A stretch of DNA of 34,461 bases, from positions 1 to 34,461 of the forward strand of contig NZ_BAOL01000100.1 in the NCBI RefSeq assembly GCF_000350145.1, written 5' to 3'. Positions 1-34,461 of this stretch are shown in pieces. The stretch comes from Ilumatobacter nonamiensis YM16-303. GTDB taxonomy: Bacteria > Actinomycetota > Acidimicrobiia > Acidimicrobiales > Ilumatobacteraceae. A model generated the notes under the pieces. That model was given only the letters and a program-made list of their open reading frames with translations, had not been told where the DNA came from and searched no databases. Made by a program: the position numbers and the translations under genes. Position 1 is the first letter of the stretch. Each line of letters begins with the position of its first letter.

Positions 1-984
1 CACGTACACCGCTCCCGTCCCGCAGCTCGGACAACCGGCAGGGGCCGGGTTTCCCGGTGCGCTGATCGCCATCAGATTCCCTTCGACCACGACGGTCGTG
101 CCGAACTCGCTGCCGGCACTCGGGAAGTCGCCGATCCGCTGGGACTCGGAGATGTCGGGGTCGACCGTGATCGGGTAGGTCGCACCCGTCGTGTCGATGT
201 CGAGCACGATCGCGGACCCGTCGACCGACATCGCCGACGGCAGGACGACACCGTCCGCGTCCACGACGACGAGATCGCGGTAGGACACGACGCCGCCCCC
301 GTCGCGCACGATCACCACGTCGTCGGCCGACGTCGAGATCGGCTGTCCGCCTCCGACCTCGATCTCGATGGCCAACGCGTCGTCGGAACTCATCGGGGCG
401 TCGAGGGTGTAGCCGTGTTCGAATCCGCCGTCGGTCCGCCGGAACCACTCTTCGAGGTCGGGCCACGTGTTCACCGCTTCGCCATCACGCTGGACGATCG
501 AGGGGATGTCCGGGACGGCGTCGCCCACACGCGTCGTGGTGAACTCCACCGGCTCGATGGCAGTGCCGATCGTGGAGGTGTGCAGCGACGTCGTGCCCGA
601 TTCGAGCACGAGATCCATCCCGGCGCTCACGAGCCGGGCGGAGGGCGTTCCCAGCGGCTCGACGGAGGAACGAGGCAGACCGGAACCGGTCGTCACGGCG
701 ATGGACGTCGCGGGGTCCGTCGCGGCGACCTCGGTGTCGACGGGTGCCGACTCGGTCGGTGCGATCGACGGTTCGACGGTGTCCGAAGCGGGCGACGGTG
801 TGGGAGCGTCGACGACCACTGCTGCGGCGAGAGCCATGCACGCCGCGACGACGAACGGCCACCACGACGTGGTCACCGGCCGTCGGACCCGGCGCCGTTC
901 GGCGACCCGGGGTCGTGCCCATTGACGTTCGGCCGCGTCCCAATCGAAATTCTCGACGTCGCGATCAACCCTGCGTGTCACCAT
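1..984 (-). CDS. Membrane-anchored FG-GAP repeat surface protein, N-terminal part (C-terminus off the window)
   Basis: An open frame of 328 codons runs without a stop from an ATG at 984 to the window edge. The start is supported by AGGA seven bases upstream of the ATG, one of the few clear ribosome binding sites here. Residues 1-40 are charged and Arg-rich; residues 41-58 (WWPFVVAACMALAAAVVV) form one membrane segment, followed by a Pro/Ser/Thr/Asp-rich linker at about 60-95. A domain with a YPITVDP motif follows; that motif is common just before repeats in RHS-type and FG-GAP surface proteins. Residues 291-328 look like the first FG-GAP blade (GSEFGTTVVVEGNLMAISAPG, then GAVYV). FG-GAP repeats form integrin-type beta-propellers. 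The protein is probably a signal-anchored exported adhesin-like protein with cytoplasmic N-terminus. The ligand cannot be told and total length is unknown. Confidence 0.75.
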   Translation of the reverse strand, partial: MVTRRVDRDVENFDWDAAERQWARPRVAERRRVRRPVTTSWWPFVVAACMALAAAVVVDAPTPSPASDTVEPSIAPTESAPVDTEVAATDPATSIAVTTGSGLPRSSVEPLGTPSARLVSAGMDLVLESGTTSLHTSTIGTAIEPVEFTTTRVGDAVPDIPSIVQRDGEAVNTWPDLEEWFRRTDGGFEHGYTLDAPMSSDDALAIEIEVGGGQPISTSADDVVIVRDGGGVVSYRDLVVVDADGVVLPSAMSVDGSAIVLDIDTTGATYPITVDPDISESQRIGDFPSAGSEFGTTVVVEGNLMAISAPGNPAPAGCPSCGTGAVYV

Positions 985-1065
985 GTCGTGTTCCTGTCCG
1001 CCCGGTGGGACACGCCGTCTTGCGCGCCCCACGAGGGAGAGAACTAGCACGCCCGCTGACTCAAC

Positions 1066-1085
1066 TGTGGGTACGAGTACCCACA
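1066..1085. promoter_or_regulatory. Perfect palindrome between the FG-GAP gene and radA
   Basis: TGTGGGTAC and GTACCCACA are 9-base arms separated by GA. It lies 81 bases upstream of the minus-strand gene and 108 bases upstream of radA. There is no T-run on either side, so a protein-binding operator is more likely than a terminator. I do not recognise the regulator. Confidence 0.5.
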
Positions 1086-1117
1086 ACGACGAGAAGTTGC
1101 AGACGTCACACCCGAAT

Positions 1118-1164
1118 CTCCTCGATGTGCGCATGACGCGGTCGCGCGACCACTCTTCGAGGAG
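1118..1164. promoter_or_regulatory. Inverted repeat region upstream of radA
   Basis: CTCCTCGA (1118-1125) and TCGAGGAG (1157-1164) are exact inverted copies. Between them lies the 10-base palindrome GTCGCGCGAC (1141-1150). The 11-mer TGTGCGCATGA occurs at 1126-1136 and again at 1176-1186, exactly 50 bases apart, the second copy ending eight bases before the radA ATG. This packing of repeats in a short divergent region suggests regulation of radA, but no known box (for example an actinobacterial LexA box) is visible. Confidence 0.35.
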
Positions 1165-1193
1165 TGTGACACCCCTGTGCGCATGATGAGCCG

Positions 1194-2576
1194 ATGGCCG
1201 CGAAGTCCTCCAAGATCAAGACCCTGTTCGCCTGCTCCGAGTGCGGTGCGCAGACACCGAAGTGGGCCGGCCGGTGCACCGGGTGCGGGGATTGGAACAC
1301 GCTGGTCGAAGAGCTGTCGGGAGGCGCCGCCGACGCGACGGTGATTCCCCTCGCCCCGACCAGACGATCCGGCCCCGCTCGGATCGGCGAGGTGCGCACC
1401 GACACGGCACGTCCGATCTCGACCGGGATCGACGAACTCGATGTCGTGCTCGGCGGCGGCCTCGTCGCCGGGTCGGTCACCTTGCTCGGTGGCGAACCCG
1501 GAATCGGCAAGAGCACCCTGCTGCTCCAGTTGCTGGCGGCGCGGGACGACACCACCCTCTACGTCAGCGCCGAGGAGAGTGCAACGCAGGTCCGACTGCG
1601 CGCCGAACGGCTCGACGCGATCCGCCCGGATCTGTGGCTCCACGCCGAAACGTCGCTCCCCCACGTCATCAACGCGATCGACGAAACGCAGCCGCAACTC
1701 GTCGTCATCGACTCGATCCAGACGATGGTCGATCCCGAGCTCTCCTCGGCGCCGGGGTCGGTGGGTCAGGTGCGCGGTTGCGCGCACCGGCTGGTCAACG
1801 AGGCGAAGGAACGCAACATCGCCATCGTGCTCGTCGGCCATGTCACCAAGGACGGCAACCTCGCCGGGCCGCGCGTGCTCGAACACGTCGTCGACACGGT
1901 GCTCCAGTTCGAGGGCGACCGCCACCACGCGCTCCGTCTGCTCCGAGCGGTCAAACACCGCTTCGGGCCCACGAACGAACTCGGCCTCTTCGAAATGGTC
2001 GGCGCCGGGCTCGTCGCCGTGCCCGACCCATCGACGATGTTCCTCGCCGACCGTCGCACGGGGATCGCGGGTTCCGCCGTGGTTCCCACGATGGAGGGGC
2101 GACGGCCGATCGTCGTCGAACTGCAGGCGCTCACCTCTCCCGGCCTCGAGAACGTGCCGAAACGCCGCAGCGCGCAGGGCATCGACGGAGGACGCTTGTC
2201 GATGCTCATGGCGGTGCTCGGCCAACGCGGCCGGATCAAGGTCGGCGACCAGGACGTCTACGCATCGGCGGCCGGTGGAGCCAAACTCACCGAGCCCGGA
2301 CTCGACCTCGGAATCTGCCTCGCCGTCGCCAGCGCGATGAACGACATCCCACTTCCCGCCGACATGGCCGTCTTCGGCGAGGTCGGCCTGGGCGGCGAGA
2401 TCCGCCAGGTCAGCCACGCTCCCCGACGCGTCACCGAGGCGTCACGACTCGGATTCCGCCGGATCATCCTGCCGGCCAAGTCGCCCGATGCCGACGACGA
2501 GGTCGCCGGGCAGGTGCGGTTGATTCGCGTGTCGACGCTGACCGAGGCGCTGCGCGCGGCGACGCTGACCCCATGA
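1194..2576 (+). CDS. radA: DNA repair protein RadA (Sms), RecA-like branch-migration ATPase
   Basis: A 460-residue protein of usual RadA length. It has the four-cysteine zinc finger (C14, C17, C28, C31), a Walker A motif GEPGIGKST at 100-108, a Walker B strand ending LVVIDS near 169-174, the RadA signature KHRFG at 254-258 (the common form is KNRFG) and a C-terminal Lon-protease-like domain from about 280. RadA acts as a hexameric helicase that extends D-loops during homologous recombination in the cytoplasm. No Shine-Dalgarno is seen; CATGAT six bases before the ATG may be a -10 of a leaderless transcript. The next gene downstream lies 58 bases away with its own -10. RadA and DisA are often neighbours in actinobacteria and firmicutes, and DisA activity is known to be modulated by RadA in Bacillus and mycobacteria. 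Confidence 0.97.
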   Translation: MAAKSSKIKTLFACSECGAQTPKWAGRCTGCGDWNTLVEELSGGAADATVIPLAPTRRSGPARIGEVRTDTARPISTGIDELDVVLGGGLVAGSVTLLGGEPGIGKSTLLLQLLAARDDTTLYVSAEESATQVRLRAERLDAIRPDLWLHAETSLPHVINAIDETQPQLVVIDSIQTMVDPELSSAPGSVGQVRGCAHRLVNEAKERNIAIVLVGHVTKDGNLAGPRVLEHVVDTVLQFEGDRHHALRLLRAVKHRFGPTNELGLFEMVGAGLVAVPDPSTMFLADRRTGIAGSAVVPTMEGRRPIVVELQALTSPGLENVPKRRSAQGIDGGRLSMLMAVLGQRGRIKVGDQDVYASAAGGAKLTEPGLDLGICLAVASAMNDIPLPADMAVFGEVGLGGEIRQVSHAPRRVTEASRLGFRRIILPAKSPDADDEVAGQVRLIRVSTLTEALRAATLTP

Positions 2577-2621
2577 CGCGGCGCAGGGCCGTTCGACGGC
2601 AGCCTCGGTCGAGCCACTCGC

Positions 2622-2627
2622 TACGTT
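2622..2627 (+). promoter_or_regulatory. -10 hexamer TACGTT for the CMD-family gene
   Basis: Seven bases separate this TAnnnT hexamer from the ATG at 2635, which places the transcription start at or next to the start codon. No Shine-Dalgarno and no clear -35 are present. Confidence 0.5.
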
Positions 2628-2634
2628 CGAGTCG

Positions 2635-3225
2635 ATGAACTTCGCTGCCGACGATGCACCCGACTCTCCTCGACCGTCCGAGCCCCGCATCCAACCGATC
2701 ACCGAGTTCGACGGCGAACTCGCCGACATCATGGCCACGGCCCTCACCCACGACGGCACTCCGCTCAACATCTTCGGCACCCTGGGCAGGCACCCGAAGC
2801 TGCTCAAGCGTTTCAACCTGCTCGGTGGGTTCATCCTCAACAAGGGCCTCGTCCCCGAGCGTGAGCGCGAGCTGGTGATCCTGCGCGTCGGTGCCAATGC
2901 GCGCGCCGAGTACGAGTTCGGCCAGCACACGGTCATCGGACGGCGCTGCGGGCTCACCGACGACGAGATCGCCGCCCTCACACGCGACCCGTCGGATCAC
3001 GCATGGTCGCCCGCCGACCTGGCGCTGATCGCGCTCGCCGACGACCTCCACGACGATGACTGCGTGTCCGATGCGACGTGGTCGAGCCTTGCCGACACCT
3101 GGACCGACGAGGAACTGATCGAGTTGCTGGTGGTCGCCGGCTTCTACCGACTCGTGTCGGGATTCCTGAACAGCACCGGCGTTCGACTCGACGACGGGAT
3201 TCCCGGATTCCCGCCCGGCGCGTAG
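2635..3225 (+). CDS. Carboxymuconolactone decarboxylase (CMD/AhpD-like) family protein
   Basis: A 196-residue all-helical protein of the CMD superfamily. The core is at about 40-115: ERERELVILRVGANARAEYE, then FGQH and RCGLTDDEIAAL. The conserved block is YEFGQH (93-98), with Glu and His but no CxxC pair; it is therefore unlike the AhpD peroxidase and nearer to the uncharacterised YEWxxH group in actinobacteria. Function cannot be assigned beyond family; gamma-carboxymuconolactone decarboxylase itself is unlikely without aromatic-pathway neighbours. The gene sits between radA and disA, with gaps of 58 and 53 bases, and appears to have its own leaderless promoter. CMD proteins are frequent partners of ECF41 sigma factors, and an ECF41 gene lies about 4 kb away, but no ECF41-type promoter is seen here. 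Confidence 0.85.
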   Translation: MNFAADDAPDSPRPSEPRIQPITEFDGELADIMATALTHDGTPLNIFGTLGRHPKLLKRFNLLGGFILNKGLVPERERELVILRVGANARAEYEFGQHTVIGRRCGLTDDEIAALTRDPSDHAWSPADLALIALADDLHDDDCVSDATWSSLADTWTDEELIELLVVAGFYRLVSGFLNSTGVRLDDGIPGFPPGA

Positions 3226-3266
3226 GAGCCGCGGCCGTCCACTGATCGCGCTTCGTTCCCTGCCCC

Positions 3267-3272
3267 TAGACT
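3267..3272 (+). promoter_or_regulatory. -10 hexamer TAGACT for disA
   Basis: The hexamer ends six bases before the disA ATG at 3279, so the transcript would be leaderless. A weak -35-like TGATCG lies at 3243-3248. Confidence 0.55.
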
Positions 3273-3278
3273 CCCGAC

Positions 3279-4355
3279 ATGGAGCTGCGATACGGGAGCG
3301 CGAACGAGCAGATGCGCCAGGCTCTCGCCCGGATCTCACCGGGGACGCCGCTGCGTGACGGGATCGATCGGGTCGTGCGCGCGAAGGCGGGAGCGTTGCT
3401 CGTGCTCGACGACGGTCCCGACGTGCTGTCGATCTGCTCCGGCGGCTTCCTGGTCGACGCGCCGTTCAGCCCGCAGCGCCTGTCCGAGCTGGCGAAGATG
3501 GACGGAGCGATCATCATCTCGGGCGACGGCGGGCGGATCGCCCGGGCCAATGTGCACCTCGTTCCCGATCCGACCGTGCCGACCAGCGAGACCGGAACAC
3601 GGCACCGCACGGCCGAGCGCGTCGCCCGATCGCTCGATGTTCCCGTCGTGTCCGCCAGCGAGGAGATGGGCGTCATCAACGTCTACGCGGGCGGCGGAAA
3701 GCGCCAGCTGCAGGAGATCGGCCGTCTCCTCGAACGCGCCAACCAGGCGCTGCAGACCCTCGAGCGCTACAAGGTCCGGCTCGACGACGCGATGGCCAAG
3801 CTCACCGCCGTCGAGGTCGAGGACGTGGCAACGCTTCGCGACGTGGCCGCCGTCGTTCAGCGTGGCGAGATGGTGCATCGCATCGCCGACGAGATCGAGA
3901 CGATGATCGTCGAGCTCGGTGTGGACGCACGATTGCTCCGCCTCCAGCTCGACGAGCTCTACGGCGAGATCGACGACGAACTCGAACTCGTCGTGCAGGA
4001 CTACGTCGCCGACGACCGGACCCCGAGCGAGACGCTCGAGATCATGTCGCGTCTCACCGACGAAGAGACCCACGACCTTCGCAAGGCGGCCGAAGCACTG
4101 CACCGTCTCGAGGAGGACGACGACCTCACGATCTCGGTCGCCCCGCGCGGCCTGCGACTCCTGCACCGCACGAAACGCCTGTCGTCCGACTCGGCACTCG
4201 CCATCGCCGGACACTTCAACGGGCTGTCGAAGCTGCAACGTGCGACACTCACCGACCTGTCCGAGGTCGCCGGAATCGACGACGCCACCGCAGCCGAAGT
4301 GCGCGAGACACTGGCACGGGTGACCGAGTCGGCGATTCTCGACCAGTACAACTGA
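3279..4355 (+). CDS. disA: DNA integrity scanning protein DisA, diadenylate cyclase
   Basis: A 358-residue protein of full DisA length. DisA joins two ATP molecules into cyclic di-AMP and scans DNA for branched intermediates. The N-terminal DAC domain carries the DGA motif (75-77) and GTRHR (106-110) that bind and position ATP. A central helical linker (about 140-290) is followed by the C-terminal helix-hairpin-helix DNA-binding domain (about 307-348, with LTDLSEVAGIDDATAAEVRE). It forms octamers in characterised relatives. It is followed after ten bases by a 2-oxoglutarate oxygenase and then a SulP transporter, all on the same strand, so these three are probably one transcript. Confidence 0.97.
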   Translation: MELRYGSANEQMRQALARISPGTPLRDGIDRVVRAKAGALLVLDDGPDVLSICSGGFLVDAPFSPQRLSELAKMDGAIIISGDGGRIARANVHLVPDPTVPTSETGTRHRTAERVARSLDVPVVSASEEMGVINVYAGGGKRQLQEIGRLLERANQALQTLERYKVRLDDAMAKLTAVEVEDVATLRDVAAVVQRGEMVHRIADEIETMIVELGVDARLLRLQLDELYGEIDDELELVVQDYVADDRTPSETLEIMSRLTDEETHDLRKAAEALHRLEEDDDLTISVAPRGLRLLHRTKRLSSDSALAIAGHFNGLSKLQRATLTDLSEVAGIDDATAAEVRETLARVTESAILDQYN

Positions 4356-4365
4356 CGAGCGATCC

Positions 4366-5430
4366 ATGGCCGCCGCGTCCGCTGCTGGTTTCGACGAGAT
4401 CCCGATCGTCAGCCTCGGTGCGATCGCGGGACCGCCTGACCCGCGCCAGGAGCTCGCCGACACCGTTCGCCGCATCTGCCACGAGATCGGCTTCATGGTC
4501 GTGACCGATCACGGAGTCGACGACGCCGTCGTGGCCGACGTGTTCGACCTCATGCGCCGGTTCTTCGCGTTGGACGAGTCCGAGCGCGCCCTCATCGACA
4601 AACGCCGCTCTCCGCACTTCCGCGGCTGGGAGGCGGTCGGCTCGGAGTTCACCAACAACCGGGTCGACGTGCGCGAACAGATCGACGTCTGGTCGGAATG
4701 GCCAACGGCGACGACAACGAACGGACCCGTCCATGATCGGCTGCACGGGCCGAACCAGTGGATGCCCACCGAGGTCCTCACCGGCCAGCGCGAGATCACC
4801 GAACGCTGGATGGACGAACTCGGCTCGCTCGCCGATCGAATCCTGAGTCTCCTGGCCGCCGGCCTCGGTCTCGACGACGACTTCTTCGTCGATCTGTTCG
4901 GCGATCGGCCGATGTCGCTCACCAAGATGATCAACTACCCGCCCACTCCGACGGGAGGAGCGGGGGTCAATGCGCACCACGACACCGGATTCCTGACGCT
5001 GCTCGCCCCGGGCACGGTGGCCGGACTGGAAGTGCTCAACCCGGCCGGCGAGTGGATCGCGGTCCCGGCAGTGCCCGGATCCTTCGTGGTCAACCTCGGC
5101 GAGATGCTGCAGTCGATGACCGGGAACTACTTCGTCGCGACCGCCCATCGAGTGATCACGACCGAGCCGCGGATGTCGGCGGCGTACTTCCACGGACCAT
5201 CGCTCGACACGCCTCTCGAACCGATCGATCTCGATCGACGATTCGTCGATGCGGTCGCCGCCAGCCCGCGGCATTTCTCGGCGGGATTCATGGCGAGCGC
5301 AGCCGAGACGGAATCCGGTGTGAGTGAGATGGCGAGTCGGCACCGCGCCGACACCTACGGTCAGCAGCTGTGGAACTACTTCGTCCGCAGTTACCCCGAC
5401 AACGTCGCCCGTCATCACCCCGACGCGTGA
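4366..5430 (+). CDS. 2-oxoglutarate/Fe(II)-dependent oxygenase, isopenicillin N synthase-like family
   Basis: A 354-residue protein with an N-terminal DIOX_N domain (about 10-130, IPIVSLGAI and GFMVVTDHGV) and a C-terminal 2OG-Fe(II) oxygenase domain. The iron triad is intact: H204 and D206 in HHDTG, and H261 in TAHRV. The RxS pair that binds the 2-oxoglutarate carboxylate is R269-S271 (RMS). The fold is that of IPNS, gibberellin oxidases and ethylene-forming enzymes, so it most likely hydroxylates a small molecule, but the substrate cannot be read from sequence. It starts ten bases after disA and ends 22 bases before the SulP gene, which suggests co-transcription. No strong Shine-Dalgarno is seen. 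Confidence 0.88.
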   Translation: MAAASAAGFDEIPIVSLGAIAGPPDPRQELADTVRRICHEIGFMVVTDHGVDDAVVADVFDLMRRFFALDESERALIDKRRSPHFRGWEAVGSEFTNNRVDVREQIDVWSEWPTATTTNGPVHDRLHGPNQWMPTEVLTGQREITERWMDELGSLADRILSLLAAGLGLDDDFFVDLFGDRPMSLTKMINYPPTPTGGAGVNAHHDTGFLTLLAPGTVAGLEVLNPAGEWIAVPAVPGSFVVNLGEMLQSMTGNYFVATAHRVITTEPRMSAAYFHGPSLDTPLEPIDLDRRFVDAVAASPRHFSAGFMASAAETESGVSEMASRHRADTYGQQLWNYFVRSYPDNVARHHPDA

Positions 5431-5452
5431 CTCTCGGTCGAGGAGGCATCGC

Positions 5453-7153
5453 GTGACGGACGCAACGAGATCGACGTCGTTGGTGTCGCTGCCCGAGCGA
5501 ACGCTGACCTCCGTCATCCCGATCCTCGGCTGGCTCCGGCGCTACCGGTGGAAGCGCGATCTTCCCGTCGACCTCATCGCGGGACTCGCGCTGGCGGCAC
5601 TCCTGATCCCGGAGTCGATGGGCTATGCCGGGGTCGCCGGTGTCCCCGCCGAGGTCGGCCTGTACGCCGCTCTGGGAGCCGTTGCGGCCTACGCGATCAC
5701 CGGTGGTTCCTCGATCCTGGTGGTCGGGCCGGCGTCCGCCGTCGCCGCCCTGTCGGCATCGATCGTCGCGGACTTCTCCGGGGATGTCGACCCCATTGCG
5801 CTGACCTCCGCGCTCGCGATCACGTCGGGCGTGCTGCTGATCGTCGCCGGGATCCTGCGACTCGGATGGATCGTCAACTTCATCTCCCGGCCCGTGCTCG
5901 AAGCGTTCATCGCCGGACTCTCGATCTCGATCATCATCGGACAGCTCGACGGGCTCCTCGGTGTCGAGGTCGACGGCGAATCGGCCGTGGCGCAGTTCAT
6001 CGACATCGTGTCGAACGTCGCCGACTGGCAAGGGTGGACGGTGCTGATCGGCGTGGCAGCCGTCATCGCGCTGCTCCTGCTCGAACGGTACGCCGCACGG
6101 GTGCCGGCAGCGATCGTCGTGGTCGTGGCGGGCATCGTCATCGTCGAGATCCTCGACCTGGCGTCGCGAGGCGTCGAGGTGGTCGGCGACATCCCGCAGG
6201 GCCTCCCCGACGTCGGCGTCCCGGAGCTGTCCATGGCCGAGTGGCTCGAGCTGCTCGCCGGAGGATTGTCGCTGATGCTCGTCGGTTTCTCCGAGGGTTT
6301 CGCGGCGGTGTCGTCGGTCTCCTCCGCAACCGGTGAGGAGGTCGATTCGGACCAGGAACTGATCGGGAGCGGCGCGGCGAACGTCGCGAGCGGTCTCGTG
6401 GGTGGGCTCGCGGTGAGTGGCAGCCTGTCGAAGTCGGAGGCCTCGATCGCGAATGGCGCACGGAGCCAGATGGCCAACGTCGTCGGCGGCATCACCGTGC
6501 TCGCGACGCTGTTGTTCCTCGGGCCGCTGTTCGAGATTCTCCCCGAACCGGTCCTCGCTGCGGTGGTGATCGTGGCCGTCCTCGGTGCCGCGAACCCGAC
6601 CCGCGTGCTCGATCTGTGGGACGTGAACCGTGCCGACTTCATCGCGGGCGTCATCACCTTCGTGCTCGTGCTGGTGTGGGAGGCGCTGCCCGCGATGATC
6701 GTCGGGGTCGTGATCTCCCTGGCGTTCGTGGTCCGTCGCGCCAGCTTCCCGGACGTACTCGAGTTGTACCGCACGAGCGATGGCAGCTTCGTGGCCCGAG
6801 GCGACGAGGAGCTCGACGCGGCACCGGTCGACGGGGTCGCCATCCTGCGGTTCGAGGCACCGTTGATCTACGCGAACGCGGGTCGCCTGGTCCGCGGCTC
6901 GAAGGCGCTCATCGCCGCTCGGCCCGACGCGACACGATTCATCCTCGACGCCGAGATGGTGTCGGACCTCGACGCCAGTGGCGCCCGGGCACTCGCTGCG
7001 ATCGACGACGCCCTCCGCGAACGCGGGATCGAGATGCGGATCGCGCGGTTCCACCGCCGTGCCCGCCAGCAGGTACATCGTTCCAAGCTCCGAGCCCGAT
7101 TCGAGGGGCGCATCTTCCCGAGTCTCGACGCGGCCGTTCACGGCGACGCGTGA
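5453..7153 (+). CDS. SulP family anion transporter with C-terminal STAS domain
   Basis: A 566-residue inner-membrane protein. The GTG at 5453 is preferred to longer in-frame starts because GAGGAGG sits just upstream and the longer form would overlap the oxygenase gene. The membrane domain (about 35-430) begins with the SulP signature LPVDLIAGLALAALLIPESM and YAGVAGVPAEVGLYAA; a cytoplasmic STAS domain covers about 460-555. SulP members move sulfate, bicarbonate or other anions, usually with protons or sodium. There are no sulfur-assimilation genes nearby, so bicarbonate or an organic anion is equally possible. It is the last gene of the disA unit and converges on the ECF sigma gene. Confidence 0.93.
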   Translation: MTDATRSTSLVSLPERTLTSVIPILGWLRRYRWKRDLPVDLIAGLALAALLIPESMGYAGVAGVPAEVGLYAALGAVAAYAITGGSSILVVGPASAVAALSASIVADFSGDVDPIALTSALAITSGVLLIVAGILRLGWIVNFISRPVLEAFIAGLSISIIIGQLDGLLGVEVDGESAVAQFIDIVSNVADWQGWTVLIGVAAVIALLLLERYAARVPAAIVVVVAGIVIVEILDLASRGVEVVGDIPQGLPDVGVPELSMAEWLELLAGGLSLMLVGFSEGFAAVSSVSSATGEEVDSDQELIGSGAANVASGLVGGLAVSGSLSKSEASIANGARSQMANVVGGITVLATLLFLGPLFEILPEPVLAAVVIVAVLGAANPTRVLDLWDVNRADFIAGVITFVLVLVWEALPAMIVGVVISLAFVVRRASFPDVLELYRTSDGSFVARGDEELDAAPVDGVAILRFEAPLIYANAGRLVRGSKALIAARPDATRFILDAEMVSDLDASGARALAAIDDALRERGIEMRIARFHRRARQQVHRSKLRARFEGRIFPSLDAAVHGDA

Positions 7154-7154
7154 T

Positions 7155-7196
7155 CGACCGCTGAACGTCGCCCGTGGATTCCGCGGTCGGGCGGCG
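7155..7196. terminator. Possible bidirectional terminator between convergent genes
   Basis: Two overlapping stems can form in the 47-base gap: CGACCGC (7155-7161) with GCGGTCG (7183-7189), or CGTCGCCCG (7166-7174) with CGGGCGGCG (7188-7196, one G-T pair). There is no T-run. Its place between two convergent stop codons supports a termination role. Confidence 0.35.
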
Positions 7197-7200
7197 AGTG

Positions 7201-8097
7201 TCAGGCTCGCCAGCGCTCGTGGAAGCGGGCCAGCTTGTCCGGGTTGACGATCGTGAGGAACTCCGCGACCCGCCCGTCGCGCCAACCGATCACGTTGAGC
7301 AGGAACGGCTCGCCGTCGCGGACGATGTACAAGCCGGTCTGGCCGTTGACGCGCAACCAGTGGAGCTCGTCGCTCTCCCGGAGGTCGCGATTGGTCAGGT
7401 TGATGAGCAGCCGTGCGACCCGATCGGCACCGACGACCGGCCGACGGGCCGCATGACGTTCCGCGCCGCCATCGGAGATGTGGACGACATCGTCGGTCAT
7501 CATCGCCATCAACTCGTCGACGTCGCCGTTCACCACCGCTCCGAGGAACGCCGCCGACCACTTGTCCACGTCGTCCGGTTCGGGATCGATGCGCGGTCGA
7601 CCCGATCGGACTCGATCGCGCGCCCGCTTTGCGGTCTGGCGCGTCGCGGGCACCGACTTGCCGACGACGGTCGCGACCTCGTCGAACGGATACCCGAACA
7701 CGTCGTGGAGCAGGAAGACCGCCCGCTCGACCGGTCCGAGGGTTTCGAGGACGCGCAGGAGGCCCAGCTCCAACCCCTCCCCACCGATCGCGGAAGCAGC
7801 CGGATCGATCGGCGAATCGGCTGTGGGATCAACCGTCAACGGTTCCGGGATCCACGGTCCCACATACGTCTCTCGCCGCCGACGAGCCGAGGTGAGTCGA
7901 TCGATCGACAACCGCGTCGTGACGGTCGTGAGCCACGCGGCCGGATTCTCGACGTCGTCGAGTGTCGTGCCTTGCCACCGCAGCCACGCGTCCTGGACGA
8001 CATCGTCGGCATCGTCGGGAGTTCCCAGCATCCGGTACGCCAGCCGCATCAGACGCGGGCGCTCGGCCTCGAAGAACTCGGTGGCCTGCGAGCTCAT
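7201..8097 (-). CDS. ECF41-type RNA polymerase sigma factor with fused SnoaL-like regulatory domain
   Basis: A 298-residue sigma factor. Region sigma-2 is at about 5-70, sigma-4 at about 110-165, and a SnoaL-like C-terminal extension at about 180-298. Three ECF41 hallmarks are present: WIPEP (82-86, family form WLPEP) in the linker, DGG (209-211) in the extension and NPDKL (285-289) near the end. In ECF41 members the extension replaces an anti-sigma factor and tunes activity. The ATG at 8097 is preferred to a longer frame because GGTGA lies six bases upstream and it begins four bases after the oxidoreductase stop codon, which implies translational coupling. The upstream gene carries a promoter of ECF41 type, so the operon is probably autoregulated. 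The inducing signal is unknown. Confidence 0.94.
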   Translation of the reverse strand: MSSQATEFFEAERPRLMRLAYRMLGTPDDADDVVQDAWLRWQGTTLDDVENPAAWLTTVTTRLSIDRLTSARRRRETYVGPWIPEPLTVDPTADSPIDPAASAIGGEGLELGLLRVLETLGPVERAVFLLHDVFGYPFDEVATVVGKSVPATRQTAKRARDRVRSGRPRIDPEPDDVDKWSAAFLGAVVNGDVDELMAMMTDDVVHISDGGAERHAARRPVVGADRVARLLINLTNRDLRESDELHWLRVNGQTGLYIVRDGEPFLLNVIGWRDGRVAEFLTIVNPDKLARFHERWRA

Positions 8098-8101
8098 TCG
8101 T

Positions 8102-9334
8102 TCACCGGACGCTCGGTTGCCGGTCGAGATGGGCGACCGCGTTGCGCGCCGCGTCCTCCGCGCTGGCGAGCACGGCGTCGAGAAGATGCCCTCGTCGTCC
8201 GACCCAGTCGCCGACGACGAACACGCCGGCGCGGTCGGGCACGACTCCATCGGGTCGACGCCGGAGGCCTCCCGCCGCGGCGGTGGAGATCGCGGTCACG
8301 GCGGTCATCCGGTGAAGGTACCGCTCGGTTTCGACCGACTCCGGCGCGACGCCGGCGTGGGTGAGGAACGCCCGGAGCCTCTCCCGGTCCGGGGCCGTGT
8401 CGGGTGCGAGGTACTCCGCCACCGACATCGACGAGCGGCCGGCGGGCGTCATCCCGGCGGGAAAGCCGTGATTCGACAGATACATGGGCGGATCGATCCC
8501 GAGTACGACGTCGTGGGTCGGCGGAGTCGTGAGGCCGATGTCGAGCACGGACACATCGGCCGACGGGCCGAGCTCGTCGAAGCGCTGCCCCGTGAGCGCG
8601 GTGACCGACGACGGAGCGCCGGTCGCGACGATCACGCAGCGGGCATCGGGGAGCTCGCGGACCGGCTCGTCGCGGACGACCGTGATTCCCTCGACCGCGG
8701 CGAGAGCGTCGACGAGCTGCTCCCAGCCGCGATCGAGATAGATCACGCCGTCTCCGAGTGCCAGTTGGACCTGCATCAGCGCCACGTCCGCGGACAGCAC
8801 GTCCGGAGCATTCACGTAGGTCCCCAGTCGGATCACGGTGTGGATGATCTCGCGCACCCGAGCGCGTGGCGACAGATCGTCGACCCACTCGCCGGTGGTG
8901 ACCGAGCCGAGCGTGGCGGGGTCGAGCCGATCGATGCGATTCAACACGCCGGCCAGAGCGACCTTGTCCCGCCAGCCGAGCACCGAACTGCGCAGCAAGC
9001 TCACGGGATCACCTGGTGCGAGCCCCACCTGTCCGTCGCGCACCATCCGGGCGCCCTTCGTGTTCGGCGCGGTGCCGGACGGGGCGATCCCGAACGCTCG
9101 CAGCACTCGGTGGCCTTCGCCCGCGAGGTAGAGCGCGTGCGGGCCCTGATTGAACCGGTAGCCGTCCTTCGAATCCGTCGTCGCCCGGCCGCCGAGTCGG
9201 CCGCGACCTTCGTGCACGGTGACGGAACGACCCGCACGGGCGACCAACGCCGCGGCGGCGAGTCCGCCGAGCCCACCTCCGATCACGTGGACATCGGCGT
9301 GGCTCGGGTCGACTGGTGGAGAATCGTGGCTCAT
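8102..9334 (-). CDS. FAD-dependent oxidoreductase (phytoene desaturase/amine oxidase-like)
   Basis: A 410-residue protein with an N-terminal FAD-binding Rossmann motif (DVHVIGGGLGGLAAAALVARAG, GGGLGG at 19-24) and the second conserved stretch RGRLGGRATT. It belongs to the broad NAD(P)-binding/CrtI-like amine oxidase superfamily. The C-terminus (GVFVVGDWVGRRGHLLDAVLASAEDAA) matches the FAD-pyrophosphate contact region of that superfamily. It is shorter than CrtI desaturases (about 490 residues) and a carotenoid role is not implied. ECF41 genes are typically paired with an oxidoreductase, epimerase or CMD protein, and this is evidently the partner here. The ATG at 9334 lies eight bases after an ECF41-like -10 and lacks a Shine-Dalgarno, so the mRNA may be leaderless. 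Confidence 0.88.
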   Translation of the reverse strand: MSHDSPPVDPSHADVHVIGGGLGGLAAAALVARAGRSVTVHEGRGRLGGRATTDSKDGYRFNQGPHALYLAGEGHRVLRAFGIAPSGTAPNTKGARMVRDGQVGLAPGDPVSLLRSSVLGWRDKVALAGVLNRIDRLDPATLGSVTTGEWVDDLSPRARVREIIHTVIRLGTYVNAPDVLSADVALMQVQLALGDGVIYLDRGWEQLVDALAAVEGITVVRDEPVRELPDARCVIVATGAPSSVTALTGQRFDELGPSADVSVLDIGLTTPPTHDVVLGIDPPMYLSNHGFPAGMTPAGRSSMSVAEYLAPDTAPDRERLRAFLTHAGVAPESVETERYLHRMTAVTAISTAAAGGLRRRPDGVVPDRAGVFVVGDWVGRRGHLLDAVLASAEDAARNAVAHLDRQPSVR

Positions 9335-9342
9335 GTCTGTTC

Positions 9343-9369
9343 GACGACGCAGCGGATCAGAATGTGACA
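9343..9369 (-). promoter_or_regulatory. ECF41-type promoter of the oxidoreductase-sigma operon
   Basis: Read on the minus strand: TGTCACA (9369-9363), 16 bases, then CGTC (9346-9343). This equals the -35/-10 pair and spacer described for ECF41 target promoters. The -10 ends eight bases before the ATG at 9334. Confidence 0.75.
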
Positions 9370-9417
9370 GGCCAGTCCCATCACGTCCCGAAGGATCGCG
9401 CAGCGAGCGACCGTCGG

Positions 9418-10056
9418 TCAGGCCAGGTCGGCGAGGCGGACGCCTTCCAGCGTGGCCAACATGGTCACGCCGGGTTGCGGCTCGACGTCGACCACGTGCG
9501 GCACGGCTACCGTTCGACATCCCGCCGCCACGGCGGATCCCACGCCGGTCGGTGAATCCTCGATCGCCACGCAGTCGGCCGGTTCTGCCCCGACGAGTGC
9601 CGCCGCAGCGAGGTACGGGTCGGGTGCCGGCTTGCCGTTGACCACCTCGTCACCGGTCACCGATCCGACGAACACGCCCGCGGGAGCGGCCGAGAGGACC
9701 GCATCGGCGAGGCGCCGCCACGACATGGTCACCAACACGCACGGCACGGCCGCTTCGCGCGCCTCGATCAGCAGGTCCCGGGCACCGGGTCGCCACAACA
9801 ACTCTTCGGCACACATCGCGATCACGCTGTCGAGCAGCCACTCGACGATCGCCGGCGGCTCGAGGCGAACCCCACCGCGATCGCGCAGCTGCACCGCGGC
9901 GTCGAGCAGGTCGAATCCGACGATCGAGTGTGCATCCTCTGCGCTCCACGTGTCGCCGAACTCCGCGACGAGCTTGTGCTCACTCGCGATCCAGTACGGC
10001 TCCGAATCGACGATCGTCCCGTCCATGTCGATCAACAGCGCCGCCGGCAGAGTCAT
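9418..10056 (-). CDS. HAD-superfamily hydrolase, beta-phosphoglucomutase/phosphatase-like
   Basis: A 212-residue HAD subfamily IA protein. Motif I is DMDGT with nucleophile D10 and acid/base D12; motif II is T110 in VLVTMS; motif III is K142 in NGKPAPDPY; motif IV is E166-D167 in IEDSPTG. A helical cap occupies about 17-90. NGKPAPDPYL and IEDSPTGV resemble beta-phosphoglucomutase and 2-deoxyglucose-6-phosphatase types, so a sugar phosphate or similar small phosphoester is the likely substrate, unproven. The ATG at 10056 is chosen over an in-frame TTG at 10077 because the latter lies inside a hairpin. It is on the same strand as the downstream ECF41 operon but 83 bases away, and that operon has its own promoter. 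Confidence 0.88.
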   Translation of the reverse strand: MTLPAALLIDMDGTIVDSEPYWIASEHKLVAEFGDTWSAEDAHSIVGFDLLDAAVQLRDRGGVRLEPPAIVEWLLDSVIAMCAEELLWRPGARDLLIEAREAAVPCVLVTMSWRRLADAVLSAAPAGVFVGSVTGDEVVNGKPAPDPYLAAAALVGAEPADCVAIEDSPTGVGSAVAAGCRTVAVPHVVDVEPQPGVTMLATLEGVRLADLA

Positions 10057-10070
10057 GGAGGCAGTGTGCC

Positions 10071-10100
10071 GTGTCAACGGGGTCAGACCCCGGTCGACAC
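10071..10100 (-). terminator. Stem-loop after ccr, possible terminator
   Basis: A core palindrome CGGGGTC-A-GACCCCG (10078-10092) is flanked by GTGTC (10071-10075) and GACAC (10096-10100), giving an extended hairpin right after the ccr stop codon and before the HAD gene. No T-run follows, so termination is uncertain. Confidence 0.4.
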
Positions 10101-10101
10101 G

Positions 10102-11439
10102 TCAGACTCCGCGAAACATGGTGATCTTGTCTTCACCGATGCGTTCACGCTTCTCCGGATCGGAGACACCGAGGCCCTCGGCCGGCGCGAGGCACAGCAC
10201 ACCGAGCTTGCCCTCGGCTTCGTTGTGGTGCACCGCGAGCGCGGCGTCGCCGACGTGGTCGAGGTCGTACACGTCGGTCAGGAGCGGTTGGATCCGGCCC
10301 TGGTCGAGCAGCTTGTTCGCGGCCCAGGATTCCGCGTAGTTCGCGAAGTGCGACGACAGCAGCTTCTTCAGCTTCATCCAGAAGTGCCGGTTGTCGAACT
10401 CGACCATGTAGCCGGACGTCGCGGCACACGTGACCACCGTGCCGCCGCGCTTCACGGCGAAGATCGAGGCGCCCATCGTCGAGCGACCCGGGTGCTCGAA
10501 CACGATGTCGACGTCCTCGCCACCGTTGACCGCCCGGATGTCCTTGCCGAACCGCCGCCACTCGCTCTCGTCCTGCGTGTACTCGTCGGACCAGAACTGG
10601 TAACCAGCCGCCTTGCGATCGATGACCGCCTCACAGCCCATCTTGTTCAGCAACTCGGCTCGTTCCGGTGAGGAGACCACGCCGATCGGTCGACCTCCAC
10701 CGTTCAACACGTACTGCACGGCGTATCCACCGATGCCGCCGGTCGCGCCCCAGATGAGGACGCTGTCGCCCTGCTTCATCCGCGCGCCGTTGTCGCTCAC
10801 GAGCATCCGGTAGGACGTGGCGCTGCACAGCCCGTTCACCGCTGCCTCCTCCCAGGTGAGGTGCGTCGGCTTGGGCATCAGCTGGTTCGCCTTCACGACC
10901 GACAGGTCGGCGAGCGCACCGAAGTTGGTCTCGAAACCCCAGATCTTCTGGTTCGCAGCGAGCATCGAGTCGTCGTGTGCGCTCGGGTCCTGGTCGTCGA
11001 CGTAGTTGCAGTGGACGGTGACCTCGTCACCCGGCTTCCAGTTGCGCACCGCGGCGCCCACCTTCAGCACGACACCGGATGCGTCCGAACCGACGATGTG
11101 TTCGTCGCGGGAGTGCCGTGCGCCGTACTCGCCGTCGCGGGCCATGCGATCGAGGAACCCGAAGGTCGGCAGTGGCTCGAAGATCGAGGTCCACACCGTG
11201 TTGAAGTTGATGCTCGACGCCATCACGGCGATGTACACCTCGTCGGGTGCGAGTTCCGGCGTGGCGACCTGGTCGACGTGGAGCGACGCACGCGGATCCT
11301 TGTCCCACGAGTCGACTCCCTCGAACATCGCGGCCTCGTCGCGCTTGACGAACGAGGCGCGGTAGCTCTCGGGAATCGGAAGGTTGGCGATGTCGTCGCT
11401 GCTCGCGCCGGCCTGGATCGCTTCGAGAATCTGCTCCAT
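10102..11439 (-). CDS. ccr: Crotonyl-CoA carboxylase/reductase
   Basis: A 445-residue medium-chain dehydrogenase/reductase of the Ccr clade. It reduces crotonyl-CoA with NADPH and carboxylates it to (2S)-ethylmalonyl-CoA, the key step of the ethylmalonyl-CoA pathway and a source of extender units. The NADPH-binding motif is WGATGGIGGYA (230-240). The four residues that hold CO2 in the Kitasatospora enzyme (N81, F170, E171, H365) have counterparts N80 (SSINFN), F169-E170 (WGFETNFG) and H364 (LLSSHFANY), so true carboxylation is expected rather than simple reduction. The gene is divergent from a thiolase that supplies acetoacetyl-CoA for the same route. Its TAACGT -10 lies seven bases before the ATG, implying a leaderless mRNA, and a palindromic operator overlaps it. 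Confidence 0.95.
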   Translation of the reverse strand: MEQILEAIQAGASSDDIANLPIPESYRASFVKRDEAAMFEGVDSWDKDPRASLHVDQVATPELAPDEVYIAVMASSINFNTVWTSIFEPLPTFGFLDRMARDGEYGARHSRDEHIVGSDASGVVLKVGAAVRNWKPGDEVTVHCNYVDDQDPSAHDDSMLAANQKIWGFETNFGALADLSVVKANQLMPKPTHLTWEEAAVNGLCSATSYRMLVSDNGARMKQGDSVLIWGATGGIGGYAVQYVLNGGGRPIGVVSSPERAELLNKMGCEAVIDRKAAGYQFWSDEYTQDESEWRRFGKDIRAVNGGEDVDIVFEHPGRSTMGASIFAVKRGGTVVTCAATSGYMVEFDNRHFWMKLKKLLSSHFANYAESWAANKLLDQGRIQPLLTDVYDLDHVGDAALAVHHNEAEGKLGVLCLAPAEGLGVSDPEKRERIGEDKITMFRGV

Positions 11440-11446
11440 GGGACCG

Positions 11447-11452
11447 ACGTTA
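11447..11452 (-). promoter_or_regulatory. -10 hexamer of ccr
   Basis: TAACGT on the minus strand ends seven bases before the ccr ATG. TTGGTC 18 bases further upstream is a possible -35. The hexamer overlaps operator 1. Confidence 0.5.
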
Positions 11453-11464
11453 CCGAGCGGTAAC
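11449..11464. promoter_or_regulatory. Operator 1, TetR-type palindrome on the ccr promoter
   Basis: GTTACCG-AG-CGGTAAC is a perfect palindrome with 7-base arms. It covers part of the ccr -10 and the -10/-35 spacer, a position that fits repression. Its inner sequence TTACCGnnCGGTA is repeated at 11520-11532. Confidence 0.65.
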
Positions 11465-11518
11465 CGAGGCGACCAAAGTCAGAAACGGTCGCCGGGTACC
11501 GTGCCTCGGTGGCGGCTT

Positions 11519-11534
11519 GTTACCGCTCGGTAGG
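11519..11534. promoter_or_regulatory. Operator 2, same palindrome on the thiolase promoter
   Basis: TTACCG-CT-CGGTAG matches operator 1 in inverted orientation, with five perfectly paired arm positions either side of the centre. Its centre is 70 bases from that of operator 1. It covers the -35 and spacer region of the thiolase promoter. Confidence 0.6.
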
Positions 11535-11541
11535 CGAGGAC

Positions 11542-11547
11542 TACGCT
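11542..11547 (+). promoter_or_regulatory. -10 hexamer of the thiolase gene
   Basis: TACGCT ends six bases before the ATG at 11554, as expected for a leaderless transcript. This also argues against the longer GTG start at 11509, which would put operator 2 inside the gene. Confidence 0.55.
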
Positions 11548-11553
11548 CGGAAC

Positions 11554-12744
11554 ATGGCTTCCAACGGTTCCTACATCATCGCCGGCGCTCGCACGCCGAT
11601 CGGCAAGATGAGCGGTGCACTCGCCTCGTTCTCCGCCGCCGACCTGGGTGGCTTCGCCATCACCGAAGCACTCAGCCGAGCAGGCGTCGCTCCCGACGAG
11701 GTCGACCACGTGATCATGGGACAGGTCCTGATGGCCGGCCAGGGCCAGGTCCCCAGCCGTCAGGCCGCGTTCAAGGCGGGCATCCCCATGAGCGTTCCGG
11801 CGGTCAACGTCAACAAGGTGTGCCTGTCGGGCCTGAACGCGATCTACCTCGCGCACCAGATGGTCGCGATGGGCGACGCGGACATCGTCGTCGCCGGCGG
11901 CATGGAGTCGATGACCAACGCCCCGTACCTCGCCGACGGCGCCCGCGGCGGGTTCCGCTACGGCAACACCGAGCTGCGTGACGCGATCATCGCCGACGGT
12001 CTGTGGTGCTCGTTCGACTCCTGCCTGATGGGGCTCGGCACCGAGCGCTACACCGGCGACACCGCGATCACGCGCGAGCAGCAGGACCAGCTCGCCGCCG
12101 CCTCCAACCAGCGCGCTGCTGCTGCCATCGAGGCCGGCACCCTGGCCGAGGAGATCGTCGCCGTGACCGTCCCGCAGCGCAAGGGCGACCCGATCGTGGT
12201 CGAACACGACGAGGGCGTCCGTGGAAACACGACGATCGAGACCCTCGCCGGAATGCGTCCGGCGTTCGACAAGGACGGCACGATCACCGCGGCCAACGCG
12301 TCGCAGCTGTCCGATGGTGCGTCGGCGGTCATCGTGATGTCGAAGGAAGCGGCCGAGAAGCGTGGAGTCACCCCGCTCGGCGAGTTCGTGTCGTACGGCA
12401 TGGTCGCCGGCCCCGACAGCGCCTCGCTGCTCACGCAGCCGAGCCGGGCGATCCTGCAGGCCGCCGACAAGGCGGGCGTGGCGGTGGCCGATCTCGACCT
12501 GTTCGAGATCAACGAAGCGTTCGCCGCTGTGGGTCGGGCGTCGATCGACGAGTTGGGCATCTCCGACGACATCGTGAACGTCAACGGTGGTGCGATCGCG
12601 CTCGGTCACCCGATCGGCATGAGCGGCAACCGTTTGGCGCTCACCCTGCTCCACGAGTTGAAGCGCCGCGGTGGCGGCATCGGTGCGGCCGGCCTCTGCG
12701 GTGGTGGCGGGCAGGGCGACGCGATCGTCCTCAAGACGATCTGA
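11554..12744 (+). CDS. Acetyl-CoA C-acetyltransferase (thiolase)
   Basis: A 396-residue thiolase of normal length. The acylated cysteine is C90 in VNKVCLSGLNA, the catalytic His is H352 in GGAIALGHPIG, and the proton-transfer cysteine is C382 in GLCGGGGQGDA. GTERYTGDTAITREQQDQ and EINEAFAA are typical of biosynthetic/degradative acetyl-CoA acetyltransferases (AtoB/PhaA/FadA). It condenses two acetyl-CoA to acetoacetyl-CoA or runs in reverse. Being divergent from ccr with matching operators, it most likely supplies the first step of the ethylmalonyl-CoA route. Other genes of that route (reductase, crotonase, mutase) are not in the window. I cannot tell thiolase I from thiolase II substrate range by eye. 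Confidence 0.95.
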   Translation: MASNGSYIIAGARTPIGKMSGALASFSAADLGGFAITEALSRAGVAPDEVDHVIMGQVLMAGQGQVPSRQAAFKAGIPMSVPAVNVNKVCLSGLNAIYLAHQMVAMGDADIVVAGGMESMTNAPYLADGARGGFRYGNTELRDAIIADGLWCSFDSCLMGLGTERYTGDTAITREQQDQLAAASNQRAAAAIEAGTLAEEIVAVTVPQRKGDPIVVEHDEGVRGNTTIETLAGMRPAFDKDGTITAANASQLSDGASAVIVMSKEAAEKRGVTPLGEFVSYGMVAGPDSASLLTQPSRAILQAADKAGVAVADLDLFEINEAFAAVGRASIDELGISDDIVNVNGGAIALGHPIGMSGNRLALTLLHELKRRGGGIGAAGLCGGGGQGDAIVLKTI

Positions 12745-12823
12745 GGCTGCATGGTTCCAACCGGGTCCGACCCCGTGGATCCGTACCCGAACTGACGTCT
12801 GTGCTGCCTTTTTCGGAAGGACG

Positions 12824-12852
12824 TTGACATTTCCGTCGCCGGTTCATATGGT
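12824..12852 (+). promoter_or_regulatory. Strong sigma70-type promoter in gene-free DNA
   Basis: TTGACA (12824-12829), 17 bases, TATGGT (12847-12852). It is the best -35/-10 pair I saw in the window. It points into a region without a plus-strand gene. Confidence 0.6.
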
Positions 12853-12858
12853 TACCCC

Positions 12859-13036
12859 TACAACTTCATCGAGTGGTCAAACGACGACAGAGGGTCATTT
12901 CGTCACAGAAATGACATCGAGCCGAAAAGGGTCGAACTCCGAGCGTCAGGAAGCCACCACAGTCTGAAGCACCGTCAATCCGAACCGGCCCGTCCGCCCG
13001 CTACCGGTTCGAGGAGGCGGTGCTTCAGTTCATTTT
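12859..13036 (+). ncRNA. Putative independent small RNA, about 178 nt, family not recognised
   Basis: The span runs from the expected start of the 12824-12852 promoter to the T-rich tail of a hairpin ending at 13028. It holds a local hairpin, GTCATTT (12894-12900) with AAATGAC (12909-12915), and the 3' terminator stem. GTGGT (12873-12877) could pair with ACCAC (12956-12960) to close the 5' half. The only ORFs are 13-18 codons and lack a ribosome binding site (GTG at 12873, ATG at 12911). It does not show the SRP RNA tetraloop region, tRNA arms, or tmRNA or RNase P features. The neighbourhood is the end of the thiolase gene on one side and the convergent recR on the other. Existence is inferred from signals alone. 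Confidence 0.4.
12964..13036 (+). terminator. Two-part stem-loop with T-rich tail
   Basis: An outer 11-base stem, CTGAAGCACCG (12964-12974) with CGGTGCTTCAG (13018-13028), encloses an inner 8-base stem, CGAACCGG (12981-12988) with CCGGTTCG (13004-13011). TTCATTTT follows at 13029-13036, so it would stop plus-strand transcription. AGGAGG (13012-13017) lies in the internal loop but has no well-placed start codon. Confidence 0.5.
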
Positions 13037-13070
13037 CGGCACGGTTCGCTCGGCGGCACGCACCGTGCCG
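13037..13070 (-). terminator. Stem-loop downstream of recR
   Basis: CGGCACGGT (13037-13045) and ACCGTGCCG (13062-13070) form a perfect 9-base stem with a 16-base loop, 18 bases past the recR stop. There is no T-run on the minus strand, so its role as terminator of dnaX-recR is tentative. Confidence 0.35.
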
Positions 13071-13088
13071 GCGCTCAGGCGGACGAGA

Positions 13089-13697
13089 TCAGTCCTCGAC
13101 ACTGCGTCGACCTTCGAGCGCACGACCGAGGGTGAGTTCGTCGGCGTACTCGAGATCACCGCCCACCGGCAGGCCGCTGGCGATCCGGGTGACCTTCAAC
13201 CCGATCGGCTTGAGCAACCGCGCGAGGTACATCGCGGTGACCTCGCCTTCGGTGTTCGGATTCGTACAGAGGATGACCTCCTCGATCCCCTCCGGCTCGA
13301 TCCTGGCGACGAGTTCGCGGATCTTCAGGTCCTCCGGTCCGATCCCCTCGAGCGGGCTCATCGCCCCGAGCAACACGTGATAGCGACCACGGAACTCGCC
13401 GGTCTTCTCCAGCGCGACGATGTCGCGTGACTCCTCGACCACGCAGACCAGCGACGAATCGCGGGCGTCGTCGTTGCAGATCGGACAGAGCGTCGAGTCC
13501 GCCACGTTGAAGCAGCGTTCGCAGAAGCGCACACGCTTCTTCGCATCGATGATCGCCTCGGCGAGCCGATTGACGTCGTCCGCGGGAATCTTGAGAAGGT
13601 GGAACGCGATGCGCTGCGCCGACTTCGGGCCGACGCCGGGGAGCCGACCGAGTTCGTCGATCAGCAGTTGGACGGGTGGGGTGTAGGTGCTTGCCAT
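13089..13697 (-). CDS. recR: Recombination mediator protein RecR
   Basis: A 202-residue protein of standard RecR length. RecR works with RecO (and RecF) to load RecA at gaps. It has an N-terminal helix-hairpin-helix ([20 protein letters not shown], about 16-35), a zinc finger with C59, C62, C71 and C74, and a Toprim domain from about 83 ([19 protein letters not shown], then [15 protein letters not shown]). It follows dnaX on the minus strand after a 55-base gap. In most bacteria ybaB lies between dnaX and recR; here the gap is too short for it. No TAnnnT hexamer precedes the ATG, consistent with co-transcription with dnaX. Confidence 0.97.
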
Positions 13698-13752
13698 GTC
13701 GCCTGACAGAAGGTGAAGGGGATGTGCGTGCCTGCGTGACCGATCGAGCGGG

Positions 13753-15900
13753 TCAGTACGGATCGTCGACGAGTTCGGAGCCCGGGAAGGCCTCGGCGAG
13801 GCGATCGACCGGTGATTTCACGGACTCGGGAGGTGCGTCGATCAGATCGTCGAGGTCGACATCATCGTCGTCTGGCAGCGTGTTGCCGACGCGCTGCAGA
13901 CCTTCGTCCGGGTCGGGCGGGGGCCCGTCCGTTCGCGCCTGGTCGGCGATCGCACGACCGTTCCGGACCGCAGCGCCGTCACCGGCTTCGGCGCCGGCGG
14001 GCTGTACGACGTGAAGATGCTGCGATGGATTGGTGTCCTCGCTCGGCACCGGGTCGTGCTCCGCGCTCGGGCTCCGATCCTCGGCCAGCGCACCCGTCGT
14101 GATCGGCTTCGCCGCGCCGGATCCCGATGGGCTCGCGGTCGACGGGCCGGAGGTTTCGACCGCTCGCGGAACGTCGGCGTCCTCGACTCCCGACGCGCTG
14201 CCACCCGGGCCGGAGCCCGCTCGCGATCCACCTCCTCCGCCGTCACCGTCGACGACCAGGTCGACCGAGATCGGGACACCGGCGTGAGCGGCCAACGCCT
14301 GCTCCACGACGTCGCGGTGCTGCTCGCACTTCGTGCGATGGGTCTCGTTGGGCAGACCCAGCGTGACGGTGCCCGCGTCGACGGACACGAACGTCGCCGG
14401 GGAGAACACCGCGCGTGCCATGCCCCGCAGCTGAGGACGAACCGTCTCCCAGTCGGCATCGCTGATCGACTTTCCGGCGCCGGCCGGGGCGGGCGTTTCC
14501 GCCGTCGATCGATCGGTCGGGGACCCGGCCGGATCACGCGACGCTGGTCCCGATTCGGCCACGGAGGATGTGGGTTGCGGGTCGTCGGACGCAGCCGGCG
14601 GAGCCGACGGGGGTTGTGCTGCGCCGGCATGTGCTGCGGCACCGTCGGTCGCGGCGGGCGCCGATGCACCGGCCCGGGACCCCAGCTTCCTGCGTCCCGT
14701 CGACGGATCGACTTCTCGCGGGGGAGCGGTCGCGGGCGGCATGGCAGCAGCAGATTCCGTCCCGGACGATGTGGCGGCCGCCGGCGCCGCGGGCACTCCG
14801 TCGGCCACCTTGCGCTCGAGCCGTTGGAGCCGGGTTGCGAGGGCAGCGACGTCGTCGCTCACCTCCTCGGCGGTCAAGCGGACCGTCGCGACGTCGAGCA
14901 GGACACGGGGGTCCGGCGCCGTACGCATCTCGACCAGCGCTTCGCCGAGTTGTTCGATCCCGCGCACGAGAAGAACGGCACCGGCCCGCTGTGCCACGTC
15001 GGTGACGGCGTCGAGGCGATGCGACGGCAGCTGAACCAGTTCGGGCGCCATCAATGCGAGGAACCCGTTGCGGAGGTAGCCGATGAGCTCCTCGGTGATC
15101 GTCCGCGGGTCGCGCCCTTGGCTGACCGACTGGGCGACCATCTTCAGACCCCGCCCCGGATCGTGCTCGATCATCGCCTCGACGAACTCGTCGAGCGCGA
15201 TGATCTCGGTCGCCGCACCGCCCGAGTTCGACACGAGTTCGAGCGCCGACAACGTGTCGCGCGGTGAGCCGGCCCCTTGCGCGATCACCTGCTCGATCGC
15301 ATCGTCGGACACGGTGAGACCGGCGTCGGACGCGACCCAGCGCACGTGCTCGTCGAGGGTGTCGGCACCCAACAGGTGGAACTGCAGGTGCTGGGTCCGG
15401 CTGCGAATCGTGTCGGACATCTTCTGCGGATCGGTCGTCGCCAGGACGAACACGACGTGCGGCGGCGGCTCCTCCAGGGTCTTGAGCAACGCTGCCTCGG
15501 CCCCCTTCGACAGCATGTGCACCTCGTCGAGGATGTACACCTTGTGGCGACCGGGCGTCCCGAGCGACGCCTTGTCGATCAGGTCACGCATCGCTTCCAC
15601 GCCGTTGTTGCTCGCGGCGTCGAGTTCGTGCACGTCGTAGCTGGTTCCCTGCTCGACCGACAGGCACGAAGCGCACTCACAGCAGGGCTCGCCGTCCTGC
15701 GGTTTCTCGCAGTTGAGCACCTTGGCCATGATCCGTGCGGTCGTGGTCTTGCCGGTGCCGCGCGGGCCCGAGAACAGGTACGCCTGACCTTCACGGCCCT
15801 CGGCAACCGACGTCCGCAGCGCACGCACGATGTGGTCCTGGCCCTTGAGTTCGGAGAAGCGGCGAGGTCGATACCGGCGATACAGCGACTGGGTTGCCAT
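13753..15900 (-). CDS. dnaX: DNA polymerase III subunit gamma/tau
   Basis: A 715-residue clamp-loader subunit. The AAA+ module has the usual start [17 protein letters not shown], Walker A GPRGTGKT (45-52), a zinc-binding module with C64, C73, C76 and C79, Walker [10 protein letters not shown] (121-129) and sensor 1 region VLATTDP. The gamma collar domain follows to about 360. Residues from about 365 to 480 and from about 555 onward are Ala/Pro/Ser/Gly/Asp-rich and probably disordered, separated by a small folded stretch near 480-555 ([19 protein letters not shown]). No A-rich slippery heptamer for a gamma frameshift is visible. The ATG at 15900 is preferred to an upstream in-frame ATG at 15921 since the protein family begins here and TAGTGT lies eight bases before it. 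Confidence 0.96.
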
Positions 15901-15908
15901 CGATGGCC

Positions 15909-15914
15909 ACACTA
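15909..15914 (-). promoter_or_regulatory. -10 hexamer of dnaX
   Basis: TAGTGT on the minus strand, eight bases before the dnaX ATG. No Shine-Dalgarno is present and no convincing -35 was found. Confidence 0.4.
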
Positions 15915-15969
15915 CCGACACGACCCGTCGGGCCCGGTGGGCTGCACCACGATCGGAGCCGCGGCGCCC

Positions 15970-15975
15970 TAGATT
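15970..15975 (+). promoter_or_regulatory. -10 hexamer of the lipoprotein gene
   Basis: TAGATT ends six bases before the GTG at 15982, so transcription would start at the first base of the start codon. Confidence 0.5.
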
Positions 15976-15981
15976 CGCATC

Positions 15982-16491
15982 GTGGCCATGTCTTCCGACA
16001 CCCGACGCCGCGTCGTTTTCGTGGTCGCAGCCCTGATCATCGTCGCGCTCGTGCTGGCGAGTACCGGCTGTTCGAGCACGAGCGGAAGCGGCGACGACGG
16101 CCCCGAACTCAGCGGTGCGGACTACCCAGAATCGATGAACGAGATCTGCGCCGCCACGACCGACCGACTCGCACGACTGCCGACGCCGCCGGACGAGATC
16201 AGCCGGGCGGACTGGGCCGGCGAGGTGTCATTGGCGCTCCGCGACGAGGCGACGGCATTCGACGAGATCAGCGTCGGCGAGACCCGGCGAACGGACCACG
16301 CGTCGTTCATCGAGAACACGGAGAACCAGTCCGCCCTGTGGATGTCGCTGAGCGAGGCGCTCGCCGGCGACGCCCCCGACGACGTCGTTCTCGGCGAGCT
16401 GACCACCGAAATCGCCGAGCTCACCCTCGGTCGAGACGACCTCGCGACCGAGATGGGCCTGGCCGGATGTCAGGCGCGGGAGGTCGCGTGA
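15982..16491 (+). CDS. Small lipoprotein of unknown function
   Basis: A 169-residue protein that I do not recognise. Residues 8-28 are an Arg-led hydrophobic signal sequence (RRRVVFVVAALIIVALVLAS) and a lipobox ASTGC puts the lipidated cysteine at residue 30. The mature part is acidic and mostly helical, with two further cysteines (C47 in NEICAAT and one near the C-terminus, GLAGCQA) that could form a disulfide. GTG at 15982 is preferred because of the -10 just upstream; ATG two codons later is possible. It is divergent from dnaX and lies 52 bases before a CopC-CopD gene on the same strand. An extracytoplasmic role linked with that protein is conceivable but not shown. Confidence 0.75.
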   Translation: MAMSSDTRRRVVFVVAALIIVALVLASTGCSSTSGSGDDGPELSGADYPESMNEICAATTDRLARLPTPPDEISRADWAGEVSLALRDEATAFDEISVGETRRTDHASFIENTENQSALWMSLSEALAGDAPDDVVLGELTTEIAELTLGRDDLATEMGLAGCQAREVA

Positions 16492-16509
16492 CGCGCTCCG
16501 ATCGCACGT

Positions 16510-16524
16510 TCACACCGAGTGTGA
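16510..16524. promoter_or_regulatory. Palindromic operator before the CopC-CopD gene
   Basis: TCACAC-CGA-GTGTGA has perfect 6-base arms and ends four bases before the -10 hexamer at 16529, so it would cover the -35/spacer region. The regulator is unknown. Confidence 0.5.
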
Positions 16525-16528
16525 CCAC

Positions 16529-16534
16529 TAACCT
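16529..16534 (+). promoter_or_regulatory. -10 hexamer of the CopC-CopD gene
   Basis: TAACCT with nine bases to the GTG at 16544, giving a leaderless or very short-leader transcript. Confidence 0.4.
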
Positions 16535-16543
16535 CGGCGCAGC

Positions 16544-18445
16544 GTGATCACACTCCTGTCATCTTCTCGTCACGAGCGGCGCGACCGCGCCGACGGAAGA
16601 GCCGCGCGCCACGTGCGGCAGTGGGTGGTCGTCGTCGCCGTCACGATCCTCGCCCTGCTCGGTTTCTCGACCGGAACCGCCCACGCCGACAACGAGGTCG
16701 TCAACTCGTCACCGTCCACCGGCGCGGTGCTCGACGTCGCTCCCGACGCCATCGTGATCGGATTCGCCGAGGACCTCGGTGAGGACAACACCATCGCCCT
16801 CGACTGCGAAGCCCAACCGGTCTCCCTGCCGCAGCCCGAAGTCGTCGACGGGAACACCCTCGAGGTCGAGATCACCGGGGCGATTCCCAGCGGCACGTGC
16901 ACCGCTCGGTGGGGCGTGAGCAACACCGACGGCGAGCCGAACGGCCGAGGGGTCATCACCTTCGTCGTCGAGAACGCCGATCCGGAAGGTGGCGTCGCTC
17001 CCGAAACCGGCGCGACCGACCCCACGTCCACCACGTCCCCTCCCACCTCGACCGACGCGGACACGACCGAAGGCTCCGATGCCACGGCGGAGGATGACGT
17101 ACCGGTCGTCGACTTCTCGGTCGCCAGCGAGGGCGATGCCGCGGTGGGGCTGTTCCAGTTCCTGTCCACTCTCGGTATCGCCGTGTTGTTCGGTTCCCTC
17201 GTGCTCATCACCGCGGCGTGGCCCGAGGGCGTCGAGTACCTGGTCACGATCAAGTTCCTGCGCCTCGTGTGGGTGGTGTCGATGGTCGTCACCGTCATCT
17301 TCACCGGACTCGCTGCTGCCGCGGTCACACCCGAAGGAGGCGGCGGACCGTTCAGTCCCGGCACCTGGCTCGACCTGCTCGACGCCGGTTGGTCCGGTCG
17401 CGCCGTGCTGCTTCGAGTCGTGCTGTTGGCGGCGGCCGCCTGGCCGGCGTTCCGGCCGGAGCGGGTCATCGATCCGACGACGCAGCTCGCCGCGCTCGGC
17501 ATCCCCGGGCTGTGCACCGCCCTGCTCGGCATCACCCGCACCTCCGGCGACTGGGTCGCACTCGGTGTCGTCATGGGCATCCTCCACGCTCTCGCCATGG
17601 CGGTCTGGGTCGGTGGCGTCGTGCTCCTCGCTCGGGTGGTCCTCTCCGGACCGGGCGATGAGGACCTCATCCACGCCGTTCGCGGATTCGGCAGAGTCTC
17701 GACGCCGGCGATCATCGTCACCATCGCAACCGGCTTGGTCCAGATGTTCCGCCTCGACGGTGGTGCGTTGTTCCAGAGCGGCCACGGCCGGGTCGTCGTC
17801 CTGAAGACCGTGATCGTGGCGGTGATGATCTTCGTCGCCTTCTCCGCCCGCCAGTTCGTCACCCAACGACTCAACCGCGCCCAACAGATGAGCGTGCCGC
17901 TGGCGGATCGACTCCGTCGCGCGTTCGGTGCCGAAGCAGGCATCGGTGTTCTCACGCTGGCCCTGAGTGCGTGGCTGCTCGCGTTGGCGCCACCGAACAT
18001 CAGCCCGACGTCCTTGATCGACTACGAGGTCAGCCAGACCCACACCGACGAGGCCGGCACCCTCGACGTTCGGATTCGCCTGACCGACAGCCAGATCGGG
18101 CTGGTCGGACTCGAGGTCGAGGTGATTCAGCCCGACGAGGATCTGAGTGGCCTGGCGGTCGTGCTGACGGCTCCCGACAACGACCAGAACCTGTCCGCGA
18201 TCCGTCAACCCGTTCCGCTGACCGAGTCCGGTTTCGCTGTACGTGACGAAGCGATCGGACTCCCGATCAGCATCGCCGGCGACTGGACGATCCAGGTCGT
18301 CGCGAACACGGCCGGCGGACCGGTCGAGAGCACGCCGCAGATCTACCAGGTCACCGACCAGACCGGCGAGGGCTCGACCGACGACGCCACGGATCCGCCC
18401 GCGAGCGCCACCGACTCGACCGAGGCCCCCACCACCGACGCCTGA
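16544..18445 (+). CDS. CopC-CopD domain fusion protein, copper-resistance (YcnJ-like) family
   Basis: A 633-residue exported membrane protein. Residues 27-43 form the signal/anchor segment and cleavage is likely at TAHA (about 48). A CopC-like beta-sandwich covers about 48-145 (ADNEVVNSSPSTGAVLDVAP, ARWGVSNTDGEPNGRGVITFVV), then a Thr/Asp-rich linker (about 148-185), a multi-pass CopD domain (about 195-490) and a C-terminal extracytoplasmic beta domain (about 500-600). In copper-binding CopC the strand reads DGHP; here it is DGEP (residues 129-132), so one copper ligand is missing, and only H47 near the mature N-terminus remains. Either copper is bound differently or the protein has another role. 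It has its own promoter with an upstream palindrome and converges on the ligase gene. Confidence 0.88.
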   Translation: MITLLSSSRHERRDRADGRAARHVRQWVVVVAVTILALLGFSTGTAHADNEVVNSSPSTGAVLDVAPDAIVIGFAEDLGEDNTIALDCEAQPVSLPQPEVVDGNTLEVEITGAIPSGTCTARWGVSNTDGEPNGRGVITFVVENADPEGGVAPETGATDPTSTTSPPTSTDADTTEGSDATAEDDVPVVDFSVASEGDAAVGLFQFLSTLGIAVLFGSLVLITAAWPEGVEYLVTIKFLRLVWVVSMVVTVIFTGLAAAAVTPEGGGGPFSPGTWLDLLDAGWSGRAVLLRVVLLAAAAWPAFRPERVIDPTTQLAALGIPGLCTALLGITRTSGDWVALGVVMGILHALAMAVWVGGVVLLARVVLSGPGDEDLIHAVRGFGRVSTPAIIVTIATGLVQMFRLDGGALFQSGHGRVVVLKTVIVAVMIFVAFSARQFVTQRLNRAQQMSVPLADRLRRAFGAEAGIGVLTLALSAWLLALAPPNISPTSLIDYEVSQTHTDEAGTLDVRIRLTDSQIGLVGLEVEVIQPDEDLSGLAVVLTAPDNDQNLSAIRQPVPLTESGFAVRDEAIGLPISIAGDWTIQVVANTAGGPVESTPQIYQVTDQTGEGSTDDATDPPASATDSTEAPTTDA

Positions 18446-18447
18446 CT

Positions 18448-18462
18448 CACCCCGAAGGGGTG
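18448..18462. terminator. Short hairpin between convergent CopC-CopD and ligase genes
   Basis: CACCCC-GAA-GGGGTG forms a 6-base, very GC-rich stem with a 3-base loop, fully inside the 22-base gap between two convergent stop codons. It lacks a T-run; bidirectional use is plausible. Confidence 0.45.
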
Positions 18463-18467
18463 TGCGG

Positions 18468-19595
18468 TCAGAACAGGTCGGAGAACCGAACCGGTGTGGC
18501 GACGTCGAGTTGATCGAAGCCGCACGACTCCGGACTGCGGTCGGGGCGCCAGCGGACGAACCCGACACCGTGGCGGAAGCGACCGCCTTCGAGTTGGCCG
18601 AACGTGACCTCGGCGACGAGTCCCATCCGGATCGGGACGAACGACAGATCCTTGCCGGCGTTCCAGCGGCTTCCGGCCGACGGGGGCGTCGGCTTGCCCG
18701 CTGCGTCGTTCTCCGCCTTGCGCACCTGCTGCTCCTCCTGCCACGTCGCCCAGTCGACCCACGGGTGATCGATCAGCGCGTCGTCGCCCGCGCGCGGTGA
18801 CAACTCGTCGAGCAGTTCGGCGCGGCGCTTCACACTGAACGACGCCGCGACGCCGACCGACCGCAGGTCACCGTCGCCGGTGTAGAGCCCGAGCAGCAGC
18901 GAGCCGACCCCGTTGCCGTCCTTGTGGATCCGGTAGCCGGGCACCGCGCAGTCGGCGGTTCGGACGTGCTTCACCTTGAGCAACGATCGCTTGCCCGGGG
19001 CGTACGGGCCGTCGACCGGCTTGGCGATCACTCCGTCGAGCCCGGCGCCCTCGAACGCCGAGAACCACTCCTCGGCCTGCGCTCGATCGGTCGACGCGGG
19101 CGTGATCCGCACGGTGTCGTTGACGTCGACGATGTCGAGCAGCACGGTGCGACGATCGACCATCGGATCGTCCATCAGCGATCGGTCGCCGACTGCGAGG
19201 ACGTCGAACGCGACGAACTCGGACGGCGTCTCGGCCGCGAGTCGGTTGATGCGTGACTCGGCGGGATGGATCCGCTGGAGGAGCGCGTCGAAGTCGAGTC
19301 CGTGGTCGCCACCGTCGGGCACGACGATCTCGCCGTCGACGATGCAGCGATCCGGCAGCGCGTGCTTCAGCGGCTCGATCAGTTCGGGGAAGTACCGCGC
19401 GAGTGGTTTCAGCTTGCGCGAGAACAGCTCGATGCGATCCCCCTCGCAGAACACGACGCACCGGAAGCCGTCCCACTTCGGTTCGAACAGCCACTCCTCG
19501 TCCCCATCCGGAATCTTGCGGGACAACTTCGCGAGCATCGGCTCGACCGGAGGTTGCACCGGCAGATTCCAGGGTGTGTCGTCGACCTCGGCCAT
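18468..19595 (-). CDS. ATP-dependent DNA ligase (LigC/LigD ligase-domain type)
   Basis: A 375-residue stand-alone ligase. The adenylated lysine is K40 in FEPKWDGFR (motif I). DGEIV is motif III, GLDGVIAKP motif IV and LLKVKH motif V; an OB-fold domain follows from about 210. It seals nicks using ATP, unlike the essential NAD-dependent LigA. Size and sequence fit actinobacterial LigC, which acts in base-excision repair and as backup in end joining. No ku, primase-polymerase or nuclease gene is next to it. The ATG at 19595 is chosen because the protein family starts here; CAGAAT lies six bases upstream and could serve as a -10, while longer in-frame starts (up to 19790) would run into accD. Divergent from accD. 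Confidence 0.92.
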   Translation of the reverse strand: MAEVDDTPWNLPVQPPVEPMLAKLSRKIPDGDEEWLFEPKWDGFRCVVFCEGDRIELFSRKLKPLARYFPELIEPLKHALPDRCIVDGEIVVPDGGDHGLDFDALLQRIHPAESRINRLAAETPSEFVAFDVLAVGDRSLMDDPMVDRRTVLLDIVDVNDTVRITPASTDRAQAEEWFSAFEGAGLDGVIAKPVDGPYAPGKRSLLKVKHVRTADCAVPGYRIHKDGNGVGSLLLGLYTGDGDLRSVGVAASFSVKRRAELLDELSPRAGDDALIDHPWVDWATWQEEQQVRKAENDAAGKPTPPSAGSRWNAGKDLSFVPIRMGLVAEVTFGQLEGGRFRHGVGFVRWRPDRSPESCGFDQLDVATPVRFSDLF

Positions 19596-19725
19596 CTCCC
19601 GATTCTGGCGCATCCCTGCGACCATCCGCTTCGTTCTCGTCGCGGATCGCTGCGGATTCCGGGCGGAATCGCGACGGGAACACAGGTGGCCGGATGCGGA
19701 CCGGGGCCGTTCGGGTCCACTGCGG

Positions 19726-19731
19726 TAGCTT
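19726..19731 (+). promoter_or_regulatory. -10 hexamer of accD
   Basis: TAGCTT, seven bases before the GTG at 19739. It favours that GTG as the true leaderless start over the ATG two codons later. Confidence 0.5.
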
Positions 19732-19738
19732 CGGGGCC

Positions 19739-21286
19739 GTGACGATGCAAGAAAAGATCGCCGACCTCGCCGACCGTCGGGAGCAGGCACTGCACGCCGG
19801 CTCCGAGCGTTCGGTCGAACGCCAACACGAGAAGGGCAAGATGCTCGCTCGCGAGCGTCTCGACTACTTCCTCGACGACGATTCGTTCCACGAGCTCGAC
19901 CTGCTCGCCCGCCACCGTGCCCACACGTCGGGCCTCGACGACCGGCCGTACACCGACGGTGTCGTCACCGGTTGGGGAACGGTCGAGGGCCGCAAGGTGT
20001 TCGTGTTCTCCCAGGACTTCACCGTGTTCGGCGGCGCGCTCGGCGAGGTGTTCGCCGAGAAGATCCACAAGTTGATGGACCTCGCCGCCAAGGTCGGCGC
20101 CCCGGTCGTCGGCCTCAACGACGGTGCGGGGGCGCGCATCCAGGAGGGCGTGGTCAGCCTCGCCAGCTACGGCGGCATCTTCCGTCGCAACGTGCAGGCG
20201 TCGGGCGTCGTCCCGCAGATCTCGGTGATCCTCGGCCCGTGCGCCGGTGGCGCCGTGTACTCGCCCGCGATGACCGACTTCATCTTCATGGTGCGCGAGA
20301 CCAGCCACATGTTCATCACGGGTCCCGACGTCGTGAAGACGGTCACCGGTGAGGACGTCACCCTCGAGGAACTCGGCGGCGCGATGAGCCACGCGTCGAA
20401 ATCCGGCGTCGCCACGTTCGTGTCGGGCGACGAGAAGGCGTGCCTGGACGACGTCCGGTTCCTGCTCGGCTTCCTGCCGTCGAACAACCTCGAGGAGCCG
20501 CCGGTCGAGGACCTCGGCGACGACCCCGACCGGTCGTGCCCCGAGCTGAACACGATCCTCCCCGATTCGCCGAACATGCCGTACGACATGGTCGAGCTGG
20601 TCGGCCACTGCGTCGATGACGGCGAGTTCTTCGAGTACTTCCCGCACTGGGCGAAGTCGATCATCTGCGGGTTCGCTCGCATCGACGGCAAGCCGGTCGG
20701 CATCGTGGGCAACCAGCCCAAGATCCTCGCCGGCGTGCTCGACATCGAATCCGCCGAGAAGGCCGCACGCTTCGTGCGCACGTGCGACTCGTTCAACATC
20801 CCGCTGATCACGTTCGTGGACGTGCCGGGCTTCCTTCCCGGTGTCGATCAGGAGTACGGCGGCATCATCCGCCACGGCGCCAAGCTCCTGTACGCGTACT
20901 GCGAGGCGACCGTGCCCCGCATCTCGGTGATCACCCGCAAGGCGTACGGCGGCGCCTACGTCGTCATGGACTCGAAGTCGATCGGGTCCGACTTGTCGTT
21001 CGCCTGGCCCTCGGCCGAACTCGCCGTGATGGGTCCGCAGGGTGCGGTCGAGATCGTCTACCGCCGTGAACTCCAGCAGGCCGCGGATCCCGCCGCCCGC
21101 CGCGCCGAGCTCGTCGAGGACTACACCGAGCGCTACGCGAACCCGTACGCGGCCGCCGAACGCGGTTACGTCGACGACGTGATCGAGCCGTCCGAGACAC
21201 GCCGCAAGCTGGTGGCCGGTCTGCGGATGCTCTCCACCAAGCGCGAGGAACTCCCCAAGCGCAAGCACGGCAACGTCCCCCTCTGA
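19739..21286 (+). CDS. accD: Acyl-CoA carboxylase beta subunit (propionyl-CoA carboxylase type)
   Basis: A 515-residue carboxyltransferase of the AccD5/PccB type, with N and C crotonase-like halves. The carboxybiotin and acyl-CoA pockets are marked by GPCAGGAVY (166-174) and AYGGAYVVM (from 402), and the C-terminus RKLVAGLRMLSTKREELPKRKHGNVPL is typical. It transfers CO2 from biotin to propionyl-CoA or acetyl-CoA, giving methylmalonyl- or malonyl-CoA. The biotin-bearing alpha subunit is not in the window. A hairpin terminator follows directly, then an epsilon-like small gene. Substrate choice cannot be read with confidence. With ccr elsewhere in the window this fits propionyl-CoA handling in the ethylmalonyl-CoA route. 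Confidence 0.95.
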   Translation: MTMQEKIADLADRREQALHAGSERSVERQHEKGKMLARERLDYFLDDDSFHELDLLARHRAHTSGLDDRPYTDGVVTGWGTVEGRKVFVFSQDFTVFGGALGEVFAEKIHKLMDLAAKVGAPVVGLNDGAGARIQEGVVSLASYGGIFRRNVQASGVVPQISVILGPCAGGAVYSPAMTDFIFMVRETSHMFITGPDVVKTVTGEDVTLEELGGAMSHASKSGVATFVSGDEKACLDDVRFLLGFLPSNNLEEPPVEDLGDDPDRSCPELNTILPDSPNMPYDMVELVGHCVDDGEFFEYFPHWAKSIICGFARIDGKPVGIVGNQPKILAGVLDIESAEKAARFVRTCDSFNIPLITFVDVPGFLPGVDQEYGGIIRHGAKLLYAYCEATVPRISVITRKAYGGAYVVMDSKSIGSDLSFAWPSAELAVMGPQGAVEIVYRRELQQAADPAARRAELVEDYTERYANPYAAAERGYVDDVIEPSETRRKLVAGLRMLSTKREELPKRKHGNVPL

Positions 21287-21287
21287 C

Positions 21288-21322
21288 AATGTTCGTCGGT
21301 GCCAGTCGCCGATGAACATTTT
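21288..21322 (+). terminator. Rho-independent terminator of accD
   Basis: AATGTTCGTCGG (21288-21299) pairs with CCGATGAACATT (21309-21320) over 12 positions with one G-T pair, 9-base loop, and a T-run of four (21319-21322). It begins two bases past the accD stop. Confidence 0.75.
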
Positions 21323-21343
21323 CGGTGCTCCACCTTCCTCGGA

Positions 21344-21349
21344 TACTCT
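21344..21349 (+). promoter_or_regulatory. -10 hexamer of the epsilon-like gene
   Basis: TACTCT, seven bases before the GTG at 21357. With the accD terminator just upstream, this suggests separate transcription of the small gene. Confidence 0.5.
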
Positions 21350-21356
21350 CACCGCC

Positions 21357-21578
21357 GTGTCACTGAACGATCTTCCTCCCCCGTCGGGTGTGGTGATGTC
21401 GCCTGCGCCCACCGACGAGGAAGCCGTCGCGATCATGGCCGCCACCGAGGCGCTGTGGCCGCGCCCGGTCATGATGGTCGCCGACGACGAAGCGCCCCGC
21501 ACGCGGGCGTGGCGGTTCTCCGGACGCTGGTGGAGCAAGCCCGTTCCGTTCCGCCGGGACCGTCCCTTCCGGCCCTGA
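21357..21578 (+). CDS. Acyl-CoA carboxylase epsilon-subunit-like small protein
   Basis: A 73-residue protein. PAPTDEEAVAIMAATEALWP (from about 16) resembles the single helix of actinobacterial AccE (typical form P(T/S)xEExAAxxAA), and the C-terminal WRFSGRWWSKPVPFRRDRP resembles the trailing Trp/Arg/Pro-rich end. AccE subunits are short, weakly conserved and lie next to accD genes, where they stabilise the alpha-beta complex and raise activity. The position directly after accD supports the call. The GTG at 21357 is chosen because of the -10 seven bases upstream; a longer start at 21312 would lie inside the terminator. The match is to the family pattern rather than to a close homologue. Confidence 0.7.
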   Translation: MSLNDLPPPSGVVMSPAPTDEEAVAIMAATEALWPRPVMMVADDEAPRTRAWRFSGRWWSKPVPFRRDRPFRP

Positions 21579-21628
21579 CCCAATCGAACTGACACGCTCC
21601 CTCGTGCACGGCGTGGAATGATCACGAG

Positions 21629-22741
21629 ATGAACGAGCCCGACGGCGCTCCGATCATCGACGTCACCACGGTGTCCGACACCGAAGCCGTCGTTCACGTG
21701 ACCCGTCCCGGCACGTTCGACGTCGCGGTCCACCGCTTCGACGGTCTCGAAGCCGACACCGACCACCGCCTCGACGTTCCGGCGCCGGTCGGATCGTCAT
21801 ACGACACGGACGTCTTCGCCGTCCCGGTGCGCACCCTTCCGGCCCTGACGGGTGCGCGCCTCTCCGTGCTCGCCACCGTGAACGATGTGCACTTCGGCGA
21901 GCTCGCCGCGGGTCAGATCGACGACCTCGAGATGGGCCCGATTCGACGACCCGAACCCGGCGCCGAGCCGTACCCGGAGGTGATGAACCGCGGCGCGGCC
22001 CACGAGATCGATCAGATCGACGCCGACGCGGTGGTGGTGAAAGGCGACCTGTCGCTCGACGGGACCGACGACGAGTTCGCGGCGTTCGAGCGGTGCTACC
22101 GGGAACCCTTCGGTGACCGCTTGCACGTCGTGCGCGGCAACCACGACGGATACCGCCATCAATCGGACTACGCAGGCGACCAGCACATCGACCTCGACGG
22201 CGTGACGATCGCACTGATCGACACGGTGATCCCCGGTGCCACCACCGGCGACTTCACCATCGAACAAGCCGACTGGCTCGACGCGCTCGCCTCCGTATCG
22301 ACGCAACCGGTGTTCGCCATGGGCCACCACCAGCAATGGATCGCGGGACCCGGCACCGACCCGCGCGATGCGAAACGCAGCGAGGACTACTTCGGCCTCC
22401 ATCCGGACGCCAGCGACCGTCTCGATGACGTGTGTGCGCGCCGGAACTCGATCGTCGCGTATGCCGCGGGCCACACGCATCGTCACCGGCTGAGAGCGAT
22501 GACCCGGTCCGGTGTCCCGAGCATCGAGATCGGTTGCACGAAGGACTTCCCCGGTACGTGGGCCGAGTACCGGGTCCACGACGACGGGATCATGCAGGTC
22601 GTGCACCGCGTCTCGTCCCCCGAGGCGTTGGCCTGGAGCGAATCGTGCCGCGGTCTGTACTCCGACTTCGACATCGACTACGCGACCTACGCGCTCGGCA
22701 CGCTCGACGACCGCTGCTTCGTGATCCCCACGCATCGGTGA
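21629..22741 (+). CDS. Calcineurin-like metallophosphoesterase
   Basis: A 370-residue protein. The dinuclear metal site motifs are complete: D86 and H88 (NDVHFGE), GD at 139-140 (VVKGDL), GNHD at 170-173, GHH at 232-234 and GHTH at 281-284. Residues 1-75 form an N-terminal beta domain (VSDTEAVVHVTRPGTFDVAV), like the fibronectin-type domain before the phosphatase domain in purple acid phosphatase-like proteins. No signal peptide is seen, so it is probably cytoplasmic. The substrate is unknown; class III cyclic nucleotide phosphodiesterases share the motif set and are one option. AATGAT six bases before the ATG is a weak -10 candidate. It stands alone between accE and modA. Confidence 0.88.
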   Translation: MNEPDGAPIIDVTTVSDTEAVVHVTRPGTFDVAVHRFDGLEADTDHRLDVPAPVGSSYDTDVFAVPVRTLPALTGARLSVLATVNDVHFGELAAGQIDDLEMGPIRRPEPGAEPYPEVMNRGAAHEIDQIDADAVVVKGDLSLDGTDDEFAAFERCYREPFGDRLHVVRGNHDGYRHQSDYAGDQHIDLDGVTIALIDTVIPGATTGDFTIEQADWLDALASVSTQPVFAMGHHQQWIAGPGTDPRDAKRSEDYFGLHPDASDRLDDVCARRNSIVAYAAGHTHRHRLRAMTRSGVPSIEIGCTKDFPGTWAEYRVHDDGIMQVVHRVSSPEALAWSESCRGLYSDFDIDYATYALGTLDDRCFVIPTHR

Positions 22742-22781
22742 GGCGTCGCCGTCGTCCCGCCGGGTCGGCGCAAGGCTCCAC

Positions 22782-22787
22782 TACGTT
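22782..22787 (+). promoter_or_regulatory. -10 hexamer of modA
   Basis: TACGTT with nine bases to the ATG at 22797; leaderless or nearly so. No molybdate-responsive site or riboswitch was recognised in the 55-base gap. Confidence 0.4.
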
Positions 22788-22796
22788 TGTCGCCGC

Positions 22797-23543
22797 ATGG
22801 CCCGGATCACGACCGCTCTCGCCACGGCGGCCGTCGTCAGTGTGTCCGCCGTGAGTTGTGGTGGCCCGGACGATGATCCGGTGCTGGTGCTCGCAGCGGC
22901 CTCACTCACCGATGCGTTCGCCACGATGGAGACCGAGTTCGAAGCAGCGAACCCGGATCTCGACATCGAGGTCAGCTTCGGGGGGAGCAGCGCCTTGCAG
23001 GTGCAGGTCGAAGAAGGGGCTCCGGCCGACGTCGTCGCATTCGCCGACGCCTCACCGATGGCCGCACTGGTCGACGACGATCTCGTCGACGACCCCACGG
23101 TGTTCGCGACGAACGCACTGGTTCTCGTGACGCCGGCCGACAATCCCGGCGGTGTCACCTCCCTCGACGACCTGACGAACCCGGATCTGCTCGTCGGCGT
23201 GTGTGCCCCGCAGGTTCCGTGCGGTCGATATGCCGCGGAACTGCTCGACCGGGCGGAGGTCGACGCCTCGCTCGACACCCAGGAGCCCGACGTCCGCTCG
23301 CTCGCCGCCAAGATCGCTGCGGGCGAGCTCGACGCCGGACTGGTGTACGCGACCGACGTCGATGCGTTCCCGGACGAGCTCGAGCTGATCCCGCTTCCCG
23401 ACGGAATCGCCGTACGCGCCGAGTACCCGATCGCGGCGGTGAGCGAATCGTCGCGCCCCGACGACGCCGAGCGGTTCCTCGACTTCGTCCTCTCCGCTGA
23501 GGGCCGGCAGATCCTCGCCGACGCCGGATTCGGGGAACGATGA
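22797..23543 (+). CDS. modA: Molybdate ABC transporter substrate-binding lipoprotein ModA
   Basis: A 248-residue lipoprotein. The signal sequence covers 1-20 and lipobox AVSC puts the anchor cysteine at residue 21. The mature part begins LVLAAASLTDAFATMETEFE and continues with VSFGGSSALQVQVEEGAPADVVAFAD, the family signature whose serines bind the oxyanion; YPIAAVSESSRPDDAERFLDFVLSAEGRQIL is the usual C-terminal end. It captures molybdate (or tungstate) outside the membrane and delivers it to ModB. Its stop codon overlaps the modB start (ATGA), so the three mod genes are translationally coupled. Confidence 0.95.
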   Translation: MARITTALATAAVVSVSAVSCGGPDDDPVLVLAAASLTDAFATMETEFEAANPDLDIEVSFGGSSALQVQVEEGAPADVVAFADASPMAALVDDDLVDDPTVFATNALVLVTPADNPGGVTSLDDLTNPDLLVGVCAPQVPCGRYAAELLDRAEVDASLDTQEPDVRSLAAKIAAGELDAGLVYATDVDAFPDELELIPLPDGIAVRAEYPIAAVSESSRPDDAERFLDFVLSAEGRQILADAGFGER

Positions 23544-24331
23544 GTCCGACGCGACGGCCGCCGTGGATCCTTGCGGTCCTGGCCACGATCGGCGCCGCAC
23601 TGTTCGTGCTCCCGCTGATCGGGCTGCTGGGCGTGACGCCGTGGTCCGATCTCACCTCGCTCCTCACCGACGACGTGGTCACCGATGCACTGCGACTGTC
23701 GCTCGTCACGTCGATCGCCGCGGCGATCCTGGCGACCGTGCTCGGCGTGCCGCTGGCGTGGGTGCTGAGTCGCATCGACTTCCGTGGTCGGTCATTGCTC
23801 CGGGCGATCGTCACGCTCCCGATGGTGCTCCCGCCGGTCGTCGGCGGCGCCGCCCTCCTGTTCGCGCTCGGGCGACGAGGTGTCGTCGGCGAACCGTTGG
23901 CCGACGCGACCGGTCTGGTCCTGCCGTTCTCGACGTGGGGGGTCATCATCGCCAACACGTTCGTGGCGATGCCGTTCCTGGTGATCACGGTCGAAGGAGC
24001 GATGTCGTCACTCGACGGTCGGCACGAGCAGGCCGCGGCCAGCCTCGGAGCGTCGCCGCTGACCGTCTTCCGGCGGGTGACGTTGCCGATGATCGGACCC
24101 TCGCTCCGTGCGGGAATCGTGCTGGCGTGGGCACGGGCATTGGGCGAGTTCGGAGCCACGATCACCTTCGCCGGCAACCTCCAGGGCCGCACACAGACCC
24201 TGCCGTTGGCGGTGTTCGTGTCGCTCGACTCGAACCGTGACGCCGCCATCGCGATCAGCCTGATGATGGTCGTCATCTCCGTCGCCGTGCTGGTCGTCCT
24301 GGGCGGGCGCTGGTGGGGGCGGACGGCATGA
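23540..24331 (+). CDS. modB: Molybdate ABC transporter permease ModB
   Basis: A 263-residue inner-membrane protein with about six membrane segments, starting with PPWILAVLATIGAALFVLPLIGLLG. The EAA loop that contacts the ATPase is EQAAASLGASPLTVFRRVTLP, with the invariant Gly. It overlaps modA by four bases at the start and modC by four bases at the end (ATGA both times). It forms the translocation path for molybdate. Confidence 0.95.
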   Translation: MSPTRRPPWILAVLATIGAALFVLPLIGLLGVTPWSDLTSLLTDDVVTDALRLSLVTSIAAAILATVLGVPLAWVLSRIDFRGRSLLRAIVTLPMVLPPVVGGAALLFALGRRGVVGEPLADATGLVLPFSTWGVIIANTFVAMPFLVITVEGAMSSLDGRHEQAAASLGASPLTVFRRVTLPMIGPSLRAGIVLAWARALGEFGATITFAGNLQGRTQTLPLAVFVSLDSNRDAAIAISLMMVVISVAVLVVLGGRWWGRTA

Positions 24332-25410
24332 GCGAATCGCTGAACGGCTTGACCGCACGCATCGACGTGCCGCGCTCCGAGTTCACGATCGACGTCGACC
24401 TCGACGTTCCATTTGGCAGCACCACCGCGTTGCTCGGTCCCAACGGCGCCGGGAAGTCGTCGATTCTGACCACGATCGCCGGGCTCGCCGACATCGCGGA
24501 CGACGCCGAGGTCCGGGTCGTCGTCGATGGGCGCGTGCTGACCGATACATCTGCGGGGACGTGGGTTCCGCCGGATCAGCGACGTGTGGGAATCGTCTTC
24601 CAGGAGCACCGCCTGTTCGACCACCTGAGCGTGCTCGACAACGTCGCCTTCGGACCGCGATCCGCTGGTGCCCGATCTTCGGCCGCACGACGTGCGGCGA
24701 CGCAATGGATCGACCTGTTGGATCTCGGCGCCCTCGTGAAACGGCGGCCGCACGAGCTGTCCGGCGGCGAGGCCCAGCGGGTCGCGATCGCACGAACGCT
24801 CGCCGCCGAGCCCCACGTCCTCCTGCTCGACGAGCCACTCGCCGCGCTGGACGTGACGACTCGATCCGAGATCCGCCGCGTGCTGCGCGACCAGCTCCGC
24901 GCGTTCCCCGGTCCACGGCTGTTGGTGACCCATGATCCGTCGGACGCGTTCCTGCTCGCCGATCGCCTGTTGGTCATCGAGTCCGGCCGGATCACGCAGG
25001 CGGGCACTCCCGACGAGATCCGCCACTCCCCCGCCACGCCGTACGTCGCCGCGCTGACGGGAACGAACCTGTACGTCGGCCGAGCCGACGACGGTTCCGT
25101 CGAGCTGGCCGACCACGACCACCGGTTCACGATCACCGATCACACGTTGGCGGGGGCGGTGATGCTGACCGTTCACCCGAATGCGGTGTCGCTCCATCCG
25201 GCCCAACCGACCGGGAGCCAGCGCAACACATGGGCGGCGGTCGTCGAGATCGTCGAACCGCTGGGCGATACGGTGCGCGTGACGCTGGGCGGCCCGGTGC
25301 CGATCGCCGTCGACGTCACGCCCGAAGCGGTCGCCGCGCTCGGTCTGCGCCCGGACGAGCCGGTCTGGGCGGCGGTCAAGGCAACCGAGATCTCCGTCAG
25401 CCCCGCGTGA
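24328..25410 (+). CDS. modC: Molybdate ABC transporter ATP-binding protein ModC
   Basis: A 360-residue ATPase. Walker A is GPNGAGKS (37-44), Q-loop Q92, ABC signature LSGGE (144-148), Walker B VLLLDE (164-169) and switch H202. Residues from about 290 form a C-terminal TOBE/MOP-type domain (TWAAVVEIVEPLGDTVRVTLGG), which in ModC binds molybdate and can inhibit transport when the oxyanion is plentiful. The ATG at 24328 is chosen because it gives the ATGA overlap with modB; a longer in-frame start at 24313 is less likely. Confidence 0.95.
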   Translation: MSESLNGLTARIDVPRSEFTIDVDLDVPFGSTTALLGPNGAGKSSILTTIAGLADIADDAEVRVVVDGRVLTDTSAGTWVPPDQRRVGIVFQEHRLFDHLSVLDNVAFGPRSAGARSSAARRAATQWIDLLDLGALVKRRPHELSGGEAQRVAIARTLAAEPHVLLLDEPLAALDVTTRSEIRRVLRDQLRAFPGPRLLVTHDPSDAFLLADRLLVIESGRITQAGTPDEIRHSPATPYVAALTGTNLYVGRADDGSVELADHDHRFTITDHTLAGAVMLTVHPNAVSLHPAQPTGSQRNTWAAVVEIVEPLGDTVRVTLGGPVPIAVDVTPEAVAALGLRPDEPVWAAVKATEISVSPA

Positions 25411-25459
25411 CCGGCGTTCGTCCGGACGGCATCCGCGAACTCTGAAGTACCCCCACGTC

Positions 25460-26842
25460 ATGATGGACCCCATGTTGATTGCCGTGATGATCGTCGCCGT
25501 GTTGATGGCACTGGCCGCTGCCGGAGCCGCCTTCGTCTACGCCACCGCGCAGGGCGAACGCGCCGCTCAGCAGGCCGAAGCCGAGCGTTCGATGCAGCAG
25601 GCCACCACGTCCGATGCGGTGCAGGCGGCCGTGGATTCCGCAGTGACCCGTGCGGTCACCGAGGCTCGGGCACAGGCCAGCGCCGAGCGCGATGCCGCCG
25701 TCCAGGCCGCGCTCGAACAGTCGGCCGTACTCCAGCGCGAGCAGTTCGAGGCGTCGCTCGCCCGCCAGACCGCTCACCTCACCGCCACCACCACGCAGGT
25801 GCGCGAACAGCTCGATTCGACGACCAGCCAGCTCAAGGAGAACACGGCGGCCGATCTCGGCGCGAAGAAGGACGTCATCGACGCCCGACTCGACCAGGTC
25901 CACGCGGAGATGCGGGGCGAACTGGCGAAGGTCACCGAACTGCTCACCACCCTCGGCCAGACCAGTGCCCAGAAGTTCGGCGAGGTCGAGAACTCGATTC
26001 GTGCGCACATGGAGGTCGCGAACACGCTCTCGGAGTCGACGCAGGCGCTGCGCTCTGCGCTCGCGAATCCTCAGGCCCGCGGTCAATGGGGTGAGCGGAT
26101 GGCCGAGGACGTGCTGCGGTTGGCGGGTTTCGTCGAGAACGTCAACTACGTCAAGCAGACCCAGATCGAGGGTGGAACCGGTCGCCCCGACTTCACGTTC
26201 AGCATGCCCAAGGGGCAGTCGCTGTTCATGGACGTCAAGTTCCCCATGGCCGCCTACCTCCGCTATCTGGAAGCCGGCACCGACGCCGAACGTGAAACCC
26301 ACCTCAAGCAGTTCCTCACCGACGTCCGGGCCCGGGTCAAGGAACTCGCGAAGCGCGAGTACGCCAGCGCCGGCAGCGGCTCCTCGATCGACAACGTGCT
26401 GCTGTTCATCCCGAACGAACAGCTGACCGGGTTCATCCACGAGAATGATCCGGGCCTGTTGGAAGACGCCATGAGCCAGCAGGTCGTGATGTGCTCACCG
26501 TTGACGCTGTTCGCGTTCCTCGGCGTGATCCGTCAGGCGCAGGACAACTTCCAGATCGAGCAGACCAGCTCCGAGATCCTGCAACTGATCGGCAAGTTCG
26601 GAACGCAGTACACCAAGTACGCCGACCAGGTCGAGAAGGTCAAGAAGCGGTTCGAAGGTGTCGAGCGGGAGTTCGAGGCACTGTCGGGAACTCGTCGCCG
26701 TGCGCTCGAACGGCCGCTGCGGGAACTCGAATCGATCCGCCAGCAGCGGAACCTGCCCGTCGACGGCGAGCTGTTCGCCCTCGAGCCCGATGCCGACGAC
26801 GAGACGCCGCCGAACGGCAACGTTCGCCAGCTCGGAGCCTGA
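25460..26842 (+). CDS. rmuC: DNA recombination protein RmuC
   Basis: A 460-residue protein. Residues 5-28 are an N-terminal membrane segment, followed by an Ala/Gln/Glu-rich coiled coil (about 30-175) and the RmuC domain (about 195-425), with RGQWGERMAEDVLRLAGF, PDFTFSMPKG and LFMDVKFPMAAYLRYLE. The last set resembles a PD-(D/E)xK nuclease fold. RmuC limits inversions at short repeats in E. coli; its biochemical action is not settled. A second ATG four codons downstream is possible. It precedes xseA by 36 bases on the same strand, so the two may be co-transcribed. Confidence 0.94.
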   Translation: MMDPMLIAVMIVAVLMALAAAGAAFVYATAQGERAAQQAEAERSMQQATTSDAVQAAVDSAVTRAVTEARAQASAERDAAVQAALEQSAVLQREQFEASLARQTAHLTATTTQVREQLDSTTSQLKENTAADLGAKKDVIDARLDQVHAEMRGELAKVTELLTTLGQTSAQKFGEVENSIRAHMEVANTLSESTQALRSALANPQARGQWGERMAEDVLRLAGFVENVNYVKQTQIEGGTGRPDFTFSMPKGQSLFMDVKFPMAAYLRYLEAGTDAERETHLKQFLTDVRARVKELAKREYASAGSGSSIDNVLLFIPNEQLTGFIHENDPGLLEDAMSQQVVMCSPLTLFAFLGVIRQAQDNFQIEQTSSEILQLIGKFGTQYTKYADQVEKVKKRFEGVEREFEALSGTRRRALERPLRELESIRQQRNLPVDGELFALEPDADDETPPNGNVRQLGA

Positions 26843-26878
26843 GCGACCGCTCCGGGTGGTTCCGGTGGCAGGCTGAAC

Positions 26879-28261
26879 GTGATGTCCCAGCCGGCTTTCG
26901 ACTTCGACGACGCTCCGGTCGACGAGCCCGGCGACATCACGTTCTCCGTCGGTGAGCTGGCCGATGCGATCGACGATCAGCTGCGCCGCGGGTTCCGCGA
27001 CGGCGTGTGGGTCCGGGGCGAGATCAACGGGCTGAAGCGCGGCGGGCCGCACATCTACTTCTCGCTCGTCGAGAAGGAGCGCGGGTCCGAGGCGAAGATC
27101 GAGGTCAAGCTGTTCGCGCCGGCGATCGCCCGTCTCACGCCGAAGCTCCGATCGAACCGACTCGATCTACGCGACGGCATGAAGGTCCGGATCCACGGAT
27201 TCCTCGACTTCTACAAGCCGCGGGGCACCCTCGGCTTGAAGATGATCGACATCGACCCCCGGTACACGCTCGGCGAGATCGCCCAGTCACGTGACGAGAT
27301 CCTCAGTCGGCTGGTCGCGAGCGGAATGACCGGCTTCAACAAGCGGCACCAGTTGTCGCCGATTCCGCTGCGGATCGGAGTTGCCGCCAGCGTCGAGTCG
27401 GCGGGCTTCGCCGACTTCCACAGCGAGCTCCTCGGGAGCGGTTTCGCATTCGACCTCGTCGTCGCCGACACCAGGGTGCAAGGCGACGGCGCCGACCGCA
27501 TGGTCGCGGGGGCGATCGGCACGCTCGCGCGGGGCGCTCGCAAGGGAGTGCTCGACGCGATCGTCGTCATTCGCGGCGGCGGGGCGAAGAACGAACTCGC
27601 CGTGTTCGACAGCGAACGCATCGCCCACACGATCGCGATGGTCCCGTGTCCGGTGTTCACCGGCATCGGACACGAGGTCGACCGGACGATCGCCGACGAG
27701 GTCGCACACACCGCATTGAAGACGCCGACCGCATGTGCCGGCGCCCTCGTCGAGCACGTGGCGCGCTACGTCGACGACGCCGAGAACACGTTCGAAGCCA
27801 TTGTCCGCCGATCGCTCGCGACGACCGACGAGGCCGACCGCACGCTCACCAACGTCGCGCATCGGATCGCCGGCCGAACCACGGCGGCCATCGAGCGCGC
27901 GAACGAACGGCTCGCGACTCGCCGGGATCGACTCGTCGCCACCGCTCCCGCAGCCCTCGCCCGCTCCACGGTCCGTCTCGACGCTGCCGGCGAGCGGCTG
28001 CTCGATCGAGCGACGATGACCATCGAACGCGAGACGAATCGCCTCGCGGTGCTCGAAGCGCGCATCGCCTCCGTCGACCCCGCGGTTCAACTCGCACGCG
28101 GGTGGACCATCACCCGCAACCCGAGCGGTGGCATCGTGCGGTCCACCGACGACGTCGCTCCCGGCGACACCCTCACCACCCACGTCATCGATGGCGCGAT
28201 CACCAGCGTGGTCGACGCCGTCCAGCCCCGTCCCGACTCCGAAAGTGATGCCGACGCATGA
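26879..28261 (+). CDS. xseA: Exodeoxyribonuclease VII large subunit
   Basis: A 460-residue protein (459 if the ATG at 26882 is used). The N-terminal OB-fold binds single-stranded DNA (about 20-110, WVRGEINGLKRGGPHIYFSL), followed by the catalytic domain with IVVIRGGGAKNELAVFDSE and the metal-site motif GIGHEVDRTIADEVA, then a long coiled coil (about 300-400) and a short C-terminal sandwich domain (ARGWTITRNPSGGIVRS). The early catalytic motif, usually VTSxTGAAxxD, is GVAASVESAGFADF here, a clear departure. With XseB it degrades single-stranded DNA from both ends. The xseA stop overlaps the xseB start (ATGA). Confidence 0.95.
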   Translation: MMSQPAFDFDDAPVDEPGDITFSVGELADAIDDQLRRGFRDGVWVRGEINGLKRGGPHIYFSLVEKERGSEAKIEVKLFAPAIARLTPKLRSNRLDLRDGMKVRIHGFLDFYKPRGTLGLKMIDIDPRYTLGEIAQSRDEILSRLVASGMTGFNKRHQLSPIPLRIGVAASVESAGFADFHSELLGSGFAFDLVVADTRVQGDGADRMVAGAIGTLARGARKGVLDAIVVIRGGGAKNELAVFDSERIAHTIAMVPCPVFTGIGHEVDRTIADEVAHTALKTPTACAGALVEHVARYVDDAENTFEAIVRRSLATTDEADRTLTNVAHRIAGRTTAAIERANERLATRRDRLVATAPAALARSTVRLDAAGERLLDRATMTIERETNRLAVLEARIASVDPAVQLARGWTITRNPSGGIVRSTDDVAPGDTLTTHVIDGAITSVVDAVQPRPDSESDADA

Positions 28262-28524
28262 CCACCACCGACGCCAGCGACCACTCCGACACCACACCCG
28301 GCTACGCCGACGCCCTGCGCGAACTCGACGGCATCCTCCGCGAGCTGGAGGGATCCGACGTCGACGTCGACCGACTCGCCGAGCGAGTCGCGCGCGCCTC
28401 GGAGCTGATCACCGTCTGCCGCGACAAGATCACCACGGCCGACCTCCAGATCCGTCAGGTCACCGCCGACCTCGATGCCGCGGCCGACCTCGCCGCCGAC
28501 CAGGAGAATTCGAGCACGAGATGA
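28258..28524 (+). CDS. xseB: Exodeoxyribonuclease VII small subunit
   Basis: An 88-residue helical protein. YADALRELDGILRELEGSDVDVDRLAERVARASELI is the XseB helical hairpin; the rest (CRDKITTADLQIRQV) completes the second helix. It wraps around the coiled coil of XseA in the holoenzyme. Length is normal for the family, with a Thr/Asp-rich N-terminal extension of about 15 residues. It overlaps xseA by four bases and is translationally coupled to it. Confidence 0.93.
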   Translation: MTTTDASDHSDTTPGYADALRELDGILRELEGSDVDVDRLAERVARASELITVCRDKITTADLQIRQVTADLDAAADLAADQENSSTR

Positions 28525-28549
28525 CGTCACTCAGGGCACTGGTTAGCCT
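28521..28549 (+). promoter_or_regulatory. Promoter of the carotenoid cluster
   Basis: A -35-like ATGACG (28521-28526, sharing TGAC with the consensus), 17 bases, and -10 TAGCCT (28544-28549). The -10 ends eight bases before the ATG at 28558. The -35 overlaps the end of xseB. Confidence 0.5.
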
Positions 28550-28557
28550 CAGCCACC

Positions 28558-29619
28558 ATGCCCGGCAGTCCTCCCGCCTCCCTGTCTGAGCTGGCCGCGC
28601 GGGTCGATCGACGCCTCGACGAGTTCCTCACGGTCGAACACGAACGGTGGTCGTCGTTCGATCCCGAGCTCGCCCAGCCCATCGACGAGATCCGCCGGTT
28701 GGTCATGTCCGGCGGCAAGCGTCTCCGGCCGGCGTTCTGTCACTGGGGCTACGTCGGCGCCGGCGGCGGGACGGACGAACAGGAGGACATCGACGCGGGT
28801 GCAGCCTTCGAATTGATGCACGCATTCGCGCTGTTCCACGACGACGTGATGGACGACGCCGACTCACGACGCAACCAGCCAACCACCCACGTCGTCGCCG
28901 CGAAAGAGCACGCCGACAACGGATGGGCCGGCGAATCACGTCGTTTCGGAGAAGGCGTCGCGATCCTGGTCGGCGACCTCTGCTTCGTGTACGCCGATCA
29001 GCTCCTGCACGGCGCCAACTCCATCGCTGTGAGCACGTGGAACGAACTGCGCATCGAACTGAACATCGGTCAGTACCTGGACATCCTCGGAGGTGTCAGC
29101 CGAACCCGGGAAATCGCACGCGCCGAACGGATCTGTCGGTACAAGTCGGGGAAGTACACGATCGAGCGACCCCTTCATCTGGGCTCTGCGCTCGCGGCCC
29201 CGGAGCGCGCCGATGAGTTGTTCCCCGCGCTCAGCTCCTACGGCCTTCCGCTCGGCGACGCATTCCAGATGCGCGACGACGTCATGGGCGCCTTCGGCGA
29301 CGAGGCACTCACCGGCAAACCCGTCGGCGGTGACCTGGTCGAGGGCAAGCCGACGCCACTGCTCGCACGGGCCACCCGTCGCGCGACACCGGGTCAACTC
29401 GAAGTGCTCGACCTCGTCGGCGATCCGACCATGAGCACCGACACGATCGCGCGGATCCAGCAGGTGATCGTCGAGACCGGAGCCCTCGACGAGCTCGAGG
29501 CACACATCTCAGTCCTCACCGAGACCGCCCTCACCGCGCTCGACACGGCGCCGATCACCGACGCGGCCAAGTCCGAACTCGCCGACCTCGCCGAGTACGT
29601 CAGCCAACGCACCACCTGA
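28558..29619 (+). CDS. crtE: Polyprenyl diphosphate synthase, probably geranylgeranyl diphosphate synthase
   Basis: A 353-residue trans-prenyltransferase. The first Asp-rich motif is DDVMD (95-99) and the second DDVMG (240-244), a one-residue variation on DDxxD. GGKRLRPAF is present near residue 55. The fifth residue before the first motif is Phe (F90), which fits short-chain products (C15-C20). It makes the C20 precursor of phytoene by adding isopentenyl diphosphate units. It leads a run of same-strand carotenoid genes and carries its own promoter, so it likely serves that cluster. GGPP for membrane lipids or quinones is a less likely use. Confidence 0.92.
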   Translation: MPGSPPASLSELAARVDRRLDEFLTVEHERWSSFDPELAQPIDEIRRLVMSGGKRLRPAFCHWGYVGAGGGTDEQEDIDAGAAFELMHAFALFHDDVMDDADSRRNQPTTHVVAAKEHADNGWAGESRRFGEGVAILVGDLCFVYADQLLHGANSIAVSTWNELRIELNIGQYLDILGGVSRTREIARAERICRYKSGKYTIERPLHLGSALAAPERADELFPALSSYGLPLGDAFQMRDDVMGAFGDEALTGKPVGGDLVEGKPTPLLARATRRATPGQLEVLDLVGDPTMSTDTIARIQQVIVETGALDELEAHISVLTETALTALDTAPITDAAKSELADLAEYVSQRTT

Positions 29620-29661
29620 TGCGAGCGTGGTCATCGGTGCCGGTCACCAACGGACATTCCC

Positions 29662-29666
29662 GGAGG
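29662..29666 (+). promoter_or_regulatory. Ribosome binding site of crtI
   Basis: GGAGG with eight bases to the GTG at 29675. It decides this start over the in-frame GTG at 29627. Confidence 0.65.
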
Positions 29667-29674
29667 CCGGCTCC

Positions 29675-31165
29675 GTGAAGGTCGTGGTCATCGGCGCCGG
29701 ACTCGGCGGGCTGTCGGCAGCGGCGCACCTCGTGCGGTCCGATCACGACGTCACGATCGTCGAACGAGAGGAGATTCCGGGGGGCCGCGCCGGCGTCATC
29801 CGGTCCCACGGCTTCACCCTGGACAACGGTCCCACCGTGCTGACCATGCCCGACCTGCTCGAGGAGGCGTTCGCCGCCGCCGGGGCGACGATGGCCGACC
29901 ACGTGACGATCAAGCCAGTCGATCCGATGTACCGCGCCTGCTATCCCGACGGATCGACACTGTTCGTCCGCCACGGTCGGGAGGCGATGACCGAGGAGAT
30001 CCGACGATTCGCGAACGACCGCGAGGCCGCCGCGTTCGAACGGTTCTCCGACTGGCTCGCGCAGCTGTACGCGGTCGAGATGCGTTCGTTCATCGACGCG
30101 AACTTCGATTCGCCGCTCGATCTGGTGAAACCGTGGCGGGACGGACTGTCGCTGCTCAAGCTCGGCGGTTTCGGCAAGCTCGACAAGCGGGTCGCTTCGT
30201 TCTTCGACGACCCCCGCCTCCAGCAGATCTTCAGCTTCCAGTCGATGTACGCCGGACTGGCCCCCTACGAGGCCCTCGCGCTCTACGCCGTCATCACCTA
30301 CATGGACTCGGTGCAGGGCGTGTTCGTCCCCGAGGGTGGCATGCATCAGATGGCCGCCGGACTCGCCGACGCGGTGGAGCGCGCCGGCGTCACGATCCGC
30401 TACTCGTCACCGGTCACCGAGATCGTGCGGGGCGCGAACGGTTCCGTTCGCGGCGTGCGGATCGGCCAGGGTGACGGCTCGGATCTGGTCGAGGCCGACG
30501 CGGTCGTCTGCAATCCGGACCTGCCGGTCGCGTACCGCGAGCTGCTCGGCGACGACGTTCGCGCCCCACGAGCCGCCCGGAAGGGCAAGTACTCGCCCTC
30601 CTGCCTCCTGTGGGTCGCTGGTGTCGAGGGGCTCCCACCCGCCGACGCTGCCCACCACAACATCCACTTCGGCAACGACTGGGACGGCTCCTTCAAGGCG
30701 ATCATCGACGATGGCGTCCGGATGCCGGATCCCTCGATCCTCGTCACCCTGCACAGCCTCGACGATCCGTCGCTCGCTCCCGACGGCTGCACCAGCCTGT
30801 ACGTCCTCGAGCCCACGCCCAGTCTGAGTGGGACGATCGACTGGTCGCGGGAACGAGACCGGATCATGGGGTCGCTCCGTCGCACGGTCCACTCGCTCGG
30901 CTACCCCACCGACGTCGTGGTCGAACAGATCTACGACCCGCAGGACTGGCAGCGCATGGGAATGGAGCAGGGCACTCCGTTCGCGCTCGCCCACACCTTC
31001 TTCCAGACCGGTCCGTTCCGCCCGAACAACGTCGACAAACGCGTGCCGGGACTGGTCTTCGCCGGCTCGTCGACCTTGCCCGGCGTCGGCGTGCCGATGG
31101 TGCTCGTGTCCGGGAAACTCGCCGCCCAACGCGTCGACCAGTACCACCGCTCCGGTGAGATGTGA
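29675..31165 (+). CDS. crtI: Phytoene desaturase family protein CrtI
   Basis: A 496-residue FAD enzyme of typical CrtI length. The dinucleotide-binding motif GAGLGG is at residues 7-12, with VEREEIPGGRAG just after and FTLDNGPTVLTMPDLLEEAF following. The C-terminus has the CrtI fingerprint VPGLVFAGSSTLPGVGVPMV. It desaturates phytoene stepwise toward lycopene or an intermediate, acting at the membrane. It starts 56 bases after the GGPP synthase, with a strong ribosome binding site, so it is probably co-transcribed. Its final codons lie within the first copy of a repeat that also occurs upstream of crtB. Confidence 0.93.
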   Translation: MKVVVIGAGLGGLSAAAHLVRSDHDVTIVEREEIPGGRAGVIRSHGFTLDNGPTVLTMPDLLEEAFAAAGATMADHVTIKPVDPMYRACYPDGSTLFVRHGREAMTEEIRRFANDREAAAFERFSDWLAQLYAVEMRSFIDANFDSPLDLVKPWRDGLSLLKLGGFGKLDKRVASFFDDPRLQQIFSFQSMYAGLAPYEALALYAVITYMDSVQGVFVPEGGMHQMAAGLADAVERAGVTIRYSSPVTEIVRGANGSVRGVRIGQGDGSDLVEADAVVCNPDLPVAYRELLGDDVRAPRAARKGKYSPSCLLWVAGVEGLPPADAAHHNIHFGNDWDGSFKAIIDDGVRMPDPSILVTLHSLDDPSLAPDGCTSLYVLEPTPSLSGTIDWSRERDRIMGSLRRTVHSLGYPTDVVVEQIYDPQDWQRMGMEQGTPFALAHTFFQTGPFRPNNVDKRVPGLVFAGSSTLPGVGVPMVLVSGKLAAQRVDQYHRSGEM

Positions 31166-31175
31166 GACGACCTGT
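31147..31175 (+). repeat. Direct repeat, copy 1, over the crtI stop codon
   Basis: Twenty-nine bases starting CCGCT, identical to 31208-31236 except at 31152. It includes the last codons and the TGA of crtI. Confidence 0.9.
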
Positions 31176-31207
31176 GCGCCCGAATCCTCACCACAGAACG
31201 CGCCATC

Positions 31208-31236
31208 CCGCTGCGGTGAGATGTGAGACGACCTGT
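31208..31236 (+). repeat. Direct repeat, copy 2, upstream of crtB
   Basis: Second copy of the 29-base unit, 61 bases after the first. Its central part also forms the left arm of a hairpin. Confidence 0.9.
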
Positions 31237-31254
31237 ACCACTCACATCTCACCG
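31214..31254 (+). promoter_or_regulatory. 14-base-pair hairpin in the crtI-crtB gap
   Basis: CGGTGAGATGTGAG (31214-31227) and CTCACATCTCACCG (31241-31254) are perfect inverted copies with a 13-base loop. GAAAGACGGG follows, so it is not a standard terminator. It ends 17 bases before the crtB GTG. Options are an mRNA stability element, an operator, or a weak attenuator. Confidence 0.65.
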
Positions 31255-31271
31255 AAAGACGGGGTTGCGGC

Positions 31272-32204
31272 GTGAGCACGAGATCGCTCCGCCTGCCGTT
31301 CCGTCGTCGACCACCGGTTCCGACGACCCGGTTGCTTCCCGAGGGTCCTGTCACGCTCGACGGGAGCTACGCCGTGTGCAAGGACTTCAACAAGCGCCAC
31401 GGCACCACCTACTACTGGTCGACCAAGTTGCTGCCGCGGATCAAGCAGCACCACGTCCATGCCCTCTACGCATTCGCCCGCTACGCCGACGACATCGTCG
31501 ACGAGATCCCGTCCCAGGGCGGCCGCGACGTTCCGACCGAGGACCGCGCGACCGCGCTGGCCGAATTCGGCGACCGCTTCTTCGCCGACCTCGCCGCCGG
31601 CCGCTCGGATGATCCCGTGCTCAAAGCCGTCGTCCACACGGTGCGCGGGTTCGACATCGACCCGGACGCGTTCCGTCGGTTCCTCACCTCGATGACGATG
31701 GACCTCACCGTCGAGTCCTACGCCACGTGGGATGATCTGCTCCGCTACATGGACGGGTCCGCCGCGGTGATCGGTGAGATGATGCTGCCGATCCTCGAGC
31801 CCTCGGACTACGACCTCGCCCTTCCTCGATCACGCGACCTGGGGAACGCGTTCCAGCTCACGAACTTCCTCCGCGACATCGACGAAGACCTCGATCGAGG
31901 CCGCCAGTACATTCCGCAGGAGGACGCGGACAAGTTCGGCGTCGACCTGGCGGAGCGTCGAATCTCGCCGGAATTCATCGATCTGATGCGATTCGAGATC
32001 GGGCGTTGCCGTGATCTGTACCGCTCCGCGGAGGTCGGCATCTCGATGCTGCCGGACCGCTCCGCGAAGTGCGTCCGTGCGGCGCACACCCTGTACGGCC
32101 AGATCCTCGATCAGATCGAAGCGCAGGACTACGACGTGTTCACGTCCCGTGCCTCGGTCTCGACGATGCACAAGGCTCGCGTCGTCGTCTCGCTGTTCCG
32201 ATGA
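31272..32204 (+). CDS. crtB: Phytoene synthase CrtB
   Basis: A 310-residue squalene/phytoene synthase. The two Asp-rich substrate motifs are DDIVDE (73-78) and RDIDEDLDRG (201-210), with YYWSTKLLP and ALYAFARYADDIVD before the first and LGNAFQLTNFLRDI before the second. It joins two GGPP molecules head to head to give 15-cis-phytoene. The GTG at 31272 follows the hairpin; no good Shine-Dalgarno is visible, which is unusual for an internal operon gene and may tie its translation to that structure. The stop overlaps the next gene by four bases (ATGA). Confidence 0.95.
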   Translation: MSTRSLRLPFRRRPPVPTTRLLPEGPVTLDGSYAVCKDFNKRHGTTYYWSTKLLPRIKQHHVHALYAFARYADDIVDEIPSQGGRDVPTEDRATALAEFGDRFFADLAAGRSDDPVLKAVVHTVRGFDIDPDAFRRFLTSMTMDLTVESYATWDDLLRYMDGSAAVIGEMMLPILEPSDYDLALPRSRDLGNAFQLTNFLRDIDEDLDRGRQYIPQEDADKFGVDLAERRISPEFIDLMRFEIGRCRDLYRSAEVGISMLPDRSAKCVRAAHTLYGQILDQIEAQDYDVFTSRASVSTMHKARVVVSLFR

Positions 32205-32986
32205 CACGGATGACCGATCGGATCGCGGCCGTCGCCGGCGCCGTCACCGTTGCCGGGATGATCGCGACGCCGCTCCTTCCCCAACGCGGTCGTGGGCGAC
32301 GGATCCTGTCGTCGGTCGTCGTGAGCGGCATGTGGGCGACCACGACCGCCAACGCGGTTCGGCGGTGGGGCGGGCGGCGAGCAGGCATCGCCGGCGCCTC
32401 GACCGTCGTCGCAACCGGAGCCGTCGAGCGGATCGGCACGCACACCGGTGTCCCGTTCGGTCGATACGCCTACACCAATGCGCTCCGGCCGCAGATCGCC
32501 CACGTCCCGGTCATCGTGCCGCTCGCGTGGTTCGGGATGGGACTTCCCGCACGGGAGGCAGCACATGCTGCGCTCGGCGAGCGCTCGACGGCGGCGACCA
32601 GGATCGCACTCGGGTCCGCAGCGATGACCGCGTGGGATCTGTTCCTCGATCCGCAGATGGTCGGCGAGGGATTCTGGGCGTGGGCGCGCCGAGGTGTCTA
32701 TCGCGGCATCCCGCTCAGCAACTTCGCCGGATGGTTCGTCACCGGTCTCGCGATCATGGCGCTGTTCGAACTCGCGCTCCCCGTGCAGGACCCCGACGGG
32801 CGACGCCGCGACGTCGATGGATCGGCCGATGTTCGACTCGTCGGTCAATATGGGTACATGTCGGTCATGCAGACACTCGGGTTCGCACGGTTCTTCCGCG
32901 ACCCCGTCGTTGCGACGGTGGGCGGCATCGGCATGCTCCCGCTCGCCACGGCAGCGGCGGTCCAACTCCGACGGAGAACAGCATGA
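32201..32986 (+). CDS. cruF: CruF-like carotenoid hydratase (membrane protein)
   Basis: A 261-residue hydrophobic protein with several membrane segments. Family blocks are THTGVPFGRYAYT (80-92), WDLFLDPQM (145-153) and GIPLSNFAGW (169-178), which mark the CruF/bisanhydrobacterioruberin hydratase family. Members add water across the terminal double bond of a linear carotenoid end group, giving a 1-hydroxy end. The ATG at 32201 overlaps the crtB stop; a longer frame opening inside crtB is rejected. The gene overlaps the following desaturase by four bases, so crtB, this gene and the desaturase are translationally chained. A linear, hydroxylated end product is inferred. Confidence 0.85.
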   Translation: MTRMTDRIAAVAGAVTVAGMIATPLLPQRGRGRRILSSVVVSGMWATTTANAVRRWGGRRAGIAGASTVVATGAVERIGTHTGVPFGRYAYTNALRPQIAHVPVIVPLAWFGMGLPAREAAHAALGERSTAATRIALGSAAMTAWDLFLDPQMVGEGFWAWARRGVYRGIPLSNFAGWFVTGLAIMALFELALPVQDPDGRRRDVDGSADVRLVGQYGYMSVMQTLGFARFFRDPVVATVGGIGMLPLATAAAVQLRRRTA

Positions 32987-34431
32987 CTCGCGCCGTCGTC
33001 GTCGGTGGCGGTGTGGGAGGACTCGCGACCGCCATCCGCCTCCGCGCCGCCGGCCACGACGTGACGCTGCTCGAGCGGAACGCGGCCGTCGGCGGCAAGC
33101 TCGCCGCGTTCGAACGCGACGGCTTCATCTTCGATGTCGGCCCGTCGCTGGTCACGTTGCCTCACGTGCTCGACGAGATCTTCCAGGTCGCGGGAACATC
33201 TCTCGATGAACAGCTGACGATGGTGCGACTCGACCCTCAGTTCCGCTACTCGTGGCGAGACGGCTCACGGCTCGTCGTCCCCGACAACAGCGTCGACACC
33301 GCCGCGGAATTTGACGTGTTCGCTCGGGGCGCGGGCGAGCAGTGGCGCGAGTTCGACGAGAACGGACGCACGATCTGGGAGATCGCCGAGCGCACCTTCT
33401 TCGCGGGACCGATGTCCGAACCGAGCGCGCTGCTGCAGCGGATGGAGTCTCCGCGCGACCTGGTCGACATCGACGCGATGCGCACGCTCCGTCGAGCCGC
33501 TCGCGACACCTTCGACGACGACCGGCTCCGCCAATGGGCCGAACGGTACGCGACCTACTCGGGATCGTCCGCGGCGAGGGCGCCCGCGACGCTCGCGTGC
33601 ATCCCTCACATCGAGGCGCGCTTCGGCTGCTGGTACCCGATGGGTGGGCTCGGCGCCCTTCGCAACGCGCTCGAAACGGTCGCGATCGACATCGGCGTTC
33701 TCATCCGCACCTCGACCGAGGTCGTGTCGATCACGTCGACACCGAACCGGGTCACCGGCGTCGAACTCGCGGACGGAGAGTTCATCGACGCTCCGATCGT
33801 CGTCGCCAACGTCGACGCCCAGCATCTCTACGACGACCTCATCCCGGACTCGGCTGCAGCGAAGGACGTGCGCAAGGCAGGCCGATCGACGAGTGGCTTC
33901 GCACTGTGCCTCGGAGTTCGCGGCCGCACGGAGAACATCGGCCACCACAACGTGTGGTTCTCCGACGACTCCTACCAGGAGACTCGCGCGCTCGACGCCG
34001 GACGACTCGCGCACGATCCCACGATCTACGGCTGCATCTCCGCCGTCACCGATCCGAGCCAGGCTCCCGAGGACAACGAGAACTGGTTCCTGCTCGTCAA
34101 CACACCCCCCGGGGTGGAGGTGGATGCCGAGCACTATCGGGACCTCGTGCTCGAACGACTGGCGACCCACGGAGTCGAGCTCCGTCGCCGCATCCGGTTC
34201 TGCGCGCACATGACACCCGCCGACATCGAGCACAACTACCGCTCGCCGGGTGGAGCGATCTACGGCACGTCGTCCAACGGGCGACGTGCCGCGTTCGCGC
34301 GGCCCGCCAATCGGGGGACGAAGCGCGGGCTGTACCTCGTGGGTGGATCGAGCCACCCCGGCGGCGGCCTCCCCCTCGTGGCGACCAGCGCCCGCATCGT
34401 CGCCGACATGATCACCGACGACTGGTCATGA
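32983..34431 (+). CDS. Second CrtI/CrtD-family carotenoid desaturase
   Basis: A 482-residue FAD enzyme. GGGVGG is at 8-13 (RAVVVGGGVGGLATAIRLRA), then LLERNAAVGGKLAAFERDGF and FDVGPSLVTLPHVLDEIF; the C-terminus LYLVGGSSHPGGGLPLVATSA is the CrtI-family fingerprint, with HPGGGLP instead of the LPGVGVP of the neighbouring CrtI. Being next to a CruF-like hydratase, it most likely acts as a 1-hydroxycarotenoid 3,4-desaturase (CrtD), but a role in phytoene-to-lycopene steps or as a ketolase/oxidase cannot be excluded. It begins in an ATGA overlap and ends in another with the next gene. Confidence 0.88.
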   Translation: MTRAVVVGGGVGGLATAIRLRAAGHDVTLLERNAAVGGKLAAFERDGFIFDVGPSLVTLPHVLDEIFQVAGTSLDEQLTMVRLDPQFRYSWRDGSRLVVPDNSVDTAAEFDVFARGAGEQWREFDENGRTIWEIAERTFFAGPMSEPSALLQRMESPRDLVDIDAMRTLRRAARDTFDDDRLRQWAERYATYSGSSAARAPATLACIPHIEARFGCWYPMGGLGALRNALETVAIDIGVLIRTSTEVVSITSTPNRVTGVELADGEFIDAPIVVANVDAQHLYDDLIPDSAAAKDVRKAGRSTSGFALCLGVRGRTENIGHHNVWFSDDSYQETRALDAGRLAHDPTIYGCISAVTDPSQAPEDNENWFLLVNTPPGVEVDAEHYRDLVLERLATHGVELRRRIRFCAHMTPADIEHNYRSPGGAIYGTSSNGRRAAFARPANRGTKRGLYLVGGSSHPGGGLPLVATSARIVADMITDDWS

Positions 34432-34461
34432 CCCGTTCTCGTGAACAGTTCGCGCACGGAG
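34428..34461 (+). CDS. Start of a further gene of the carotenoid cluster (cut by the window edge)
   Basis: An ATG overlaps the desaturase stop codon (ATGA at 34428-34431), and the frame stays open to the edge for 11 codons (MTRSREQFAHG). This is the same junction used by the two preceding genes, which is the main support. Function cannot be told from so little; glycosyltransferases and acyltransferases are common at this position in carotenoid clusters. Confidence 0.5.
   Translation, partial: MTRSREQFAHG

Follow-up and report, generated by a model that had tools for sequence, protein, structure and literature searches.

A promoter placed for predicted leaderless expression at an ECF41 sigma factor operon of Ilumatobacter nonamiensis

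How is an operon expressed when its promoter leaves no room for a leader ahead of the first start codon? The question is raised by a 34,461-nucleotide stretch of Ilumatobacter nonamiensis YM16-303 (assembly GCF_000350145.1, contig NZ_BAOL01000100.1, positions 1 to 34,461), which is referred to in full as the window. On its minus strand, at 9369-9343, TGTCACATTCTGATCCGCTGCGTCGTC consists of TGTCACA, exactly 16 bases and CGTC, as a preliminary description of the locus had reported, and precedes an oxidoreductase (COE) gene that is followed by the gene of an ECF41 sigma factor. The description had taken this for the published ECF41 promoter; the match to the consensus is exact, and the site is the usual one for COE>ECF operons (PMC3426412). 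We consider it likely that this is an ECF41 operon of usual content that is self-regulated through a leaderless mRNA starting at the flavoprotein ATG, both autoregulation and leaderless expression being predictions.

The sigma factor ORF (298 amino acids) contains the WIPEP, DGG and NPDKL motifs already recognized in it as family hallmarks, the last two being what we take to be the names of ECF41 extension motifs. Its membership in ECF41 was supported by several comparisons. It passed the NCBIfam SigJ model NF007214 (307.5 bits, cut-off 271) and matched the SigJ structure 5xe7 with an E value of 1e-52 across residues 2-290. Its score for TIGR02957 fell below the cut-off (295.2 versus 323.25). 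The sigma2 and sigma4 regions passed PF04542 and PF08281 and are followed by an extension of about 100 amino acids, where the SnoaL_3 and SnoaL_2 matches were under the Pfam gathering scores (20.2 versus 22 and 19.5 versus 27). In an alignment of 18 sequences, Y78, G80, P84 and P86 were invariant for the linker motif, as were D209, G211 and K288 for the extension motifs, with G210 and P286 nearly invariant. In the linker, WIPEP stands in place of the consensus WLPEP, and DGG and NPDKL are not printed in the searched text of that paper (PMC3426412). One ECF41 gene was found in the genome (assembly 99.56% complete, 399 contigs), the other match reaching only 31% identity (E 1.2e-5).

The first gene of the operon encodes a protein of 410 amino acids that passed PF01593 (Amino_oxidase). 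The earlier label of a CrtI-like flavoprotein holds for the broad superfamily, which includes carotene desaturase, and is too narrow as to CrtI, since cut-offs were missed and the fold matches were mostly amine oxidases. Among the NCBIfam matches listed (25 of 47) none reached its cut-off, CrtI-type models included; TIGR02734, the criterion for CrtI/phytoene desaturase, gave 47.1 bits against a cut-off of 238.1, and CrtI, HpnE and PPO were all rejected as the exact family for missing these thresholds. The predicted fold (mean pLDDT 80, from an alignment of only 7 rows) was nearest, among the 50 matches listed, to an uncharacterised archaeal oxidoreductase, amine oxidases, protoporphyrinogen oxidase and a carotene desaturase, with TM (query) values of 0.48-0.66 and 13-20% identity. 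As modelled, the flavoprotein belongs to the amine oxidase/protoporphyrinogen oxidase/carotene desaturase superfamily. PADLOC returned nothing for the sigma factor and one weak, desaturase-named match for the flavoprotein. The two genes are separated by a very short gap (Table 1) and are probably translationally coupled, and read-through from the HAD hydrolase gene upstream could supply basal expression of the operon. The neighbourhood is that of an ECF41 gene: a COE gene (PF01593) adjoins, and no anti-sigma family was detected by Pfam at E 1e-10 in the seven neighbouring ORFs scanned.

Table 1. Coordinates of the operon, its promoter and the surrounding genes in the window.
Feature	Position	Strand	Basis
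ECF41/SigJ-type sigma factor, C-terminal SnoaL-like extension	8097-7201	-	ORF, Pfam, NCBIfam, PDB match, alignment
Gap ACGA between stop TGA (8104-8102) and sigma factor ATG (8097-8095), 4 nt	8101-8098	-	Read from sequence
FAD-dependent flavoprotein matching PF01593 (Amino_oxidase), heads the operon and lacks an SD	9334-8102	-	ORF, Pfam, predicted fold
Predicted transcription start, A of ATG	9334 (±1)	-	Inferred from S. meliloti 9-nt spacing and geometry of 123 motifs
ECF41-type promoter TGTCACA-N16-CGTC	-35 9369-9363, -10 9346-9343	-	Window match, consensus of PMC3426412
HAD hydrolase, upstream, same strand	10077-9418	-	ORF list, Pfam
DisA-type protein	3279-4355	+	Pfam
2OG-Fe(II) oxygenase	4366-5430	+	Pfam
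Sulfate permease with STAS	5324-7153	+	Pfam
Zinc-type dehydrogenase	10102-11439	-	Pfam
Thiolase	11509-12744	+	Pfam
DNA polymerase III clamp-loader type	13753-15921	-	Pfam

CGTC and the flavoprotein ATG are separated by eight bases, GAACAGAC, and no SD-like 4-mer (AGGA, GGAG, GAGG, AAGG) occurs in the 14 bases before it, so that the preliminary description was right on both the distance and the missing Shine-Dalgarno sequence. The 16S anti-SD tail is intact in this genome. A wrongly chosen start codon was rejected: the single alternative ahead of the FAD motif, a GTG, falls within the first beta strand and has no SD, and the only in-frame ATG, GTG or TTG upstream, back to 9520, is the ATG at 9520, inside the HAD gene. 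In S. meliloti the ECF41 motif lies 9 nt upstream of a mapped start (PMC3616915), and a later table prints nine bases past CGTC (PMC6180224). Because of this spacing and the eight bases in the window, transcription would start at 9334 ±1. The description had put the start near 9336; the published spacing predicts 9334 ±1 instead.

The distance between promoter and start codon was surveyed at 226 ECF41 loci with one ECF41 gene per locus, namely the window, 40 loci of the class, the best 80 of 319 relatives (genome contigs) and 105 loci of the phylum. The class loci came from the 31 of 247 genomes that matched at E 1e-30 or better, with up to nine candidates scored per genome, and comprise 40 of the 41 other places (G212:C549 was left out). 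For the phylum, where 81 of 296 genomes matched at E 1e-60, the window and four class repeats (L185, L187, L201, L206) were dropped from the first 30 loci and 80 more among the matches listed were added. The pattern was TGTCAC-N16/17/18-CGTC. At each site, start codons that open an ORF of at least 90 codons were recorded up to 60 nt downstream, and the 18,515 other CGTC within the same loci served as control. This strict pattern occurred as 123 distinct motifs spread over 97 loci, and 129 of the 226 loci had none.

The start codons fell into two spacing groups. An ATG stood 8-9 nt past CGTC at 19 of the 123 motifs, with 1.1 expected (about 17-fold), and 8-11 nt past it at 25, with 1.7 expected; a low stretch followed, and then a broad rise at 31-44 nt. 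When similar sites were collapsed (117 of 123 motifs kept), 18 starts versus 1.04 expected remained at 8-9 nt, 13 versus 7.25 at 12-30 nt and 41 versus 5.14 at 31-44 nt, and the 0-7 nt interval likewise exceeded expectation (10 versus 3.13); Poisson values for these counts assume independence. ECF41 promoters with an ATG 8-9 nt past CGTC thus form a class that recurs and is not random. Together with the S. meliloti spacing, this lends indirect support to the leaderless mRNA proposed earlier for the window, which is kept as a prediction. Leaderless actinobacterial genes can start with GTG; a GTG peak sought at 8-9 nt was absent (1 versus 2.1 expected, 123 motifs). When no start was chosen by rule, SD-like 4-mers preceded 2 of the 25 ATGs at 8-11 nt, in line with the chance level (9.6% of random 10-mers), and, at 31-44 nt, 33 of the 42.

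Other features were seen around the motif. Outside the published boxes, the 110 ECF41 promoters with a 16-nt spacer favored T right before CGTC (0.65), G at +6 and +7 past CGTC (0.50 and 0.56) and C at motif position 18 (0.69). Upstream of the ECF41 genes of two Nocardia loci (L168, L169), a GTG 6 nt past CGTC begins a frame that stops after four codons and may be a leaderless mini-ORF, and the spacer of L169 differs from that of the window at 1 of 16 bases. At L090, where a flavoprotein gene lies beside the ECF41 gene, the ORF from an ATG 9 nt past CGTC ends at 84 codons, a frame break that is either real or a sequencing error; being below the limit of 90 codons, it was uncounted.

Three other readings of the window were weighed. 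In the one that survives best, which we still regard as unlikely, the promoter is correctly identified and the working mRNA is read-through from the HAD gene or comes from another promoter, so that the flavoprotein would be mostly leadered. The HAD gene does share the operon's strand, with its end 83 nt ahead of the flavoprotein ATG, but a longer mRNA would still be without a ribosome-binding site, there being no SD before that ATG, and the 8-9 nt peak across several lineages argues that a promoter-proximal start is used. Marginally less probable than read-through is a start 1-4 nt ahead of the ATG, in which case the mRNA would have a very short leader instead of none. Such a start fits 13 of the 23 genes classed below as leaderless-type, where CGTC and ATG are 9, 10 or 11 nt apart and transcription may begin 1-3 nt before the ATG; in the window, however, a spacing of 8 combined with the 9 nt of S. 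meliloti points to the A itself. The weakest alternative, a chance match with another promoter driving the operon, gains something from the 56 sites of the relaxed motif TGTCAC-N16-18-CGTC in the genome (6 for the reversed control) but is very improbable, because 4.28 Mb hold just two copies of the exact consensus, one of them before the only ECF41 operon found, and because relatives bear the motif at the same place.

The two exact copies come from the genome-wide search for TGTCACA-N16-CGTC that the preliminary description had proposed (4,282,232 bases; a control pattern gave 0). In the window itself there is one match, and a looser gap of 14-18 gives 0.24 matches expected by chance, with at least one in 18 of 100 shuffles; a chance motif was rejected on the window shuffles and the two exact copies. 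The relaxed sites were rejected as a regulon, 56 against 6 being too unspecific. The second exact motif, at C346:36315-36341, is not claimed as a second target; it stands about 125 nt ahead of the nearest ORF that is plausible, one that looks SDR-like by eye.

Turning from the window to the family, the motifs were classed by a rule that favors an SD-preceded start beyond 18 nt, and the shares of SD inside the classes are therefore not evidence. By this rule 23 of the 123 motifs were leaderless-type (15 sigma, 8 partner genes) and 65 leadered with SD (14 sigma, 51 partner), the remainder being 7 leadered without SD, 3 ambiguous sigma genes and 25 motifs that lacked a usable ORF. The leaderless type thus accounted for 15 of 34 sigma genes. 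Among the 64 partner genes, whose cluster names rest on Pfam matches in 58 (CMD 14, NAD_binding_10 17, Amino_oxidase 16), it was found in 7 of 17 flavoproteins, 0 of 17 epimerase/NAD-binding genes, 0 of 17 CMD genes and 1 of 13 others, this last being a 143-amino-acid ORF that is perhaps spurious (L149). For 7/17 flavoproteins versus 0/34 epimerase/NAD-binding and CMD genes, the Fisher test gave p = 1.7e-4 with kinship ignored, L132 and L165 being near copies. Leaderless-type sigma genes occur in proteobacteria (Stenotrophomonas L117; Pseudoxanthomonas L136 and L158) and in actinobacteria (L109, L132, L134, L165 and others). In the three proteobacterial loci another ECF41 motif follows, 845-871 nt past the leaderless-type sigma start and ahead of a CMD-cluster gene that starts 42-44 nt past CGTC.

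Misassigned start codons were rejected for 21 of the 23 leaderless-type genes, which have no SD-preceded alternative ahead of the first conserved segment; 11 of the 23 have no alternative start codon at all ahead of the conserved domain. For L136 and L149 the start of the domain was unrecognised and the first 25 residues were used. The exceptions are the sigma genes of L132 and L165, with an SD-preceded GTG two codons downstream. An SD-like 4-mer precedes the leaderless-type ATG in 2 of the 23 (sigma genes of L085 and L165). In the flavoproteins of L132, L134 and L165, the FAD motif comes 6-7 residues past the ATG.

On a tree of the 17 flavoproteins the layout needs 4 changes, at least 2 of them forced by well-supported branches, and it clustered weakly (42-48 of 500 shuffles gave as few as 4 changes). 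The well-supported branch that holds the window contains 9 flavoproteins, 4 leaderless-type and 5 leadered, one of the loci scored as leadered (L064) also having a GTG at 6 nt. On the sigma tree, a quick tree made with no bootstrap (15 leaderless-type, 16 leadered), 5 changes are needed, 3 of them forced, and the layout clustered (0 of 500 shuffles had as few). The changes on the trees and the mixed branch of the window indicate that the layout has shifted more than once and varies among relatives of the window. We tentatively propose, with a little less than even confidence, that ECF41 promoters come in two discrete layouts, and that the leaderless one arose repeatedly, serves the sigma factor's own gene and the flavoprotein rather than epimerase or CMD partners, and lets both be translated leaderlessly under the ECF41 signal, impairment of canonical initiation being one example.

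For the operon in the window we infer the following course, from signal and sigma dependence to start site, leaderless translation and coupling. As proposed for the family, the C-terminal SnoaL-like domain would restrain the sigma factor until a signal alters its shape (signal control by this domain is reviewed in PMC8999054). The active sigma factor would guide RNA polymerase to TGTCACA-N16-CGTC, and the RNA would begin about nine bases past CGTC on the A of the flavoprotein ATG, making the mRNA leaderless. The sigma gene, 4 nt past the flavoprotein stop, would be translated via coupling, closing a positive loop. Counting against this reading are the mixed branch of the window, the loci that have no motif and the motifs that lack a usable ORF, the two leaderless-type ATGs preceded by an SD-like 4-mer, the excess at 0-7 nt, the missing GTG peak and the SnoaL scores under the gathering thresholds. 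If part of ECF41 uses leaderless transcripts, the level of an autoregulated sigma factor would depend on the capacity of the ribosome to initiate on leaderless mRNA, which would tie transcription to the state of translation in a testable way, and target searches that demand a leader would miss such targets.

ECF41 sigma factors have been described in 10 phyla, their signal being given as not known; the promoter motif was derived from 285 sequences and, in 97 of 107 COE>ECF operons, lies ahead of the COE gene, and Amino_oxidase is counted among the COE oxidoreductase classes (Wecke 2012, PMC3426412). With Ecf41Bli-ydfG of Bacillus licheniformis and Ecf41Rsp-RSP_0606 of Rhodobacter sphaeroides the window shares the sigma2-sigma4 regions with extension, the linker motif, a COE partner, TGTCACA-N16-CGTC and the lack of an adjacent anti-sigma gene; it differs in its Amino_oxidase-type partner and in having no room for a leader, where 5'-RACE in those two organisms gave leaders of 22/23 nt with a ribosome-binding site (PMC3426412). 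Table 5 of that paper lists a "5'UTR" of 31 and 32 nt for the same genes, which on our reading of the discrepancy would, if counted from the -10, place the start about 9 nt past it. The SMb20029-rpoE9 operon of S. meliloti has the same COE>ECF order and promoter, with the start mapped 9 nt past the motif, and a carboxymuconolactone decarboxylase as partner, unlike the flavoprotein of the window (PMC3616915, PMC6180224). At eight surveyed loci, alphaproteobacteria by name, the start chosen by the rule lies 19-39 nt past CGTC.

SigJ of Mycobacterium tuberculosis (PDB 5xe7) matches the window's sigma factor over its full length and has the SnoaL-like C-terminal domain in common with it. A paper on leaderless actinobacterial genes counts S. 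coelicolor sigJ among them and refers to a study that, by its title, places this gene under sigmaH (PMC3160421). As predicted for the window, in such genes the 5' end coincides with the start codon or adjoins it, and there is no SD; unlike the window, the sequence given upstream of S. coelicolor sigJ has no CGTC (PMC3160421). No description of leaderless ECF41 transcripts was found in the searched text of the open-licence literature (ECF41, SigJ or Acidimicrobiia with leaderless). Compared with these systems, the sigma family, partner class and promoter of the window are those of an ordinary, known ECF41 operon, and the leaderless geometry is the new part.
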